In this document: positions 1 to 64,000 of the stretch, in pieces | Position numbering within the stretch: position 1 is the stretch's first letter | Layout of the letters: every line of letters begins with the position of its first letter | Assembly: GCA_016795155.1 (NCBI GenBank) | Contig: JAEUIE010000008.1 | Coordinates: 1-64,000 of the forward strand | Length of the DNA stretch: 64,000 bases | Direction: 5' to 3' | From: Planctomycetia bacterium | GTDB lineage: Bacteria; Planctomycetota; Planctomycetia; Gemmatales; HRBIN36 | Translations under genes and position numbers: made by a program | Notes under the pieces: model-generated | Seen by the model: the letters and a program-made list of their open reading frames with translations, nothing else | What the model was told of the DNA's origin: nothing | Databases searched by the model: none

Positions 1-1
1 A

Positions 2-382
2 CCGGTGCAAGGTTATGTGGCGGCTGACGGTCATTATGATTCCAACAAGCTGCATGCCATCTGTGATCAGCGCGGCAATCTACAGCTGGTGTCGCCACGC
101 CCTTTCGGGAGAGGCAAAGGGTTGGGGCATCGCCAGCAGGCACCAGGTCGATTGCGATCGAAGGAGTTGCTGGAAGCACCTTTCGGAGCGTTTGGACAGG
201 CACTCATGCGACGACGCGATGATATCGAACGCTCCTTCGGTAACCTGACCAATTGGGGAGGCGGACTAACCTGCCTCCCCGCCTGGGTACGCGGCCACCG
301 ACGCGTCCATCGTTTTGTGCAAGCCAAACTTGTCCTTACAGCACTCAAACGGCACGGACAATTAAGGACTTACGTTGCATGA
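2..382 (+). CDS. DDE transposase (IS4/IS5-like), C-terminal part, cut by window edge
   Basis: The reading frame is open from the first bases of the window and ends at a TGA at 380-382, so only the C-terminal ~126 residues are seen. Two stretches match the catalytic core of IS4/IS5-type DDE transposases: ADGHYDSNKLH near the start, containing the second Asp, and RRDDIERSFGNL, containing the catalytic Glu in the usual R-x(3)-E-R-x-F-G setting. The tail (VHRFVQAKLVLTAL) fits the usual last helix. I see no clear terminal inverted repeat in the following 200 bases. Whether the element is intact cannot be judged because its 5' part lies outside the window. The GTG at 5 is probably internal. Confidence 0.75.
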   Translation, partial: PVQGYVAADGHYDSNKLHAICDQRGNLQLVSPRPFGRGKGLGHRQQAPGRLRSKELLEAPFGAFGQALMRRRDDIERSFGNLTNWGGGLTCLPAWVRGHRRVHRFVQAKLVLTALKRHGQLRTYVA

Positions 383-788
383 CGCAAAAAGCTCGCCAGT
401 GACGGGGGAAACCTTGCGTATGCTGGTAATGTCTACAATCGCTCAGAGAAAATGTCGTGACACCACTCGTCATCACATAAGCGTTTTACTCTCACCTCCG
501 CATGACCACCCCGTCACTGGCGTTCCGGGCTGTACGTTGCACGGAACTCTCACCATCGTCGCCCATACTTTGTACTAGCAGATCGTAGCTGTACTCAGCT
601 TCGACCCTGCTGGCGATGGAGTGACGTGGTTGCAAGTCCACAGGATTGAGATGGAGTACCATCACAACCCTGCCACAACTTCGCGAGTCGATGATTCGGC
701 ACCAATCTGGCAAAGAGTAATTGCAACTCAGCAGGGTCGAGTGGAATGCCAGACGACCACAATTGCATGTTTCACGCATTTGGCCCGA
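383..788. other. Non-coding stretch between transposase and unknown gene
   Basis: No convincing gene is seen. Short open frames exist on both strands, but they run through palindromic repeat sequence, lack good ribosome-binding sites and resemble no family known to me. The stretch holds one degenerate copy of the double-hairpin repeat (577-676) and, at about 728-757, what looks like a decayed single hairpin of the same family (GCAGGGTCGAGTGG followed by a broken complement). Confidence 0.6.
577..676. repeat. Double-hairpin repeat, copy A (degenerate)
   Basis: This is a diverged member of the family seen at 25812, 37191 and 37790. Hairpin 1 runs from AGCAGATCGTAGCTG through TACT to CAGCTTCGACCCTGCT. 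Hairpin 2 has TTGAGATGG, AGTA, CCATCACAA, then the conserved end CCCTGCCAC. The left outer arm GTGGCAGGG is lost, but both stems still pair, with bases different from the other copies. It lies between a transposase fragment and an unknown gene. Confidence 0.6.
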
Positions 789-1589
789 CTACAACAATGG
801 CGTAGCTCTACTCCACATTTCTTCAAAGAAAGTGGTATCGCTCGAACCATCTTCGACTCTGACTGCTTCGTTCTTATGGAAAGCGTTTAGCGAATGACCG
901 ATTATCAGTGACTTACCGTCGGACAGTAATAAGAACCTTCGGTGTTCTTTGGAACCAGTTGGAAGAACGCGCAGTTCACCTTTACATTCTTTCAACCATG
1001 CATCAAGACCGAGCTTGGTTAATCTTGGAATCGGTCCATTTGCCTTGTCAGCAGAGCCAAGAAGTCGAATCCCCTTAGCAATGCCCCCACGACCAAACGA
1101 GAGGATCGTGCTAAGTGTGCATAGTGAACTATTCTCAAGGTATGGGTCAAATACTGAAGTTATCTCTGAATCGCCAATCATATTAGCCAGTACTTGGTAG
1201 TTGGAGGCTGGTGTTAAAGTCGACAATCTGCTAGTGACATTCGACGGATCATAAGCATCTAGAAATGACTTGATGTCGGATAAAGTCGTGTGCTCATTCA
1301 CTGGATTGAGACCAGCTTGGACCAGATATGGTTTTAGCTTCACCCAAGCAGGTGCGTATGCATATGTTGCATCACTTGGATCAAATGCGGAAATATGTCG
1401 CCTTATACTTTGCAATACGGCTAGTCGACCTCCAATCGCGAGAAGTTCTTCCTCCTCGGCACCTGCTGTGATGGCAGAAAGTTGTACATAAGTGTAATAA
1501 TCTGCTGGTGAGATAGAAGTCGAAACAAATCGCTTGTATGGTCGGAACGGCATCTGATTGAGAAATGGAATTTCATCCTTCATCGTCAT
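789..1589 (-). CDS. Hypothetical protein with a possible PLD-like C-terminal segment
   Basis: A 266-residue protein that I do not recognise as a whole. The start ATG at 1589 is preceded by an AAGGGA-like ribosome-binding site, and the gene begins 39 bases after the ygiQ stop on the same strand, so the two may share a transcript. The last ~60 residues (EHRRFLLLSDGKSLIIGHSLN, split here as EHRRFLLLSDG and SLIIGHSLN) resemble the C-terminal half of phospholipase D-like folds, in which a His-x-Arg and a hydrophobic strand precede a Gly-x-Ser-x-Asn turn. A full HKD motif is not present, so catalysis is doubtful. The N-terminal ~190 residues are helical with no signal peptide or membrane segment. 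Base composition is more AT-rich than ygiQ, which with the nearby transposase hints at an acquired gene. Confidence 0.55.
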   Translation of the reverse strand: MTMKDEIPFLNQMPFRPYKRFVSTSISPADYYTYVQLSAITAGAEEEELLAIGGRLAVLQSIRRHISAFDPSDATYAYAPAWVKLKPYLVQAGLNPVNEHTTLSDIKSFLDAYDPSNVTSRLSTLTPASNYQVLANMIGDSEITSVFDPYLENSSLCTLSTILSFGRGGIAKGIRLLGSADKANGPIPRLTKLGLDAWLKECKGELRVLPTGSKEHRRFLLLSDGKSLIIGHSLNAFHKNEAVRVEDGSSDTTFFEEMWSRATPLL

Positions 1590-1628
1590 CTCAATTCCCT
1601 TCTACGGTCCTCCAACATCAAATAACTA

Positions 1629-3716
1629 CTATATGCTTGTTCCCTTCCCCCGTCCCGGTTTCACCTGCCTCACCTGACTACTTCGCCCCGGACGATACCC
1701 ACGTTTCTCGCTCGGGTTCTTCACTTTGTGATAATACTCCCCGCTCGCCTGCTCATTCGCCCGGCGTCTTCTCTCATCCAACGCCACCTTGGGAGGTTGT
1801 GCTGGGATCAACCCATCACAGCCTCCGATTAAATCCGAACGTCCTGCTTCAATCAAGGCCGCTCGTACTTCAAAATAGTTCTCCGGTTTGAAGAACTGCA
1901 TCAAGGCCCTCTGCATCTTCCGGCTCTTCATGTCTTTGGCGACGTTCACCGGTTGCTTGGTGAACGGGTCGATGCCGGTGTAGTACATGCAGGTGGCGAT
2001 GTCGAACGGGGCGGGGATGAAGTCTTGCACTTGATCCGGTTTGTAGCCATTCTGCTTGAGGTAGAGGGCGAGGTTGATCATAGCCTTCAGGTCAGACCCT
2101 GGGTGGGCCGAGATGAAGTAAGGCACCAGGTACTGCTTCGGCTTGCCACCCTTGGCCGATGCGTTCTTGAAGCTCTCGGCGAACTTGTCGAAGTTGCCGA
2201 TGTCAGGCTTCTTCTGCACTGCCAGCACATCGGGGTCGACGTGTTCGGGGGCCACTTTCAGGAGTCCGCCAACGTGGTGGCCGGCCAGTTCCTTCATGTA
2301 ACTCTTGGAGAGCTGAGCCAGATCCATCCGCACGCCGCTCGCCACCAGCACCTTCTTGATGCCGGGGATGGTGCGTGATTCCTTCATCAGCTCGACCAGC
2401 GGGCCATGATCGGTGCCTAGCAGTTTGCAGATGCTGGGGTGAACACACGACAGTCGCTTGCACTTGGCTTCCACCTCGGGGCGGGTGCAGCGCATCTGGT
2501 ACATGTTTGCGGTCGGCCCGCCGATGTCGCTGACGGTGCCTTTGAAGTCGGGGTCGCTGGCCATCTTGTTCAGTTCCTTCAGCACGCTCTCCTTCGAGCG
2601 CGACTGCACCACGCGACCCTGGTGGGCGGTGATGGAACAGAACGTGCAGCCACCAAAGCAGCCACGCATGATGGTGACCGAATCCTTGATCATCTCCTGG
2701 GCAGGAATCGGTTCCTTATAAATGGGATGCGGCCGACGGGTGTAAGGCAGATCATAGAGGGCATCCATCTGCGCTTCAGTAAGCGGGAAGGCAGGCGGGT
2801 TTACCACCACCGCTTCCCGGTCGTGGTACTGCACCAACGTGCGGGCATTAAACGGGCTGTTGTTCAGGTGAATCAGCCGGGTCGCTTCGGCAAAGTGATT
2901 CTTGTCGGTCTTCACTTCTTCGTAGCTAGGCAGCATGAGTACATCACGGTTCGTCACCGGGCTGGGCCGTTCCGGTGCAGGGCGCCCTGCCTTGCTGGCA
3001 CCATCTTCTGGTGTCGGTTCATCCAGTGCAGGCAGGTCTTCGAGCTTTTCCCTGGCACCAAGGGCGAAGGCCATCCCACGCATGCCGCGAAGTTGCTGAA
3101 TCGTCTCGCCGGCTTGAAGCCGCTTGGCCAACTCGACAATGGTCTTCTCGCCCATGCCATAGGCCACCATGTCGCACTTGGCATCGAGCATGATCGCCCG
3201 CTTGACCGTGTCGCTCCAGTAATCGTAATGGGCAAGCCTTCGCAGCGAGGCTTCCACCCCACCGGCGATCACTGGCACTCCAGGGTAGGCTTCACGGCAC
3301 CGCTGGCTGTACGGCATCGTGGCCCGGTCGGGGCGAAGACCAATCCGACCGCCGGGCGAGTAGGCGTCGTCGTTCCGCACCTTCTTGTTGGCGGTGTAAT
3401 GGTTGATCATCGAATCCATGTTGCCAGCCGACACGCCAAAGAACAGGCGAGGCTTGCCGAACTGTCGCCAGGGATCCACGCTACGCCAGTCAGGCTGACT
3501 CAGGATCGCCACCCGGAACCCCGCCGATTCCAGCGTTCGCCCCAGGATGGCCATCGCAAAACTGGGGTGATCGATGTAGGCATCGCCCGTCACGAAAACG
3601 ATGTCCACGGCATCCCAGCCACGAGCATCCATCTCCGCCTTCGTCATCGGAAGATGCGGGGAAGTGAACTGCTCATGCCAGAGGGCCAGGGGGAGTTTCT
3701 TGAGGGGGATGCTCAT
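1629..3716 (-). CDS. ygiQ: YgiQ family radical SAM protein
   Basis: A 695-residue protein of the YgiQ (UPF0313) family of radical SAM enzymes, whose reaction is not established. The N-terminal ~300 residues match the conserved YgiQ extension (GWDAVDIVFVTGDAYIDHPSF near the start, later GGVEASLRRLAHYDYW). The radical SAM cluster motif C-x3-C-x2-C is at Cys353, Cys357 and Cys360 (MRGCFGGCTFCSI), which should bind a 4Fe-4S cluster. The C-terminus is Arg/Lys-rich and disordered (RRRRANEQ, later GRSSQVRQVKPGRGKG), as is common in this family. Length is within the usual 650-750. The start ATG at 3716 is followed at once by SIPLKKLPLALW. The upstream gap holds palindromic repeats. It is an intracellular cofactor-dependent enzyme with no membrane segment. 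Confidence 0.93.
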   Translation of the reverse strand: MSIPLKKLPLALWHEQFTSPHLPMTKAEMDARGWDAVDIVFVTGDAYIDHPSFAMAILGRTLESAGFRVAILSQPDWRSVDPWRQFGKPRLFFGVSAGNMDSMINHYTANKKVRNDDAYSPGGRIGLRPDRATMPYSQRCREAYPGVPVIAGGVEASLRRLAHYDYWSDTVKRAIMLDAKCDMVAYGMGEKTIVELAKRLQAGETIQQLRGMRGMAFALGAREKLEDLPALDEPTPEDGASKAGRPAPERPSPVTNRDVLMLPSYEEVKTDKNHFAEATRLIHLNNSPFNARTLVQYHDREAVVVNPPAFPLTEAQMDALYDLPYTRRPHPIYKEPIPAQEMIKDSVTIMRGCFGGCTFCSITAHQGRVVQSRSKESVLKELNKMASDPDFKGTVSDIGGPTANMYQMRCTRPEVEAKCKRLSCVHPSICKLLGTDHGPLVELMKESRTIPGIKKVLVASGVRMDLAQLSKSYMKELAGHHVGGLLKVAPEHVDPDVLAVQKKPDIGNFDKFAESFKNASAKGGKPKQYLVPYFISAHPGSDLKAMINLALYLKQNGYKPDQVQDFIPAPFDIATCMYYTGIDPFTKQPVNVAKDMKSRKMQRALMQFFKPENYFEVRAALIEAGRSDLIGGCDGLIPAQPPKVALDERRRRANEQASGEYYHKVKNPSEKRGYRPGRSSQVRQVKPGRGKGTSI

Positions 3717-4127
3717 CTCTGCTCCCCCGCTTCCCTGGTCTGGTTCCCCTCTCCCCTGGAGGGAGAGGGGTGAGGGGGGGGCAATGGCTTATGCATATCA
3801 CTGGTTTCTCTCTTCTCCTGTCTGGCACCCCCTCTCCCCCGGAGGGAGAGGGGAAAATACCAGTGGAAGGATTCATAGATAATATCAGTGTAAGCCACGA
3901 AGCTTGCTTCGTATACGCTTCCAATTCAGCATTGCACCAGAAACCCTCAGATGAGACGATGCAGGTGGTATTTTCACGAACACCAGTCGTTGCACCCCCT
4001 CACCCATAACCCCTCTCTCTCCAGGGGAGAGGGGAACCAGACTTTCTCACGCCTGAACCCTGACCCTTCTCGCTCTAACCGCCATTTACCTCTCCTGGTG
4101 GTATGAGGTACAATAGCACTACCTGAA
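3717..4127. repeat. Intergenic cluster of three CTCTCCC palindromic repeats
   Basis: This gap between divergent genes holds no gene that I can support. It contains three copies of a GC-rich palindrome of the form CCCCTCTCCC-N5-GGGAGAGGGG, at 3746-3770, 3829-3853 and 4010-4034, two of them next to the accessory string GTGAGGGG or CCCCTCAC. A small hairpin (CGAAGCTTGCTTCG) lies near 3899. The same family recurs at 25105-25255 (inside a kinase gene) and 48104-48148. They may also act as transcription stops or as targets of a REP-processing enzyme; the sequence alone cannot decide. Confidence 0.75.
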
Positions 4128-4829
4128 ATGGGGAGTGTAGCTGTGCCGACTGTGTTTCCCGGAATGGACCCGTATCTGGAAGATGCGAAGTACTGGCCTA
4201 CGTTCCACGCCCAGTTTATTTCTGCGCTGGGTGATGCGTTGCAGCCTAATTTGAGTGACAAGTACCGTTTGCGGCAGGGCACCCGGCATTACGAGATCGA
4301 GCAGGTTTTGTTCACTTCCATTCAAAAAGAGGAACACCAGGAACCCTTTCTGGAAATCAGGCAGAAATCGAGCTTCGACAAGCTCGTGACGCTCATTGAG
4401 TTGATTTCGCCCGTCAATCGCACGCATCCGGAAGGACGCAAGCGGTACGATGTACGCAGACAGGAAGCCCGCAGGGAAGGCGCTCACCTGGTCGAGTTGG
4501 AACTGGTGCTGCAAGGCAACACATGCCTGGAGGCTGATCTCAGCCATCTGACCGAACAGCAATACGTCTGCTGTGTGACACGGGCCGCGCGTCCCATCAA
4601 GCATGAACTGTATGGCACATCAATCAGAAACCGGTTGCCTCGCATCAGGCTGCCTCTGTTACCGGATGAACGAGATCTGGTGCTGGATGTACAGGCACTG
4701 GTGAATCGGGTCTATGATCGTTGTTTCGATGGCATGATTTCCTATCAACACGAACCTCATGTTCCCCTTTTGGATGATGATCGTCGCTGGCTGGACCAGT
4801 TATTACGGGATGAGAAGAAGAGGGTGTAG
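4128..4829 (+). CDS. DUF4058 family protein
   Basis: A 233-residue protein matching DUF4058, a family of unknown function common in planctomycetes and cyanobacteria. Typical features are visible: the N-terminal FPGMDPYLE, then W-x(2)-FHAQFI, an LR-x-G-x(2)-HYEIEQV stretch and the central LVTLIELISPVNR followed by GRKRYDVRR, which in the family looks like the conserved nuclease-fold-like core (E-x-x-SPxN). No signal peptide or membrane segment is present. The start ATG at 4128 is followed within 30 bases by the conserved region, so an earlier start is unlikely. The neighbours are a repeat-rich gap upstream and DAHP synthase downstream, with no evident functional link. Confidence 0.85.
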   Translation: MGSVAVPTVFPGMDPYLEDAKYWPTFHAQFISALGDALQPNLSDKYRLRQGTRHYEIEQVLFTSIQKEEHQEPFLEIRQKSSFDKLVTLIELISPVNRTHPEGRKRYDVRRQEARREGAHLVELELVLQGNTCLEADLSHLTEQQYVCCVTRAARPIKHELYGTSIRNRLPRIRLPLLPDERDLVLDVQALVNRVYDRCFDGMISYQHEPHVPLLDDDRRWLDQLLRDEKKRV

Positions 4830-4903
4830 CTGGCAGCTATTGTACTTGCATGATACAGCAGTAGGCTAAACAGTAGACGAGAACGTTACGAGGGTCTACA
4901 CCC

Positions 4904-5920
4904 ATGCTGGTGGTGATGAAGCGGGAGGCTACCCAGGACGAGGTGGCTCAAGTAGTGAAAGCCATCAATGAGATGGGCTTGATGTCCCATCCGTTGCCTG
5001 GCGCCACACGTACCGCCATTGGCATTACGGGGAATACCGGCTCAGTCGATTCTCGAGCGTTGGAAGTGCTGCCCGGTGTCTTTGAATGCATCCGGGTTAC
5101 CAAGCAATACAAGCTGACAGGCCGGGAGATGCACCCGCAGGATACCCTGGTGAAAGTGGGTTCCACCACGATTGGCCCGGGCACCTTTACCATCATTGCC
5201 GGGCCTTGTTCAGTTGAAAATGAGACAATGCTCATGCGGTCTGCGGAAATGCTGATGCAGCGAGGCATCAAGTTGATGCGTGCCGGTGCATTCAAGCCTC
5301 GTACCAGTCCATACAGTTTTCAGGGACTCGGTCAGAAGGGGCTGGATCTGCTCGTAAAAGCCAGGGAAAAAACAGGCATCGGCATTGTCACCGAACTGAT
5401 GGACACCGAGCAGGCCGATGCAGTGGAAGCTGCGACGGATATGATCCAGATCGGTACTCGCAACATGCAGAACTTCAGCTTGTTGCGACGGGTATCGCAA
5501 GCCCGCAAACCGGTCCTACTCAAGCGTGGCATGTCTGCCATGCTGGAAGAATGGCTGATGGCAGCGGAATATGTGCTGGCGGGTGGCAACTTCCAGGTTG
5601 CCCTGTGTGAACGTGGGGTGAGAACCTTTGCAGATCACAGCAGGAACACGCTGGATCTGTCCATCGTCCCGCCGGTTAAAAAGCTGTCACATTTACCGAT
5701 CCTGATTGACCCGAGCCATGGCACCGGCAAGGCCGAATATGTGCCTGCGATGGCGATGGCGGGGCTGGCTTCCGGGGCTGATGGCCTGCTGATTGAGGTA
5801 CATCCTGATCCCTCCAAAGCATTGTCGGATGCTGCGCAAACCATTGATTTTGCTACCTTTGATAAGTTGCTGGTACAACTCAAACGCGTAGCAGAGCCAC
5901 TAGGCCGAATCATCGTCTAG
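4904..5920 (+). CDS. aroF: 3-deoxy-7-phosphoheptulonate synthase (DAHP synthase)
   Basis: This enzyme catalyses the first step of the shikimate pathway, condensing phosphoenolpyruvate with erythrose 4-phosphate. The 338-residue protein has an N-terminal ferredoxin-like regulatory domain (about residues 1-75: MLVVMKREATQDEVAQVV) followed by the type I-beta barrel. Visible family motifs include AGPCSVEN (~104), MRAGAFKPRTSPYSFQG (~125), the metal- and substrate-binding CERGVRTF (~228) and DPSHGTGK (~266). This layout is that of the Thermotoga/Bacillus type, in which the N-terminal domain confers feedback control by aromatic amino acids. The gene stands alone. PheA, lower in the same pathway, is 54 kb away in this window. 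Confidence 0.95.
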   Translation: MLVVMKREATQDEVAQVVKAINEMGLMSHPLPGATRTAIGITGNTGSVDSRALEVLPGVFECIRVTKQYKLTGREMHPQDTLVKVGSTTIGPGTFTIIAGPCSVENETMLMRSAEMLMQRGIKLMRAGAFKPRTSPYSFQGLGQKGLDLLVKAREKTGIGIVTELMDTEQADAVEAATDMIQIGTRNMQNFSLLRRVSQARKPVLLKRGMSAMLEEWLMAAEYVLAGGNFQVALCERGVRTFADHSRNTLDLSIVPPVKKLSHLPILIDPSHGTGKAEYVPAMAMAGLASGADGLLIEVHPDPSKALSDAAQTIDFATFDKLLVQLKRVAEPLGRIIV

Positions 5921-6095
5921 TCATGATTCTCAGCCATGCACCTAATGAATTCGGTATGAGTAAACGCCTGATTGTGGAACTTGGCCTTGTTGTCAGTCGA
6001 ATAATGCAGTAGCACAACGGTTAGAGATTCATACAGCGGCTTTTTGCCACACTGTTTTTGCATCATTTGAAGGCATTCTTGCGAAAGGACGTTAC

Positions 6096-8696
6096 ATGTC
6101 ATCGCGTCGATTTGTGCAAGCGTTACTAGCCTTGATACTCATTTCTGCTGGTTCCGTTTGCGCCTGGGCTGAAGGCAAGACTTACGCAGTCATCATTGGT
6201 GTGGGACACTATCAGGATAATCAGATACAGTCGCGTACGTGGCTGGATCAGGACGCTGCTTCGCTCTACAGTCAGTTGACGAGTGGTGCCAATGCGAAAA
6301 TCTTCAGCAAGGACAATACCCGTCTGCTGGTGAGCGATGTGAAAAAGGCTGGTGATGTACCGGCACAGGTCGCCAACCGGGAAAACGTGCTCAATGCTTT
6401 CAAATGGGTAACCAGTTCCGCCAAGGAAGATGACCGCGTACTGATTTACTGGGCCGGTTCCGGTGCACCGTTAGACAAGGCAACCTGCTATTTTACTTCT
6501 GATTCGACCGTGGCACAACGTAACAAGAACGCTATTTCCGCCGCCGAAATCGAAGCGATGGTGGATCAGTTCAAAACAGGTAAGGTTGCCATCTTCCTGA
6601 ATGTGAATTTCAAAGGATATGCTGCAGGTCCGGAAAAGGTTCAGGAAGATGGTTTGGACAACCGTTTCCTGGAATTCAGTGGTGGCAAAAAAGCGGGAGC
6701 TGCCAGGCCTGATGATGACGACGAAATGGAGAACGCGCTCAAGGGTCGAGTAGTTCTTTCCTGCACGAGCGGCCTGGTTGCAGCTCCACAGATTCAGGGT
6801 AAGGATGTTTTCTACACCATTCTGTCTGAAGCTTTTTCAGGCAAGGCTGACAAGGAAGGCGATGACACCGATGGCCAGATCACCATTGATGAAGTCACCA
6901 AGTACTTCCAGGATGAGTACCTCAAGCGAATCAACGTCACCGAGACCATTGGCCTGTTTCCGGTTGCTCTGGGTAAATCACTGCATTTCACCATTGCGCT
7001 CAATGCACCTGGTCTGGAAAAGGCTATCGAACGGAGCAGGGAGTTTGCTGAGAAGGCAAAGCAGGACAATCTGGAAGAAGCCATTGTCAAGGATGGCAAA
7101 TCGTTTATTGAACATATGCCCAAGCAGGATTCAGAACGGAAACTGCGGAAGACATTCCTGGGCTTTACCGAAGGCAAAGTTTCCAGCAGCGATCTGGTGA
7201 AAGCCTACAGCGACATGCAGGCTGAACTGAAGATCAGCCAGGAATCTGCAGAAAAATTTGCAGATAGCGTTCTGCGTGTGATGCGCTATGCACGCGATGC
7301 CTATGTCAAGCCAGTCAAGCTGAACGAACTGGCCGTCAATGCCGTAAAAGGGCTCTATCGCTGGGCTGACGAGAAAATCCCCGATGAGATGAAGCATAAA
7401 CTGGAGAAGTTTGATTCCACCAGTGAATCAGACATCAAAAACCTGCTGGTGGAAGCCCGTATGGCCTTGGGTAACAAAGATGCGATCAAGAACGAGAAAG
7501 GGCTGGATCGTACCCTGAAATACATGCTGACGATGCTTGATCGCCACACGGTCTGGTTCAATCAGGATGAACTGGAAGAGATCAACCGTGGCATGAAAGA
7601 GTTCATCGGCGTGGGTATACAGATTCGTAAAGAGTTCCAGCGTGATGTGGTGAAAGTTGCCACCCCGATTCTGAACAGCCCGGCATACCGTGCCCAGATC
7701 AAGGCGGGTGACCTGATCCTCAAGATCATTAATGAATTTGATCCGGAAGGTAATCCGTTGCCTCAGCCCGTTACGACCGAGACCAAAGGGCTGACGACTC
7801 AGGATGTCGTCAAGAAGATTCTGGGGCAACGAGGCACCAAGGTTACTCTGGTGATTGAACGGGAAGAAGCAGATGGCCCCAAGGTTTTCAATGTGGATCT
7901 GGTTCGCAACCGCATTGAAGGTGAAACAGTCTTCGGCGTGCATCGCCTGGCTGATGATACCTGGGACTACTACCTGGATAAGGATCGCAAGATTGTTTAC
8001 GTGCGGCTCAGTCAGTTTGCAGGTAAGACAGCACGCGACTTGAAAAATGTACTGCAGACCTACCAGAAGAAAGGCATGAATGGCCTGATTCTTGATCTGC
8101 GGTTCAACCCGGGTGGCTTGCTCGATGCCGCCAAGGAAATCTGCGACATGTTCGTGGACGATGGCGTGATTGTTTCAGTCAAGCCGAGAAACACGAGCTA
8201 CTCCAATGAGATCAAGACCTCGACACGCGGGTTCAAGATTCTCGATGTGCCTCTGGTGGTACTGGTCAATGGCGGCTCAGCCAGCGCCAGTGAAATTGTC
8301 TCAGCCTGCATTCAGGACCATGAACGTGGCATCGTCATGGGAGAACGCAGCTTTGGCAAGGGAAGCGTGCAGCAGATCAGGCCCATGGACCTCAATGGCC
8401 ATGCCGGCGCCATCAAGATGACTATGGCAGCCTTCTATGGTCCATCAGGCAAGAACCTCAATCGTTTCCCCAATTCCAAGGATGAAGATGACTGGGGCGT
8501 CAAGCCACCAAAGGAATATACCATCAAGTTAAGCCCCACGGAACGGGCTGAGTTGGATGAATCTCTCACCAAGAATGAATTGATCCCTCGCCGGGACGCT
8601 CCCCGGATGGAAACGAAGAAGACCTTTATCGACCGTCAGTTGGATGCGGCGGTAGAACTGCTGAAGAAGCAGACTGCACACACCGGGCAGCGCTAG
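6096..8696 (+). CDS. Pseudo-caspase (C14-like) fused to CtpA-type S41 serine protease
   Basis: An exported 866-residue fusion. Residues 1-25 are a signal peptide ending near AWA-EGK. Residues ~28-300 have a caspase/peptidase C14 fold (YAVIIGVGHYQ at the start; later DGQITIDEVTKYFQDEYL), but the catalytic pair is missing: the usual YAGHG is YWAGSG, with Ser122 in place of His, and the usual DACxSG is NVNFKG, with Asn171 in place of Cys. A helical linker follows (~300-490). Then come a PDZ domain (~500-600, GVGIQIRKEF) and an S41 protease core with catalytic Ser730 in GGSASASEI and Lys755 in GERSFGKGS, at the usual spacing. The protease half should be active; the caspase half is probably a binding or regulatory module. 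It is followed by a strong terminator. Confidence 0.88.
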   Translation: MSSRRFVQALLALILISAGSVCAWAEGKTYAVIIGVGHYQDNQIQSRTWLDQDAASLYSQLTSGANAKIFSKDNTRLLVSDVKKAGDVPAQVANRENVLNAFKWVTSSAKEDDRVLIYWAGSGAPLDKATCYFTSDSTVAQRNKNAISAAEIEAMVDQFKTGKVAIFLNVNFKGYAAGPEKVQEDGLDNRFLEFSGGKKAGAARPDDDDEMENALKGRVVLSCTSGLVAAPQIQGKDVFYTILSEAFSGKADKEGDDTDGQITIDEVTKYFQDEYLKRINVTETIGLFPVALGKSLHFTIALNAPGLEKAIERSREFAEKAKQDNLEEAIVKDGKSFIEHMPKQDSERKLRKTFLGFTEGKVSSSDLVKAYSDMQAELKISQESAEKFADSVLRVMRYARDAYVKPVKLNELAVNAVKGLYRWADEKIPDEMKHKLEKFDSTSESDIKNLLVEARMALGNKDAIKNEKGLDRTLKYMLTMLDRHTVWFNQDELEEINRGMKEFIGVGIQIRKEFQRDVVKVATPILNSPAYRAQIKAGDLILKIINEFDPEGNPLPQPVTTETKGLTTQDVVKKILGQRGTKVTLVIEREEADGPKVFNVDLVRNRIEGETVFGVHRLADDTWDYYLDKDRKIVYVRLSQFAGKTARDLKNVLQTYQKKGMNGLILDLRFNPGGLLDAAKEICDMFVDDGVIVSVKPRNTSYSNEIKTSTRGFKILDVPLVVLVNGGSASASEIVSACIQDHERGIVMGERSFGKGSVQQIRPMDLNGHAGAIKMTMAAFYGPSGKNLNRFPNSKDEDDWGVKPPKEYTIKLSPTERAELDESLTKNELIPRRDAPRMETKKTFIDRQLDAAVELLKKQTAHTGQR

Positions 8697-8716
8697 AGCG
8701 GAAAAAGTTAAAAAAT

Positions 8717-8750
8717 CAAGCCCATGGCACAACGAGTCATGGGCTTTTCT
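8717..8750 (+). terminator. Rho-independent terminator after the caspase/S41 gene
   Basis: A stem of AGCCCATG paired with CATGGGCT around a loop of about 11 bases is followed by TTTTCT. It begins about 20 bases after the stop codon of the upstream gene. Confidence 0.8.
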
Positions 8751-8852
8751 CATGAAAAGAGGATGAAGCTATCAAATTCATCTCTCATTTTGCGAATATA
8801 TCACGTATGCTAATGAGATACCCATTACTCTCTCATCACAAGGAACGGCCTT

Positions 8853-10823
8853 ATGCGGTTGTTGAGATCGTTCATGCTGCTGGCAGGGTTGGCATTGCCA
8901 ACCGCAGCCCTGATACCTGCCCTGGTGACAGCAACGGATGCAGTCGAAGACAAGAAAGATGATTTACCTGCCCCCCTGGGTACACGAATTACCGATATCA
9001 CTTTAACCGACGCAGTGACTGGCAAGCCCTGGTCACTGGCGGAACATGGTCGCGATGCCAAGGCAGTCGTGGTGCTGTTCATGGGCACCGAATGTCCGGT
9101 CAACAATGCCTATGCACCCAAGCTGGCAACTTTGCATGATAAGTACAAAAGCAAGGGTGTGGTTTTTGTCGGCATCAACAGCAATGAGCAGGATGATGTC
9201 TCAGCAGTCAAAACGCATGCTGAAACCTATAAGCTGCCTTTCCCGGTGTTGAAGGACGAGCAATTCAAGCTCGCTGAGAAATTCACCGTTCAGCGTATCC
9301 CTGAAGCCTTTGTCCTGGATGGCCAGCGTTTTGTGCGTTACCGAGGCAAGATTGACGATCAGTACACTCCCATTGCCAAACGTGAGAAGGCAACCAGCCG
9401 CGAACTGCTCGATGCACTCGATGCGGTGCTGGAAGGTAAGGAAGTCAAGAATGCAGCCACCACCCCGGCAGGCTGTCTGCTCGGTCGCAGCAAGACTCCG
9501 CTCACTGTTGCGCCCGGCGAAGCAATCACTTACACCAAGCATATTGCTCCACTGATTCAGACACATTGCCAATCGTGCCATCGCCCTGGGGAAGTAGGCC
9601 CCTTCAAGCTGATGAAGTACAAGGATGCTGCAGCCTGGGCCGATAACATCAAGGAAGTGGTAACCGATGGCCGCATGCCTCCCTGGCATGCTGATCCTAA
9701 CGTGGGTCATTTCTCCAATAGTCGCCGACTTTCCGATCAGGAAAAGAAGACACTCATCACCTGGATTGATCAGGGTTGTATTCAAGGTGATCCGAAGGAT
9801 GAACCTGCCCCTAAATCATACACCGAAGGCTGGATGATGGGTAAGCCCGATGTGGTGCTTGCCATGCCGGAACCTGTCAAGATTCCCGCATCTGCTGGAC
9901 CCTTGGGTATGCCCTATCAATACATCCAGGTAGGCGATGTCTTTAAGGAAGACACCTGGGTACAGGCAGCAGAAGCACGGCCAGGCAACCGTGAACTGGT
10001 GCACCACATCATTGCCTATATCATGCCACCCGCTGATTATCACGACCCTGAAGAGATTTCACCAGAAAAACTGGCTGAGATGCGTAAGCAGTTTGCTCAG
10101 CAGGGTGGTCAGCAACAGCAGCGAGGCAACAGCAAACGCGGTGGTCCTCCCGGCGGTTGGACGAATCTGGCTCGAGCATTTCTGCCCAACAACAATGCTC
10201 GCATGCAGCAGCGACGCCCCACGCTGGATGGCATCGGGCAAGGCATGCTGGTCGCCTATGCTCCCGGCGATCAGCCCACGGTTCTGCAGCCTGGCCAGGC
10301 CAAGCTGATTCCCAAGGGCAGCACGATTGTGTTGCAGATGCACTACACGCCTAATGGCAAAGCTGGAACCGATCGTTCCTCCATTGGCCTGATCTTTGCC
10401 AAGGAACCACCGAAACATGTGGTGCGTACTCGTGCGGTAGCCAATCCCCGTTTTGAAATCCCACCCGGTGCAGCCAACTATGAAGTGAAGGCTACAAGAG
10501 CTTTTGAGAAGGATGCAGTCATTATTTCCTTCCTGCCTCACATGCACTATCGAGGCAAATCGTTCAAATACGAACTGGTTTACCCCGATGGCAAGCGCGA
10601 AACAGTGCTCGATGTCCCCAAGTATGATTTCAACTGGCAGACTACGTATGAACTCAGCAAACCTTTGCGGGTTCCTGCCGGTGTGAAACTGGAATGCACT
10701 GCGTTCTATGATAACTCGAAAGACAATCCATTTAACCCCAATCCCCGAAGCACTGTCTACTGGGGCGAGCAAACCTGGGAAGAAATGATGATTGGGTTCC
10801 TGGATTACTATTTCGTGCAGTGA
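8853..10823 (+). CDS. Exported redoxin - cytochrome c - Cu monooxygenase-like fusion
   Basis: A 656-residue secreted redox protein. Residues 1-30 form a signal peptide. Residues ~40-200 are an AhpC/TSA-type redoxin domain; its active-site region reads MGTECPVNNAYAPKL, with a single Cys rather than a CxxC pair. A heme c-binding motif CQSCH lies at 239-243 within a small cytochrome-like domain (TKHIAPLIQTHCQSCHRPGE, later DGRMPPWHAD and the closing ITWIDQGC). The C-terminal half (~330-656) resembles the C-terminal domain of copper type II ascorbate-dependent monooxygenases, with FLPHMHYRGKSF carrying candidate metal ligands. Such three-part fusions are known in planctomycetes, but their substrate is unknown to me. 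A REPIN-like element lies directly after the stop. Confidence 0.85.
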   Translation: MRLLRSFMLLAGLALPTAALIPALVTATDAVEDKKDDLPAPLGTRITDITLTDAVTGKPWSLAEHGRDAKAVVVLFMGTECPVNNAYAPKLATLHDKYKSKGVVFVGINSNEQDDVSAVKTHAETYKLPFPVLKDEQFKLAEKFTVQRIPEAFVLDGQRFVRYRGKIDDQYTPIAKREKATSRELLDALDAVLEGKEVKNAATTPAGCLLGRSKTPLTVAPGEAITYTKHIAPLIQTHCQSCHRPGEVGPFKLMKYKDAAAWADNIKEVVTDGRMPPWHADPNVGHFSNSRRLSDQEKKTLITWIDQGCIQGDPKDEPAPKSYTEGWMMGKPDVVLAMPEPVKIPASAGPLGMPYQYIQVGDVFKEDTWVQAAEARPGNRELVHHIIAYIMPPADYHDPEEISPEKLAEMRKQFAQQGGQQQQRGNSKRGGPPGGWTNLARAFLPNNNARMQQRRPTLDGIGQGMLVAYAPGDQPTVLQPGQAKLIPKGSTIVLQMHYTPNGKAGTDRSSIGLIFAKEPPKHVVRTRAVANPRFEIPPGAANYEVKATRAFEKDAVIISFLPHMHYRGKSFKYELVYPDGKRETVLDVPKYDFNWQTTYELSKPLRVPAGVKLECTAFYDNSKDNPFNPNPRSTVYWGEQTWEEMMIGFLDYYFVQ

Positions 10824-10826
10824 TTA

Positions 10827-10977
10827 ATTGTAGTCCTCACGCTCCGTCGTGAGGACGCGGTGACAAAATGCCGTCACGATAGTCATGAACCATGCAAAGC
10901 CCATTAGTTGCTTTGCAAAAAAAAGGACGCTCAAGATTGCACATCCCGTCATCTCACGGAGTGAGATGACTACAATC
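10827..10977. repeat. REPIN-like element with inverted CTCCGT-loop hairpins
   Basis: Two related hairpins face each other at the ends of this gap. The left one is TTGTAGTC-CTCACG-CTCCGT-CGTGAG-GAC at 10828-10856. The right one, read on the other strand, is TTGTAGTC-ATCTCAC-TCC-GTGAGAT-GAC at 10948-10976. The outer TTGTAGTC/GACTACAA ends form a terminal inverted repeat, and the stems differ while staying paired. Two further small hairpins lie between (GTGAC/GTCAC near 10860 and TGCAAAG/CTTTGCA near 10893). Confidence 0.7.
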
Positions 10978-10979
10978 CA

Positions 10980-11014
10980 AAAAGAAACGCCAGCGACTGC
11001 TGGCGTTTTTTTAT
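10980..11014. terminator. Bidirectional terminator between convergent genes
   Basis: The stem ACGCCAGC paired with GCTGGCGT, loop GACT, is followed by seven T on the plus strand and preceded by an A-rich run, so it can stop transcription from both directions. It sits just before the trxB stop codon. Confidence 0.8.
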
Positions 11015-12090
11015 GTCAAGCCTTTTTCAGCCAGCCAGCGTTCGGCATCGAGTGCAGCCATGCAGCCGGTGCCGGCAGCGGTGACAGCCTGACGGTAGTA
11101 ATTATCTGCCACATCGCCAGAAGCAAAGACTCCTTCGATGCTGGTCCACGCCCGTTGCGGCTTCGTCCAGACAATGTAGCCACTCTCGTTCAGTTGCAGC
11201 TGCCCGCCGAGAAAATCTGTGTTAGGCGTATGGCCGATGGCGACAAACATGCCCTTGGCGGAAATGGTTTCATCTTTTCCACCAGTGGTACTGGCCAGCT
11301 TGACTCCCGTGACACCATCGTCTTCGTTGCCCAGCACTTCTTCGACGGCCGAGTTCCATTTGACTTCAATCTTGGGGTTGGCAAACAACCGATCCTGCAT
11401 GATTTTGCTGGCTCGTAACTTGTCGCGACGGTGCACGAGGTAGACTTTGCTGCCAAACTTGGCCAGGTGATGTGCTTCTTCACAGGCGGTGTCGCCGCCA
11501 CCCACCACAACAATCGGTTGATGACGGAAGCGGGGCAAAGCACCATCGCAGGTGGCGCAGGCGGAAACGCCCAGGTTCATAAACCTCTGTTCGCTGGGCA
11601 AGCCCAGATAATTGGCCCGGGCACCGGTCGCAACTATCACCGTGAGTGCTTCAACTGTTTTTCCTTCCAGGGTATGCAGTTTGAAGGGATGCTGGTTGAA
11701 ATCCACTTTGATAATGTCATCGGTAACGATACGGGTTTCGAAGTTAACCGCCTGCTGTCGCATGAATTCCATGAGTTCCGGGCCAACCGCGGAACGCTTG
11801 CCATGCGATGCCTTTCCACTGAATAGATGTTCGACGTTGGCAAATCGATCGGGTGGCAGGGCACTTTTGGCATAGGCAAGGAGCGTTGCAGGGTCGGCAT
11901 GAGGCCAGCTGGGGAAGTTTTCCACTTCGGTAGTCAGGTTCAGTTGACCTAGCGGCAAGGTTGACTGCAGCCTGTTCTTTTCGGTGATAGCCCCTTCGAA
12001 AACGAGTGGTTGCAGACTAGCACGGGCAGCATAGATGGCAGCAGTCCAGGCGGCAGGGCCAGAACCAATGATCACTACTTTCTCAGGCAT
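11011..12090 (-). CDS. trxB: Thioredoxin reductase
   Basis: An FAD-dependent NADPH:thioredoxin oxidoreductase. The 359-residue protein has the N-terminal FAD-binding motif [16 protein letters not shown] (~9-24), the redox-active pair CATC at 178-181, an NADP-binding [10 protein letters not shown] (~195) and the C-terminal FAD motif [19 protein letters not shown]. It is about 40 residues longer than the usual ~320; part of the excess is an insertion around residues 80-105 ([10 protein letters not shown], then [13 protein letters not shown]), where the first FAD domain normally has a short loop. The start ATG at 12090 begins [11 protein letters not shown]. It is an intracellular enzyme that supplies electrons to thioredoxins, and it stands alone between a terminator and the divergent tex gene. 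Confidence 0.95.
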
Positions 12091-12343
12091 GGTCAGTTCT
12101 CTCGAGAGGTAACTAGCATCTTCCTGATTCAGGTCGATTCAGGCAATGGGTGAACCTGGAAGGAAACAGGCCTGTCAGTTCAAGAAACTCGCATGAATCA
12201 CCCGTTTTCTGCTTTGACATTGTCTGTCTATGCCGTAACATCACAGTGACGTAAACCGTAACCATGATGCCTGTTCCGCTAAGCTTCCAGTATTGTTACG
12301 GAAGTTTTTCCAGGCATCCCCATTAAGACACGAGTACGCAGGC

Positions 12344-15300
12344 ATGACGACTCCTGATGCGCCCAACCACGAACCCGAGGCAGCGCACACACCTCTCTCT
12401 GCTGAATCGAATTCCCCTCCTGTTACAGAGCCTGCGCCAACAGCCGAAACGGTGTCGGCTGTGAGTGAGCCTGTTCCGGCGGTTGAAACGGCAACAGATG
12501 ATTCTACTGCATCTACAGTTGTCAAAGTTCCAGAAGTTGTGGTGCATTACGATCTTGGGCGCATTGCTCAGGATCTGCAGATTCGCAAGGTGCAGGTGGA
12601 AGCCGTCGTCCACATGCTTGACGAAGGAAACACCATTCCCTTCATCACGCGATACCGCAAGGAACGGACCGGCGGTCTGAATGAAGATGTTCTGCGTATG
12701 ATCCAGAAGCGCATTCAACAGCAGAGGTCGCTGGCAGAACGTAAGCAGACCATTCTCCGCAATATCACCACGCAAGGTAAACTGACCGACGAACTGCGCG
12801 ACGCCATTCTGCACTGCGAACATCCCAAGCGGCTTGAAGATTTATATCTGCCCTTCAAGCCCAAGAAAAAATCGCTGGCTGCTGCTGCTCGGGAAAAAGG
12901 ACTGGGCGAACTGGCTGCATCCATCTGGAATCGCGATCCCGTGGTAAATAACCTCGCGGAACTCTTGCCTACACTGGTGAATCCCGAAAAAGGCGTGAAC
13001 ACTGCGGATGATATCCTCATAGGTGTTGGACATATCCTGGCAGAGCAGATTGCAGAACTGCCTGAAGTGCGCGATCTGGGCCGACGTTTCCTGTGGGACA
13101 CCGCGCGACTCGTTTCCACCAAGAACGATAACGTTGCAGAAGGCCAGGGGCAGGAATACAAGGATTACTTTGAGTTTAGTGATAGCGTTCGCCATCTGCC
13201 CCCGCACCGCGTGCTGGCACTCAACCGGGGTGAACGGGAGAATGTGCTCAAAGTCAAGTTTGATGCTGATCTGCCCAGGCTGCTTGGGTATGTACTGGAA
13301 CGATTACCTTTGCATGAGCACCCTCATGCCGGTTTGATTCAAGGTTTTGCTGAGGATGCTGTCAATCGCCTGCTGGCTCCCAGCATTGAACGGGAAATCC
13401 GCCGCGATCTGACGGAGCGTGCCGAGGATCATGCCATCGTGGTCTTTGCCCGCAATCTACGTCGTTTATTGTTGCAGCCACCGGTGCATGGCAAACGGGT
13501 GCTGGCCATCGACCCTGCTTACCGAACCGGTTGTAAGCTGGCAGTTCTTGATGAGCAAGGCAATCTGCTGGACACTTCCACCATGTATCCTTTTGGTGGA
13601 TCAAGCCAGCCTAAATGGGAAAAGAAGAAAAAGAACAAGGAAGCCAAGGCAGAAAAAGAGGCCAAGCCTGAGGCAGTTGCTGCACCGGCAGCAGCTTCCA
13701 CGACAGAGTCGCCGGCCTCCGAAACACCAGTAGCAGTAAGCGATTCACCTTCATCGACTGAAACACCTGATGCTGCTCAGGGTTCTGAGGCTGCTCCCGT
13801 TGCTGATGCTGCAGTTGCAGAAGTAACACCTGCTGCACCGGCAGAGACGCCAGCCGCTGAACCAACACCAGAACAGACCGCCAGTCGCAAGGCAGAAGCC
13901 AAGGCCAAACTCGTTGAACTGGTCAAGCAGCATCAGTGCCAGGTGATTGCGATAGGCAACGGTACCGCCAGCCGGGAGACTGAGGAACTGGTGGCAGCTG
14001 CCATATCGGAATCATTGCCCGGCATGTCCTACATCATTGTCAACGAAGCCGGTGCCAGCCATTATTCAACCAGCCCTATTGCTCGCGAAGAATTTCCCAA
14101 CCATGATGCCACCGCACGAGGTACAGTTTCCATCGGGCGGCGTTTGCAGGATCCGTTGAGTGAACTCGTCAAAATTGATCCGCAAAACCTGGGAGTTGGT
14201 CTGTATCAACATGACATTGCAGAAAAGCGGCTGAAGGAATCGCTGGAAGGCGTAGTCGAATCATGCGTCAATTTTGTGGGTGTGAACCTTAACACGGCCA
14301 GCGCTCCGTTGTTGCGCTATGTCGCCGGGCTGAATCAACTGCGAGCACATGCCATCGTTGAATATCGAAAGGAAAAAGGGCCATTCAAATCACGTGAAGA
14401 TCTGCGGCAGGTACCTGGCATCGGGGAAGTCACTTATACTCAAGCGACTGGTTTTCTCCGCATTCCTGAATCTGCGAACCCGCTCGATAATTCCGCCGTA
14501 CATCCTGAAAGTTATGAAGCAGTTACCAAACTGCTGGGTAAGCTGGAACTGACTCCAGCGGTACTCAGTGATGGCGCTGCCCTGTTGGATTTGAAATCGA
14601 AACTGCAAGCACTGCCTGCAGAACCTACGGCGGCCGAACTGGGTATAGGTTTGCCGACGTATCATGACTTGATCGAAGCGATCGTGAAGCCAGGCCGCGA
14701 TCCGCGTGAAGAACTGCCCGCTCCCATTTTCAAGCAGGGCATTCTCCAACTGGAGGATTTGAAACCGGGAACCGAACTGAAAGGCACGGTTCAGAATGTC
14801 GTCGATTTTGGAGCATTCGTAGATGTAGGCCTCAAAGATTCTGGCCTGGTGCACATCAGCCAGCTTGCCAACAAGTTTATCAAGAGTCCGTACGATATTG
14901 TCTCAGTGGGTGATGTTGTCACCGTCTGGGTGATGTCAGTCGATATGGATCGAAAGCGTGTTTCTCTGACCATGATCGCTCCGGGTACGGAAAGAAAGCA
15001 CCCGGAACCACGACGCGGTGCTGGACCAGTTCCGGCACAGGAAGGCCAGGGGTTCCGACGTGATCACCGTGGCCCACCAGGACCTCGAAGACATCCCGGT
15101 CCCAGGCAGGAATCAGGTGAAGGTGGACAACGCACCGAAGGTGGCGAACGCCGATTCGATCAACGTAACCAGAATAGGCCTCCAGGACGCTTTAGTGGCG
15201 GCCCCGGTGGTGCTTCAGGCAGATTTGGTGGCAACCGGCGAATGCCTCCGCGACCTGCTGGCCATCAACAGGGCGGGGATGCTCCATCGACACAGCCACC

Positions 15301-15529
15301 TCATCACAAGCCTGCACCTAAGCGTAAAGACAAGCCCAAACCCAAACTGACCGAAGCTGCATTGACCGGCAAGGCGCCGCTTCGCACCTTTGGTGAACTC
15401 AAGGCACTCTTTGAGACCAAAAAGCCTCAGGATGAGCCAGCACCACAGCCCGCTGCCCAGCCTGCTGTAGAAACCAGCCAGGTAGACGCTTCCACTGTCA
15501 CACAGGATGCCGAAAACAAGTCTGAATAA
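12344..15529 (+). CDS. tex: Tex-type RNA-binding transcription accessory protein with low-complexity insert
   Basis: A Tex/YhgF family S1-domain protein, 1061 residues from the chosen start against a usual ~720-780. An in-frame TTG 51 bases upstream is possible, but the ATG at 12344 is preferred. Before the core lies an acidic Pro/Ala/Thr-rich leader of ~60 residues. The core shows the helical Tex N-terminus (GNTIPFITRYRKERTGGL), a YqgF-like domain starting at VLAIDPAYRTGCKLAVLD, the AIGNGTASRETE stretch, helix-hairpin-helix motifs (LNTASAPLLRYVAGL, later VPGIGEVTYTQATGF) and an S1 RNA-binding domain (LKGTVQNVVDFGAFVDVGL). Two additions are odd: a ~95-residue Ala/Glu/Pro-rich insert splits the YqgF domain after a Lys-rich run, and the C-terminus is an RGG-like tail of ~170 residues. 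Confidence 0.9.
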   Translation: MTTPDAPNHEPEAAHTPLSAESNSPPVTEPAPTAETVSAVSEPVPAVETATDDSTASTVVKVPEVVVHYDLGRIAQDLQIRKVQVEAVVHMLDEGNTIPFITRYRKERTGGLNEDVLRMIQKRIQQQRSLAERKQTILRNITTQGKLTDELRDAILHCEHPKRLEDLYLPFKPKKKSLAAAAREKGLGELAASIWNRDPVVNNLAELLPTLVNPEKGVNTADDILIGVGHILAEQIAELPEVRDLGRRFLWDTARLVSTKNDNVAEGQGQEYKDYFEFSDSVRHLPPHRVLALNRGERENVLKVKFDADLPRLLGYVLERLPLHEHPHAGLIQGFAEDAVNRLLAPSIEREIRRDLTERAEDHAIVVFARNLRRLLLQPPVHGKRVLAIDPAYRTGCKLAVLDEQGNLLDTSTMYPFGGSSQPKWEKKKKNKEAKAEKEAKPEAVAAPAAASTTESPASETPVAVSDSPSSTETPDAAQGSEAAPVADAAVAEVTPAAPAETPAAEPTPEQTASRKAEAKAKLVELVKQHQCQVIAIGNGTASRETEELVAAAISESLPGMSYIIVNEAGASHYSTSPIAREEFPNHDATARGTVSIGRRLQDPLSELVKIDPQNLGVGLYQHDIAEKRLKESLEGVVESCVNFVGVNLNTASAPLLRYVAGLNQLRAHAIVEYRKEKGPFKSREDLRQVPGIGEVTYTQATGFLRIPESANPLDNSAVHPESYEAVTKLLGKLELTPAVLSDGAALLDLKSKLQALPAEPTAAELGIGLPTYHDLIEAIVKPGRDPREELPAPIFKQGILQLEDLKPGTELKGTVQNVVDFGAFVDVGLKDSGLVHISQLANKFIKSPYDIVSVGDVVTVWVMSVDMDRKRVSLTMIAPGTERKHPEPRRGAGPVPAQEGQGFRRDHRGPPGPRRHPGPRQESGEGGQRTEGGERRFDQRNQNRPPGRFSGGPGGASGRFGGNRRMPPRPAGHQQGGDAPSTQPPHHKPAPKRKDKPKPKLTEAALTGKAPLRTFGELKALFETKKPQDEPAPQPAAQPAVETSQVDASTVTQDAENKSE

Positions 15530-15692
15530 GCAACATCATTGCAAGATTCGTGTATCTTGTAATCAGCAAGAAGTATCGACTATTTCATTTACTTTGCCTG
15601 TTTTGACAGGATATAATAAATTTCGTTCTAGTTGCCGCCTATGCGAGAAATGCAAGATATACTGGAGTGACTCATTCGCTTAACCGCAGGAC

Positions 15693-16460
15693 ATGGAAAT
15701 GCCCAGTTCCCCGAATATCGTCATTGATCCTCCCAAGACAGACAAGTGGGAGTCAGAAGATGAGTTTGAAGCCCGCCTGCAGCGCATTCAGTCGAAAGTG
15801 CCAACCGGCGAGGAAAAGTCCGAATCGGGTGAGCCTTCGTCAGAAGAAGTTTCCACGCTGAAATCAGAGATCAGAAAACTCAAGCAACTGGTCGACGAGG
15901 CTCGTCGTCGCGTGACGCAACTGGAAGAAGAGGCACTCAAGAAGCAGAAGCGCGACCAGGAATTGGAGCAGATGCTGGAGGAGAAATCCGACCAGGTGCG
16001 AGAACTGGAAAAGCAGGTGGAAGAGTTCAAATCGAAGCAGTCATCCGGCGTAACCGAAGAAGAACTGGTAGCACTGCATGCTGAACTGGAAAACGAACGC
16101 AAAATGCTGGAAGAAGATCGCACGGCCATGGAAGAGCAGTTCCGTCAACTGGAACTGGGTATGGCCCGTGAACGAGCTGAAATCGCCCGCGAACGCAATG
16201 AGATGACACGCTCCAAGAATGAGATGAAGCACAAGCTGGAACTGCTCGAGAAAGCAGCTCAGATCGAAGCATCGCCCTTGCGTCGCTTGCGCGATGAACT
16301 GATTGATCAAACGACGGGTCAGAATGCAGTGATGAAGCCTGGTTCGCCGAATCTGCCCGTGATGCCCAATCTCCCTGCACTGAATCGCAAGGCGCCCGAA
16401 GGTGAAAATCAATCGAAGCGAAGTGGTCTGATCAGCCGGTTTATGGGCAAGAAGGACTGA
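15693..16460 (+). CDS. Coiled-coil protein of unknown function
   Basis: A 255-residue, strongly charged protein. Residues ~50-190 are an almost unbroken Glu/Lys/Arg-rich heptad pattern (KSEIRKLKQLVDEARRRVTQL and similar, up to ELLEKAAQIE), which predicts a long coiled coil. The N-terminal 50 residues are Pro/Ser-rich and the C-terminus has a Pro-rich linker and a short basic end (SRFMGKKD). There is no signal peptide or membrane segment. The start ATG at 15693 is preceded by GCAGGA at good spacing. I do not recognise a family; a structural or scaffold role is only a guess. Confidence 0.75.
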   Translation: MEMPSSPNIVIDPPKTDKWESEDEFEARLQRIQSKVPTGEEKSESGEPSSEEVSTLKSEIRKLKQLVDEARRRVTQLEEEALKKQKRDQELEQMLEEKSDQVRELEKQVEEFKSKQSSGVTEEELVALHAELENERKMLEEDRTAMEEQFRQLELGMARERAEIARERNEMTRSKNEMKHKLELLEKAAQIEASPLRRLRDELIDQTTGQNAVMKPGSPNLPVMPNLPALNRKAPEGENQSKRSGLISRFMGKKD

Positions 16461-16600
16461 TAGCTCATACTTTGCACAATTCCCTCTCCCTCCTGAGCAA
16501 CATTACACAAGTCTGCATCCAGGTAAGGGTAGAAGTAACCTGGTCAAGAGAAACAGTTTGCGATTATTGCAGGACTTTCTCATTACAAAGGAGACCTGCG

Positions 16601-16762
16601 ATGGATCTCACAGTGTGGGCCTTTGTGTTCTCGTTAGTGATGGGAATAGACCATCCCAATTCTTCGGCGACTTGGCTCGGTTACAGCAACCGGGTGATCT
16701 TGCTGGTCGAACTCTGGGCCCATGCCCATGACAAGTCCATTCTGTGGGTAACGGATCGCTAG
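16601..16762 (+). CDS. Small hydrophobic protein, 53 residues, unknown
   Basis: A short frame starting at the ATG at 16601 with an excellent ribosome-binding site (AAAGGAG, 7 bases upstream) and stopping at 16762. The first ~17 residues are hydrophobic (MDLTVWAFVFSLVMGID) and the rest is mixed (WLGYSNRVILLVELWAHAHD). The same frame is open back to 16472, but the upstream part lacks such a site. No family is recognised. The ribosome-binding site is the main reason to call it. Confidence 0.45.
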   Translation: MDLTVWAFVFSLVMGIDHPNSSATWLGYSNRVILLVELWAHAHDKSILWVTDR

Positions 16763-16957
16763 AATTAGCGCTAGCCTGACTTGACACCAGTAGCATTAGT
16801 ATTTGGCAGCGTGATTACTTGCTTCAAGTTAATCTTGGAAACGGGGGAGGGTATGAGATTCCCTCACTCCTGAAATCCAACTCATCTTCGCGCTGCAGTC
16901 AACATCTGGTATGACAATTGTATGCTATTGCCGCTGCAAAATGAAAAGGTCATCCAG

Positions 16958-17203
16958 ATGAAATTCACTCTGAATGTATTGCCTGAAGCTGCCGAGTTAT
17001 TACCTCGCGTGCTGCAATTGAAGCTGGCCCGGCGGGCAGCGCGGAAAGTCCAGCGCATGGGCTCGACGTCAGCAACTATTATTTTCCCTGGGCCGGATGA
17101 TCTGCGTGTCGTCGTCAATTGCCTCAAAGGTACTATTTTCATCACTCGCACGCCGGAAGCACTGCGAACCATGCCTTCCAGAACGTTGAAGAAATCTGCC
17201 TGA
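16958..17203 (+). CDS. Small hypothetical protein
   Basis: An 81-residue basic protein starting at the ATG at 16958, which has AAAAGG about ten bases upstream; an in-frame ATG at 16922 is the alternative. The sequence has helical segments rich in Leu/Arg/Ala (LPRVLQLKLARRAARKVQRM) and a strand-rich middle (ATIIFPGPDDLRVVVNCLKG). There is no signal peptide or membrane span, and I recognise no family. Codon use looks like the neighbouring real genes, which together with the start site supports expression. Confidence 0.5.
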   Translation: MKFTLNVLPEAAELLPRVLQLKLARRAARKVQRMGSTSATIIFPGPDDLRVVVNCLKGTIFITRTPEALRTMPSRTLKKSA

Positions 17204-17326
17204 GCCTGATTGATGCAGGTTCGCTAGGCAAGAAATCTATTTGTTGCTAAAGTGCTCGCGCTCATCATCCGGTGCGTGATGGAATCTGTTTCCCATTCAT
17301 GCATGAGGCTTGTCGGGGAGCAGCAC

Positions 17327-18529
17327 ATGTCCATTCAGGAACTGCACTCACTTCTGTTGATATTCCTGATTGCAGTACTTTCGCCAATGATCAGCGAAAT
17401 ATTGCCTGTGATTCGTCTGCCCATCGTGGTGCTCGAAATTACCCTGGGGTTGATCATCGGGCCACAGGTGTTGGGGTGGGCGGAACCCGGCCCCACCATT
17501 GCAATACTTTCCAATTTCGGCCTGGCGTTTCTGTTCTTCGTAGCTGGCTTCGAGATTAATTTCCAAGCCATTCGAGGCAGGCCACTGATGCTGGCAGCAG
17601 TTGGCTGGATGATGTCATTTGGTATTTGCCTGCTGGTGGGCTATTCGCTGCAATGGTCGGCGATGGTGGGCTCCGGGCTGATTGTTGGTGCAGCACTCAC
17701 TACCACGGCACTGGGCACCATCATGCCAATTCTGCGTGATGCGCGAGAGTTGCCAACGCGGTTTGGGGCTTACACGGTTGCCTCTGGAGCGATGGGTGAA
17801 TTTGGCCCGATCATTTTAATAGCCCTGGTGCTCTCAGGTGGCGAAGGAGAACATGGCGGCTCCATCTGGCTGATGCTGGTATTTGTTGTCATCATCCTGG
17901 TGGCTGTATATGTTGCCATCAACTATCGGCCACCTCGGCTGATCGTATTGATGCAGGAGAAGATGCACACGAGTGCTCAGTTGCCCATGCGAATTGCCAT
18001 TCTGGTGCTGGGTAGCCTGGTGATGCTGGCTCGCGATATGGGGCTGGATTCCATTCTGGGTGCGCTGGCAGCCGGGATCGTGGTTTCCTTAGCCTCGCCT
18101 GGCGAATATGGCAAAGAGCTGATGCACAAGATTGAAGGCATGGCATTCGGATTCTTTGTGCCGATCTTCTTTGTGACAACGGGGCTGCGTTATGATCTGC
18201 ATGCGCTGCTGAATTCGAACAAGGCGCTCATGAACAAGGCGCTCATGCAGCTGCCTTTGTTTGTAATCCTGTTTCTGTTGGTTCGCGGGCTGCCAGCCTT
18301 CATCATCCGGAAAGACCTCGATCTCACTTCACGTTTTGCTCTCGCGCTATTTTCTGCAACCCAGTTACCCCTGGTGGTGGCAATTGCTGAGATCGGCGTG
18401 AAGTCGGGCAATCTACCGAACGATACCGCAGCCAGCCTGGTGGGTGCAGGGATGATGTCGGTGTTGCTCTTCCCGATGATTGCGTTGGCGCTTCGCCGCC
18501 GACAGTTGCAAAGACAGAAAACTACATAG
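17327..18529 (+). CDS. Kef-type cation:proton antiporter (CPA2), membrane domain only
   Basis: A 400-residue integral membrane protein of the CPA2/KefB-like sodium-proton or potassium-proton antiporter family. About twelve hydrophobic segments are visible. Family landmarks are LPIVVLEITLGLIIGPQVLGW in the first two segments, FLFFVAGFEINF, the TTTALGTIMPILRD stretch and the late GFFVPIFFVTTGL. No RCK/TrkA-N nucleotide-binding domain follows, so regulation, if any, would come from another subunit. The start ATG at 17327 has GGGGAG upstream and gives the expected first helix; the frame is open further back to 17252, but without a better site. Location is the inner membrane. Confidence 0.88.
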   Translation: MSIQELHSLLLIFLIAVLSPMISEILPVIRLPIVVLEITLGLIIGPQVLGWAEPGPTIAILSNFGLAFLFFVAGFEINFQAIRGRPLMLAAVGWMMSFGICLLVGYSLQWSAMVGSGLIVGAALTTTALGTIMPILRDARELPTRFGAYTVASGAMGEFGPIILIALVLSGGEGEHGGSIWLMLVFVVIILVAVYVAINYRPPRLIVLMQEKMHTSAQLPMRIAILVLGSLVMLARDMGLDSILGALAAGIVVSLASPGEYGKELMHKIEGMAFGFFVPIFFVTTGLRYDLHALLNSNKALMNKALMQLPLFVILFLLVRGLPAFIIRKDLDLTSRFALALFSATQLPLVVAIAEIGVKSGNLPNDTAASLVGAGMMSVLLFPMIALALRRRQLQRQKTT

Positions 18530-18753
18530 AAACGCAACCAGAATGATATTCCTTCTCCATCTCGAAGCAAATGGACCGGGACAATCCTTTCTATAGCGGC
18601 TTTGACCTTGACAAAATCACCAATCACGTTATCACCCCTCGTCGAAGTGGGATGATGTTGTCTTCGTCTACGGAGTCTGCATCGTGCATGCCATCGGGGG
18701 ATGGCGCCTGGAAGCTGGTTACGCCAGCTCCGCTTCCTGAGGGGGGAGTCACT

Positions 18754-19524
18754 GTGAAAGTTGCCTGTTCCACACTCTGTTTTGGCCGTCTGCCACTGGA
18801 TCGCGCTCTCAAAACCATGGAAGAACTCGAGTTCAGCAAAGTCGATGCGACCATATCGCCCACCGGTCCGCACCTGACTCCTGCCGAGGTCGCCGCTGAC
18901 CCGGCCCGCTGCGCCCGTCTGCTTCGCTATACTTCCTCTGTCGCGCCGGCTGCTCTTAATCTTGAATTTGAACCTAATCTCGACCACGCCACTTTTGTTC
19001 AGCAATTCGAAGCTATCTGTAAAATGGCTCGCAACCTGGGCGTTGCAACCCTGACGCTTCCTGCTGCACCCAGCAACAGCGACATGGAGGCCGAAGTAAA
19101 TCGGTTAAAAGAACTGGTAAGGCTTGCTGAACCTTATGGCTTGGTAGTCACCGTAGAAACACGCATCGGCACCATGACCGAATTGCCGGCCAATGCTGTC
19201 AAACTGTGTGAAAAGGTACCTGGTCTGGGACTTACGCTTGATCCCAGCCACTACATCTGCGGCCCCAACCAGAACAAGAGCTACGATGCAGTCTATCCGT
19301 TTGTGAAGCACGTGCATCTTCGCGACACCGGCTTAAGCCCCGACAAGATGCAAGTGCGCGTCGGCCAGGGTGAAATCGAATACAGCCGGATTATTACCCA
19401 ACTCGAAAAGCACAAGTACAACCGTGTGCTGACCGTGGAAATTGTCGACAAGCCAGAGAACCCTTTCCCCATGGAAACCGAAGTTAGAAAACTAAAGTTC
19501 CTGCTGGAAAGCCTGGCCGCTTAG
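18754..19524 (+). CDS. Sugar phosphate isomerase/epimerase-like TIM-barrel protein
   Basis: A 256-residue protein of the xylose-isomerase-like TIM-barrel family (AP endonuclease 2 fold). Typical elements are the first strand VKVACSTLCFGRLPLDRAL, the strand-plus-Glu LVVTVETRIGTM, LGLTLDPSHYICG, the VKHVHLRDT segment and a late LTVEIVD; the Glu, Asp, His and Glu in these are the usual metal ligands. I chose the GTG at 18754 because it has GGGGGGAG just upstream and lies directly before the first strand. The frame is open to 18571, but the upstream part looks non-coding. Substrate cannot be told. A hairpin follows the gene. Confidence 0.82.
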   Translation: MKVACSTLCFGRLPLDRALKTMEELEFSKVDATISPTGPHLTPAEVAADPARCARLLRYTSSVAPAALNLEFEPNLDHATFVQQFEAICKMARNLGVATLTLPAAPSNSDMEAEVNRLKELVRLAEPYGLVVTVETRIGTMTELPANAVKLCEKVPGLGLTLDPSHYICGPNQNKSYDAVYPFVKHVHLRDTGLSPDKMQVRVGQGEIEYSRIITQLEKHKYNRVLTVEIVDKPENPFPMETEVRKLKFLLESLAA

Positions 19525-19564
19525 TAAACGCGGCTTCCTCTTGCGAAGAAACTCACATTTTCAA

Positions 19565-19587
19565 AGACGCGGCAAGATGCCGCGTCT
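19565..19587. repeat. Perfect palindrome, AGACGCGGCA-AGA-TGCCGCGTCT
   Basis: A perfect ten-base-pair stem with a three-base loop, 40 bases after the isomerase-like gene. It lacks a T-run, so it is more likely a REP-like element than a simple terminator, although it could slow RNA polymerase. Confidence 0.65.
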
Positions 19588-19642
19588 ACCGTGAACCGGC
19601 CTTGCCTGTTACGCGTCATCACTGTAACGTAGCAGTAACCAC

Positions 19643-19713
19643 TACCCCGTGGTGTAACTGGTAACACTAGAGTTTTTGGTACTCTCATTTCTGGTTCGAA
19701 TCCAGACGGGGTA
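19643..19713 (+). tRNA. tRNA-Gln (anticodon TTG)
   Basis: A full cloverleaf can be drawn. The acceptor stem is TACCCCG (19643-19649) with CGGGGTA (19707-19713), the D stem GTGT/ACAC closes a loop containing the GGT, the anticodon stem GAGT/ACTC closes the seven-base loop TTTTGGT with anticodon TTG, and the T arm is CTGGTTCGAATCCAG. CCA is not encoded. The gene lies at the edge of a GC-richer block to its right. Confidence 0.92.
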
Positions 19714-19721
19714 AATTGCAA

Positions 19722-19757
19722 GCAGCCCTTTGATGCATTCAAAGAGCTGTTTGTGTT
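19722..19757 (+). terminator. Probable terminator after tRNA-Gln
   Basis: An imperfect hairpin (CAGC-CCTTTGA with TCAAAGAG-CTG) followed by TTTGTGTTT starts about ten bases after the tRNA. Confidence 0.55.
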
Positions 19758-19778
19758 TCGTGTCGGCTTCATTCCCCA

Positions 19779-20945
19779 CTAAGTGAGACGATGCATCGAC
19801 TGCAACTCACCCAGGAGCGGCAGCAGATCGCCACGTACCTGGCTGGGTAGTTTCATGGCCGAAGTCGCCGGTCGACGAGCCTTGGCAAAGAGGGTGTCAG
19901 ATATCACGCTGGCTTGCTGTTGTGTGAGGCCACTCTTGATATTGCGAGCAATGAATTCGGAGTAACGCATGGTCGTCTTCTCCGCGAACATGCCCAACAC
20001 GCCGGAGCGTATGTTCAGCAAGCTGTTGCTCAACGCTGCGTCGACTCCGCTGCTGGCTGGTCGTGGCCGGGGCTTGGCAACCGGATCCAGCGTCGACGCC
20101 GAGGTGAGGATCATGTCCGGTGCTGGTGGATCGGCGATGTCCTGCGGGTTGGTATTCCCGGGTGCAAGCGCGAAGGTCGCCGCGGCGGATTGGCTGCCGG
20201 ACGTACGGCTCGCGGCGGCGGCATACTGGTAGACCTTGTCCGTGCCGTTATCGACGATCCAGAGGTCGCTCACGCTCGCCGGGTTGATCGTCAGGCCGGT
20301 CGGGCTGGCGTTGGCCGCGTCGATCGTCCAACTCCCCAGCAGCGTCCCCGACACGTTGTACTTGAACACCTTATCCGTCGTGGAGTCATCGACGACCCAG
20401 AACGACGTGCCGTCGGTGACGAGGCCTTTGGGGTTCTTGTTGCCGCTGCTGAGGCTGAAGCTGCTGGCGGCGTTCTGGCTGCCGGAAAGCCGGCTGGCAG
20501 CGCCGATGTACTTGAAGACCTTGTCCTGCTTGGCATCCACGAGCCAGACATCAGTGCCGTTGGTGGCAATGCCTTCCACCTGGGCTTGTGCGTTCAAACC
20601 GCCGGCCGACCACGAGCCAAGCAGGCTGCCGCTAGGGTTGTAAACGTAGACGGTCTTGTTAGCATCAACAACCCAGACCTTGTCACCGGCGATGGTGCTG
20701 GCGGTCCCACGCGGGGCCGTGTTGCCGCCGGCCAATGTCGAGCTTCCCAGGCCGTTGCCAGGGGCGCCGTACCGGAAAGTCTGGTTCGTCGCCGCATCGT
20801 CCACCACGAAGAACTTGGTTGCATCATCGTCAGTGATACTGCCAACTCCCTGCCCGTCAGCGATGGTCGCTCCTACGGAATTTGAGAGGTTGACGACGAA
20901 GGTCTCGTTCGGCTCGGCGAGTCGGTTGCCGTTAACCAGCACGGT
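19779..20945 (-). pseudogene. 5'-truncated remnant: end of a Calx-beta domain plus propeller-like repeats
   Basis: The frame begins mid-domain: NGNRLAEPNETFVVNLSNS and SITDDD are the C-terminal half of a Calx-beta repeat, whose N-terminal half and any export signal are absent. In this frame a TGA lies a few bases upstream of the first usable codon (GTG at 20942-20944). Next come about four repeats with the pattern W-V-V-D then V-Y/F-x-Y then LGSWS (~55-290), resembling the blade-like repeats of large planctomycete surface proteins. A ~75-residue C-terminal tail follows (MRYSEFIARNIKSGLTQQQ). The block is GC-rich. It is probably the broken tail of a much larger cell-surface gene; expression as a short cytoplasmic protein from the GTG is possible but unlikely to be functional. 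Confidence 0.65.
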
Positions 20946-21112
20946 GAAGGGTCAAAGTTAAAATCAGGGACTTGAAAAAGTTCTGGATCAACATGGAAAT
21001 TTCCTTGGTAAGTGTGATCGATACGAAGTCGTGGATATGTCATGGGCGAGATCGTAGACCACTCGAAGTACAAGAGGTCTACGATCGGTTATTTTTCATG
21101 GCTGGCCATTGA

Positions 21113-22618
21113 TTAGACCAGATTTCCATACACATCTTCGTCACTGGTAGCGGCGTCATTGGCGAAGATTAGCGTCAATAAGTCGGCGGACGCGAGTCCA
21201 CCTGGCGCTAGGTAGAGGCCACCACCCTGGCCTAGTCCGTCACTTCCGCCACCTAGTGCCACGCCGCCCTCGGCGCGGTTAAGTACGACGAGACTGTGCT
21301 CGAGCGAGAGGCTTGGCGTGCCGACTGGGGAAATTCCACCGTTGAAGATGCCACCGCCCTGGCCGTTGCCGCCGTTTCCACCGTTACCCACTCCGCCGAC
21401 AGCCCGGTTCAGCGCAATCAAGGAACTGGACACGGTCAAAATTCCGCCGTTCAGGTTGGCGATGCCACCACCTTGCCCGATCCCACCAATGATGCCTGCT
21501 CCGCCGATAGCCTCGTTACCGAGAAACGTGCTGGCGGTGACCGTGGCGATCGCTTGTACCGTCACGGGGCTGGGAAGTCCTCCGAAGATATAATTCGCGA
21601 TTGCACCACCCCTGCCTGTTTGAGCATTGCCGCCGATGCCGCTTGCTCCGCCCACGGCCCTGTTGCCAAGGAACGTGCTACGATTGATCGTGAGAATCGA
21701 ATTGCCAAAGCGAGCCACATTTCCCACGGCACCTCCCGCGCCAGCACCGAAGCCGCCTGGGATACCGTTGTCGATTCCACCCACAGCTTGATTATTCTGG
21801 AACAGGCTATCCGTGATGTTCACGGTCCCGGTACCATTTGAAATGGCACCGCCGATGCCGGCGCGACTGGCACCTGCACCAGCGTTACCTCCAACGGCCT
21901 GATTGTCGATGAAGACGCTATGGCTTACCGTTGCAGTCGCCGGCAGATTCGCTGTCCCGTTTGACATGATGGCTCCGCCGAGCGCGCTGGTGCCCGTATT
22001 GATGGCGTTGCCATTGCCGCCAATCGATTGGTTATGCACGAATCGACTGTCGCGAACGGTCAGGTTCCCTGTATTAAAGATGCCTCCGCCGAAGGCGTCC
22101 ACGACGGGACCAACGCCTGGAACACCTGTGACCTGGTTGTCAGATAAGGTGACCCGGGATAGCGTCAGGGTGCCGGCGTTGAAGATTCCGCCACCTTGCG
22201 CAACGGCCCCACCGTGGGAAATGGTAAGGTCTTCAATGCTTACCACCGCGTTGCTACTGACCTGAAAGACACGGCTGGCATTGTTGCCGCTAACAGCCAG
22301 TCGACCAGCACCAGGGCCGTCGATCTGCAGATCATCTGTGATGCTCAGCTGTCCGCTTGTCAAGATGATATTTCCGTTGCGTGCCGCAGCGTCGAATCGG
22401 ACCAGGTCGGCGCCGGGGTGAATGTTGGCGTCCGCAATGGCGGCTCGTAGCGAGCCTGGGCCACTGTCCGCCAGGTTAAGGACTCTGAAGGTACTGGGGA
22501 CCGTCCGATCCTCCAACGGTTCGACGCCCAATCGGGCGTGCTCAGCCGGTTTCGCGGAGCGAGTGCCATCCGGCACGTAGTGGGGCCGAGTGGATCGCAG
22601 CCAGGAAAATAGTTGCAT
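21113..22618 (-). CDS. Beta-helix surface protein with LEDRTVPS N-terminus
   Basis: A 501-residue protein with the planctomycete surface-protein signature: a basic N-terminus (MQLFSWLRSTRPHYVPDGT) followed by VEPLEDRTVPSTFRVLNLAD, usual in large exported Gemmataceae proteins. The rest is a right-handed parallel beta-helix of the polymorphic outer-membrane protein type, with GSLRAAIADAN near the start and many Gly-rich turns (GGGIFN, GGAISNGTG, SxFxxNxAVGG). The start ATG at 22618 has a perfect AAGGAG eight bases upstream; the frame stays open to 22729 but without a better site. It lies downstream of the kinase and ECF genes on the same strand, so it could be a target of that signalling unit. 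Likely outside the cell or in the envelope; ligand unknown. Confidence 0.82.
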   Translation of the reverse strand: MQLFSWLRSTRPHYVPDGTRSAKPAEHARLGVEPLEDRTVPSTFRVLNLADSGPGSLRAAIADANIHPGADLVRFDAAARNGNIILTSGQLSITDDLQIDGPGAGRLAVSGNNASRVFQVSSNAVVSIEDLTISHGGAVAQGGGIFNAGTLTLSRVTLSDNQVTGVPGVGPVVDAFGGGIFNTGNLTVRDSRFVHNQSIGGNGNAINTGTSALGGAIMSNGTANLPATATVSHSVFIDNQAVGGNAGAGASRAGIGGAISNGTGTVNITDSLFQNNQAVGGIDNGIPGGFGAGAGGAVGNVARFGNSILTINRSTFLGNRAVGGASGIGGNAQTGRGGAIANYIFGGLPSPVTVQAIATVTASTFLGNEAIGGAGIIGGIGQGGGIANLNGGILTVSSSLIALNRAVGGVGNGGNGGNGQGGGIFNGGISPVGTPSLSLEHSLVVLNRAEGGVALGGGSDGLGQGGGLYLAPGGLASADLLTLIFANDAATSDEDVYGNLV

Positions 22619-22803
22619 AACAAAGACTCCTTGGGGAGACAGGTCTGCGATTAAGAAGAGGCATCGTACCCGGCGCGCAGACCGAGCGCCGTGGCAGTGC
22701 CGGGTCGATGATGGGCTTGCTTGCTGCAAAACCTTACCGACACAACTGCCTTCAGATCAGCCTTGGAGACCGAAGACTTCCATCTTGTCTGCGACTCCGT
22801 GGA

Positions 22804-25701
22804 CTATTTGTCCTTTGGTTTCACACCCAACAACTCTTCTGCTTCCGCCCGGAAGAGGCGGAGAATATAGGGCCAACCTTTCTCAAGCTTTATCGCCTTG
22901 TCATACCACTTATGCGCCTCTTCCTGATGGCCTAACTGCTTGTGGGCCATTGCCAAGAAAAGCCACTGGAAAGCGTCGCCGGGGCTTCCCTCCTGCACCT
23001 TCTGCAATTTGCAAGACGTCTCTAACGCCTCGATACTTTCCTTCCAATTGCCTGCGCGATACTGGATCCACCCCAGCTTCTGCCACGACCAGCTTGACTG
23101 CGGAGCGATTTCGATGGCCTTCTTGCCCAGCTCGAGGGCCTGCTTCAGATCCCGAAGCTTGGGGTCCGAGTTGTTAGCCAGGACCCACCCTTTACCCGCC
23201 AGGGAGTCAGCGAGGCGTATCGGGCCAAAGGGGTGCTTTGGTTCGAGTTCAATGGCACGGCGAGCAAAGGTGATAGCCTCATCCCACTTATCTTGATCGC
23301 TTAGGGCACCTGGATCGCTTAGGGCTAAGCTAAGATCCCTGTGAGCCCGGGCAAAGGTTGGATCAAGTTCGATGGCCCTCCGGTAACAGGCAACGGCCTC
23401 ATCGAATTTGGACCGCTTGAGCAGGGCGTAGCCAAGATTAGAGAGTGTACTTGGAGAATTCGGTCGGATGGCTATTGCCGCGGTGTAGAACCGAGTTGCC
23501 TCACCCCATTCTTTTCGATCACTCAACGCATAGCCCAAGTTATAATTGAGCCAAAAATCTCCCGGGTAGGCGGATACAGCCCTCCTCAGAAGCCGGATGG
23601 CTGTGACCGGCTGCTTGGTTCGCAAGAGGGCATTCGCTAGGTTGTTAAGCGTTGCCGGGTGTTGCGCCCGAATGTCGATTGACTCGGCGATGTCACGTTG
23701 CTCTTCCTGTACCTCGGAGTCAGGTCGTCCCCAATTAGACCGCAGTCGGTCACGAAACCGATCTGGGTCAATGCCTCGTGCAACTTCATTCGGCCATTCC
23801 CAGCCCCTGCGCTGATTTTCAATAGCAGCTCGTCGGACGACAGCCCACGAGTCCAGCGCCGCCGCAACTGCGACCGCGAAAGTCGGGCGGGTATTAAGTC
23901 GATCGATTGCAGCCTCGACCGTCATCTGATCCACGTCCACCCCAAAATCACGAAAGGTCTGGCAATAATCTAAGTCTGCCGAGGTGTAACGTAACTTTCC
24001 TTCGACGGTTGCCGACATTTCCACGCGGATTGTCTCCAGCCGGTCGATGAACTTGAGGTCTCTCATCCGCCGATGAATCAAATCATCAATTACGGCATCG
24101 GCCTCGCCGCCGGCCACAGCCGCCTCAGCCCGCCGCACCGCCGCCAGAGCCTCGGGCCACTTCTGTTCACCCTCCAACCGATCCACCTCGACCAGGATTG
24201 ACCCGACCTGCTCGGCCACCTTTGCTTGTCGATCCGCCTGCTGTCGGGCCGCTTCAGCTTTCCGCGCCGCCCGGTCGCGTACCGCCCAGCCGACAGCACT
24301 GCCGAGCACCATCAGGAAGAACAGCACCAGCGCGGCCACCGCCAGCTTGGTCCGATGCCGCCGGGCGAATGTCCGTACCCGATATGATGTCGACGGCGGG
24401 CACGCCTCCACGGCTTCGTCCCGCAGATACCGTTCGATGTCCGCGGCCAATGCCCCGGCCGATTCGTAGCGGCGGGTGCGGTCCTTCGCCAGGCAGGTCA
24501 TCACCACCCAGTCGAGCCCAGACCGCAACTGGCGGCCGAGTTGCCGGCTGTCCACCCCGCGTTGACCCGTCACCGTCGATTGCTTCTCGGCCGACAGCGT
24601 CGCCACACGCTGGCTTGGCTTGGCCGGCTCGTCCTCGCGGATGATCCGCCGCATCTCGTCGAACCCGACTCGACGCAATGTTTCCGCGTCGAACGGCGTC
24701 GTGCCGGTGAGCAGTTCGTACAGCACGACGCCGAGGGCGTACACGTCCGCCCGGGTGTCCACGTCCTGGGCGGTCATCTCGGCCTGCTCCGGGCTCATGT
24801 ACATCGGCGTGCCGACGAGCTGGGCGAAGCCGGTGTAGACCGAGTGGTCCGCGAACTCCGGCCCGACCGCCTTGGCGATCCCGAAGTCGATCACCTTCGG
24901 CACCGGGTGGGAATCGTAGAGCGTGACCAGCAGGTTCGACGGCTTGATGTCGCGGTGGATGACGCCCTTCTGGTGGGCGTGCTGAATGGCCCGGCAGACG
25001 GGGAGGAAAAGTTCAAGACGCTGCCGCGGGGTGAGCCGGGCCTGGTCGCAGTAGTCGGTGATGGGCACGCCGCGGACGAGTTCCATAACGAAGTAGGGGC
25101 GACCAGCATTCTGGTTCCCTCTTCCCCCCGGGGAGAGGCTTAGGGTGAGGGGTTCTTCTTGTAAGTAATCCTGTTTGAGACCTTCGTATGAGGACTGATT
25201 GAGAATCCCCTCACCCCCGGCCCCTCTCCCCGGGGGGGAGAGGGGAGAAGAGGTCGTGTTGGCGTCGAGCACTTTGGCAATATTCGGGTGGTCCATGAGG
25301 GCGAGCGCTTGCCGCTCGGCTTCGAATCGGGCCAGCACTTGCCGTGTGTCCATGCCGGGCTTGACGACTTTCAGGGCCACGCGGCGCCGGACTGGTTGTT
25401 CCTGGTCCGCGACGAATACGAGCCCCATACCGCCCTCGCCGATCAACTCGCGGAGGAAGTAGGGGCCGATGCGGGTGCCGGGGGAGAGCGTGTTGGGCTG
25501 GTCGAATCTGGTATCGATTTCGTTGGCGCCGCCGAGAAAGGCACCGGCCTGGCGATGGGCCTGCAGCAGTTTCTCGACACTCTTGCGCAGGCTGGTGTCT
25601 GACCTGCAGGCTTTGTCGAGGAAGCGGTTGATCTCGTCGGGGCTGGTGCAGTCCAGGGCGTCGAGAAAAATCGCTTTCGCATCGGTGAGTGTATCGATCA
25701 T
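22804..25701 (-). CDS. Membrane Ser/Thr protein kinase with TPR domain; kinase core carries a repeat-derived insert
   Basis: A 965-residue planctomycete-type kinase. Order: a short N-terminal helical region (1-75), a kinase domain (~80-420), one membrane span (~LAVAALVLFFLMVLGSAVGW), then a helical region and at least six TPR-like repeats (~650-930; for example LNNLANALLRTKQPVTAI, AIRPNSPSTLSNLGYAL). Kinase landmarks are GEGGMGLVF (P-loop), VALKVVKPGMD (Lys), HRDIKPSN (catalytic loop), VIDFGIAKAVG (DFG) and MSPEQAEM. Between IAKVLDANTT and AGRPYFVMELV, normally adjacent, about 50 residues are inserted; they are encoded by two palindromic repeats at 25105-25255. The ECF sigma gene lies upstream on the same strand, a common pairing in this phylum. 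All catalytic motifs are intact. Confidence 0.9.
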   Translation of the reverse strand: MIDTLTDAKAIFLDALDCTSPDEINRFLDKACRSDTSLRKSVEKLLQAHRQAGAFLGGANEIDTRFDQPNTLSPGTRIGPYFLRELIGEGGMGLVFVADQEQPVRRRVALKVVKPGMDTRQVLARFEAERQALALMDHPNIAKVLDANTTSSPLSPPGRGAGGEGILNQSSYEGLKQDYLQEEPLTLSLSPGGRGNQNAGRPYFVMELVRGVPITDYCDQARLTPRQRLELFLPVCRAIQHAHQKGVIHRDIKPSNLLVTLYDSHPVPKVIDFGIAKAVGPEFADHSVYTGFAQLVGTPMYMSPEQAEMTAQDVDTRADVYALGVVLYELLTGTTPFDAETLRRVGFDEMRRIIREDEPAKPSQRVATLSAEKQSTVTGQRGVDSRQLGRQLRSGLDWVVMTCLAKDRTRRYESAGALAADIERYLRDEAVEACPPSTSYRVRTFARRHRTKLAVAALVLFFLMVLGSAVGWAVRDRAARKAEAARQQADRQAKVAEQVGSILVEVDRLEGEQKWPEALAAVRRAEAAVAGGEADAVIDDLIHRRMRDLKFIDRLETIRVEMSATVEGKLRYTSADLDYCQTFRDFGVDVDQMTVEAAIDRLNTRPTFAVAVAAALDSWAVVRRAAIENQRRGWEWPNEVARGIDPDRFRDRLRSNWGRPDSEVQEEQRDIAESIDIRAQHPATLNNLANALLRTKQPVTAIRLLRRAVSAYPGDFWLNYNLGYALSDRKEWGEATRFYTAAIAIRPNSPSTLSNLGYALLKRSKFDEAVACYRRAIELDPTFARAHRDLSLALSDPGALSDQDKWDEAITFARRAIELEPKHPFGPIRLADSLAGKGWVLANNSDPKLRDLKQALELGKKAIEIAPQSSWSWQKLGWIQYRAGNWKESIEALETSCKLQKVQEGSPGDAFQWLFLAMAHKQLGHQEEAHKWYDKAIKLEKGWPYILRLFRAEAEELLGVKPKDK
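25105..25255. repeat. Two inverted CTCTCCC palindromes inside the kinase gene
   Basis: Two members of the GC-rich palindrome family face each other: CCTCTTCCCCCCGGGGAGAGG followed by GGGTGAGGGG (split here into short parts), then CCCCTCACCCCCGG and CCCCTCTCCCC-GGGG-GGAGAGGGG. Together with the spacer they form an inverted-repeat unit of about 150 bases that keeps the kinase reading frame open and encodes peptides such as LSPPGRGAGGEG and LTLSLSPGGRG. Confidence 0.85.
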
Positions 25702-25786
25702 GGGTCGTACCTACCCGTCTTCAATAGACAATGCCCCGCGAGAGGGCGAAACCCGCCAAGTTTTTTGAAATAATCCTTGGCCTACT

Positions 25787-25924
25787 GAGTCAGTTAGAAA
25801 ACTCGGTTGATGTGGCAGGGTCATGCATGTACTCATGCTTGACCCTGAGATCTGCAGAATTTTGCTCTCCCAGCAGGGTCGAGCGGAGTACCGCACGACC
25901 CTGCCACCGTTTTTCAACTGACTC
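25787..25924. repeat. Double-hairpin repeat, copy B, with extended inverted ends
   Basis: The core runs from GTGGCAGGG at 25812 to CCCTGCCAC at 25907. Hairpin 1 is CATGCATG-TACT-CATGCTTG; hairpin 2 is CGAGCGG-AGTA-CCGCACG. Here the outer inverted repeat extends further, GAGTCAGTT at 25787 matching AACTGACTC ending at 25924, directly against the stop codon of the ECF gene. It fills most of the gap between the ECF gene and the kinase gene. Confidence 0.85.
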
Positions 25925-26488
25925 TTAGTCACTGTCCGGACTCAGGCGGGCATAGAGCCAGGCCCGGGCATAGGCCCACTGACGCTCGGCGTTTCGCTGC
26001 GGGATGCCCAGGGAGGCTGCAGCGTCCTTTAGTGTGAGGCCGGCGAAGAAACGTAATTTCACTAATCGCGCTGCGTCGGGGTCTACCGTTTCCAGTTGGA
26101 TCAGCGCTTCGTCCAGTTCGAGCAGTTGTTCATCGCTGGTATCGAGCGCGAGTTCTACGTGATCGAGATCGACCCGTTGCCGCTGACCGCCTCGTTTGAG
26201 TCGGTTTTTGTCGCGGGCCCGGTTCACGAGAATCCGCCGCATGGCCTCGGCGGCGGCGGCGAAGAAGTGGCCACGACTGTCCCATTTCTGGTCCTGACTG
26301 GCGCCGACAAGGCGGAGATAAGCCTCGTGAACTAACGCGGTCGCCTGCAGAGTTTGCCCCGGCTTCTCTTGATCTAATCGCTGGGCAGCCAGTTTCCGCA
26401 ACTCATCATAGACCAAAGGCAACAACTTCTCCGAGGCGCTGGGGTCGCCTTGCTCGATAGCCGACAGAATGAGGGTGACATCGCTCAT
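25925..26488 (-). CDS. ECF-type RNA polymerase sigma factor (planctomycete kinase-linked type)
   Basis: A 187-residue sigma-70 family protein of the ECF-like group often annotated as TIGR02999. Region 2 is visible as YDELRKLAAQRL through TALVHEAYLRLV and RGHFFAAAAEAMRRILV-NRARDKNRLKRGG; region 4 is RLVKLRFFAGLTLKDAAASLGIPQRNAERQWAYARAWL (shown in parts of the helix-turn-helix). No adjacent anti-sigma factor is seen. The gene precedes the Ser/Thr kinase on the same strand, separated by a double-hairpin repeat. This arrangement is common in planctomycetes, where kinase and sigma factor are thought to be functionally linked. The start ATG at 26488 begins MSDVTLILSAIEQGD. Confidence 0.9.
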   Translation of the reverse strand: MSDVTLILSAIEQGDPSASEKLLPLVYDELRKLAAQRLDQEKPGQTLQATALVHEAYLRLVGASQDQKWDSRGHFFAAAAEAMRRILVNRARDKNRLKRGGQRQRVDLDHVELALDTSDEQLLELDEALIQLETVDPDAARLVKLRFFAGLTLKDAAASLGIPQRNAERQWAYARAWLYARLSPDSD

Positions 26489-26718
26489 GCGAACATCAGC
26501 ATAGCCAGTTAGTACTGTGATTGCAAATGTGATTGCTTTGTTGCAATCCCAATGCAGGGATCAAGACATGAGTCACTGCGGAGAGAGCTAATTAGACTAG
26601 CCTCAATGATTTGATGGTGCATCAAAGCGTGCGTCCAGATGCAAGCCCAAAAAGTTGCTCTCAAGATCATTCTTATCAAACGTGTAACTCTTGTAGCCAC
26701 ACCCTCAAAAGCACGAAG

Positions 26719-26738
26719 CCTGATTCTTTTGAATCAGG
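26719..26738 (-). terminator. Hairpin after the Flp pilin gene
   Basis: A perfect eight-base-pair stem CCTGATTC/GAATCAGG with a four-base loop lies 25 bases beyond the pilin stop codon; on the minus strand it is followed after a few bases by CTTTT. It is probably a terminator. Confidence 0.6.
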
Positions 26739-26762
26739 ACTCTGGTGTTTCTGGGATAATCG

Positions 26763-26927
26763 TTAAGAAATAGCGGAGTCAGCAGTGCTGAAGGTCTGCG
26801 AAGCGCTGGTACCAACCTGGCGAATAACCACGATGCACAGCACGATGATCAGCGCCAGCATGACGGCATATTCCACGGCGGTCGGGCCGTCTTCGTTTTT
26901 CAGGAATCGTTTGATGGCGGACAACAT
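26763..26927 (-). CDS. flp: Flp/Fap type IVb pilin
   Basis: A 54-residue pilin precursor read on the minus strand. The sequence starts MLSAIKRFLKNEDGPTAVEY and continues into a single hydrophobic helix (AVMLALIIVLCIVVI) and a short polar tail ending TADSAIS. The prepilin-peptidase site is the Gly before PTAVEY, and the Glu at position +5 of the mature protein, required in this family, is present. The ATG at 26927 has a perfect AAGGAG at 26933-26938. Flp pilins form tight-adherence pili made by a Tad secretion system; no tad genes are in this window, so assembly genes must lie elsewhere if the pilus is made. Confidence 0.9.
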   Translation of the reverse strand: MLSAIKRFLKNEDGPTAVEYAVMLALIIVLCIVVIRQVGTSASQTFSTADSAIS

Positions 26928-27366
26928 GGGACACTCCTTCAATAAAAATGTTTTGGGCTACGGTGAATTACTATTTATAAACAAAAGCTTACGTTATCGC
27001 AATAAAAAATACAAAATATCTTAACTAATCCTGAGATTTCAAATGCGAGTTCATTTTAATCCAACCATCTCCTGTCCAGACTGAGGAAAGAATACGAAGA
27101 CCATTTTGTTGATTACCCTAAGTCAGGTCAGCTCCGCTTGATTGTATCAGATTTCTCTTTGATTGTTCCCAGTCGCTATCATTCCTCTCGGAATTGGACA
27201 GTAGTTCCAACCTGCTTTAACGACATCCTGTTGTCACACTCCCAATTTGCAGGTGGACACCGGGGCTTTCGCTCCTATCCTTTTCTCTGTTACTGTGAGG
27301 AATTGATGAACTCACGGGCTCTAGACCCGTTACCTCTTCGTCTCCACGCTATTAGGACCGCTCGCA
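26928..27366. other. Intergenic region between flp and hppA
   Basis: A 439-base divergent gap. The part next to flp (26950-27060) is very AT-rich and should hold its promoter, though I cannot fix the boxes. Near hppA there is a small inverted repeat, ACGGG-CTCTAGA-CCCGT, at about 27313-27332, in what would be the hppA leader. No gene is convincing here; the open frame at 27138-27374 has no ribosome-binding site and overlaps the hppA start. Confidence 0.5.
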
Positions 27367-29862
27367 ATGATTGATTTTACCCGGCGCGTACCTGCCAACT
27401 CGCGTACGCTCAAGAACCTTCTCTGTTTTCTGACGGTGATCGTCCTTCTGCTTACCCAGGCCACTCCTGCTGTTGCAGGCGAAGCTGATTTGATCATCCC
27501 TCCGCTCGATTCCGTGACCTTCCTCGGTTTGGGCGGCAAAACGCTGCTCTACGCAGGCCTGGTCGTCTCGGCCCTGGGCCTGTTCTTCGGATTGTGGATT
27601 TACTCGCAACTCAAGAACATGCCCGTACACCAGTCCATGCGGGAAGTTTCTGAACTCATCTACGAAACCTGCAAAACTTACCTTCTCACCCAGGGCAAGT
27701 TCCTCGCCATCCTCTGGATCTTCATCGCTGTCGTCATCGGCTACTACTTCAGTTCACTGGCCCATTACGTTGATCCTGCCACCAAGAAGGAACAGACAGG
27801 CTTTCCCACGAACATCGTCGCCATCATCCTCGGCTTCAGCGTAATCGGTATCCTGGGCAGCTACCTCGTTGCATGGTTCGGCATCCGCGTTAACACCTTC
27901 GCCAACTCCCGTACTTCGTTCGCCGCCCTCACTGGCAAAGCCTATCCCTGCTATGCCATACCCCTCAAAGCAGGTATGAGCATCGGCATGCTGCTGATCT
28001 CTGTCGAACTGCTTCTGATGCTCATCATCCTGATGTTCGTGCCTGGTGAATATGCCGGCCCCTGTTTCATTGGCTTCGCGATCGGCGAGTCGCTCGGCGC
28101 TGCTGCCTTGCGAGTAGCGGGTGGTATCTTCACCAAGATCGCTGACATCGGCGCTGACCTGATGAAAATCGTTTTCAAGATCAAGGAAGACGATGCCCGT
28201 AACCCCGGTGTGATTGCAGACTGCACCGGCGACAACGCTGGCGATTCGGTCGGCCCCTCCGCAGATGGTTTCGAAACCTACGGCGTGACGGGCGTCGCTC
28301 TCATCAGCTTCATTCTGCTGGCTGTCAAAAGCCCCACCATCCAGGTTCAACTTCTCGTCTGGATTTTCATGATGCGTGTCATGATGGTGCTGGCTTCGCT
28401 CGGCTCCTACTACATCAACGAAGCCATTGCCAAGGGTAAGTATGGCGAAGCCAAGGACTTCAATTACGAAGCTCCGCTGACCTTCCTCGTCTGGCTGACT
28501 TCGATCGTTTCGGTCTTGCTTACCTTTGCACTCTCCTGGCTGCTCATCAGAGAACTGGGGGATGGTACCATGTGGTGGAAACTCTCCGCTATCATCTCCT
28601 GCGGTACCCTGGCTGGGGCGATCATCCCTGAACTCGTGAAGGTCTTCACCTCGGTCGAATCTTCTCACGTGAAGGAAGTCGTCACCTCCTCGCGGGAAGG
28701 TGGTGCTTCATTGAACATTCTCTCCGGCCTCGTGGCAGGTAACTTCAGTGCCTATTGGCTGGGGATGGCAATCGTTGCCCTGATGGGTGTTGCCTTCTTC
28801 ATCAGCATGGAAGGACTCGAAGCCCAGCTCAAGATGTTCGCCCCCGCGGTGTTCGCCTTCGGATTGGTGGCGTTTGGCTTCCTCGGCATGGGCCCGGTTA
28901 CTATTGCTGTCGATAGCTATGGCCCGGTGACTGATAACGCTCAGTCCGTCTATGAGCTTTCCAACATCGAGTCGATTCCCAACATCAAGGACGATGTCAA
29001 GAAGAACTTTGGCTTCGACCCCAATTTCGATGTGGCCAAGGAGAACCTCGAAAAGAATGATGGTGCGGGCAATACTTTCAAGGCTACTGCCAAGCCGGTG
29101 TTGATTGGTACCGCGGTGGTGGGTGCCACGACCATGATCTTCTCCATCATCGTGACGCTGACTGAAGGCCTGAAGCCTGAATTTGTCAAGTACCTGTCGA
29201 TCCTGAATGCTCCGTTCCTGCTGGGTCTGATCACCGGCGGTGCAGTGATCTACTGGTTCACCGGTGCTTCGATGCAGGCCGTGACCACCGGAGCTTACCG
29301 TGCCGTGGAGTTCATCAAGAAAAACATCAGACTCGATGATTCTGTCAAGAAGGCATCCACCGAAGACAGCAAGAAAGTGGTGGAAATCTGCACCCAGTAT
29401 GCCCAGGCGGGTATGTTCAACATCTTCCTGACGGTCTTCTTCTCCGCCCTCGGCTTCGCCTTCCTGGACGAGTTCTTCTTCATTGGCTACCTGATTTCCA
29501 TCGCACTCTTCGGTTTGTACCAGGCTATCTTCATGGCCAACGCCGGCGGTGCATGGGATAACGCCAAGAAGATTGTCGAAACCGAACTGAAGGCCAAGGG
29601 AACCCCGCTGCACGATGCAACCGTGGTCGGTGATACCGTAGGCGATCCATTCAAGGATACCTCTTCGGTGGCCCTGAACCCGATCATCAAGTTCACCACC
29701 CTCTTTGGCCTGCTGGCTGTCGAATTGGCTGTTTCCATGAAACACAAGCCCGAAACGCTCTCGCTGAGCTACGGTCTGGCAGTCGCATTCATCCTGATCT
29801 CCATGTTCTTCGTGTGGCGCAGTTTCTACGGCATGCGAATCAAGACCGAAGGTGGACACTAG
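27367..29862 (+). CDS. hppA: Membrane-bound ion-pumping pyrophosphatase (divergent clade)
   Basis: Hydrolyses pyrophosphate and pumps protons and/or sodium across the membrane. The 831-residue protein has about sixteen hydrophobic segments. Active-site motifs are ADIGADLMKIV, EDDARNPGVIADCTGDNAGD (with SVGPSADGFETYG after it), FDPNF-like acidic loops, and the late DNAKKIVE and DTVGDPFKDTSS. Classical H+-PPases read DNVGDNVGD at the central motif; the CTGDNAGDSVGP form marks a divergent clade found in Chlorobi, Bacteroidetes and relatives. The string GNTFKATAK has Lys where K+-dependent enzymes have Ala, which suggests potassium independence. The protein is longer than the usual 660-780. The N-terminus (27-aa leader before AGEADLIIPPLDS) may be a cleaved signal. 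A terminator follows. Confidence 0.93.
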   Translation: MIDFTRRVPANSRTLKNLLCFLTVIVLLLTQATPAVAGEADLIIPPLDSVTFLGLGGKTLLYAGLVVSALGLFFGLWIYSQLKNMPVHQSMREVSELIYETCKTYLLTQGKFLAILWIFIAVVIGYYFSSLAHYVDPATKKEQTGFPTNIVAIILGFSVIGILGSYLVAWFGIRVNTFANSRTSFAALTGKAYPCYAIPLKAGMSIGMLLISVELLLMLIILMFVPGEYAGPCFIGFAIGESLGAAALRVAGGIFTKIADIGADLMKIVFKIKEDDARNPGVIADCTGDNAGDSVGPSADGFETYGVTGVALISFILLAVKSPTIQVQLLVWIFMMRVMMVLASLGSYYINEAIAKGKYGEAKDFNYEAPLTFLVWLTSIVSVLLTFALSWLLIRELGDGTMWWKLSAIISCGTLAGAIIPELVKVFTSVESSHVKEVVTSSREGGASLNILSGLVAGNFSAYWLGMAIVALMGVAFFISMEGLEAQLKMFAPAVFAFGLVAFGFLGMGPVTIAVDSYGPVTDNAQSVYELSNIESIPNIKDDVKKNFGFDPNFDVAKENLEKNDGAGNTFKATAKPVLIGTAVVGATTMIFSIIVTLTEGLKPEFVKYLSILNAPFLLGLITGGAVIYWFTGASMQAVTTGAYRAVEFIKKNIRLDDSVKKASTEDSKKVVEICTQYAQAGMFNIFLTVFFSALGFAFLDEFFFIGYLISIALFGLYQAIFMANAGGAWDNAKKIVETELKAKGTPLHDATVVGDTVGDPFKDTSSVALNPIIKFTTLFGLLAVELAVSMKHKPETLSLSYGLAVAFILISMFFVWRSFYGMRIKTEGGH

Positions 29863-29883
29863 TCAATCTTCAGGTTATAAGTA

Positions 29884-29914
29884 AGAGCCTGCGGTGATCC
29901 GCAGGCTCTTTGCC
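29884..29914 (+). terminator. Rho-independent terminator after hppA
   Basis: GAGCCTGCGG paired with CCGCAGGCTC around a loop of four bases, followed by TTTGCCTTT, 22 bases after the hppA stop. Confidence 0.85.
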
Positions 29915-29927
29915 TTTAGAGAAAACC

Positions 29928-30542
29928 ATGTCGTCGCGATTATCCGATGCACTGAGTAACATTACCGAGATTCATGCCCACCTGGCCAAGAGTGAAATCT
30001 ATGCTGGTGTGCAGGCCAAGCCGGTGCTACTCAGCGCGTTCCTGGGACTGACGGCAGCCTGTCTGCAGGATCGAATTATCCCCTCGCCTGATGCCCTGCA
30101 GTTTGTCTGTTTCTGGATTACTACTGCAGGCATCTGTGCCGGCGTTGCTGCCATCGGTGCGGTGATAGCTTATTTCTTTTACGATGATCACCTGGGCAGA
30201 AGACATGCCCGTATTGTCGCCAGCCAACTGGCTCCGAGCCTGGCTGCTGGCGTGTTCCTGGTGTTGGCACTGTTGCCTCATCTGCATCAGTGCATTGGCC
30301 TGTTTCCCGGGTTGTGGGCTATCCTTTATGCACTCGGGCTCTTTTCGGTCCGCCCTTACATGCCCCGTGCAACTGGCTGGGTGGGCTTGTACTTTATCCT
30401 GACAGGAACCCTGCTATTAAACCTGTTGCCCATGGATCAGGTGCCTTCGCCATGGTCGATTGCGGTTATCTTTGCTGCAGGGCAAGCTGGGCTGGCCTTG
30501 GTGTTGTATCGCAATACAGCAAGAGATCTGATTCGTGAGTAA
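29928..30542 (+). CDS. Integral membrane protein of unknown function
   Basis: A 204-residue protein starting at the ATG at 29928; an in-frame ATG at 29910 falls in the preceding terminator and is unlikely. After a short polar N-terminus (MSSRLSDALSNITEIHAHL), about five to six hydrophobic segments are visible, for example FVCFWITTAGICAGVAAIGA and SLAAGVFLVLALLPHLH, then YFILTGTLLLNLLP. No family is recognised. The stop overlaps the start of the next gene by eight bases, a layout typical of translational coupling, so it probably works with the winged-helix regulator that follows, either as a sensor or as its target. Confidence 0.72.
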   Translation: MSSRLSDALSNITEIHAHLAKSEIYAGVQAKPVLLSAFLGLTAACLQDRIIPSPDALQFVCFWITTAGICAGVAAIGAVIAYFFYDDHLGRRHARIVASQLAPSLAAGVFLVLALLPHLHQCIGLFPGLWAILYALGLFSVRPYMPRATGWVGLYFILTGTLLLNLLPMDQVPSPWSIAVIFAAGQAGLALVLYRNTARDLIRE

Positions 30543-30930
30543 GAGACACAAACCAGCGCTGAATCCGGAGCCAGGCCGCTATGCTTACGAAGGCCTGGAT
30601 CGGCTGCTGCACGAACGTGCCCGGCTGGCCATCATGACCTGCCTGATGACCCAGCCTCAAGGGTTGTTGTTTAACGATCTGAAAAAACTCTGCAGCCTGA
30701 CCGATGGCAATTTGAGTCGTCACCTCGAAGCCCTGGCGAAAGCGTCTTACCTTGAAATCTGGCGAAAACAGGAAACCATCCGTTCGCAGACGCTGTACCG
30801 GGTGACGGCACAGGGCAGGGCAGGTTATCTTGAATATCTCAAAGAACTGGAACGTCTGGTGCACGATGCACTACCTACCCGGCAATCCAGTCCGGTCGTG
30901 CAGCCCATGCCGGGCTGGCAGCTTGAATAG
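30535..30930 (+). CDS. Winged-helix transcriptional regulator
   Basis: A 131-residue DNA-binding protein of the MarR/ArsR-like winged-helix group (HTH_34 type). The start is the GTG at 30535, inside the end of the upstream membrane protein gene. The helix-turn-helix reads LLFNDLKKLCSLTDGNLSRHL, with the recognition helix around DGNLSRHLEAL, and the wing follows as YLEIWRKQ, then TLYRVTAQGRAGYLEYL. Such regulators are often encoded next to a membrane protein of unknown function; the overlap here supports co-translation. No ligand-binding domain is present. The effector and target genes are unknown. Confidence 0.85.
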   Translation: MSKRHKPALNPEPGRYAYEGLDRLLHERARLAIMTCLMTQPQGLLFNDLKKLCSLTDGNLSRHLEALAKASYLEIWRKQETIRSQTLYRVTAQGRAGYLEYLKELERLVHDALPTRQSSPVVQPMPGWQLE

Positions 30931-30941
30931 TTCATGCATTT

Positions 30942-30995
30942 CACTCCTGTCTCCTGCATGTTGCACTCCATAACTTGAGTAGATCAACAGGAGTG
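30942..30995 (+). promoter_or_regulatory. Inverted repeat that covers the nuoM ribosome-binding site
   Basis: CACTCCTGT at 30942-30950 is an exact complement of ACAGGAGTG at 30987-30995. The right arm contains AGGAG, the only plausible ribosome-binding site for nuoM (ATG at 31006). If the arms pair in the mRNA the site would be hidden. The 36-base spacer is long, so the pairing is a proposal rather than a certainty. Confidence 0.45.
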
Positions 30996-31005
30996 GGATG
31001 ACTGC

Positions 31006-32895
31006 ATGGTGAACGTCTGGGATGAGCTTGATCTATGGTTGATGACTGCCATCATTGTCATGCCACTGGCATTTGCGTTGGCACTTATTTTTGTTCCGCC
31101 ACGCCGTACCGAGTTTATTCGCTGGTTTACGCTGATAGGCACCCTGGTCACCTTCGTTCTGACCTCGTTTCTGTTTGTCGATTTTCTGCGACTGACTGAT
31201 AACCAGCTCACCAACCCCGATAGAACAGCCCAGCTGCTGCCTGCCCGCGTTGATCTGCATCTTTCGCACTATCGACGCCACGAGCCGGTGGAAAGCAACG
31301 ACCTGCTCGCCCGCAAACCCTGGATCGGCCGTTTTCATATCGAATACTCGCTAGGCGTAGATGGCATCAGCATGGCCATGCTGATGATGTCATCCTCGCT
31401 GTTTATTCTCGCCTTTCTTGCCAGTTGGAAAATAAACAAGGCCGTGCGAGGCTACTGCATCCTGTTCCTGATTCTGGAAACCGGCGTGCTGGGGCTGTTC
31501 CTGGCACTCGATTTCTTCCTCTTCTATGTATTCTTCGAAGCCATGCTGGTGCCGATGTATTTTCTCATTGGTTACTGGGGCGGGCCTCGGAAGGAATACG
31601 CTGCCATCAAGTTCTTTCTCTACACGCTGCTCGGCTCCATCCTGATTCTGATTGCCATGCTGGCGTTGTACTTTGTCGATCTCCGGCCTTACTACAAGAA
31701 CCTGGTAGCGAATGCCCAAGGCAAGGAACGTTTCAGCCCGGAAGCCTTCCGCCGCGATGCCTTCCTGGGGCTGGCAGGCAGCCGCTTCGATGCCGGTGAA
31801 TTTACCGGCCCCATCAACACGTTTGATCTGGTGGTACTGAGTCAAGCTGCGGTTGCTTCTACGCAACTGGAAACCAATATCAGGCACATTCAGAAACAAC
31901 TTCTGGATCGGAGCGAAGATCAGACTCTGCATCAGCAGCTTGAAGTAGCAGAACAGCAAAAACTGCACTGGCAGGCCATGTCGCCTGAATTTCAACTTTT
32001 CTGTTTTCTACTCTTGTTCCTGGGCTTTGCCATCAAGGTACCGATTGTCCCCTTTCATACCTGGCTGCCTGATGCACACGTGGAAGCGCCAACGCCGATC
32101 AGCATGCTGCTTGCCGCCATCCTTCTCAAAACCGGCGCTTACGGCATCGTACGCATTGCCATGCCCATCTGTCCCTGGGCAGCGGAGCAACTTGCCTGGT
32201 TGATCGGGTTGCTGGGCATCATTGCCATCGTTTATGGAGCATTAGTAGCACTGGCACAAACACACTTGAAGCGGCTGATTGCCTACAGTTCCATCAGCCA
32301 CATGGGCTATGTACTGCTTGGGCTGGCAGTCTGGACTACGCCCGATGCAGCACAATACTGGTCGTGGGGCATGAAAGGCGCCATCTTCCAGATGATTGCC
32401 CATGCCATCACCTCAGCTGGCATGTTCTATGTCGCGGGACTGGTCTACGAAAGGCTGGGCCATTACGACCTCAATCGCATGGGTGGGCTGGCAACGCCGA
32501 TGCCGGTCTGGGCATCGCTATCCACCATCATTTTTCTGGGTGCGATGGGCTTGCCGCTCCTTTGTGGATTTGTGGGTGAGTTCTGCGTACTGATTGGCAC
32601 ATGGAATTTCTCACCGTCTGCCTGGCCTTATGCCGGCCAGATTTTCACGATGATTGCAGCAGGCACATTGATTCTTACTGCGGCGTACATTCTGTGGGCC
32701 ATGCAGCGGATGATGCTGGGGGCCCGCAAGGAACATCTGCCTCTCGATGATCTGGATGGCAGGGAAGGATTCATCACCACGGTGCTCGCACTCTGTACGG
32801 TGGTACTGGGTATCTGGCCGATGCTGGTGTTCGATTGGCTCGAACCCACACTGACTGGACTGGTACAACTCCTGGCACAATGCAGCGCTCGTTGA
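31006..32895 (+). CDS. nuoM: NADH-quinone oxidoreductase subunit M, with two insertions
   Basis: A proton-pumping membrane subunit of respiratory complex I. The 629-residue protein has the subunit M landmarks GVDGISMAMLMMSSSLF, FYVFFEAMLVPMYFLIGYWGG (with the conserved Glu), the Lys-containing IKVPIVPFHTWLPDAHVEAP and LIAYSSISHMGYVLLGLA. It is about 120 residues longer than usual. One insertion of ~35 residues follows the second helix (ARVDLHLSHYRRHEPVESND). A second, ~95 residues, lies between LALYFVDLRPYYKN and FQLFCFLLLFLGFAIKVP and looks like a Gln-rich coiled coil (LETNIRHIQKQLLDRSEDQ). nuoN follows 16 bases downstream; nuoL and the other complex I genes are not in this window. Confidence 0.93.
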   Translation: MVNVWDELDLWLMTAIIVMPLAFALALIFVPPRRTEFIRWFTLIGTLVTFVLTSFLFVDFLRLTDNQLTNPDRTAQLLPARVDLHLSHYRRHEPVESNDLLARKPWIGRFHIEYSLGVDGISMAMLMMSSSLFILAFLASWKINKAVRGYCILFLILETGVLGLFLALDFFLFYVFFEAMLVPMYFLIGYWGGPRKEYAAIKFFLYTLLGSILILIAMLALYFVDLRPYYKNLVANAQGKERFSPEAFRRDAFLGLAGSRFDAGEFTGPINTFDLVVLSQAAVASTQLETNIRHIQKQLLDRSEDQTLHQQLEVAEQQKLHWQAMSPEFQLFCFLLLFLGFAIKVPIVPFHTWLPDAHVEAPTPISMLLAAILLKTGAYGIVRIAMPICPWAAEQLAWLIGLLGIIAIVYGALVALAQTHLKRLIAYSSISHMGYVLLGLAVWTTPDAAQYWSWGMKGAIFQMIAHAITSAGMFYVAGLVYERLGHYDLNRMGGLATPMPVWASLSTIIFLGAMGLPLLCGFVGEFCVLIGTWNFSPSAWPYAGQIFTMIAAGTLILTAAYILWAMQRMMLGARKEHLPLDDLDGREGFITTVLALCTVVLGIWPMLVFDWLEPTLTGLVQLLAQCSAR

Positions 32896-32911
32896 CAGGT
32901 TTGGTTTCACC

Positions 32912-34474
32912 ATGCAGCTTGATTTTGTCAATTACCAGACCTTCAGTGATCTGCTCATCCTGGCACCGGAAATCGCCCTGGTCCTGACGATGACTTTGCT
33001 GCTCATTCTGCGCCTGTTTCCAACTTTTGACCGCTGGCACCTGGGCTACTTGTCGCTGATTGCCTGCCTGATGGCACTATTGATCAGTTCGCTGCAATGG
33101 CTGAGCTTTCCGCTGGGTAGTGCTGCAGAGTCGCGAGTTCTGTTCAGTGGCTTGTTGGTATTCGATGGGTTATCCGCCTTTACGCGAATGCTCATACTCG
33201 GCGCCACCTCGCTGTGCATCTTGCTCTCTGTCCTGTCCAAAGTGCCTGATCGGGAAGACTCCGCCGACTTCCATGTTCTCCTGCTCGGTGGCACGCTGGG
33301 TATGTGCCTGATGGCATCCGCTCAGCACTTCCTGATGGTCTATATCTCAATCGAGATGGCCAGCGTACCCAGCTATGTCCTGGCTGGTTTTCTCAAAGGG
33401 AAAAAACAGGGTAGCGAAGCGGCACTCAAATATGTTGTCTATGGCGGGGCATCTACCGGCCTCTTGCTCTATGGCATCAGCCTGCTCTGTGGACGGTTAG
33501 GCACCGGTTATCTGCCCGATGTCTGCATCAGCCTGCAGGCTCTCATGGCTACGGGCGGTATGGATGCACTGAACTGGGTTGCACTGAGCCTGGTGTTTCT
33601 GGGTCTCTCGTTCAAGTTGTCGCTGATTCCCATGCACTTCTGGTGCCCGGATGTCTTCGAAGGAGCCGCAGCAGAAGTGGGCGCTTTCCTCTCGGTTGTT
33701 TCCAAGCTGGCAGCACTGAGTTTAATGGGGCGGCTGATTCTCCTGTTGATGGGAGCACTACCCGGACTGGCCATTGCGAATAACAACTCATGGGCTGTAC
33801 TTGCCCCGGGACTTTCGTGGTTTTTGGTGGTTGTCGCAGCAGCTACGTGCACCTGGGGCAACCTGGCTGCCTATCCGCAAACGCAGCTGAAACGCTTCTG
33901 GGCTTACTCCACCATTGCCCATGCCGGCTACCTGCTGATGCCCCTGGCCTGTCTGACTCGCGAAGGGCTGACAGCAGCACTGGTCTATGCTATCCCGTAC
34001 CTCTTCATGAACATCGGCGTCTTTGCCATCGTCTGCTTTGTCCGCAATGCGACTCATCGTGAAGACATGGCAGTCTTGAGCGGATTATCACGACGCTCAT
34101 CCATCCTCGCCTTCTCACTGGTCGTTCTCGTAATCGGCCTGATTGGCTTGCCTCCCCTGGCAGGCTTTATGGGCAAGTATGAAGTCTTCGCCAGCCTGTT
34201 TACGCATGGCCAGGAAAAACATCGCATCGAGTTGTGGATACTCCTCGGCATCGGCATGCTTAACACGCTCATTGCCCTGGGCTACTATGGTAAGCTTCTG
34301 CGACTGGCATTGTTCGATCAGCCAACTGATGATGCCCCACTGAATATCAGTTTCCGACAGCAACTCTTCGTGCTGATATTGGCACTCTTCGTACTTTTCG
34401 GCATATTCTTCTGGGATGTCATCACGCTCTGGGGATGCCAGTTAGCAGTGAGTGGCTTCCAACGTGCACCCTAA
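32912..34474 (+). CDS. nuoN: NADH-quinone oxidoreductase subunit N
   Basis: A second antiporter-like proton-pumping subunit of complex I. The 520-residue protein has about fourteen membrane segments and the subunit N signatures VLLLGGTLGMCLMASAQHFL, MVYISIEMASVPSYVLAGF (conserved Glu), SEAALKYVVYGGASTG, FKLSLIPMHFWCPDVFEGA (conserved Lys) and LKRFWAYSTIAHAGYLLMPL. The start ATG at 32912 lies 16 bases after the nuoM stop, so the two are one operon. A hairpin terminator between this gene and the convergent pyruvate kinase ends the unit. Confidence 0.94.
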   Translation: MQLDFVNYQTFSDLLILAPEIALVLTMTLLLILRLFPTFDRWHLGYLSLIACLMALLISSLQWLSFPLGSAAESRVLFSGLLVFDGLSAFTRMLILGATSLCILLSVLSKVPDREDSADFHVLLLGGTLGMCLMASAQHFLMVYISIEMASVPSYVLAGFLKGKKQGSEAALKYVVYGGASTGLLLYGISLLCGRLGTGYLPDVCISLQALMATGGMDALNWVALSLVFLGLSFKLSLIPMHFWCPDVFEGAAAEVGAFLSVVSKLAALSLMGRLILLLMGALPGLAIANNNSWAVLAPGLSWFLVVVAAATCTWGNLAAYPQTQLKRFWAYSTIAHAGYLLMPLACLTREGLTAALVYAIPYLFMNIGVFAIVCFVRNATHREDMAVLSGLSRRSSILAFSLVVLVIGLIGLPPLAGFMGKYEVFASLFTHGQEKHRIELWILLGIGMLNTLIALGYYGKLLRLALFDQPTDDAPLNISFRQQLFVLILALFVLFGIFFWDVITLWGCQLAVSGFQRAP

Positions 34475-34506
34475 ATAGCGTATTGATCGCCAAGAGAAGT
34501 TTGCAA

Positions 34507-34536
34507 AAGCCGTGTGACATAATGGTGTCACGGCTT
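34507..34536. terminator. Hairpin between convergent nuoN and pyk
   Basis: AGCCG-TG-TGACA pairs with TGTCA-CGGCT around TAATGG, leaving a two-base bulge. It sits between the two stop codons and can serve both strands, although the T-run is poor on the plus strand and A-rich sequence flanks it on the left. Confidence 0.65.
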
Positions 34537-35986
34537 AACTCACTTCTTGCACCATCACCGTCGTATGTGCACTGTCAGACCATGAAGCGCCGAGCAGGTA
34601 TACCACCCGTTCGCCTTTGGTCAGTAACCCTTCCTTCTTGGCCCATTCGGTCACCTTTTTTACACGTTCCACGGTATCAATAGGTTCAGGGAAATAGACC
34701 GGCACCACGCCCCAGTACAATGCCATCCGCCTCACTTGGGCAATGTCATCCGACAGGCCCAATGTCAGCGTACGGTACCGCTGCTTGGATAAGGCGATAG
34801 CTGCCCGGCCTGTTCGCGTGGTCACAATGACCAGCGAGGCATGTGCCTGGTCGGCCAACACACCTGTAGCCTGCACGGTGGCACGCACCACTTCCGACAA
34901 GGTCCCCTGGCTGCCCTGAAATGCTTCCATGCTCACTGAACTGGAGGGCATGTTCCGCTCGGTCTCCAGGGCAATGCGGTTCATCATCGTCACCGCTTCC
35001 ACCGGATATTGGCCTGATGCCGTTTCTGCAGAGAGCATGATGGCATCGGTGCCATCCAAAATGGCGTTGGCCACATCGGTCACTTCGGCCCGCGTTGGCC
35101 GGTTGCTCAGACGCATCGATTCGAGCATCTGCGTTGCCGTAATCACCGGCACACCCAAAGCCCGGCAACGCTGAATGATGGTCTTCTGCAGCATGGGCAC
35201 CCGTGCCAGATCGACTTCCACCCCCAGATCGCCACGAGCCACCATCACCACATCGGTCAAGCGGATGATATCATCCAGGCAATCGAGTGCTTCCGCCTTC
35301 TCGATCTTGGCTACCACATGAGCAGTACAATTCCGGTCTTTGAGTTCCTGCCTGAGTCTGACGATGTCATCAGGCCTGCGGACAAAACTCATGCCGACAA
35401 AATCGACTTCGTTGGTAGCAGACCAGTCGAGATCTTTCAGGTCTTTTTCAGTCAAACCGCTCAGTTGTAGTTTCGCATTTGGCGAAGCGATGCCCTGCTT
35501 GCTGTAAACCATGCCAGGCAGCGTCACACGAGCTTCCACTTTGTCTTTGGTTTTGCTGATCACTTCCAAGGCAACGCTGCCATCAGCCAGTAATACGTTG
35601 TCCCCTTCGCTGAGGTCATCCACCAGTCCGGTGTAAGAACAGTGAAATTCTCCCGGATTGATGCTCGGTTCTTTCACAAAAAAGACATGTTCACCAAAGT
35701 TGCAGGCAAAGCTGCCTCCCGGAATCTCGCCTAGTCGCAGTTTGGGACCACTTAGATCCTGCAAGATGGGGATCGGCTTGCGAACGGCAGAGGATACATC
35801 CGCCCTGACCCGTTTGAGCACATCAGTGTGCCAATCCCATTTGCCGTGGGCAAAATTCAGTCGAAAAACATCGGCTCCAGCGTGGGCCAGATTGCAGAGC
35901 ATGGGGGTAGTCTCGGAAGCAGGCCCAATCGTGGCAACAATCTTGGTTTTCACCGCGTTCGTCAGTGCATCAATACCGCTGGACAT
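34535..35986 (-). CDS. pyk: Pyruvate kinase
   Basis: The last step of glycolysis: phosphoenolpyruvate plus ADP gives pyruvate and ATP. From the ATG at 35986 the protein has 483 residues, the usual length. Motifs seen are KTKIVATIGPAS at the N-terminus, VFRLNFAHG, ILQDLSGPKLRLG, the catalytic-site region VVAKIEKAEALDCLDDI with the Lys and Glu ligands, VMVARGDLGVEV, and the C-terminal ITATQMLESM and DAIMLSAETASGQYP. The frame is open to 36064, but the ATG at 35986 has GAGG eight bases upstream and places the conserved start correctly. The usual tail domain is present (ASLVIVTTRTGRAAIALSK). Confidence 0.94.
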   Translation of the reverse strand: MSSGIDALTNAVKTKIVATIGPASETTPMLCNLAHAGADVFRLNFAHGKWDWHTDVLKRVRADVSSAVRKPIPILQDLSGPKLRLGEIPGGSFACNFGEHVFFVKEPSINPGEFHCSYTGLVDDLSEGDNVLLADGSVALEVISKTKDKVEARVTLPGMVYSKQGIASPNAKLQLSGLTEKDLKDLDWSATNEVDFVGMSFVRRPDDIVRLRQELKDRNCTAHVVAKIEKAEALDCLDDIIRLTDVVMVARGDLGVEVDLARVPMLQKTIIQRCRALGVPVITATQMLESMRLSNRPTRAEVTDVANAILDGTDAIMLSAETASGQYPVEAVTMMNRIALETERNMPSSSVSMEAFQGSQGTLSEVVRATVQATGVLADQAHASLVIVTTRTGRAAIALSKQRYRTLTLGLSDDIAQVRRMALYWGVVPVYFPEPIDTVERVKKVTEWAKKEGLLTKGERVVYLLGASWSDSAHTTVMVQEVS

Positions 35987-36116
35987 CCCGTTTCCTCGAG
36001 AGAAGATTTCCCGTACATGATTATGGTATGAGAACCATGCACTTCTTCTTTGCATCACTCTCATGAAGTGCCTACAATCGTGTATCTGTTACAACCTTTT
36101 TCTGGGTGAGTTCATC

Positions 36117-37142
36117 ATGCTTGGCTGCTGTGGCTGGATGGTTTGGTTCTGTTTAACGGGATTGATGGTGCAGGATAGCAAGCCGACCTGCTCCATTAAG
36201 AAGATCGGCAACATGCTGGAACTGAAGGTCAACGACAAATCGGTTGGCCGATATCTTTTCGATCCGAGCCAGGTCAGGCCGCATTTTCATCCGCTTTACA
36301 GCCCGGAAGGAAATGCCATCACCCGCTTGTATCCCATGCAGAAGGATGTGCCTGGCGAAACCAAAGATCACATCCATCATCGAGGCTGCTGGGTAGGCCA
36401 TCAAATTGTCATACTTGATATTGATATCGGAAAGAAAGACAGCAAACCCATCAACGCCAATTTCTGGGCTGAAGTGGTCAACCCCGTGAATCAGCATCAG
36501 GGCAAGCAGATTTGCACCAAAGTCGAAGAACCTGTCATCACTGAGAAGCAGGCATCCGTAACCACACACAACACCTGGCAAACGACTGCAGGCATCAAAA
36601 TTCTCGAAGAGAAACGCACCCTGCATCTGGTGCCCCTACCTGCTGCAGCCTTGATCGTTTTCGATATCGAACTTCATGCCAGCGAAGGGAACATCACCTT
36701 CGGCGACGAGAAAGATGGGTTCATGGCAGTTCGCGTGGCTGACATCATGGCGGAGAAAAGCAAAAAGGGCGGCCTGATGCAGAACGCTGAAGGCAAACAG
36801 CACATGGGTACAGGCGAGAATAAAGACCGCACAGGCTGCTGGGGCCTGCGTTCCGCCTGGGTCGATTACAGTGGCGAAGTCAAAGGTGAGAAGGTGGGCA
36901 TCACGATTCTTGATCATCCCAGTAACCCCGTGCCTGCCTGCTGGCATGCTCGAGATTATGGCCTTTTAACTGCCAACCCCTTTGGCAGAAAACACAGCAA
37001 GTTCCCCGATGCCACCGGCGATCTGGTCAAAATCAAAGCAGGTGAAAAACTTCACTTCCGTTACGGTGTTCTGATTCACCCAGGCAACGCCGAGATCGGC
37101 AAAGTCGCAGATCACTATCAAGCGTTTCTTAAAGTGAAGTAA
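36117..37142 (+). CDS. DUF6807 family exported protein
   Basis: A ~341-residue protein of the DUF6807 family (formerly linked to the name PmoA), common in planctomycetes and of unknown function. The start at 36117 gives a short hydrophobic N-terminus (MLGCCGWMVWFCLTGLMVQ) that looks like a signal peptide; an in-frame ATG at 36063 lies further upstream in the region shared with the pyk leader. Family landmarks include VRPHFHPLYSPEGNAITR, DHIHHRGCWVGH with several His, CWGLRSAWVDYSG, ITILDHPSNPVPACWHARDYG and the late LHFRYGVLIHPG. The fold is expected to be beta-rich. No operon partner is obvious; a double-hairpin repeat follows the gene. Confidence 0.85.
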   Translation: MLGCCGWMVWFCLTGLMVQDSKPTCSIKKIGNMLELKVNDKSVGRYLFDPSQVRPHFHPLYSPEGNAITRLYPMQKDVPGETKDHIHHRGCWVGHQIVILDIDIGKKDSKPINANFWAEVVNPVNQHQGKQICTKVEEPVITEKQASVTTHNTWQTTAGIKILEEKRTLHLVPLPAAALIVFDIELHASEGNITFGDEKDGFMAVRVADIMAEKSKKGGLMQNAEGKQHMGTGENKDRTGCWGLRSAWVDYSGEVKGEKVGITILDHPSNPVPACWHARDYGLLTANPFGRKHSKFPDATGDLVKIKAGEKLHFRYGVLIHPGNAEIGKVADHYQAFLKVK

Positions 37143-37190
37143 ACTCAACTTTATGCAATTTGTTTTTACCCAGAAGACTATAGATAAACC

Positions 37191-37288
37191 GTGGCAGGGT
37201 TATTCGGTACTCCGAATGACCCTGCTGGATGAAATTGAACTCAGCAACTTTGCAGGGTCATGCTTGAGTACAAGCATATCCCTGCCAC
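37191..37288. repeat. Double-hairpin repeat, copy C
   Basis: Bounded by GTGGCAGGG and CCCTGCCAC. Hairpin 1 is TTATTCGG-TACT-CCGAATGA; hairpin 2 is CATGCTTG-AGTA-CAAGCATAT. Both carry the shared apical TACT/AGTA and CAGGGT/ACCCTG arms. It lies between the DUF6807 gene and the NIPSNAP gene, ending 39 bases before the latter. Confidence 0.88.
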
Positions 37289-37327
37289 AGCTTTCGAGTT
37301 GGTAAATAAGCTCAAGGAAACATTTCG

Positions 37328-37747
37328 ATGCGTTATAAGATCATTGCTGCACTGCTGTTGGCGTTTGCCACAGGCTGGCTGGCTCAAACTGTACTGGCTC
37401 ATTCTCGTGAAGATGCCAACCGGGTTTTCGAATGGCGGATCTACACCGTGCTGCCCGGCAGAATGGATGCCATGAATGCCCGCTTCAAGAACCACACCAA
37501 TGCACTGCTGACGAAACATCACATGACTTTGCTAGGCTTCTGGCAACCACAAGGTGAAGAGAACAGCCGCAAGCTTTACTATCTAATTGCGCACCAGAGT
37601 CGCAAAGAAGCTGAAGCAAACTGGAAGGCATTCGTTGCTGACCCTGACTGGATCAAGGCCCGCGATGCTTCCGAAAAGGATGGAAAAATTGTCGAGAAGG
37701 TGGAACGCATCTGGCTCGACCCTACTGAATACTCCATGATGAAGTAA
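37328..37747 (+). CDS. Exported NIPSNAP family protein
   Basis: A 139-residue protein. Residues 1-24 are a signal peptide (MRYKIIAALLLAFATGWLAQ, cleavage near VLA-HS). The mature part is a ferredoxin-like alpha/beta NIPSNAP domain: VFEWRIYTVLPGRMDAMNARF, then HHMTLLGFWQP, LYYLIAHQSRKEAEANW and FVADPDWIKARDA. Bacterial members are small dimeric proteins of uncertain role, sometimes linked to stress or small-molecule binding. The next gene begins 15 bases downstream, and a third overlaps that one, so the three form a likely operon of exported proteins. Confidence 0.9.
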   Translation: MRYKIIAALLLAFATGWLAQTVLAHSREDANRVFEWRIYTVLPGRMDAMNARFKNHTNALLTKHHMTLLGFWQPQGEENSRKLYYLIAHQSRKEAEANWKAFVADPDWIKARDASEKDGKIVEKVERIWLDPTEYSMMK

Positions 37748-37762
37748 CCTTCAGGTGAATCT

Positions 37763-39148
37763 ATGATTCTGGTGAATAACTGGATAGCAGTGGCAGGGTT
37801 ATGCTTGTACTCATGCATGACCCTGCTGGAATGCAATGTCTCTGCAATTCCTGCAGGGTCATCCGGAGTACCGGATAACCCTGCCACAGTTTTTCAGCAA
37901 TGTACGATCCTTAGTAGCTGGCCTTTGACGTGCATCCCTACGGATGAAGTGACAGATTCATGGACTCGTTTCCGCGGCCCCAATGGCTCAGGCCACGGTT
38001 CAGGCCTGAAGTTGCCTACGGATATCAATGAACAGTTCATCCGATGGAAAGTGCCTCTGCCCGGAGTCGGGCATGGCTCTCCCGTGGTTCACAAAGGTCG
38101 CATCTACCTGCAGGCATCGGAAAACCAGGGCACCGAGCGGCTCATTTTCTGCCTGGATGCTTCATCAGGGAAAATACTCTGGAAACGAAGCATCCAGGGC
38201 AAGCGGGCTGCAGCCATGCATCAGAAAAACTCGCTGGCGTCCGGCACCGCTGCTACCGATGGCGAACGTGTTTTCTTCTGCCATTGGGATGGTCAGACAG
38301 TTCAGCTTGCTGCCTACTCCTGTGCCCAGGGTGAACCACTCTGGACGTTTCCACTCGGTAAACATGTCAGCCAGCATGGTGCAGGGTACTCTCCCATCCT
38401 GGTAGAAGGCAAAGTGATTGTGGCCTACGATGCAGATAACCACGCTGAGGTATTCTGTATCGAAGCAGCTACCGGGAAAAAACTCTGGTCGCAATCACGC
38501 AAAAACTATCGAGCCTGTTATGGAACCCCGCTGATCCGTTCCCGCAAACCCCACGATGAAGTGATCGTCGCCAGCACGGCGGGTATCACTGGCTATGCAT
38601 TGGAGTCTGGTCTGAAGTTATGGGACATGGAATGGCCTTTCGCCAGCAAACCACTCCGTAGCGTCAGTTCGCCTGTGCTTTGTGACAACGACATTCTGCT
38701 GGCTGCCTGTGGCGATGGTGGAGGCGACCGTGACACTATTGCACTGCAACTTCCGACGGGCGATACCTCACAGGAACGACAGCCAAAACTGGTCTGGCAA
38801 CTCCACCGCGATATCCCCTATGTCACCTGCCTGCTCGAACATCAGCAGAACATCTTTTACGTTGCGGATAAAGGTGTAGCAGGCTGTCTCGATCTCAAGA
38901 CTGGCAAGGAACGATGGGCCCAGCGCCTGTCAGGCAATTTCACTTCGTCTCCGTTGCTGGTTGATAAGCACATCTTCGCAGTCAATGAGAATGGAGAACT
39001 GTTCATCTTCGAAGCCAACGCAGAAAAATATCACTTGCGCGGGCGACTGAAATTGAATGAAGATGTCCTGGCGACACCAGCACTGGCTTCGGGAAACCTC
39101 TTGATCCGAGGGAAGCAACATCTGTTTTGTCTCGGAGTGGCGAAGTGA
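37763..39148 (+). CDS. Exported PQQ-like beta-propeller protein; N-terminus encoded by a repeat
   Basis: A 461-residue propeller of the PQQ-binding-like type. The core begins at DSWTRFRGPNGSGHG and has repeated blades with G-x-x-x-W motifs, for example SGKILWKRSIQGKR, TGKKLWSQSRK, GLKLWDMEWPF and TGKERWAQRLSGN, giving about seven blades. The ATG at 37763 has AGGTGA nine bases upstream. From that start, residues 10-42 are encoded by double-hairpin repeat copy D, and they supply the only hydrophobic export-like stretch (WIAVAGLCLYSC, lipobox-like). Without them the propeller would have no signal. Starts inside the repeat or a GTG after it are alternatives. The last bases overlap the next gene (GTGA). 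Confidence 0.82.
   Translation: MILVNNWIAVAGLCLYSCMTLLECNVSAIPAGSSGVPDNPATVFQQCTILSSWPLTCIPTDEVTDSWTRFRGPNGSGHGSGLKLPTDINEQFIRWKVPLPGVGHGSPVVHKGRIYLQASENQGTERLIFCLDASSGKILWKRSIQGKRAAAMHQKNSLASGTAATDGERVFFCHWDGQTVQLAAYSCAQGEPLWTFPLGKHVSQHGAGYSPILVEGKVIVAYDADNHAEVFCIEAATGKKLWSQSRKNYRACYGTPLIRSRKPHDEVIVASTAGITGYALESGLKLWDMEWPFASKPLRSVSSPVLCDNDILLAACGDGGGDRDTIALQLPTGDTSQERQPKLVWQLHRDIPYVTCLLEHQQNIFYVADKGVAGCLDLKTGKERWAQRLSGNFTSSPLLVDKHIFAVNENGELFIFEANAEKYHLRGRLKLNEDVLATPALASGNLLIRGKQHLFCLGVAK
37790..37887. repeat. Double-hairpin repeat, copy D, inside the start of the propeller gene
   Basis: Bounded by GTGGCAGGG and CCCTGCCAC, 98 bases long, as is copy C. Hairpin 1 is TTATGCTTG-TACT-CATGCATGA; hairpin 2 is CATCCGG-AGTA-CCGGATAA. 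It is in frame with the propeller gene and has no stop codon in that frame. Confidence 0.88.
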
Positions 39149-40494
39149 AACAGACAGTGATCACAGCACTGTTCATGGTTCTATTGTCTTGCAGCATCGC
39201 AGCACAAGATTCAGTAACCCAGCCTGCCTACGATCAGATGGTGCTCAATGAAGGTGCCAGGCTGCAGGGCATTATCACCGAAGAAACAGCACAGCAAGTC
39301 AGGTTTCAATTCATTGTTCGCCGGCCTGGCGTACGAACCATGGTCTTTGAAGCACTTTACGAAAGACAGGACATCAGCAGCATCACCCGTGCTTCGGAAC
39401 CGGGGCGAAGCGCTGCTCGAAAATATGTCGAAAAGCTTCTCAACAGCAACAAGCGGGAAGAGGAGAAAATTCAAGCCATTGCCTTGAGCCGCACCAAATG
39501 GCTCGAAGACGAGCAGGAAGCCTGGCACTACCAGGGACCTTACTTTGAACTGCTTTCCAATGCACGGGAAAACCTGGTTCGGCTGGTGTGCGTCAGGCTC
39601 GAAGCGATTTTTGCTGCTTACGTGAACACCATGGGCAAACGCCTTACCCCCGATAAACCAGTGCGTGTCGTGTTGTTCCACACGATGGCTGAGTTTCGTT
39701 CCTGGCAACAGAAACAGAGCTTGAGCATCCTGAACCCCGCTGTTTATGATGCACGCACCGCAACCATCTACGCAGGCACTGAACTCGATCAATATGCCAG
39801 CCAACTGCAGGAGTTGAATGAAAGGCACCGCAAGCAACTGAAAGAACTGCAGGAACTCAGGAAGAACATTGACAAACACTTCGGCGGCAAACCAACCGCT
39901 ACCCTTGCCCGACAGATGCAGCAACTACAACAGCAACTCATCGCATTGAACAGCGATAACGATGTGATCTTTGCCAGGCTGCAAGCTGCGTTTTTTGCAA
40001 CGCTCTATCACGAGGCTTTTCATGCCTACCTCGACCGCTGGGTCTATCCTGCAGATAAATATCAGGTGCCACGCTGGCTCAACGAAGGCCTGGCCCAACT
40101 CTTTGAAAACGCGTTCATCGAAATTGATGAACTGCGGCTCGGACGACTGGATGAGGAGAGACTCAAGCAGATTCAGGATGCAGTCAGGCAAAACCGCTTC
40201 ATGCCATTACGCGAATTGCTATTGGCCCCGCCACAACTGTTCTTTGTCAAACACACGCAGGAAAACTTCGAATCGAGCAGACAGTATGATGCCAGTTGGG
40301 CTTTAGCCCATTTTCTTACTTTCGATCTCAAACTGATGTCGACACCCGCGATGGAAGAATACGTAAGACCAGCTCCGGCAGGGCAGGAAATCAAACGCTT
40401 TGAGAAGCTGGTGAATATGCCACTGGAGAAATGTGAAACGCAGTGGAAACAATACCTGCTACGATTGCGGCCTGACGGTAGCCTCCGCCCCTGA
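39145..40494 (+). CDS. Exported zinc metallopeptidase-like protein (gluzincin, DUF1570-like)
   Basis: From the GTG at 39145 the protein has 449 residues and starts with a signal peptide (MKQTVITALFMVLLSCSIAAQ). The start overlaps the preceding stop as GTGA and has GGAG upstream. Residues ~20-100 form a beta-rich region; ~100-260 are helical with a Gln-rich coiled coil (LQELNERHRKQLKELQEL). The peptidase core has HEAFH, with two His and a Glu for zinc binding and catalysis, followed by WLNEGLAQLFE, whose Glu is the third ligand of gluzincins. It resembles planctomycete DUF1570 proteins. Probably cotranscribed with the propeller and NIPSNAP genes. Its end overlaps the convergent DedA gene by 36 bases. 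Confidence 0.8.
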   Translation: MKQTVITALFMVLLSCSIAAQDSVTQPAYDQMVLNEGARLQGIITEETAQQVRFQFIVRRPGVRTMVFEALYERQDISSITRASEPGRSAARKYVEKLLNSNKREEEKIQAIALSRTKWLEDEQEAWHYQGPYFELLSNARENLVRLVCVRLEAIFAAYVNTMGKRLTPDKPVRVVLFHTMAEFRSWQQKQSLSILNPAVYDARTATIYAGTELDQYASQLQELNERHRKQLKELQELRKNIDKHFGGKPTATLARQMQQLQQQLIALNSDNDVIFARLQAAFFATLYHEAFHAYLDRWVYPADKYQVPRWLNEGLAQLFENAFIEIDELRLGRLDEERLKQIQDAVRQNRFMPLRELLLAPPQLFFVKHTQENFESSRQYDASWALAHFLTFDLKLMSTPAMEEYVRPAPAGQEIKRFEKLVNMPLEKCETQWKQYLLRLRPDGSLRP

Positions 40495-41211
40495 TACACC
40501 GGGAACTACTGGTGAGCTTTCACTCGCAGTCGTGATTGGCTCAACCACCACCTGGCCTGCCTGCCCAGCCTCTTCCATCTTTTCATGCTCGACAGCTTCT
40601 TCTGCTTCCTCTTCTTTTTCCCGTTTCCGCATCCATCTCAGGTACATGATGATGGCTACCAGAAGCAGACCCACCAGGGCAATCAGCAGCAGCACATTCT
40701 GAGCCTGATGGATATTGGCGATGATCGCATTGATCCAGTCTGCCGCGAAATACCCACCAAAGAAGAAGAACGTTACCAGGGGTACCGAAGAGATGGCATC
40801 AGCGATGCAGAACCGTTCAATCGGGTATTGAATCACACCAGCAGTGATGAAGACCGCTGACCGCCAGCCGGGTATCAGGCGGGCCGTCAACATGAACCAG
40901 ATGCCTCGTTCCTGGAACTTATGTGCAAAGTTCTGCACACGCTCGGGTTTGAGGAACTTCTGCACGTAAGGTTTGTTCATCAGTCGCGGACCACCGAGCC
41001 TGCCAATCATGTAGAGAAACAGATCGGTGCCAAGCACAGCACCAATGCAGAACAGCCAACTGATCAGAAGGATGGCATCGGGATTATTGTGAATCCAGGC
41101 ACCCAGGCCTGCCACGGCTACTTCTTCTGGAATAAATGGGATCAGCCCTACGCCGGTGACAAAAATCCATCCGACGATGATGCTATACACATATAAGGCA
41201 GCTAGATTCAA
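40459..41211 (-). CDS. DedA family membrane protein
   Basis: A 250-residue inner-membrane protein of the DedA (SNARE-associated/VTT) family, thought to act in lipid carrier or phospholipid transport. Landmarks are the first helix with FIPEEVAVAGLGAW, GTDLFLYMIGRLGG, the FAHKFQERGIWFMLTARLIPG-WRSAVFITAG region and a late double helix. The C-terminus beyond residue ~200 is a charged, disordered tail (KREKEEEAEEAVEHEKMEEA, then Pro/Val/Ser-rich) not found in most relatives. It is encoded alone. The last 36 bases overlap the end of the convergent metallopeptidase gene, so the tail-coding DNA is read on both strands. Confidence 0.9.
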   Translation of the reverse strand: MNLAALYVYSIIVGWIFVTGVGLIPFIPEEVAVAGLGAWIHNNPDAILLISWLFCIGAVLGTDLFLYMIGRLGGPRLMNKPYVQKFLKPERVQNFAHKFQERGIWFMLTARLIPGWRSAVFITAGVIQYPIERFCIADAISSVPLVTFFFFGGYFAADWINAIIANIHQAQNVLLLIALVGLLLVAIIMYLRWMRKREKEEEAEEAVEHEKMEEAGQAGQVVVEPITTASESSPVVPGVSGAEATVRPQS

Positions 41212-41348
41212 AACTGTATCCCGTGAAGGATAGCCGGTTATTTACTTATCCTTTGTTCTATCATTCATTCGTCAGTTCACGAAGTCCATTCTTCAGCTAA
41301 GCGTGAAAATCACTGGTACTGAACGAATCGTCGAACCGGTTATCTGGT

Positions 41349-41840
41349 TTATTCGCAGTCCAGATCCCGCTCCGACAGAACCGTGAAGCCCTGCCTTTGA
41401 AGAGTCTGGCTGCCTGTTTCATGGTCATCCACATGGATGGCCAGCACCGGGCGATGGCTGGCACTGCCAATCATCAGCGGGTAGGCATAGTGGATGTTGA
41501 TCTCAGCAGCCAGTAGAGCCTTGCAGACCATGCCAACCGGAGCATTGCCCTGAGGCAATTGAACCAGCAGCAGATCGCATTCCAGAAAAGGCAGTTTGGC
41601 CTGTTGCAGTGTTTCAACTGCCCGCTCCGGGTCGCTCAGAATCAGACGAATCACTGCACAGTCGGCTGAATCAACCACCGACATGGCCACAATGCGATTG
41701 CCTGATGCTTCCAGCCTGCGAACCATATCAAGCAGGGCGCCGACCCGGTTTTCCAGGAAAATACTGAACTGGCGTACGCCAGGATAATCCCTGCCACGCA
41801 GCGTACTCAGTTCAGTTCCCCCTTCATCACCGTATGTCAT
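41349..41840 (-). CDS. ACT domain protein
   Basis: A 163-residue cytoplasmic protein from the ATG at 41840, which is preceded by GAGGGG; the frame is open to 41894 but the upstream part lacks a site. Two ACT-type regulatory folds are visible: VRQFSIFLENRVGALLDMVR through VIRLILSDPERAVETLQ, and FLECDLLLVQLP through VCKALLAAEINIHYAYPL and PVLAIHVDDHETG. ACT domains bind amino acids or similar ligands and regulate enzymes. Stand-alone double-ACT proteins of this type are frequent in planctomycetes; the ligand and partner are not evident here. Confidence 0.87.
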   Translation of the reverse strand: MTYGDEGGTELSTLRGRDYPGVRQFSIFLENRVGALLDMVRRLEASGNRIVAMSVVDSADCAVIRLILSDPERAVETLQQAKLPFLECDLLLVQLPQGNAPVGMVCKALLAAEINIHYAYPLMIGSASHRPVLAIHVDDHETGSQTLQRQGFTVLSERDLDCE

Positions 41841-41900
41841 GTTCCCCTCATTCTTTGTCGCCTGCATCCTAGCAAAGGTAACTGACGATTGCAAACACTG

Positions 41901-43013
41901 TCATCGTCCTGGAATCTGCATGGGCTGTGGTACTTTCAACAAGAGTGAGAACGGGCTTTTCTCATCCTTCTGCTGCTGAGCAAACTGCGACAGAATGTTC
42001 CAGGCTTGTTCCATGTTTGGATCAAACCGGTGTTCAAAGGCACCCACAGTCACCAGACTGTACTGGCGGGTGTGGAAAACGTAGGCATCGTAGCCTTTGC
42101 CGCCATCACGCAGCAGTTCCGCCATCTGCCTGGCGGTTTCTGCAGCATTCTCGAGGCCCTTCCCCAGTGACGCCGGGGTGGATCGGTTGCCTACCTGCAC
42201 GACGCTGGAATTGAGCGGACTTACTTCCGAAGGTGGATCAAACTTGGCGACCACCAGAGTCCAGCTTTTGGGACAGGAAAAGATGGAGTGCTTTTCCCGG
42301 GCGTTCAGTTCGTTCCAGGCCGGATCCATCGGCACCGAGTTTTTATTCTGAACCGTAACTGTTGGTGATTTTTTCCGCGTCACCACCGGGTTACGCACTA
42401 CAAAAGCCTGGCGATACGGATTACCCAGACTCTGTTTTATGCGCTTGCCTTCTTCCGATTGTGTCGTGGCCCGTAGACCGAAGATGCCGCCAAAGGTATT
42501 GGCCTCCGGATCACGTACTGCTTTGGCCTTGGGTTCGTTGTAAAGATGGACACCGAACGCTGGAATGCTCGATGGCGGATCAAATTCCTTGATGCGTGCC
42601 GCTTCGATACGGGCGTTTTCCATGTCAGGAAAGCTGCCGACAAAGACAGAAAATTCCTTGATGACCCGAACGGTTTTAAGCTTCTGTCTTTCAGTGCTTT
42701 CAGCCAGGGTTTCGCTGCCAATGGTTTTGAGCTGCATTTGCCTTAACGCTTCCCGATCCTGCCGGGCGTCTTCTTCATTCATCGAATAGACGTAGGTTTG
42801 ATACTTGTATTTCGACCGGGTTTCTTCTGCAAAGCGATTGGCAAACTCGAGTGCCTCATCGCCCCGGAAACTGCCAATGTGAATCAGCCAGGGGCCTTCC
42901 TTCTCTGTCAGCGGATACTTGATAACCGGACCAGTCTCCGCAGGCTGCTGCCCGGCCAGGCTGGTAACCACCAATAAGCTCAGAACAAACCAGGTGATGC
43001 CACGAAGATACAT
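41901..43013 (-). CDS. Exported protein with SPOR-like segments
   Basis: From the ATG at 43013 the protein has 370 residues. The start has AAGGAGGAAGGTGAG directly upstream, the best ribosome-binding site nearby. Residues 1-22 form a signal peptide (MYLRGITWFVLSLLVVTSLAG). Three parts look like SPOR-type folds, which bind denuded peptidoglycan: WLIHIGSFRGDEALEFANRF, EFSVFVGSFPDMENARIEAARI and a weaker SWTLVVAKFDPPSEV region followed by KGYDAYVFHTRQYSLVTVGAF. The similarity is by pattern only. It lies 60 bases upstream of the ACT gene on the same strand (its stop at 41901). Probably periplasmic. Confidence 0.65.
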   Translation of the reverse strand: MYLRGITWFVLSLLVVTSLAGQQPAETGPVIKYPLTEKEGPWLIHIGSFRGDEALEFANRFAEETRSKYKYQTYVYSMNEEDARQDREALRQMQLKTIGSETLAESTERQKLKTVRVIKEFSVFVGSFPDMENARIEAARIKEFDPPSSIPAFGVHLYNEPKAKAVRDPEANTFGGIFGLRATTQSEEGKRIKQSLGNPYRQAFVVRNPVVTRKKSPTVTVQNKNSVPMDPAWNELNAREKHSIFSCPKSWTLVVAKFDPPSEVSPLNSSVVQVGNRSTPASLGKGLENAAETARQMAELLRDGGKGYDAYVFHTRQYSLVTVGAFEHRFDPNMEQAWNILSQFAQQQKDEKSPFSLLLKVPQPMQIPGR

Positions 43014-43257
43014 CTCACCTTCCTCCTTGAAGGTCCATCCACCCTGCGCAGAGTATCCTTGGCAGGTTTCTCGAACGATCACCTATATACCCGATTCTCC
43101 CTGCCCGTCTAGTCGAGTATGCCTCAGGTTCCCTTCGCCTTCGAGGGGAATAAGGGTTAGGGTTTCTTGTAATATCCCCCTCTTGAAGGACAGCGTGGTG
43201 AACTGCATCATAGCTCCATACATGTCTGCCTGACTGTTTTTTTCAAAAGGAGATAGA

Positions 43258-43665
43258 ATGAATCCGACGAGTCTGCTGGCAGTGGGTTTGCTTCTTTGCA
43301 CCGGAGTATTCAACGTGTTACACGCCGATACGCCCAAAGAGTACAAAGACCAGGAAGCCATGGCGGAAAAGCTGTTCAAGGCTTACAACAAGGACGATGC
43401 CAAGGGTGTTTTCAACGATTACATGGACGCACTCAAAGGCAGTGCAGACCAGCTTTATGGCGTGCTCTTCAAACCCAGCAAAGAGAAGTATGGCAATTAC
43501 AAAAGCCATACCTTCGTGAAGGATGGCAGCGTAGCTACCGATGATGTCGTTCTGCTCATATTGCAAGTCGAATTTGAAAAGGAGAAGAAAGTCAAGGTCG
43601 CCATCAACTATGGCAAGGAAGGCAAAGACTGGAAGATCCAGCAAGTGACCTTTGATCCCAAATAG
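43258..43665 (+). CDS. Small exported protein, NTF2/DUF3887-like
   Basis: A 135-residue protein with a clear signal peptide (MNPTSLLAVGLLLCTGVFNV, cleavage near LHA-DT) and an AAAGGAG ribosome-binding site. The mature part has helices followed by strands: EKLFKAYNKDDAKGVFNDYM, then VVLLILQVEFEKEKKVKVAI and DWKIQQVTFDPK. This resembles the cystatin/NTF2-like DUF3887 pattern, in which a small domain accumulates in the periplasm, but identity is uncertain. The next gene starts 11 bases downstream. Partial palindromic repeat sequence lies upstream, around 43125-43165. Confidence 0.68.
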   Translation: MNPTSLLAVGLLLCTGVFNVLHADTPKEYKDQEAMAEKLFKAYNKDDAKGVFNDYMDALKGSADQLYGVLFKPSKEKYGNYKSHTFVKDGSVATDDVVLLILQVEFEKEKKVKVAINYGKEGKDWKIQQVTFDPK

Positions 43666-43676
43666 CTGGTGCCGTT

Positions 43677-44627
43677 ATGACACTGCTGTTTCAAAGTGAT
43701 CGATTTGTGGAACACGAAACCGGGGCAGGACATCCAGAATGTCCTGCCCGTTATCGTGCCGTGCGCGATCATGTGCCTTTTCAGCAGTTATCCAGCCATT
43801 GCCAGACGCCACACATTAAGCCATTAACCTTATCCCAACTCCAACTGGTTCACGATGCGGATGTTGGTGAATATGTCCAAGCGGCATGCAAGCAGGGTGG
43901 TGGCAGAATTGAAGCGGATACTGTTGTCAGCCCCGCTTCTTTCGAAGTGGGCCTGCTGGCCGCAGGTGCCTGTTGCCAGGCTGTTGAAGCTGTATTAAAG
44001 GGAACCGATCAGAACGCCTTCTGCCTGGTCAGGCCGCCGGGCCACCATGCCACTCCTTCACTGAGTATGGGCTTTTGCCTGTTCAACAATATCGCCCTGG
44101 CTGCACGACACGCCTTGAAGTGTGGGGCGAACCGCGTGATGATCGTCGATTGGGATGTGCATCATGGCAACGGTACACAGGATGCCTTTTACGATGATGA
44201 GCAGGTAACCTTCGTAAGCCTGCATCGTTCACCTTTCTACCCTGGAACAGGGTTAGCCAACGAAACAGGCACCGGCAAAGGCTTGGGCACCACCTTCAAT
44301 GTACCCCTGCGCTTTGGTATCAGCCAGGCTGATTATCACGCTGCTCTCGAATCTGTTCTGCACACGGCATTATCTCAAAACAAGCCTGATGTGATTCTGA
44401 TCAGTGCAGGGTTCGATGCCCATGCCGAAGACCCTATTGGCTCACTGGGCCTGGATGTCGCCGACTTCAGCAGGATGACCGTCTTGCTTAAAGAAGCTGC
44501 GAAAACCCATTGCCAGGGAAGACTCGTCAGTTGTCTGGAAGGAGGTTACAACCTGGAACGACTTCCCGAATGTGTAACCGCCCATTTACAAGTGTTAATA
44601 GATGGCAACTCTACGCAAACCCCCTAA
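43677..44627 (+). CDS. Histone deacetylase-like (AcuC/class II HDAC) amidohydrolase
   Basis: A 316-residue zinc hydrolase of the histone deacetylase superfamily. Bacterial members deacetylate small molecules such as polyamines, or protein lysines. The catalytic pieces are all present: ETGAGHPECPARY at the N-terminus, FCLVRPPGHHA with the His pair, the metal-binding VDWDVHHGNGTQ, ISAGFDAHAEDP and the closing CLEGGYNLE. The start ATG at 43677 lies 11 bases after the previous stop, so the two genes are probably cotranscribed. Location is cytoplasmic; no signal is seen. Confidence 0.92.
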   Translation: MTLLFQSDRFVEHETGAGHPECPARYRAVRDHVPFQQLSSHCQTPHIKPLTLSQLQLVHDADVGEYVQAACKQGGGRIEADTVVSPASFEVGLLAAGACCQAVEAVLKGTDQNAFCLVRPPGHHATPSLSMGFCLFNNIALAARHALKCGANRVMIVDWDVHHGNGTQDAFYDDEQVTFVSLHRSPFYPGTGLANETGTGKGLGTTFNVPLRFGISQADYHAALESVLHTALSQNKPDVILISAGFDAHAEDPIGSLGLDVADFSRMTVLLKEAAKTHCQGRLVSCLEGGYNLERLPECVTAHLQVLIDGNSTQTP

Positions 44628-44731
44628 TTTTCCATAACTACAGCAATTCACTCGATTGACTGAATTCGCCAAGTCTTTAGTCTTCTTCTTTCTACTTTAT
44701 TTTACCATCTTCACTGGGCGATATCTGCCTT

Positions 44732-45640
44732 GTGAAACAAAGTTCCTGTCTCTGGTTGCGATCGGCACTGGTATTCACGCCTTTGACGTGGATGGCCTGT
44801 GCAGGTTGTCAGGGATTGGTAACGGACTCGTTCGTCTTGCTCGAGCCACCCGCCATTACGTTGGCTCAGGAGACGGACGAGGTCAGGGAGCAGGTGCCCA
44901 CTCTCGGGCCAGGCACTACGGCGCCTGCTTCCACGCGTCTGGCGCAGCCGACCATGAAATCGGTTCTCAAAACCGACCCTGGGTCGGCTGCGCCGGGAGC
45001 TGAAGAAACTCGCTCGCTCGCATCTGCTAAAACCATGTTACTCAAAGCCACACAGGCTCTTGAAAAAAATCAGCTACCTGAAGCAACCATCATTCTCAGC
45101 CGTTACCTGCAGGCGTTCCCTGATGCCACTCTCATTCGCCTGCAACTGGGCGAACTCTACTTCAAGCTGCAGCAATACGAACGATCACGCTACCAGTTTC
45201 AAACAGCGCTTGGCGAACTTACCGACCCGCCACTGACTGTTTCCGTTCAACTGCATGGCCACAGCCGATTGATGGAACTGGCTGGTGAGAATAAAGATCG
45301 TTTCACTCAGGAACTGCAGCGAGGCATTGGCTTGTTTCTGCTCGCCCGGCATCGCCTGCTCGCCCCAGCCAACACCACTGGAGCAACTGCTCAGGAACTG
45401 TGTGGCAAAGCACAATCCGCCTTGCAGCAGGCAGTTGAACTCTCTCCTGAAGATGCTCGTCCGTATCTGTATCTCGCCCTGGTCTGGAGAATGATGCACT
45501 TGCAAGGCAACGCTGACTGTGCACTCGAATGTGCATTAATCCGTGCTACATCTACTTCACTGAATGAAGTTGAACGGGTCATGCTTGCAGAGTTGAATAT
45601 GCATCGGCAGTCACATCACGTCAGTTCTGCCGCCAAATGA
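44732..45640 (+). CDS. TPR-containing lipoprotein; N-terminal linker carries a long hairpin
   Basis: A 302-residue protein starting at the GTG at 44732. The N-terminus (MKQSSCLWLRSALVFTPLTW then MACAGCQG) is a signal sequence with a lipobox-like cysteine. Residues ~35-95 are a Pro/Thr/Ala-rich linker, part of which (QPTMKSVLKTDPGSAAPG) is encoded by a perfect long inverted repeat at 44941-44994. TPR-like helices follow: LLKATQALEKNQLPEATIIL, LRLQLGELYFKLQQYERSRYQF (read in parts) and QSALQQAVELSPEDARPYLYL. Likely anchored in an envelope membrane; role unknown. The end overlaps the convergent MFS gene by 25 bases. Confidence 0.72.
   Translation: MKQSSCLWLRSALVFTPLTWMACAGCQGLVTDSFVLLEPPAITLAQETDEVREQVPTLGPGTTAPASTRLAQPTMKSVLKTDPGSAAPGAEETRSLASAKTMLLKATQALEKNQLPEATIILSRYLQAFPDATLIRLQLGELYFKLQQYERSRYQFQTALGELTDPPLTVSVQLHGHSRLMELAGENKDRFTQELQRGIGLFLLARHRLLAPANTTGATAQELCGKAQSALQQAVELSPEDARPYLYLALVWRMMHLQGNADCALECALIRATSTSLNEVERVMLAELNMHRQSHHVSSAAK
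44941..44994. repeat. Nested inverted repeat inside the TPR lipoprotein gene
   Basis: GGCGCAGCCGACC at 44941-44953 is an exact complement of GGTCGGCTGCGCC at 44982-44994. Inside it TCGGTT pairs with AACCGA around CTCAA. The whole forms a strong hairpin of about 54 bases within coding sequence. Confidence 0.85.
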
Positions 45641-46956
45641 GCTTCCGCTGGCTCAAACGCCTGCGCACTCACTGGTGCTTCGTCCACCCTTTTCAAGCGA
45701 GATGCCAGATAAACCGTTAACAGAGACATAGCACCTGCCAGCCAGCCAACTATTGGAAATCCTTCCAGCGGCGCCATCGGCCCTGCATGCTGCGTTGCCT
45801 GCACCGTCATCGCTGGTTGTTCAGGCAATGCCTGTACCCCCAGTATTAAACCGGAAATGGTGGTAGCCAATCCCATCGCCAACTGCTGAACTGAAGACAG
45901 AATGCTCATGAAACCACCACGACGATCACTCGTCGTGCAGGCTGTCACCATTGCCATCACCGGCACCGAGCGGCCTGCGGTGAATACCATCATGATGGTT
46001 GTTGCAGTCAGCACCACGTACAAGGGTACCACAGGCAAATGCGTGACCACCAGTAGCGGGATGATGGTCAGCAATGCCAGTACCTGAAACACCCTGAGCT
46101 TGCCAAAGCGATCAGCCAGCTTGCCGATGACAGTCATGGATAACAGCGTTCCAATGCCTCCTATCAGATACATCCATTTGATATCCTTCTTGTCCACGCC
46201 AACATTAGCAACCATGTAGGATGGCAGAAACGGAATGATAGCAAATGTCGTCATCACCAGGCACGCCATCAGGACGTAGGCTCTCACATGTCCCCAGTCG
46301 CTGAGCATGCCCCAGGTGGTTTCCCAGGGCGACAGCCTGCCCCCTGTCGAAATATGGCCGCGAACCTTAGGCAGTAAATACCAGGCCAGCACCAGCAGCA
46401 TCATGCTTAAACCGGCCAAGGCCATGAACGTATAGCGCCAACTGTAATGCTCCGCCACAATCAACCCAAGTGGTATACCGACAATCGATGCCACCGCAAA
46501 CGACGACATGATGATTCCGGTTGCCATGCCTCGATGCGAATACGGTATGCCATCACCAATAATCGCCATGATAACACCGCCAAGAATACCACCAGAAAGA
46601 CCAGCCACCGCACGGCTCATCAGCAGAAAGCTGTACGTCTGCGCCTCGGCACAGAGGAAATTGGCAACAGTGAATATCAGATAGATGGCCAGCAAAGCCG
46701 TCTTACGATCAATGCGATCCAGAAACCAGCTTGATAGAAGCCCCGACAGACAAGCCGCATAGGCGTAGGCACTGACCAGGAAACCAAACTCACGGGCCGT
46801 CAGGTTCCATTCATCATGAAACTGCGGCGCCAGTGGCATCATGATCACAAAATCGAGTATGTTCGTGAACTGCACGAGCGCCAAAAGTAGAAGTATCAAC
46901 CATTGAGAAGATGACAGACCACCCGACGAAACTGGTTCTGAAGCCGACTGGCTCAT
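45616..46956 (-). CDS. MFS transporter
   Basis: A 446-residue major facilitator protein with about twelve membrane segments. Family features are FLVSAYAYAACLSGLLSSWFLDRIDRKTAL (in two parts, including the loop motif D-R-x-D-R-K-T between helices 2 and 3), RAVAGLSGGILGGVIMAIIGD and the central break near LLPKVRG. It looks like a sugar/drug efflux type (AraJ or related), but substrate cannot be assigned. The ATG at 46956 is chosen over the TTG at 46983 because it begins just before the polar N-terminus MSQSASEP. It is convergent with the TPR lipoprotein gene, overlapping by 25 bases. Confidence 0.88.
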   Translation of the reverse strand: MSQSASEPVSSGGLSSSQWLILLLLALVQFTNILDFVIMMPLAPQFHDEWNLTAREFGFLVSAYAYAACLSGLLSSWFLDRIDRKTALLAIYLIFTVANFLCAEAQTYSFLLMSRAVAGLSGGILGGVIMAIIGDGIPYSHRGMATGIIMSSFAVASIVGIPLGLIVAEHYSWRYTFMALAGLSMMLLVLAWYLLPKVRGHISTGGRLSPWETTWGMLSDWGHVRAYVLMACLVMTTFAIIPFLPSYMVANVGVDKKDIKWMYLIGGIGTLLSMTVIGKLADRFGKLRVFQVLALLTIIPLLVVTHLPVVPLYVVLTATTIMMVFTAGRSVPVMAMVTACTTSDRRGGFMSILSSVQQLAMGLATTISGLILGVQALPEQPAMTVQATQHAGPMAPLEGFPIVGWLAGAMSLLTVYLASRLKRVDEAPVSAQAFEPAEAHLAAELT

Positions 46957-47123
46957 GAGATTATCCGTAAACAGATCGAGCAATCACAACATTGTGCGAA
47001 GGAGTATTCTATAAGACTAGCACAATGGCAGTGGGTTCGGCTGAATCGTTTGTGAAATGAAAATGTTCCCCATATGCTCGCGTGCTAGGCTCAGGTCTCC
47101 TGACCCTGCCGCTACCAGTACCC

Positions 47124-47987
47124 TCAAAACAACCACTGCAATCTCAAGAACGGACCATGGAAAGTCAGTCGGCCCGGATCCGAACCGGTGAGCGAACTCA
47201 TCTGACCAGTTGACCATCCTTCATACCGGTATCCGCCTGATAGTTGCAGAATACCTTCAAAGCCCGGTATGTACATGCTCATTCCAGCCTCAGCATCATA
47301 ATTCCACAAGGTATCCCAACTGTTGCTGGAACGGGAAGTCACCCCGCTGATGGCGGAGTTCTGATAATACTTCGAATCAAAATTCCCCCATAGCCAGGCG
47401 ATGTTGCCTTGGGCATAGAGCGTCATCTGCCATGCCGATTCATCGAACATCCAGTAGGGTCTGATGCCGAGCCTGGCGCCGCCCACATAGAAATCGAGTT
47501 CACGCTGCGTATTCACCGGCCCGGCAATCGTCAGAGCATGGTTCGTATCAGTAAAGTAAGCCCATGCAAAGCGGCTGCCCATATCTACATCCAAACCAAA
47601 AGGCACACCTTCGCCTCCCAGTCGTTCGCGGTACACAATATCGATAGTGTTGAGCCTGATTCGCCGAGACATGCTCGACTCCAGGTCAGGCACACCCACG
47701 TTGAAACTTTCACCGACATCCGCACCAAGAAAGCGATAGTTGGCGAAGAAAAGCTGCTCGGCCAATCGCTGCCAGCCTACCGTCAACTGAGGTACCAGAG
47801 TTGATTCAAAATCTGTTGGATTGACGGTGCCATTCATTTTTACCGATGCCCACTGCATATCGGCAGCTAAAAAGAATCGCGAATCAATATTCGAAGGAGG
47901 CGCGACCAGCGATAGGCCCGGTGCCTGGGCAGAAATAGCCAGGGTTGTGGCAATCAAGAGAATCAAGGCAATGCACGGACGTATCAT
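47124..47987 (-). CDS. BBP7-like outer-membrane beta-barrel protein
   Basis: A 287-residue protein with a signal peptide (MIRPCIALILLIATTLAISAQA) and a pattern of alternating polar and aromatic/hydrophobic residues typical of outer-membrane strands, such as FFLAADMQWASVKM, LFFANYRFLGADV, LTIAGPVNTQRELDFYVGGA and WQMTLYAQGNIAWLWG. It ends in aromatic residues (FLRLQWLF), the usual outer-membrane sorting signature. The arrangement resembles the BBP7 family of planctomycete barrel proteins. Length is on the short side for that family. It stands alone between the MFS gene and a repeat-rich gap. Confidence 0.78.
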   Translation of the reverse strand: MIRPCIALILLIATTLAISAQAPGLSLVAPPSNIDSRFFLAADMQWASVKMNGTVNPTDFESTLVPQLTVGWQRLAEQLFFANYRFLGADVGESFNVGVPDLESSMSRRIRLNTIDIVYRERLGGEGVPFGLDVDMGSRFAWAYFTDTNHALTIAGPVNTQRELDFYVGGARLGIRPYWMFDESAWQMTLYAQGNIAWLWGNFDSKYYQNSAISGVTSRSSNSWDTLWNYDAEAGMSMYIPGFEGILQLSGGYRYEGWSTGQMSSLTGSDPGRLTFHGPFLRLQWLF

Positions 47988-48336
47988 AAGCCACCTGATC
48001 GCGAGTTCTAAGCAAGCTTGTAAATGTAACTATGCTGTGATCTGACACGGCTAGCGTGAGTACACACAAACCGTGATACCCAACCAGCAAGTTCTATTCA
48101 GAACCCCCTCACCCCCAACCTCTCTCCCTCGAGGGCAGAGGGGAGAATGAGGTAAACTTGCAAACGGGCTATAACAGCCACTGTCAACCTTGGCAAGACG
48201 AGTCATTTCTCGTTAGAATAACGTAGAATTCTTAAGTTTGGCCTCTTTTATCATAACCTTCTCACCTTCCGTTACTTACTTTTAACTAAGATAACCTGTA
48301 ACCGTTTGCGCGATACTTTTGTGGAGACCATTCCTC
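47988..48336. other. Intergenic region with a CTCTCCC palindrome
   Basis: A 349-base divergent gap. It holds one CCCCTCAC plus CTCTCCCTCGAGGGCAGAGGGG-type palindrome at 48104-48148, and an AT-rich stretch from about 48200 to 48300 that probably contains the promoter of the M28 peptidase gene. No gene is seen. Confidence 0.6.
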
Positions 48337-50379
48337 ATGTTCCGTCGTCGATTGATGACCTTGTCCCTGCTGGTAGCCAGCGTGGCGGGTTTGGTGTGGG
48401 CCAGCGACAAAGCACCCGTCACCAGTAATGCCAAGCTCTTTAACTCGCTCGATTCCGAAACCCGCATCATGTCCGACATTTATTACCTCACCAGTGATGA
48501 ATGCGAAGGACGAGGCAGTACGACGGCAGGTATCCACCTGGCCGCTGATTATATTGTCAGCCGACTGAAACAGGCCGGTCTGCAGCCCGCCGGTGTCGAT
48601 GGCACGTACTTCCAGCCATACGATTTCAAACTGGCAGGGCCCCGGCTCGGCAACAATAATCAGTTGCAGTTCACCGTTGGAGACAAGACTGTTACTTGCG
48701 CAGCTTCCGACATGCAGGTACTTGGTGCAGGCAACGCCGGATCGCTCGAAAAAGCCAATGTCGTCTTTGCTGGTTTCGGTCTGACCAGCGATGAACCCGC
48801 CTATGATGATTACGCCAATCTCACCGTGCAGGGCAAGGTGGCTATCATTCTCCGCAAAGGTCCTCGCCAGGATGAAAAAGCTGAGCATAAATTCGGCGAA
48901 GACCTGATGAGTCTGAATGCAAAGATTCGCAAGGCCACCGAAAAGAAAGCTGCAGCTATTATCCTGGTGAATGATTCCACCAGCACGAAGGAAAAAGATG
49001 ACCTGCTGACCTTCAATTTTGCAGGCACCCGTGCCAACAGCGGTACACCTCCGGTATTCATGGTCAAACGCACCGTCGTGGACAACCTCCTCAAAGAAGC
49101 TGGCATGGATTCACTGAACGCACTCGAAGACAAGATGGCGAAGGATCTGAAGACCACCAGTTGCGAAATCAAGGATGTCACCGTTAACTTGAAAGCTGAC
49201 ATCAACCGCGATGGCATCAAGATCAACAACATCATTGCCACCGTGCCTGGCGCAGGCGACCTGGCTGATGAAGTTGTTGTCGTTGGTTCCCATTACGATC
49301 ACGTTGGGCGTGGCGAAACCGGCTCACTGGCCCGCAGCAAGGAAATTCATCATGGTGCAGATGACAATGCATCAGGCAGTTGCTGCAATCTGGAAATTGC
49401 CCGCCGCTGGCAGGAACTCCAGTCTGGCCCCAATGCCCAGAAGAACCGCCGTCGCGTCGTCTTCCAGTGGTATTCCGCTGAAGAATGGGGATTGATCGGC
49501 TCCGCCTACTATGTGCAGAATCCATTGTTCCCATTAGAGAAGACTGCCTCCATGCTCAACCTCGACATGGTCGGTCGGCTCGGCTTTGATGAAAATAAGG
49601 TAGGCAAAAACCTGGATGCTGATGGCATCAAGCGGGCACAGGAAAAACGATACCCTCTCGAAATCAACGGCGCCACCTCTGCGAAAGAGTTTGAAGCATT
49701 GATCGATAAAGCCAATGCTGATCTGCAGGTTGAAGTGATCAAGCCACGCTCCAGCCAGTTCTTTGGCGCCAGCGATCATTACTCCTTCTACAAGAAGAAC
49801 ATTCCCGTGCTCTTCTTCTTCACGGGCATGCACCCCCAGTACCATCGCCCCACCGATGTCTGGCAAACGGTCAACATCAAGGGCATCCGCCAATGTGCTG
49901 AACTGGGCCAGAACATACTGGAAGGCCTGGCAACCATGCCTCGCCCTGTTTTCCAGAAACCAACCACCACCACTCCGAGCAGGCAACGCAATGCCAATCC
50001 GCCTGCCAAGAAAGCAGAACCTGCGAAGAAGGTGGAACCTGCCAAAAAGCCGGATAATGATCCCCACGCAGGTGCTGCAGGCAACCCCGATCTGCCTCGT
50101 GTGAAGGTTCCCCGCATGGGCATTATCTTCGACTACAACGACCCAGGCCCAGGCGTGATGGTCGATAATGTCACTGATGGCAAACCCGCTCAGAAAGCCG
50201 GCATCAAGGCAGGTGACCGCATTCTGAAAATCAACGACAAGGAAATCACCGCCATGAATGAAGGAGAGAACAGCTACATGAAAGTGATGGCTGCCTTCAA
50301 ACCCGGCCAGGAACTGACTCTTCTGGTGGAACGCAAGAGTTCACCAGAAAAGTTGAAGTTCAAAGTGGTGGGCGAGTAG
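48337..50379 (+). CDS. Exported M28 zinc aminopeptidase with PA and PDZ domains
   Basis: A 680-residue secreted peptidase. The ATG at 48337 begins a signal peptide (MFRRRLMTLSLLVASVAGLVW). A PA-type insert domain lies around residues 110-250 (DDYANLTVQGKVAIILRKGP). The M28 catalytic core follows with zinc ligands in VVGSHYDHVGRG, HHGADDNASGS, YSAEEWGLIGS and MLNLDMVGRLG, and a late His in FFFTGMHPQYHRP. After a Pro/Lys-rich linker (KKAEPAKKVEPAKKP) comes a C-terminal PDZ domain (GIIFDYNDPGPGVMVDNVTD, AGIKAGDRILKIND). All metal ligands look intact. It probably digests peptides outside the inner membrane. A terminator follows. Confidence 0.92.
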   Translation: MFRRRLMTLSLLVASVAGLVWASDKAPVTSNAKLFNSLDSETRIMSDIYYLTSDECEGRGSTTAGIHLAADYIVSRLKQAGLQPAGVDGTYFQPYDFKLAGPRLGNNNQLQFTVGDKTVTCAASDMQVLGAGNAGSLEKANVVFAGFGLTSDEPAYDDYANLTVQGKVAIILRKGPRQDEKAEHKFGEDLMSLNAKIRKATEKKAAAIILVNDSTSTKEKDDLLTFNFAGTRANSGTPPVFMVKRTVVDNLLKEAGMDSLNALEDKMAKDLKTTSCEIKDVTVNLKADINRDGIKINNIIATVPGAGDLADEVVVVGSHYDHVGRGETGSLARSKEIHHGADDNASGSCCNLEIARRWQELQSGPNAQKNRRRVVFQWYSAEEWGLIGSAYYVQNPLFPLEKTASMLNLDMVGRLGFDENKVGKNLDADGIKRAQEKRYPLEINGATSAKEFEALIDKANADLQVEVIKPRSSQFFGASDHYSFYKKNIPVLFFFTGMHPQYHRPTDVWQTVNIKGIRQCAELGQNILEGLATMPRPVFQKPTTTTPSRQRNANPPAKKAEPAKKVEPAKKPDNDPHAGAAGNPDLPRVKVPRMGIIFDYNDPGPGVMVDNVTDGKPAQKAGIKAGDRILKINDKEITAMNEGENSYMKVMAAFKPGQELTLLVERKSSPEKLKFKVVGE

Positions 50380-50408
50380 TTTCCGATAGTACATGGTAGT
50401 AACCGCAC

Positions 50409-50442
50409 AACAGCCCCTAGGCAAACAAGCCCAGGGGCTGTT
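50409..50442 (+). terminator. Rho-independent terminator after the M28 gene
   Basis: AACAGCCCCT paired with AGGGGCTGTT (with small internal mismatches) around an A-rich loop, ending TTATGATG, 30 bases after the stop. The T-run is short. Confidence 0.7.
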
Positions 50443-50478
50443 ATGATGTACTGAGTCAAATACAGTTGAGAGATTGTC

Positions 50479-51168
50479 ATGCCAACGGCGGTTAAGAAAC
50501 ATCGGAGATTAGCCAAACAAGCTCCCGCTCACAGCAATGGCGTAACTGCACTGTCGCGCACCATGGCCGATCTCGTCAAGGAATTGGGAAGCATCAAACC
50601 CCATCGGATTCTGCTGACACCAACTCCAGGCACTGCCACCGAAGCTGATCTGATTCGTTTGATGGAAAGCGAGCCCAAACGACTCTGCGAATTGGTGAAC
50701 GGAACTCTGGTGGAGAAAACCATGGGGATGAATGAGTCGCGGCTGGCATTCGATCTGGGGTATTTTCTCAAGCATTACCTAATGCAGCACGACATTGGCT
50801 TCCTGACCGCCCCCGATGGACCGTTTCGCATCTCTCCGCGAACCATCCGCATGCCCGATATTGCCTATCTCTCATGGAAACACTTTCCCCATCGTGCCCG
50901 TGATCTGGATAAACACCCCGTGAGTGATGTCGTTCCAGAACTCGCTATCGAGATTATCAGCAAGTCCAATACCAGGAAAGAGATTGAGAACAAGCTTAAA
51001 GAGTACCTTTCCGCCGGCGTGCAACTCGTCTGGATCATCGACCCCCGCAAACGCACTGTCGCTGTTTACCGCGCTGATGGCACCTCGGAAGTATTGGATC
51101 ACAAAGGCAAACTCACTGGTGAAGTTGTGCTACCTGGGTTTAAACTGGAGATCAGCAGGTTTCTGTAA
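50479..51168 (+). CDS. Uma2 family (DUF820) putative endonuclease
   Basis: A 229-residue protein with a basic N-terminal extension of ~45 residues followed by a Uma2/DUF820 domain, a PD-(D/E)XK nuclease fold very abundant in planctomycetes and cyanobacteria. Core motifs are CELVNGTLVEKTMGMNESRL, RMPDIAYLSW (catalytic Asp), VPELAIEIISKSNTRKEIENK (the Glu-x-Ile-x-x-Lys-like element) and YLSAGVQLVWIIDPRKRTVAVY. Biological role is not established; these genes often occur singly, as here. Confidence 0.9.
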   Translation: MPTAVKKHRRLAKQAPAHSNGVTALSRTMADLVKELGSIKPHRILLTPTPGTATEADLIRLMESEPKRLCELVNGTLVEKTMGMNESRLAFDLGYFLKHYLMQHDIGFLTAPDGPFRISPRTIRMPDIAYLSWKHFPHRARDLDKHPVSDVVPELAIEIISKSNTRKEIENKLKEYLSAGVQLVWIIDPRKRTVAVYRADGTSEVLDHKGKLTGEVVLPGFKLEISRFL

Positions 51169-51255
51169 TAGTTGGGTGCCATGGTTTCGTCGTACTCGAC
51201 GTAACCATGCTGGTCTGGCACAGCCCCTTGACTTGGCGAATTTGAGTAAACATCC

Positions 51256-52527
51256 ATGCGTATAAAACTCGATTATGGCCGAACGGGACTCTGGGTCGAT
51301 CTGCCCGATCATTGTCAGGGGCCACTCAAGATCAAGCCAGCTCCGCCGCTGGAGAACCCGGCACAGGCTATCGAAGCCGCCATCGCTAATCCCATTGGCA
51401 CCAGGCCGCTCGCGGAGTTAGCCAAAGGCAAGAAATCCGCCTGCATCGTCATCTGCGATATCACCCGACCTGTACCCAACAAGCTGATTCTGCCACCGCT
51501 ACTCAAAACGATTGAAGAGAGCGGCATTCCCCGTGAAAAGATCTGCATCCTCATCGCCACCGGCTTGCATCGCCCCAATGAAGGCGCGGAACTCGAAGAG
51601 ATGGTCGGCAGCGACATCATGCAGAACTACCGCATCGAAAATCACTTTGGCAAACGCCTAGAGGAACACATCTACCTTGGCGAATCACCTCGCGGCGTGC
51701 CGATGTGGATCGACCAGCGTTACATGAAAGCAGAACTCAAAATCACCACCGGCCTGATTGAACCGCACCTGATGGCGGGTTACTCAGGCGGACGCAAAGT
51801 CATTTGCCCAGGCATTGTCGCTCTTGAAACCGTCAAAATCTGGCACGGGCCAACATTCCTCGAAAACCCCAATGCTGACTGTGGCATACTCGATGGCAAC
51901 CCCGTGCATGAAGAAAACACCTACATCGCCAAACAAGCCGGGTGCGATTTCATCGTTAACGTCTGCCTGGATGGCGACCGTCAAGTTACTTGGGTCGGCG
52001 CGGGCGACATGGTCGTCGCCTGGATGGAAGGCGTGCTCTTCTGCGAACAGGTGGTCAAAGCCAAACTGCCTGAACCGGTTGATGTCGTTGTCACCAGTTG
52101 TGCGGGCTACCCGCTCGATACCACCTGGTACCAGGCAGTCAAAGGCCTGACCGGCGCTTTGCCCATCGTCAAAAAGGGTGGCACTATCATCCTCGCTGCA
52201 TCGCTCAGCGAAGGGATAGGCAGCCCGGAGTTTCAGCACCTCATTCACGACAATTCCGACCTGGATGTCTTCATCCAGCGCATCATGGGTAAGGACTACT
52301 TCGTGATGGATCAATGGCAGCTCGAAGAACTGGCCAAGGTGCTGCGGCAATGCAAAGTGAAAGTAGTCAGCGACGGCCTGTCGGCTGAAACCTTGCGTCA
52401 ATGCCACGTAGAACCCGCAACTACCGTCGAATCAGCAGTGGCGGAATGTTTGCAACAGTACGGTGCCAACGCCAGCCTGGCTGTCATCCCCAAGGGGCCG
52501 TATGTAATGCCGGTGGTAGCAGTGTAA
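51256..52527 (+). CDS. LarA family nickel-dependent racemase/epimerase homologue
   Basis: A 423-residue protein of the lactate racemase LarA family (DUF2088). LarA uses a nickel-pincer nucleotide to racemise 2-hydroxy acids; many relatives act on other substrates. Visible signatures are [27 protein letters not shown] with the family His, the [20 protein letters not shown] stretch with the His and Lys that anchor the cofactor, and IWHGPTF. The genes for cofactor synthesis (larB, larC, larE) are not in the window, so the pincer cofactor would have to come from elsewhere. The start at 51256 is [15 protein letters not shown] leave the symbol empty because the substrate is unknown. Confidence 0.85.
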
Positions 52528-52688
52528 ATTCATAAAATGATGTAACAAAGACAATACTCTTAACAACTGCATTGTTGATGTTAAAGAACTTCTGTCCATC
52601 TGCTATTTGTACACTTGTATAATACAAATAAATTCGTTTAAACTTGAATTTGTTCGCAGCATGTTTGAAATTATTAACAGAGGTAAAT

Positions 52689-53813
52689 ATGGCCGACGAT
52701 TTCTTCAACGAACAAACAGATCAATCTCAAGTCAAAGCCACAATTGTCGCTAAATACTTCTGGGCTTGGGCTACTATTATCAGCAAAACAAAGGGAAAAA
52801 TCGGAATTGATAGGCGAATCGCATACATCGATTTATTTGCTGGACCAGGGCGTTACAAGAGCGGCGCGAAATCCACTCCCCTGTTGATTTTGGAACAAGC
52901 GATCAATGATCCACAATTCCATGATTGCCTCGTCACGTACTTCAATGACAAAGATAGCGCGTCATCAAGTACTTTAAAGAAGGCGATTTCGGAACTTCCT
53001 GGAATTGAACGCCTAAAGTACAAACCTCAAGTTCAATCACAGGAGGTTGGAGAGCAAATCGTCAAGAAATTTGAAGAACTCAATTTCGTCCCAACCTTAT
53101 TCTTTGTTGATCCTTGGGGCTACAAAGGTCTCTCATTGCGATTGATAAATTCTGTATTGAAAGACTGGGCTTGTGAATGCATCTTTTTCTTCAACTACAC
53201 AAGAGTCAATATGGGAATAAGTAATCCTGTGGTTAAAGAACACATGGAGGCACTGTTTGGAAAAGGACGAGCCGAGTCTGTATCGAAACGATTGGAATGT
53301 TTGTCAGCAGAGAAGCGAGAATTGGCGATCGTTGAGGAGATTTGCTCAGCATTAAAGGAGATGGGTGGAAGATATGTGTTGCCATTTACCTTTAAAACAG
53401 CGAATGGATCGCGGACCAGCCACCATCTGATCTTTGTAAGCAAGCATCCTCTTGGGTATGGGATCATGAAGGAAATAATGGCAAGGGAGAGTTCAACGTC
53501 TGATCAAGGTGTCGCAAAATTTGAATATAATCCTGCTGATGTTGATCAACCGTTACTATTCGCGCTCACTCAACCTTTGGATGACTTGCGAAATCTTCTC
53601 CTCCAAAAATATACAGGGAAGCAGATGTCAGTGCAACAGATATTTGATGATCACAATGTAGATACACCTTACATTCTAAAAAACTACAAAGAGGTTTTGA
53701 GAACACTTTTTGAAGAAGGTGCTGTTGACGCATCCAGACCGTTGGGTAAAAGCATTCGGAAGAATACTTTTCCAGAAGATGTTGTGGTATCCTTTCCAGA
53801 GGCAAACCAATGA
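52689..53813 (+). CDS. tcmP: Three-Cys-motif partner protein TcmP
   Basis: A 374-residue protein of the TcmP family, named for its constant pairing with proteins carrying a three-Cys motif. The ATG at 52689 has AGAGG upstream; the frame is open to 52644. It has methyltransferase-like landmarks: AYIDLFAGPGRY with DLFAGPG at 48-54, resembling the SAM-binding loop, and LFFVDPWGYKG with DPWG at 141-144 where N-methyltransferases have DPPY. A helical C-terminal part follows (LDDLRNLLLQKYTGKQM, VQQIFDDHNVDTPYILKNY). The gene is markedly AT-rich against its neighbours, a sign of transfer. It overlaps the next gene by four bases (ATGA). Function unknown; a nucleic-acid-modifying role is inference. 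Confidence 0.88.
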   Translation: MADDFFNEQTDQSQVKATIVAKYFWAWATIISKTKGKIGIDRRIAYIDLFAGPGRYKSGAKSTPLLILEQAINDPQFHDCLVTYFNDKDSASSSTLKKAISELPGIERLKYKPQVQSQEVGEQIVKKFEELNFVPTLFFVDPWGYKGLSLRLINSVLKDWACECIFFFNYTRVNMGISNPVVKEHMEALFGKGRAESVSKRLECLSAEKRELAIVEEICSALKEMGGRYVLPFTFKTANGSRTSHHLIFVSKHPLGYGIMKEIMARESSTSDQGVAKFEYNPADVDQPLLFALTQPLDDLRNLLLQKYTGKQMSVQQIFDDHNVDTPYILKNYKEVLRTLFEEGAVDASRPLGKSIRKNTFPEDVVVSFPEANQ

Positions 53814-54595
53814 GTATCTCCTCCACCATCGAATGGACCGACGCGACCTGGAACCCAGTGCGTGGTTGCACGAAGATCAGTCCCGGCTGCAAGCACTGCT
53901 ATGCGGAAACCTTTGCAGAACGTTTTCGTGGTGTGCCTGGGCATCCCTATGAACAGGGTTTTGACCTGAAGCTGATTCCTGAAAAGTTGAGTGAGCCGCT
54001 GAAGTGGTCATCGCCTAAGAAAATTTTCGTCAACTCGATGAGCGATCTGTTCCATCCTGAAATACCTGACGACTACATTGTCCAGGTAGTGCGTGTCATG
54101 GAAGTGGCAGATTGGCATACTTATCAGGTGCTCACCAAACGGGCGGATCGGCTCGCGAATCTGCTCAACACCAGGTTCAGAGATATCGCTCTACTCAAGC
54201 ACATCTGGTGGGGTGTCAGCGTGGAGGATCGCAAGTATGGGTTGCCTCGCATCGATCATCTCCGTTCCACACCTGCTGCCATGAAGTTCCTCTCGGTGGA
54301 ACCGCTTCTGGAACACCTGGGGCCGATCAACCTCAATGGTATCAACTGGGTCATCGTCGGCGGCGAAAGTGGCCACGGCGCCAGACCACTCGATCCATCA
54401 TGGGTTGTCGACATTCGCAACCAGTGCAACGAGGCCAACGTCGCCTTCTTCTTCAAACAATGGGGTGGCGTGCGGAAGAAAGCAGCAGGCCGCATGCTCG
54501 AAGGCAGAACCTATGATGACTACCCCCGCATTATGACCAATCCGATTCAACCCAGGAAATGGCGGCTCGAGATGATTGAGGAGTTGGCAGCGTAG
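53810..54595 (+). CDS. DUF5131 (phage Gp37/Gp68-like) three-Cys-motif protein
   Basis: A 261-residue protein of the DUF5131 family, first described from phage Gp37/Gp68. The N-terminus IEWTDATWNPVRGCTKIS then PGCKHCYAETF holds the three-Cys motif Cys20, Cys27, Cys30 (C-x6-C-x2-C), which resembles radical SAM cluster loops. The remainder looks like a TIM-barrel-type fold: KIFVNSMSDLFHPEI, YQVLTKRADRL, IWWGVSVEDRKYG, FLSVEPLLEHLG, WVIVGGESGHGARPL and FFFKQWGG. The start overlaps the tcmP stop as ATGA, so the two are translationally coupled. The gene has base composition closer to the host than tcmP. The reaction is not known. Confidence 0.9.
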   Translation: MSISSTIEWTDATWNPVRGCTKISPGCKHCYAETFAERFRGVPGHPYEQGFDLKLIPEKLSEPLKWSSPKKIFVNSMSDLFHPEIPDDYIVQVVRVMEVADWHTYQVLTKRADRLANLLNTRFRDIALLKHIWWGVSVEDRKYGLPRIDHLRSTPAAMKFLSVEPLLEHLGPINLNGINWVIVGGESGHGARPLDPSWVVDIRNQCNEANVAFFFKQWGGVRKKAAGRMLEGRTYDDYPRIMTNPIQPRKWRLEMIEELAA

Positions 54596-54653
54596 CTTAC
54601 CATGCCCTTCCAGGCATGGATAAAATCAAAGGCTCCATTGGTTACTTGCAACT

Positions 54654-54736
54654 GGCAGCCCGCAGCGCCAGCAAGGGGCGATGTGCAATGGCTCTCAGTT
54701 ATTGCAGGTTTCCCCTCGCTCGCGCTTCGGGCTGCC
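54654..54736. repeat. Inverted-repeat element with GGCAGCCCG ends
   Basis: The left end GGCAGCCCGCAGCGCCAGCA plus AGGGG closely matches the complement of the right end (GGCAGCCCGAAGCGCGAGCG plus AGGGG read on the minus strand), with about three mismatches over 25 bases. The gap it sits in (54596-54833) shows no gene. It looks like a miniature inverted-repeat or REP-pair element just after the TcmP/DUF5131 cassette. Confidence 0.7.
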
Positions 54737-54790
54737 AATCTCCAACCACACCACGCAATCGCTATTGCATCTTTTCGCACCCTCTGCTAT

Positions 54791-54816
54791 CTAACGAATT
54801 AGTTCTAACGAATTAG
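54791..54816 (+). promoter_or_regulatory. Tandem operator-like boxes upstream of the BlaI-type regulator
   Basis: CTAACGAATTAG occurs twice, at 54791-54802 and 54805-54816, fourteen bases apart. Each copy is a small palindrome of the form CTAA-N4-TTAG. They lie 17 bases before the regulator's start codon, a position suited to autorepression. Confidence 0.6.
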
Positions 54817-54833
54817 ATGACAGGAGATGGCCG

Positions 54834-55214
54834 ATGGCACGGCTGCCAAGTAAGGACCTCACCGAGCGTGAGCTGCAGATCATGCATGTTTTCTGGAAGC
54901 GAGGAGAATGCACCGCTCAGGAAGTGCAGGTTGAACTCAACAAAAAGAAGCTGAACCTCGCTTACACCACGGTGGCAACGCTGGTTCGCATCCTGGTCGA
55001 CAAGGGACACCTGAGCATCGCTCATCAGGAAAAGCCATTTCGTTACCAGGCTAAGCAGCCTTACGAGAAGGTCTCAGGTCGAATGCTCGATAACCTGGTA
55101 GAGCAGGTATTTCACGGCTCCCGCAAACAACTGGTTTTGAGACTGATGGAAGACAGTCCGTTGCCTCGCAAAGAGCAGGCTGCACTAGAGAAACTGCTGG
55201 AGGAACTCTCATGA
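54834..55214 (+). CDS. BlaI/MecI/CopY family transcriptional repressor
   Basis: A 126-residue winged-helix repressor. The helix-turn-helix part is LTERELQIMHVFWKRGECTAQ, then LNLAYTTVATLVRILVDKGHL, followed by the wing (YQAKQPYEKVSGRMLDNLV) and the C-terminal dimer helix. Repressors of this family are cut by a partner M56 peptidase when a signal is sensed. The ATG at 54834 has CAGGAG upstream, and paired CTAA-N4-TTAG boxes lie just before it. The last bases overlap the M56 gene start (ATGA), so the pair is translationally coupled. Confidence 0.9.
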   Translation: MARLPSKDLTERELQIMHVFWKRGECTAQEVQVELNKKKLNLAYTTVATLVRILVDKGHLSIAHQEKPFRYQAKQPYEKVSGRMLDNLVEQVFHGSRKQLVLRLMEDSPLPRKEQAALEKLLEELS

Positions 55215-57337
55215 TGCACTCTCTACTCGAATGGATGTCACCCGTTCGTCAATCAGCTCTCGAATTGATCGCTCAAGTCACGCTCTGGGCCACGGCTGGG
55301 CTGCTAGTGTACCTGGCCTGCAAGCGCATGGTTGCCAGTTGCAGATATCTTCTCCTTTGTTTTTGCCTGGGGATACTGGCGTTGTCGGTGCTGATACTGT
55401 TTCCCCTGCAGCTCTGGAACCTGCCTGCATCCTGGCGGACAGCAACCTCTACTGTCACCGGCAATTGGACGGTAACAACAGAATCTGAGACAACACTGGA
55501 ACCATCCACCTCTCTTTCACCTGTCTCAGCTGAGCCAGTCTCGATACCAACGGGATTGAGTTTCGGCGATGTGACCTCGGTGGTAATTGCCCTGCTTGCT
55601 TTGCTGGTAACTGCTTCGTTACTGCGATGGTTACTCGGAATTATCGCACTCGAACATTGGCGGCGAAGCAGTGTTACCATTGATGATGCGTTGCTTCTTC
55701 AGCAGGCATCGCAACTTTGTGAGCACATGGGCATTCGTCAGTCTGTTGCATTGCGTGTTTCTCCATTCCTGGGGTCGCCAGCTACGATTGGCTGGTGGCG
55801 ACCGACGATTCTGCTGCCCGCCACCTGGACTGAATGGCAAAAAGATGAATGCAAGGCGGTACTGGCCCACGAGTTGGCTCACGTCCGCAATCGGGATTTT
55901 CCTCTCTGGCTTGCTGTTCAATTTGCTGCAGCACTTCACACTTATCACCCTCTGGTTCGCTACCTGGTGAGACAACTGCTGGGCGAACTCGAACTGGCTG
56001 CTGATCGGCTGGCTGCCCCTTTTGCAGGTGGGACAACCCACTACATGCGTACCCTGTGCCAACTCGCACTTCGGCATGGACGCCGAAGAGCAGGCACCTT
56101 GACCCTGGCACTCTTTCCAGTGCAAATCCCTTTGTCATGGAGGATGATGATGTTACGTTCACCAAAAACATTCAGGCTGACGCACGGCATCTGGAGCCGA
56201 CTTTGCCTGGCAGGTCTCTTGGCAACGCTAGCGGTAGCCATCTCAGGTTTCCGCACAGGGACTGTGGCAGATGAGAAGGAGACTGATAGCATAGTTTACT
56301 TTAGACCCCAGCCGCATCCGAATTCACGCGTCGTCAACATGAAAGTGATGATAGTGGAGATGAAGGAAGCTGATTTGCACAAGCTTGCCTTCCATCAACA
56401 GAAAAATTTGCCCGCCACGATATTCATCTCAAAAAGCATGGAGGAGATCAAAAAGCAACTGGCTGGAATCTCTTTCAAAGAAACAGTACCTTCTTGCACC
56501 AGGTCCGCTTGGAGTGAAGTTCCAACAGGTATCTGCCTCTCCAGAAAGGAAACGGAAGACAAAGTGTTCTTAGTCACCCCCTGCGTTACTGATGAAGGCC
56601 AATCAATTGAATTGAAATCCAGTTTCGCGACCGTTAAGAAAAATCCCCATCCAGAAATGCCGGTCGTTGATCTAGAAATATCCAGCAGGATGCAGATTGG
56701 ACAATGCGCCTGCTTCGTAACATCTTGCGATGATGCTGATAAGAAAGATCTGGTTCGAGTAACCTTTGTCTCGGTTCCATCAGTGCACCCGGTTACTAAG
56801 GATACGGTGAAAGCTGAGAACAAACAGAACTATGAGATTAATGTCTGGATAGCCGAAGTGAAACAGGATCAATTTCAGAAACATCTCAAGGAGCGGGCAG
56901 GAAGTCAATCAGACAAGCTGTCGGAACAGGATCGAAAGCTCGTTCTTACTGGCGACGATTTCGAACAGTTCATGACTCTCGTGATGTCTGATGTCAGAAA
57001 CTGCGTTCTCGCAACTCCCAAATTAGTCACTATTGCCGGCAGGCCAGCGAGGATTGAAATTGGTCAAAAGCCAGGTAAGTGTTTTTCCATTGGTTGCCTG
57101 CTGAAACAATTTACCAAGGATCAGATCGAACTGACTTTGAGTCAGGAAATAACCGTACCAGGCAAGAACACTGACAGGGAGCTTTTGATCTCGCAAGGCT
57201 TTACGGTAGCCCTGGCTGAGGACAAGTACTTCTGTTTCAGCAACGATGCGACAGCAACCACCAGACTGAAAGAAGGGATGACGATGGTTACGATGGTGAA
57301 AGTCAGGAAAGCCTCGCCATCGCCAGCAGACAAGTAA
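55211..57337 (+). CDS. M56 (BlaR1-like) membrane metallopeptidase with a secretin-like sensor tail
   Basis: A 708-residue sensor-protease. N-terminal membrane helices (ALELIAQVTLWATAGLLVYL, LCFCLGILALSVLILFPLQL, VVIALLALLVTASLLRWLLG) flank the zinc site HELAH at 220-224, followed by ELELAADRLA as in BlaR1 relatives. A last membrane helix near residues 335-355 leads to an outside domain of ~340 residues. That domain is not a penicillin-binding fold: it has two copies of a mixed alpha/beta unit containing VFLVTPCVTDEGQSIELK and VLATPKLVTIAGRPARIEIG, a pattern typical of bacterial secretin-type strands. The sensed ligand is therefore unlikely to be a beta-lactam. It is coupled to the BlaI-type repressor upstream. 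Confidence 0.82.
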   Translation: MMHSLLEWMSPVRQSALELIAQVTLWATAGLLVYLACKRMVASCRYLLLCFCLGILALSVLILFPLQLWNLPASWRTATSTVTGNWTVTTESETTLEPSTSLSPVSAEPVSIPTGLSFGDVTSVVIALLALLVTASLLRWLLGIIALEHWRRSSVTIDDALLLQQASQLCEHMGIRQSVALRVSPFLGSPATIGWWRPTILLPATWTEWQKDECKAVLAHELAHVRNRDFPLWLAVQFAAALHTYHPLVRYLVRQLLGELELAADRLAAPFAGGTTHYMRTLCQLALRHGRRRAGTLTLALFPVQIPLSWRMMMLRSPKTFRLTHGIWSRLCLAGLLATLAVAISGFRTGTVADEKETDSIVYFRPQPHPNSRVVNMKVMIVEMKEADLHKLAFHQQKNLPATIFISKSMEEIKKQLAGISFKETVPSCTRSAWSEVPTGICLSRKETEDKVFLVTPCVTDEGQSIELKSSFATVKKNPHPEMPVVDLEISSRMQIGQCACFVTSCDDADKKDLVRVTFVSVPSVHPVTKDTVKAENKQNYEINVWIAEVKQDQFQKHLKERAGSQSDKLSEQDRKLVLTGDDFEQFMTLVMSDVRNCVLATPKLVTIAGRPARIEIGQKPGKCFSIGCLLKQFTKDQIELTLSQEITVPGKNTDRELLISQGFTVALAEDKYFCFSNDATATTRLKEGMTMVTMVKVRKASPSPADK

Positions 57338-57348
57338 TTGAACACCAA

Positions 57349-57385
57349 AAACAAGCCGAGCACTCTCATGCTCGGCCTGCCTGCT
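57349..57385. terminator. Bidirectional terminator between M56 gene and dnaK
   Basis: GCCGAGCA pairs with TGCTCGGC around CTCTCA at 57355-57376. On the minus strand it is followed by TTGTTTTTGG, a good terminator for dnaK; for the plus strand the T-run is weak. Confidence 0.75.
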
Positions 57386-57400
57386 TATATAGCAAACGGA

Positions 57401-59353
57401 TTACTTTTTCACCTCAAACTCCGCATCGACTACGTCGTCCTTGCCTTTGTCGCCTGCGGGGGAGGCGCCGCCTGGGCCAGGTTCAGCGCCGGGCTGGCCC
57501 TGTGAGCCCTTGTAAAGCTGTTGCGACATCGCGTAGCTGGCCTGCTGCAGGGCATCCAGTGCCTGTTTCATGGCTGCCACGTCTTCGCCCTTGGCTTCGG
57601 TGCGAACTTTCTCTATCGCACTGGTGATGGGTGCCTTATCGTTTTCCGCCAGCTTGTCGCCCATATCCTTGAGCAGTTTCTCGGTTTGATAAGCCATCTG
57701 TTCGCACTGGTTGCGAGTCTCAGCCAGTTCGCGTTTCTTCTTGTCGTCAGCGGCATGCAACTCCGCATCTTTACGCATCTTGTCGATCTCGGCAGCATTG
57801 AGACCTGAAGATGCTTCGATGCGAATCTTCTGCTCCTTGCCGGTACCCAGATCCTTGGCACTCACATTCAGGATACCGTTGTGATCGATATCGAATGCCA
57901 CCTCGATCTGCGGCGTGCCTCGTGGAGCAGGGGGGATGCCATCCAGATTGAAGATGCCGAGCATCTTGTTGTCTGCAGCCATCTCCCGCTCGCCTTGAAA
58001 CACCTTGACGGTAACCGAAGGCTGGCTGTCTTCTGCGGTCGAGAAGACATTCTTCTTCTGGCAAGGAATAGTCGTGTTGCGTTCGATCATCTTGGTCATC
58101 ACGCCACCCAGGGTTTCAATACCCAGGGAAAGCGGAGTGACGTCGAGTAGCAATACTTCCGACTTGGCGCCAAGCAGAAGCTGTGCACCCTGGATCGCAG
58201 CGCCGATGGCAACCACTTCATCAGGATTCACGCCTCGGTGAGGTTCCTTGCCAAAGATTTCCTTCACCACCTGCTGCACGCGCGGAACACGGGTCATACC
58301 ACCCACGAGTACGACTTCGTCGATCTCGCTGGCTTTGAGGCCCGAGTCCTTCAGTGCCTTCAGCACCGGTGCCTTGCAGCGTTCGATCAGATGTTCAGTC
58401 ATCTTCTCGAACTGAGCCCGGCTCAGCGACAGTTGCAGGTGTTTCGGCCCGCTCGCATCTGCAGTGATGAAGGGCAGATTGATTTCGGTATTGGCCTGCT
58501 GCGACAGATCCTTCTTGGCGCGTTCGGCAGCTTCCTTCAGTCGCTGCATGGCCATCGGGTCTTTACGCAGATCAATACCCTGCTGTTTCTTGAATTCATC
58601 AGCACACCAGTTGATGAGGACATCATCCCAGTCATCACCACCCAGGTGGGTATCGCCATTAACCGATTTCACTTCGAAAATGCCATCGCCTACATCGAGG
58701 ATGGAGATATCGAACGTACCACCACCCAGATCGAAGACAGCAATCTTTTCGTTCTTCTTGCTATCCAAGCCATAAGCCAGGGAGGCAGCAGTAGGTTCAT
58801 TGATGATACGCATCTTCTGCTTGATCATCTTGCCATCTTTACCTTCAATCTCCCATTCGGGATCAAAGCCTGCAATGACAGCAGCATCAATGGTCGCCTG
58901 GCGCTGAGCATCATTGAAGTAGGCAGGCACGGTGATAACCGCCTTGCGTACCTTGTGGCCCAAGTAGGCTTCAGCAGCTTCCTTGAGTTTGCGGAGGACG
59001 AGCGCGGAAATTTCAGGAGGCGTCTGTGTCTTGTCGCCTACCTGAACCTTGACGAGATCATTGGCGCCGCCAACAATCTGGTAGGGAACCAGCTTCTCTT
59101 CCGATTCCACTTCGTTATGTCGGCGACCCATGAATCGCTTGATCGAATAAATGGTTCGCTTAGGGTTGGTAACCGCCTGCCGCTTGGCAGGGTCGCCCAC
59201 GAGAATGTCGCCTTTGTCAGTAAACGCCACCACGCTGGGGGTGATGCGATTACCTTCCTGATTGGCAATAACCTTGGGCTCGTTACCTTCCATCACTGCC
59301 ACGACGGAGTTGGTGGTACCAAGGTCAATACCTATGATTTTCTCTTCAGCCAT
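57401..59353 (-). CDS. dnaK: Molecular chaperone DnaK (Hsp70)
   Basis: A 650-residue Hsp70 chaperone. The ATPase domain shows [17 protein letters not shown], the Arg-rich [59 protein letters not shown] and [14 protein letters not shown]. The substrate-binding domain has [20 protein letters not shown] and the C-terminus ends in Gly/Pro-rich linker plus [12 protein letters not shown], matching the usual DVxDAEFEE tail. It folds nascent and stressed proteins in the cytosol. dnaJ and grpE are not adjacent, and I see no CIRCE operator in the AT-rich leader, so regulation may be of another type. Confidence 0.97.
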
Positions 59354-59707
59354 TGAGTTTGTTTCCTTATGTCAGAGTGTTGTTTTGGCGGATTGGAGTT
59401 AAAACGTACTGTATTGAGCAATAGCTATTCCATTCAAATAAACAAACTCGATGAATTGACGTAACTATATGATATATAAACACATAAATGTTACGAAATA
59501 TTCCATGCAATGCACTGTCGATTGTCAATTTGGCACACCACTTCCTAAAAGGCATTTTTCATTCTATGCCAAAATGACATCTGATAGAAGAATCACTCGA
59601 AATTAACCATCATTTTTTACATTTAGTTCAGGTATTTGTTGACACCTGAACTGTACACCTTAGAAAATGACAAATGTTCAGTTCCAGGCAGCACATTGAG
59701 TTACCAC
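59354..59707. promoter_or_regulatory. Divergent AT-rich region; operator-like palindrome and promoter before pheA
   Basis: A gap of 354 bases between dnaK and pheA with no gene seen. It is AT-rich from 59400 to 59630. At 59625-59633 and 59644-59652 lie AGTTCAGGT and ACCTGAACT, an exact nine-base inverted repeat with a ten-base spacer. The spacer and right arm hold TTGACA (59639-59644), a candidate -35 box, with TTAGAA sixteen bases later as a -10 box, both upstream of the pheA start at 59708. A regulator bound to the palindrome would block this promoter. No CIRCE element was found for dnaK. Confidence 0.55.
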
Positions 59708-60820
59708 ATGTCGAAAAAACCTGAAGTGAATCCCGCTAAGGTAGCCCAGCAGCTTAAATCATTGCGATCCCAGATCGACAAGCTTGATCTGCAGATACTC
59801 AAGCTGATCAATGAGCGGGCTGAATGTGCTGTTGAAATTGGCCAGCTAAAGACAGATACACAATCCGAAGTCTTCTCGCCAGCACGCGAAGAGGAAGTGA
59901 TTGCCAACCTGTTGAGCAACAACAAAGGCCCGTTACAGCCTGTCACCATCCGGGCCATTTATCGCGAACTGATGAGCGGTGCCCGTTCACTTCAGAAACT
60001 CCTCAAAGTCGCCTTCCTTGGACCAGAATACAGCTACAGTCACATTGCCTCCATTGAACGCTTCGGGCACGGCGTGGAATTTGTCGGCGTAGGCAGCATT
60101 CCTGCCGTCTTTGATGAAGTAAACCGAGGCCACGCTGATTACGGTGTGGTGCCACTGGAAAATTCAACTGATGGCCGCATTGCTGACACTCTCGACCAGT
60201 TCCTGAGCCTGCCTCAGATTCGCATCTGTGCTGAAGTTCGCCTTCGTATTCATCACAACCTGCTGGCCAATTGCCATCAACAGGAAATCCGTCGGGTCTA
60301 CAGTAAGGAACAGGCGCTCTCGCAAACCCGCAACTGGCTGAGCAAGAATGTACCCCAGGCCCAACTGATTCCTGTGAACAGCACTTCTGCTGCTGCCGAG
60401 TTAGCACTTCGCGAACCGGGTGCCGCCGCCGTCGCCAGCCGACAAGCTTCCGTCCGGTACGGCATCAAGATGCTGTTTGAACATATCGAAGACAACCCCC
60501 AGAATGAAACCCGCTTTGCTGTCATTGGCAAGAACATGGCGGATCGTTCGGGCAAAGACAAGACAGCTCTGGTGTTCCAGACTTCCAATCATCCAGGCAG
60601 CCTGCTCGATGCCTTGCTGGTATTCAAGAACAACAAAATCAATCTGAGCATGATCGAAAGCTTCCCCGCCCGCACCGGCAAGGGGGAATACGTGTTCTTC
60701 GTTGACTTTGAGGGGCATGTTGACGACGTTAAGGTCAAGAAGACTCTTGATGCTCTCGAGAAACACAGTAAGCAGATTGTCATTCTGGGTTCGTTCACCC
60801 AGACGGATGCACTTGAATAG
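59708..60820 (+). CDS. pheA: Bifunctional chorismate mutase / prephenate dehydratase
   Basis: Catalyses two steps of phenylalanine synthesis: chorismate to prephenate, then to phenylpyruvate. The 370-residue protein has an N-terminal AroQ-type chorismate mutase (~10-95: LRSQIDKLDLQILKLINERA), a prephenate dehydratase domain (~103-285) with VAFLGPEYSYSHIASIERFG, DYGVVPLENSTDG and NETRFAVIGK, and a C-terminal ACT domain (~298-365: LVFQTSNHPGSLLDALLVF, then the SMIESFPARTGKGEYVFFVD part) that binds phenylalanine for feedback. The ATG at 59708 is preferred, since the earlier in-frame part covers the promoter region. It is followed by a repeat and the kinase-tubulin gene. Confidence 0.95.
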   Translation: MSKKPEVNPAKVAQQLKSLRSQIDKLDLQILKLINERAECAVEIGQLKTDTQSEVFSPAREEEVIANLLSNNKGPLQPVTIRAIYRELMSGARSLQKLLKVAFLGPEYSYSHIASIERFGHGVEFVGVGSIPAVFDEVNRGHADYGVVPLENSTDGRIADTLDQFLSLPQIRICAEVRLRIHHNLLANCHQQEIRRVYSKEQALSQTRNWLSKNVPQAQLIPVNSTSAAAELALREPGAAAVASRQASVRYGIKMLFEHIEDNPQNETRFAVIGKNMADRSGKDKTALVFQTSNHPGSLLDALLVFKNNKINLSMIESFPARTGKGEYVFFVDFEGHVDDVKVKKTLDALEKHSKQIVILGSFTQTDALE

Positions 60821-60838
60821 ACATCATTTACTCCTGCC

Positions 60839-60899
60839 CTTACCAAGGGGAGGCTGGGTGGAGTTTTAAATTTACCCCCTCCAACTCCCCCTTGTAAAG
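60839..60899. repeat. Imperfect inverted repeat after pheA
   Basis: CTTACCAAGGGGAGG at the left faces CCCCCTTGTAAAG at the right, with matching CTGGGTGGAG / CCCCTCCAAC parts inside, around TTTTAAATTTA. It may act as a transcription stop or be a decayed miniature element. Confidence 0.5.
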
Positions 60900-61055
60900 T
60901 GGGAGAGTATACAATTGCCCCATCTGCAAGATTTCATGTTACCTACTCTTGCTATTGGACAACAGCCCGTTCATGATCTAATCTAAAGCAAGTAGCGATA
61001 AGTAGATAGGATGCCTTCCTACGATTGACTTGTTTGCTTCGCCCAGGGTACCAGT

Positions 61056-64000
61056 ATGTCACTGGTCAGAGAACCAAATGCCGAGCCTATTCCAGGGTAT
61101 CGACTCATCGAGCCGCTGGGGAGTGGCGGCTTTGGCGAAGTGTGGAAATGCGACGTCCCAGGCGGCATCTACAAAGCCATCAAATTTGTCTTCGGCAACC
61201 TGCAAGGCTCAGAGAACGAAGCTGTCCGTGCCGAGCAGGAACTCGCTGCTCTCGAACGTGTCAAGAACATCAGGCATCCGTTTCTGGTCAATGTAGAACG
61301 CGTTGAACAGATTGAAGGCGAACTCGTCATCGTCATGGAGTTGGCCGACAAGGACCTTCGCGATCTGCTCAACGAATATCGCGCCAATGGCCAGGTGGGC
61401 ATCCCCCGTTCGGAACTACTCTCCTACCTGCGTGATGCTGCCGAAGCACTCGACCTGATCCACAACCAATACAACCTTCAGCATCTCGATATCAAGCCGA
61501 GCAATCTCTTCCTGGTCAGCAATCGAGTGAAAGTCGCAGACTTCGGACTGGTTAAAGCCCTCGAAGGGCGAGGCAACACCACTAACAGCGGTTTGCTCGG
61601 CGGCATCACACCGGCCTATGCATCACCTGAAACATTCCAGGGCGACCTCAGCAAGCACAGCGATCAGTATTCTCTGGCCATTGTGTTTCAGGAACTGCTG
61701 ACAGGCAGTCTGCCTTTCACCGGCAAAAGCGCTCGCCAGCTTATGCAGCAGCACTGCATGCAGGAGCCTGATCTGAAGCCTTTGCCACCCAGCGACCGGG
61801 CCGTGGTGGCCCGGGCACTTTCGAAAGATCCGCAACAGCGGTTTCCCAGTTGCCTTGATTTCATCGGAGCACTCGTTAGAGCTACTCCCGGCGCCCGCAC
61901 CTGGGCTACGATGGAAGATCTGTTCATCGAGGCAAACGATGAAGAACAGCCTTCAGGCAAATCGCAACTTGCGAAAGCCATCCGGGCTACCCCCGGCGCA
62001 AGGCCCTCGCGACCCGGCCCGCTCCGCCCCACCTATTTAATTGGCTTGGGCGATTACGGCCGAGAAGCTCTGCAGGCTGTTCGCTACCGGATTATTGACA
62101 GGTTTGGTGGGCTCGATCGTGTGCCCTGCTGGAAATACATCTACATCGATTCTGACCCGAAGTCGGTCAACGATGCTTTGACCGGTCCGCCTGAACAATC
62201 CTTCCAGCCTCAAGAAATTTATCACGCGCCACTCAGCGGCGTGGCAGGCTATCGTAAACATCGGCAATCACTCGAACTCATCTCCGAATGGCTGCCTCCC
62301 GAACGCCTTTACAGCATCCCCCGTTCACTCGCCGTTTCCGGGGTTCGTACGCTCGGTCGACTGGCTCTCACTGAGAATCATCTACGCATCGCATCGAAAC
62401 TGAAACGTGATATCCAGGCTCTTCTTGACGTGGATGGCCTGGAACAGACCGCCACTATGACCGGTCTGGAACCAGGCATTGAAACGCCCCAGATTCTGAT
62501 CTTCGCTGCCACAGGCGGAGGTACCGGTAGTGGCATGCTCGTCGACATCGCTTACACCTGTCGTCGCCTGCTTCAGGAACAGGGTATTGGTGAGCAGGAT
62601 ATTTTTGCTTACCTGTTTTGCGGTGCACCGAGCGATCTTTCCACCCCACCCAGCGAAAAAGCCAACACCTACGCAGCACTGGCCGAAATCCATCACTATA
62701 GCCACCCCGATACTTTATTTACCGCCAAGTATCGCCCCGGCATGCAGCTCATGGAAGATTCTGGTGCGCCGTTCCAGAGTGTCTATCTCACTCGAGTGGG
62801 CCGTCGCAGCCCCGGCACGGTTCGCGAAGTCGCGTCCCGCATGGCCAGTTATGTCTTCAACGATCTGGCTACACCCCTGGGACGCATGCTCACTCCGTCC
62901 CGAGTTCAACAGTATGCCAAAATTGGCACCGTCTTCCGCAGTTTCGGTACCTACAACGTCTGGTATCCTCGCGGTTTGATGTTGCGTATCGCCTCCCGCC
63001 AGGCGGTGCAACGGCTCATCCGTCTCTGGCTTCGCGACGATGCTACGCAGCGACATGCCGAAGTGGAACGGGAATGCACAGCACTTCTAAACGAAAATAA
63101 CTGGCAGCCTGAAGCCATGGCCCTGCGTGTGGAACAGGTTGCCATGGAAGAAGCGGGTGGAGAGGGCACGCCAGCCCAGCTCATCGAAAGTTTTTTGGCA
63201 CAACTGGCCCAGCAGGCTGAAAGCGGTTTTGCCCGCAACGAACCTAACACCTGGTGCCGCGATGCCCTTCAGCGTATGCGCGAATGGGCAGGTGGTGCGG
63301 GAACCTCCGGTCCCGGCAGCGATTGGCAACGCAGCAAACTCGACCGACTCTATCTCGATAGCGCTGAAAAGGTAGCAGGTGAATATGCTGCCATCCTCAA
63401 TCGCCCGGCACGTAGGCTCTTTAACACCCCGGGCGACCGCATGGCAATCGCCCATGCTGCTTACGAAAAACTCGGCTTGCAACTCAATGCAATTGTTGAG
63501 AAGTATCAATTGGAAGTAGAGCAACAGCGACATGTCTCGGCACAGAGCCACCAGAAAGTCAGCCAGGCTCTGGAAGATACCCTCGCCGGCGTGAGGAGCT
63601 TCAGCTTCTTCCCTGCCAAGCGCATGCAAAGGCTGTTGCAGCAGTTCCTCGATGCCGTCGTTCACTTCACGCGCGACAGGCTCAAGGAATATACCCTGCG
63701 GGCCATCGAACTGATCTATCGCACCTTGGCGGCACGTATCAGCGAACTGCAGCGCGATCTGAAATTCTGCGGCCAGCGACTCAAGACTCTTGAACAGTCG
63801 CTCATCACCGCTGCCTCGGAACAAGATCTTACCAGCGCCAGCATGGATACTTTCGGTGGAAAATCGAACGACATCTCCTCCTCGCAGATGTCGAGCAGCC
63901 AGATTCTCCGCGATGCCGCCATGGTGCTTGCTTCCCGCATCGTGCTTCCCGAAGGGCAGACCGATCTGGAACAGGCAGCTACCCGCTTCCTTGCCTCAGT
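61056..64000 (+). CDS. Ser/Thr protein kinase fused to a tubulin/FtsZ-like GTPase domain (3' end beyond window)
   Basis: At least 981 residues, still open at the window end. Residues ~15-275 form a complete protein kinase: LGSGGFGEVWKC (P-loop), Lys43 in YKAIKFVF, HLDIKPSN with catalytic Asp145 (Leu replaces the usual Arg before it), DFG at 162-164 and SPETFQGD. After a disordered linker rich in Pro/Arg (~290-325) begins a tubulin-like domain: PTYLIGLGDYGREALQAVRYR and, at 487-493, GGGTGSG, the tubulin/FtsZ nucleotide-binding signature, in FAATGGGTGSGMLVDIAYTC. It matches the tubulin-like family Tubulin_2 in style. Beyond ~760 the protein is helical, with a coiled coil. No membrane segment is seen, so it is probably cytosolic. 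The ATG at 61056 has only a weak ribosome-binding site (AGGG, ~13 bases). Confidence 0.88.
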   Translation, partial: MSLVREPNAEPIPGYRLIEPLGSGGFGEVWKCDVPGGIYKAIKFVFGNLQGSENEAVRAEQELAALERVKNIRHPFLVNVERVEQIEGELVIVMELADKDLRDLLNEYRANGQVGIPRSELLSYLRDAAEALDLIHNQYNLQHLDIKPSNLFLVSNRVKVADFGLVKALEGRGNTTNSGLLGGITPAYASPETFQGDLSKHSDQYSLAIVFQELLTGSLPFTGKSARQLMQQHCMQEPDLKPLPPSDRAVVARALSKDPQQRFPSCLDFIGALVRATPGARTWATMEDLFIEANDEEQPSGKSQLAKAIRATPGARPSRPGPLRPTYLIGLGDYGREALQAVRYRIIDRFGGLDRVPCWKYIYIDSDPKSVNDALTGPPEQSFQPQEIYHAPLSGVAGYRKHRQSLELISEWLPPERLYSIPRSLAVSGVRTLGRLALTENHLRIASKLKRDIQALLDVDGLEQTATMTGLEPGIETPQILIFAATGGGTGSGMLVDIAYTCRRLLQEQGIGEQDIFAYLFCGAPSDLSTPPSEKANTYAALAEIHHYSHPDTLFTAKYRPGMQLMEDSGAPFQSVYLTRVGRRSPGTVREVASRMASYVFNDLATPLGRMLTPSRVQQYAKIGTVFRSFGTYNVWYPRGLMLRIASRQAVQRLIRLWLRDDATQRHAEVERECTALLNENNWQPEAMALRVEQVAMEEAGGEGTPAQLIESFLAQLAQQAESGFARNEPNTWCRDALQRMREWAGGAGTSGPGSDWQRSKLDRLYLDSAEKVAGEYAAILNRPARRLFNTPGDRMAIAHAAYEKLGLQLNAIVEKYQLEVEQQRHVSAQSHQKVSQALEDTLAGVRSFSFFPAKRMQRLLQQFLDAVVHFTRDRLKEYTLRAIELIYRTLAARISELQRDLKFCGQRLKTLEQSLITAASEQDLTSASMDTFGGKSNDISSSQMSSSQILRDAAMVLASRIVLPEGQTDLEQAATRFLAS

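Follow-up and report, generated by a model that had tools for sequence, protein, structure and literature searches.

Four paired-hairpin elements in the 64-kb window

The window analysed here, i.e., the whole stretch of 64 kb of DNA, contains four copies of a repeat in which two hairpins (REPs) face each other in inverted orientation across a spacer. On the + strand, a full copy of 98 bp spans positions 37191-37288 (106.7 bits in a genome search with model R1) and comprises a CGG-type REP (37191-37225), a spacer (37226-37251), and a CATG-type REP (37252-37288) with the stem variant CTTG/CAAG. Directly ahead of its GTGG foot lies AACC (37187-37190, + strand), and its final CCAC is followed by AGCT (37289-37292, + strand) with CT at +3,+4; we regard these as a putative left cleavage site of the C[CT] type and a putative right cleavage site, respectively. 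The second full copy of 98 bp at 37790-37887 matches on the - strand (106.8 bits with R1) and is divided into a CATG-type REP (37790-37826), a spacer (37827-37852), and a CGG-type REP (37853-37887), with the stem CCGG/CCGG. Two more copies on the - strand belong to a subfamily II that is distinguished by a mismatch at a second position, namely, a full copy of 96 bp at 25812-25907 (93.7 bits; stem GCGG/CCGC) and a decayed one at 575-676 (44.3 bits) with a GATGG/CCATC stem in the REP at the end away from 575. The motif GCAGGGT-N8..30-ACCCTGC is found four times in the window compared with 0.01 expected from shuffled sequence.

A preliminary description of this DNA had already pointed to these four places, to their apical TACT/AGTA loops, and to lengths of about 96-98 bases. 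Direct reading of the sequence and the model scores bear this out, with 96, 98, and 98 bp for the full copies. Two details had to be corrected: the copies at 37191 and 37790 do not lie on the same strand because their best matches are on + and -, respectively, and the first copy does not lack its left end since 575-676 aligns over the whole model, with the end near 575 mutated (CTAGCAGATC).

The layout had been likened to that of REPINs, tiny non-coding mobile elements that are known from many bacteria and best studied in gamma-proteobacteria. They are linked to RAYT proteins (TnpA_REP), i.e., Y1/HUH nucleases related to IS200/IS605 transposases. This assignment is supported by the inverted arrangement of the REPs, the GT[AG]G foot, ends that are conserved around a variable spacer, the intergenic position, and the covarying stems. 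Across the family, the terminal inverted repeats read GTGGCAGGGT...ACCCTGCCAC over a length of about 98 bp, and GTGG stands at the hairpin foot in nearly all 33 rows of our alignment A2 (from which L082 and L083, both without the upper right stem, and one nested duplicate were omitted and to which the decayed window copy was added). Identity among the 17 main copies amounts to 93% in the REPs at the ends and 60% in the spacer. The paired REPs of one element are unlike in the main subfamily, with a CGG-type upper stem facing a CATG-type one, so the element has a direction, which in the model search is + for 37191-37288 and - for the other three window copies.

An open reading frame at 37763-39148 includes the REPIN at 37790-37887 without a frame break and continues as a PQQ-repeat-like protein (TDSWTRFRGPNG). 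With translation from 37763, a hydrophobic segment resembling a signal peptide would come from the REPIN, and a start after the REPIN is equally likely; our in-house codon-score gene script places the gene start behind it at 37925. Adjoining the decayed REPIN, the sequence GGCGTTCCGGGCTG...ACTCTCA at 517-545 is similar to what flanks a Y1 gene (L021) on contig C58. An Rfam scan of the window at the gathering threshold returned a tRNA only and nothing at the REPIN places.

Copy number, position, and covarying structure

As the preliminary description had proposed, we searched the genome, a 5.28-Mb draft of 68 contigs that is about 97% complete, with a covariance model, which was built from 21 copies. 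The search revealed further copies, with 115 matches representing both strands of about 65 places. From these, 62 places were extracted by leaving out the three weakest (E 0.6-4.4), and 35 of them score at least 54 bits, including three in the window. Several of the extracted places below 54 bits belong to sister families (C53:188185, C22:81529, C5:179980, and others). The 10-mer GTGGCAGGGT occurs 78 times in the genome compared with seven times for a control, and 48 of these occurrences form 24 pairs within 150 bp that are all inverted and head-out at 74-90 bp (0.09 expected).

Beyond this genome, the model gave weak matches in 5 of 102 searched genomes of the order (own genome not counted) and in 2 of 30 relatives; the ones from G077, G079, and G081 belong to a GTGGCCGG type and share the GTACTC tip. 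As far as the searched genomes show, all of them from other genera, the GTGGCAGGGT family appears to be lineage-specific, and our literature searches on REPINs and RAYTs in Planctomycetes, planctomycete palindromes, and Gemmata REPs found no paper on it. In a genome of another genus (G051; L187, L190, L193, L194), CCCAGGGTAGCCGGAGTACCGGCTACCCTGGG hairpins and CTACCCCGAAGGGGTTGCATAAA repeats occur in pairs, with the same GTAC tip. Within the genome studied here, the subfamily II REPINs at C22:84181, C22:101626, and C21:23086 have common outer flanks starting with GCCCGGA, which suggests nested copying. When we sought an empty site via the outer flank of C22:101626, long recurrences were found only at C22:84181 and C21:23086, both of which bear the REPIN; no site lacking the element was found.

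Over 33 copies, 91.7% of the cells in the two-hairpin structure are paired, and 70 are doubly changed compared with 18.3 ± 3.3 in shuffles (a value reached in 0 of 500) and at most 13 in slid controls. One of five covariation measures, "further pair types", did not rise above shuffles (193 of 500). Variation is highest in the upper stems and low in the foot, the lower stem, and the loop. The earlier reading of the stem differences as compensatory thus holds in general (22 doubly changed cells in 21 copies, reached by 0 of 500 shuffles), with the exception of the CATG-type stem of 37790-37887, in which one T.T mismatch is left. Neither a lack of further copies nor non-compensatory stem differences, the two outcomes named beforehand as speaking against the family, was found. 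We also considered a single long hairpin as the structure under selection and rejected it, since 41 of its cells are doubly changed and 86.3% are paired, compared with the values for two hairpins given above. RNAalifold predicts a mixture of both forms, and the long pairing arises because the two ends of the element are inverted copies. It may exist as an additional form.

All 35 strong copies (at least 54 bits) lie outside genes predicted with our in-house script, in a genome whose window portion is 82% coding, and two of the 27 weaker matches do overlap such a gene. The strong copies are located between codirectional (22), convergent (11), or divergent (1) genes, and one is found at an edge. 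A gene's 3' end is no more than 50 nt away in 29 of 33 classified copies, and 18 of the 22 codirectional ones are closer to the end of the upstream gene (p = 0.002). Together with the covarying stems, this preference would suit a transcribed RNA element such as a terminator, a 3'-end stabiliser, or a small RNA whose structure is selected in RNA. However, the copies occur in both orientations relative to genes, the mismatch is T.G in one REP and C.A in the other, and the family is without an Rfam match. In addition, G.U and A.C are equally common among wobble cells (13 and 12, respectively, with the mismatch columns 11-30 and 76-96 omitted), which gives no sign of selection on one RNA strand. 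We therefore consider it very unlikely that the family is an RNA element in the first place, while a secondary role of GTGGCAGGGT REPINs in transcripts is possible.

The covarying stems are interrupted in a regular way. Every left REP of the 33 copies has one non-Watson-Crick pair between the lower and the upper stem, located at alignment pair 11-30 in subfamily I (22 of 22) and at pair 13-28 in subfamily II (11 of 11). The right REPs have theirs at 76-96 in most of subfamily I (17 of 22) and at 78-93 throughout subfamily II (11 of 11). Where the first position is paired in subfamily II, the second is broken, and the window copies carry their mismatches 5-8 pairs from the loop. Such retention of one mismatch per hairpin at either of two positions (mostly so in right REPs) is a new observation. 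Hairpins beside the RAYT genes on contigs C32, C44, and C10 likewise have TACT/AGTA loops and a single mismatch at a distance of 6-7 pairs from them, as does an element on contig C22 (L027:451), and two of three TACT/AGTA-type hairpins from another genus (L149) are without a mismatch at that place. For the E. coli enzyme, it is the unpaired state of the bulge that counts and not its sequence, according to the part of Corneloup 2021 (PMC8266576) used here.

Flanking sequences

Flank statistics were obtained from 33 copies (35 minus two nested duplicates) that were treated as independent. The bases at -2,-1 ahead of GTGG are CT or CC in 25 of 33 (background 0.108) and those at +3,+4 past the far end are CT in 22 of 33 (background 0.061), while just 10 of the 33 show the upstream C[CT] on the opposite strand (Fisher p = 0.0005). 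Exact target duplications were found in none of the 33 copies at any length from 2 to 9 nt. Cleavage at CT has been described for REPs with GTAG, and a Marinomonas enzyme cuts at CC or CA once GTAG is changed to GTGG (Corneloup 2021, PMC8266576, in the part used here). The flanks of our copies would fit one cut left of GTGG and another four bases past the other end; alternatively, the C[CT]/CT bases could reflect a target preference or a copied flank. It is likely that the flanks bear cut-site marks, which is new for these elements. A MITE, i.e., an internal-deletion derivative of a DDE insertion sequence that moves by cut-and-paste, would share the terminal inverted repeats GTGGCAGGGT...ACCCTGCCAC and the length of about 98 bp but is extremely improbable given the absence of target duplications, the separate covariation of the two internal hairpins, and a GT[AG]G foot with C[CT]/CT flanks that suit Y1 enzymes.

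Several copies have inverted flanks such as CTGTTGA...TCAACAG around C44:280599 and C22:113672 (p = 0.003 in a local-alignment test of 35 sites, nested duplicates included), and exact palindromes of this kind occur only three times in the genome. Insertion into a pre-existing palindrome or terminator was not upheld when the joined flanks of 32 sites were folded (p = 0.07 with 25 nt; p = 0.3-0.4 with 40 nt).

RAYT genes and the proposed mobilisation of the family

A search for RAYT-type genes, likewise proposed in the preliminary description, was successful in part: the genome encodes RAYTs, and in the 68-contig draft assembly none of them was found flanked by GTGGCAGGGT. That a search of the draft located no fitting enzyme gene beside the GTGGCAGGGT hairpins is also new. 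At lax E-values, Y1_Tnp and NCBIfam NF047646 each gave ten matches in the genome, and the proteins encoded on contigs C32 (90.7 bits) and C5 (92.5 bits) pass the NF047646 cutoff of 80 bits. The C32 protein further matches the E. coli TnpA_REP structure 4er8 (E = 6e-6) over two segments containing the HUH motif and the tyrosine helix, presumably the catalytic parts. Its gene sits between two 94-bp GTGGCACTGT REPINs which resemble the GTGGCAGGGT family as inverted doublets with a GTGGCA foot, a T.G/C.A mismatch, and TACT/AGTA loops, and differ from it by another lower stem and few copies (19 10-mers compared with 15 for the control); their C[CT]/CT flanks are unclear, with the left signature in 1 of the 2 and the right one in neither. 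Among 102 genomes of the order, 28 (own genome included) encode homologues of the C32 RAYT, and several of these homologues are flanked by REPs with CGGTACTCCG tips. The RAYT gene on C44, a broken gene on C22, and a gene fragment on C10 adjoin other hairpins.

The C5 RAYT (L026, about 109.9-110.6 kb) was considered as the cognate enzyme and rejected, as the nearby GTGGCAGGGT at C5:109410 lies inside an open reading frame and is not a REPIN; this gene has GTGGGTCACGATTGTATCGTGAC...CCCAC doublets in tandem arrays at its borders. The idea that a TACT loop marks a single RAYT clade was not supported. On a 22-row tree with weak deep forks, clustering was as good in 318 of 500 shuffles, and since the RAYTs with TACT loops are not grouped, the loop alone points to no single enzyme.

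The C22 gene (L174:5243-5821; C22:103242-103820) has a single in-frame TGA and is flanked by GTGCCATGCCCACC hairpins. At C10:57117 (L207), the C-terminal part of a truncated RAYT lies between two GGTGCCCTAGTCTGGTCGTACTCGACC-type hairpins. Four more Y1 transposase genes (L018 and L020 on C8, L019 on C59, and L027 on C22) have their own palindromic repeats on both sides, e.g., GCCCCAACGGGGC and GGCTCCTTCGGAGCC, so the genome holds several hairpin-bounded Y1 systems.

With a probability of about 0.86, we interpret the family as REPINs, i.e., non-autonomous mobile DNA of two inverted REP hairpins that would be copied as single-stranded DNA by a RAYT. We observe the structure and its covariation, the copy number, an intergenic position near 3' ends, the lack of target duplication, the flank signature, and REPs of the same design flanking RAYT genes. 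From its GTGG foot upwards, each REP consists of a lower stem, the one mismatch that is retained, an upper stem of 4-7 bp that changes pairwise, and a TACT loop, with mismatch and loop as probable recognition marks. A RAYT of this clade may nick behind the C[CT] preceding GTGG and, on the other side, behind the CT that lies four bases past the far end; from these nick positions, the mobile unit would span GTGG to ...CCACNNCT.

The GTGGCAGGGT family is thus a REPIN family of an already known kind. It shares inverted REP doublets, conserved ends, a variable spacer, intergenic location, and compensatory changes with the REPINs of P. fluorescens SBW25 as described in the part of Bertels and Rainey 2011 (PMC3116915) used here, but is of other sequence, has unlike upper stems left and right that give it a direction, numbers tens instead of hundreds of copies, and its cognate RAYT was not located. 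With E. coli TnpA_REP and other REPtrons, for which cross-activity on foreign REPs is described and GTGG leads to CC in the Marinomonas enzyme, it has in common the GT[AG]G foot and probably also a bulge that acts through its unpaired state and cleavage at CT, and differs by GTGG with C[CT] flanks, a mismatch at either of two positions, and a conserved TACT loop where the corresponding passages of Corneloup 2021 (PMC8266576) give the E. coli loop a structural role only. Tagged palindromes in head-to-head dimers have been described from Planctomycetes as GTAG/CGTC-tagged REPs, including those of Rhodopirellula baltica, and GTGG is the main form in one family of Opitutus terrae (both from the portion of PMC3733652 used here, which does not mention the GTGGCAGGGT family). 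One class of Y1 nucleases is reported mainly from Planctomycetes, Acidobacteria, and Proteobacteria in the consulted part of PMC6006769, and population models of REPINs exist (PMC8049555, cited in part).

For the cognate RAYT of the GTGGCAGGGT family, the alternatives are that it was lost and left the family orphaned, that its gene falls into an assembly gap, or that the C32 RAYT may have replaced it in trans. An orphan population whose copies only decay is compatible with the REPIN interpretation, and we rate it at somewhat below even odds. The draft yielded no cognate RAYT, this genome has two broken RAYTs of the same clade (C22 with one in-frame stop and C10 as a C-terminal fragment), and exactly such a fate was proposed in the part of Nunvar 2013 (PMC3686654) used here. 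However, the ends of the 17 main copies are still 93% identical, and in a 68-contig draft of 97% completeness the gene may be absent from the assembly only. We are more doubtful about a further version of the REPIN interpretation in which the RAYTs of this clade would read a structural code of TACT loop and mismatch, so that the C32 RAYT might sustain several families in trans, including GTGGCAGGGT with its gene lost and its stems drifting in a compensatory manner.

The missing cognate gene makes trans-mobilisation a concrete question. Beyond this, the 33 copies amount to a natural mutagenesis of a REP in which foot, mismatch, loop, and pairing were kept while the letters of the upper stem and the spacer were free to change. 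This genome's own RAYTs would allow a direct test of two predictions, namely, the movable yet retained mismatch and the C[CT]/CT flanks.

Follow-up and report, generated by a model that had tools for sequence, protein, structure and literature searches.

The 64,000-nucleotide window analysed here (positions 1 to 64,000 of contig JAEUIE010000008.1, from a planctomycete of the order Gemmatales) ends within a gene whose single product joins a Ser/Thr protein kinase to a tubulin-like domain, and it is a member of one of the order's two ancient paralog classes. In the fusions compared, one paralog (P0005) apart, the kinase site has been kept, and the GTP-binding loop of the tubulin-like part is lost or altered in many relatives. 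The open reading frame starts at window position 61056, remains open to the window end (61056-64000, 981 residues inside the window) and runs on to contig position 64553, encoding 1165 amino acids with no internal stop. The features of the gene are listed in the Table.

Table. Features of the kinase-tubulin fusion gene, in window coordinates
Feature	Position	Strand	Evidence or remark
Kinase-tubulin fusion gene	61056..64000, on to contig 64553	+	ATG start; 1165 aa in total
Ser/Thr protein kinase domain PF00069, residues 15-281	61098..61898	+	Pfam Pkinase E-value 4.8e-34; PknB sequence match; kinase fold
Lys43, ATP-binding lysine	61182..61184	+	K in all 93 fusions compared besides P0005
Catalytic loop HLDIKPSN, residues 143-150	61482..61505	+	Non-RD: Leu replaces Arg
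DFG 162-164, metal-binding motif	61539..61547	+	Sequence
Linker, residues 282-321	61899..62018	+	Predicted disordered; pLDDT <50 for 280-318
Tubulin_2 (PF13809) domain, residues 328-655	62037..63020	+	Pfam E-value 9.2e-40; structure models
T1-like loop GLGDYG, residues 330-335	62043..62060	+	Sequence; AlphaFold2 model
T4 loop GGGTGSG, residues 487-493	62514..62534	+	Intact in the window protein
Thr613, near the T7-equivalent loop	62892..62894	+	Asp/Glu in 82/93 fusions at the same position
Helical region, residues 656-981	63021..63998	+	AlphaFold2 models

All of the residues named in a first-pass annotation of this DNA (Lys43, Asp145, DFG at 162-164, GLGDYG at 330-335 and GGGTGSG at 487-493) were found at their places, and PF13809, or FtsZl1, proved to be the right family: the window protein scored 141.3 bits against PF13809 (137.4 bits in a second search), far above the cut-off of 27. 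Against the canonical tubulin family, PF00091, it scored 14.2 bits, below the cut-off of 33. The loop at 487-493 conforms to the GGGTG(S/T)G pattern of FtsZl1 proteins, the kinase lies N-terminal to the FtsZl1 domain on the same chain, and a coiled coil and a mostly helical C-terminal domain, also characteristic of this family, are predicted in the AlphaFold2 models, in which two long helices (795-845 and 853-918) resemble an antiparallel coiled coil. The T7 catalytic motif NxDxxD was not seen in residues 590-660 of the window protein. No obvious transmembrane segment was recognized (the highest 19-residue hydropathy is 1.47), and tubulin-like kinases are classed as cytoplasmic in the section of PMC11032199 that treats them.

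For the 981 residues that fall within the window, AlphaFold2 gave a model (mean pLDDT 82) in which the kinase is followed by a disordered linker, then by a Rossmann-like tubulin core and by a long stretch of helices. Because a Foldseek search with this whole model listed kinases only, the tubulin part of an ortholog was modelled on its own, using the tubulin and C-terminal part of L098 (from a Gemmatales MAG), which is 42% identical to the window protein across this part, with the window sequence included in the alignment. With this model (pLDDT 86.9, pTM 0.79), the best 50 PDB matches were all tubulin, gamma-tubulin, CetZ or TubZ, with a probability of 1.00 and E-values from 1.1e-5 (best) to 3e-4. 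On the evidence of the models the tubulin part has the tubulin-superfamily fold, and together with the Pfam domains this bears out the earlier proposal of a kinase and a tubulin-like domain on a single chain. In the models of the window protein and its ortholog, the Tubulin_2 domain contains S1, S4-S6, H1, H4 and H5, followed by S7-H9-like elements; after S6, the L098 model has two helices, a strand (312-321) and a further helix, an order that resembles H7-H8-S7-H9. In the description of the FtsZl1 family in PMC2875224, elements past H5 were not confidently placed. Past the H9-like helix, the L098 model continues with a helical insert containing a long hairpin and then with a short alpha/beta end; the small C-terminal alpha/beta segment of the fusion protein lies beyond the window. 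As a lead only, this segment, with its S8-H10-S9-S10-like order, might complete a tubulin C-terminal domain that is interrupted by the helical insert.

The kinase had been described as complete, and its catalytic residues are indeed all present, including the Hanks-type invariant K43, E62, D145, N150, D162-G164 and E192, with SPE in place of APE. The description requires one qualification: Arg does not precede the catalytic Asp, and the loop reads HLD instead of HRD, so that the kinase falls outside the RD subclass. HLD was found in all of the fusion sequences displayed except the paralog P0005. The glycines of the Gly-loop, K43, E62, H143, D145, K147, N150, D162 and E192 are kept in 93 of 93 fusions (P0005 excluded), and the mean pairwise identity within class A is 71% for the kinase, 57% for the tubulin domain and 38% for the C-terminus. 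In other proteins, kinases of this subfamily are joined to a degenerate kinase and a PilZ domain, an architecture that fits what is expected of a signalling module. The source genome itself encodes a 957-aa protein (L189:1087-3960) that combines an HLD-type kinase with a second, degenerate one (HLSLNPRN) and with an end that looks PilZ-like when set beside its relatives, L121 and L128; judging from these predicted domains, it is a second architecture of the HLD kinase subfamily.

Four fusions (P0002 to P0005) are present in the source genome, three besides the window gene and on other contigs. A contig scan with a tubulin-only alignment yielded no relatives, and the full-length alignment recovered them. 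Matches to the tubulin/C-terminal profile were found in 111 of the 249 genomes of the class Planctomycetia and, by manual count of the table, in 62 of the 68 sampled Gemmatales genomes, mostly in several copies (up to 4-5 matches per genome); six of the 68 showed no match. Whole-length relatives of the fusion exist across the order, and together with the intact reading frame and the three further same-order frames on other contigs they rule out a frameshift, a chance join or an assembly join as the source of the fusion. The fusion gene looks vertically inherited and near-universal in Gemmatales, and the fusion seems to be confined to the class Planctomycetia. As to unfused proteins, the Tubulin_2 proteins L009-L013 and L015, of which L013 is from the same class and the others are from other parts of the phylum, showed no HxDxKxxN kinase motif in the frames scanned, and a pattern search for the loops of unfused FtsZl1 relatives gave no match. 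The absence of FtsZ, which the first-pass annotation had assumed for planctomycetes in general, holds here: a PF00091 search gave no match in the source genome (13 of 14 control genomes were positive), and across 81 Gemmatales genomes, this one and 80 others, no canonical FtsZ was found, the sole PF00091 match being itself one of the fusion proteins.

The tree covers 94 fusions, P0005 included, and the residue comparison covers the 93 others. Class A, to which the window gene belongs, comprises 43 tree rows (support 100); class B includes P0003 and P0004, and the Pirellulales-type fusions form a separate clade. Since each of the two sampled families has both classes, the duplication is older than the family split. 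L021, from the family of the window genome, and L098, from Gemmatales SKYG27, stand together in the tree on zero-length branches, which supports placing the window genome in this order. In Gemmataceae, class B kinase-tubulins often occur as head-to-tail tandem pairs (L082, L083, L084, L085 and L092), which suggests paired (heteromeric) partners.

Every one of the 37 Gemmataceae class A rows lacks one residue of the T4 loop, position 491, which leaves them with loops such as GGGSSG and SGGSGGM; the only other row with this deletion is class B L082_2. In a tree built without the T4 columns, these 37 rows group as a clade (support 98), and two changes in total account for the deletion; the residue loss in these 37 proteins is therefore one event. 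A shorter T4 loop is no proof that nucleotide binding has been lost. The window protein, its closest relatives, nearly all class B proteins and all Pirellulales-type copies have a loop of full length, and G332, D365, the glycines at 488-489 and 493, and D497 are almost invariant in the fusions. At position 613, which lies near the T7-equivalent loop and may represent the T7 acid of FtsZ, Asp or Glu is found in 82 of the 93 fusions. The window protein and three relatives from its family have Thr there. P0005 of the source genome (L008:7899-11339) is an intact reading frame of 1146 codons in which R replaces the catalytic D, DWG stands for DFG and SESLATG for GGGTGSG. A search of six further family genomes gave no close ortholog of P0005 (best identity 28%), and its features fit a regulatory partner.

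The surroundings of the window gene did not bear out the expectation of vWA, MoxR or membrane partners past position 64000. Downstream lie rplS, trmD and rpsP; upstream are pheA and, two genes away on the other strand, dnaK (window 57401-59353). No vWA, MoxR, GTPase, OmpA-like or membrane partner adjoins the gene, and no vWA protein was found among the scanned neighbours of the paralogs in this genome. The operon with vWA, GTPase and OmpA-like genes that is typical, if not universal, of FtsZl1 was thus not recognized. No flanking gene recurs broadly among the class A loci (13 relatives' loci), the sole flank matches being a second kinase homolog in L100 and ORFs common to the close relatives L103, L104 and L109. 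Just past the window, L005:15919-16695 is a single ORF with a match to a low-molecular-weight phosphatase (LMWPc) followed by a SUI1 match, an unusual fusion.

The kinase-tubulin fusion is not new: as early as 2010, Makarova and Koonin (PMC2875224) reported, in their account of the family, four planctomycete FtsZl1 proteins with an extra N-terminal kinase domain, a report repeated in PMC9871819. The window protein shares with these, as described there, the phylum and the order of kinase, FtsZ-like GTPase domain, coiled coil and helical C-terminus. In contrast to those four proteins, the fusions here form two classes, with at most 4-5 matches per genome, a T4 loss in one clade and a doubly degenerate paralog, and stand apart from any vWA or GTPase operon. 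A 2024 survey of the Planctomycetota kinome (PMC11032199) finds that, for kinases that are exclusively cytoplasmic, no accessory domain is commoner than the tubulin-like one; the architecture it gives is that of the window protein, and its section on these kinases does not analyse their fold, active sites or paralog classes. Paralog classes, T4 loss and a degenerate paralog are likewise absent from the passages on the fusion in the published accounts, and what is new here is the order-wide two-class family, the conservation of its kinase with HLD, the T4 loss in one clade, and P0005. FtsZ, CetZ, TubZ and tubulin share the modelled GTPase-domain fold with this family; unlike FtsZ and tubulin, however, the window protein falls below the PF00091 cut-off, shows no canonical T7 NxDxxD, carries a fused kinase, and has a long helical and coiled-coil region where their C-terminal domain follows directly. 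PknB-type Hanks kinases have the same catalytic core and match the window kinase in sequence, but the window kinase differs from them in reading HLD instead of HRD, in its fusion to a tubulin-like domain and in having no obvious transmembrane segment.

The explanation that we favour, at about even probability, is a cytosolic signalling kinase whose tubulin-like part serves as an assembly scaffold. A cytosolic Hanks-type kinase of the Planctomycetia non-RD ('HLD') subfamily would be tethered flexibly, through the linker, to an FtsZl1-type domain that a coiled coil extends; the tubulin-like domain and the coiled coil together would self-associate or associate with paralogs, assembly would concentrate the attached kinases and set their activity, and the output would be the phosphorylation of targets. 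GTP binding may ancestrally have tuned assembly and have been relaxed in the Gemmataceae branch of class A. Assembly, kinase activation by assembly and the nature of the targets are what we infer, and the modelled helices and homology suggest the scaffolding role. With the kinase strictly constrained and the GTP loop relaxed, phosphorylation is the likely output, and the tubulin part would be a scaffold for assembly or sensing; against this, the tubulin domain is still well conserved in class A. We consider the signalling kinase more probable than the GTP-driven cytoskeletal filament proposed in the first-pass annotation, which would act in shape, membrane remodelling or division without FtsZ and have its assembly or partners regulated by the built-in kinase. 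That filament, which we regard as rather unlikely, is consistent with the tubulin fold, the intact T1 and T4 loops of the window protein, the lack of FtsZ in 81 of 81 Gemmatales genomes and the membrane-remodelling role predicted for FtsZl1 in PMC2875224. It is weakened by the shortened T4 loop of all 37 class A rows from Gemmataceae, by Thr613 where most fusions have Asp or Glu, and by the lack of a vWA, GTPase or membrane partner or any conserved neighbour, and the six of 68 Gemmatales genomes without a match argue against an essential division role. However, the full-length T4 loop in the window protein, nearly all of class B and all of the Pirellulales-type copies implies that GTP may matter in most copies, and a GTP-driven filament with a kinase regulator is possible most of all for class B and the window protein.

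If the tubulin-like domain were an inert dimerisation domain, the protein would be an ordinary kinase, one of the roughly 100 or more that these bacteria have. No other part of the protein is as well conserved as the kinase, and P0005 persists as an intact frame without GTP or kinase motifs, but the near-invariance of the tubulin-domain glycines and acids and the 57% identity of that domain in class A, seemingly above what a passive dimeriser needs, make this explanation improbable. Quite improbable, too, is a mixed kinase-bearing polymer of paralogous kinase-tubulins, including the active-site-dead P0005, which would organise cells lacking FtsZ and, in one class, be GTP-independent and controlled by phosphorylation alone. 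A conflict (defence) or stress-response system such as has been proposed for bacterial tubulin/GTPase/HSP70 clusters, with assembly as a threshold switch and the kinase triggering the response, is very improbable: tubulin homologs are components of GTPase-centred conflict systems (PMC7159879) and dnaK lies nearby, but the gene looks vertically inherited and near-universal in Gemmatales, its neighbours (pheA, dnaK, rplS, trmD and rpsP) are housekeeping genes, and no effectors or neighbours are conserved.

Gemmatales are known for their elaborate internal membranes and, on the evidence of the 81 genomes searched, shape and divide their cells without FtsZ. With several kinase-tubulins in most of their genomes, the kinase site kept and the GTP loop decaying, this family is a candidate for connecting signalling with the organisation of the cell. 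The conserved loss of a T4 residue in 37 of its proteins offers a natural test of whether GTP is dispensable for a working tubulin fold.
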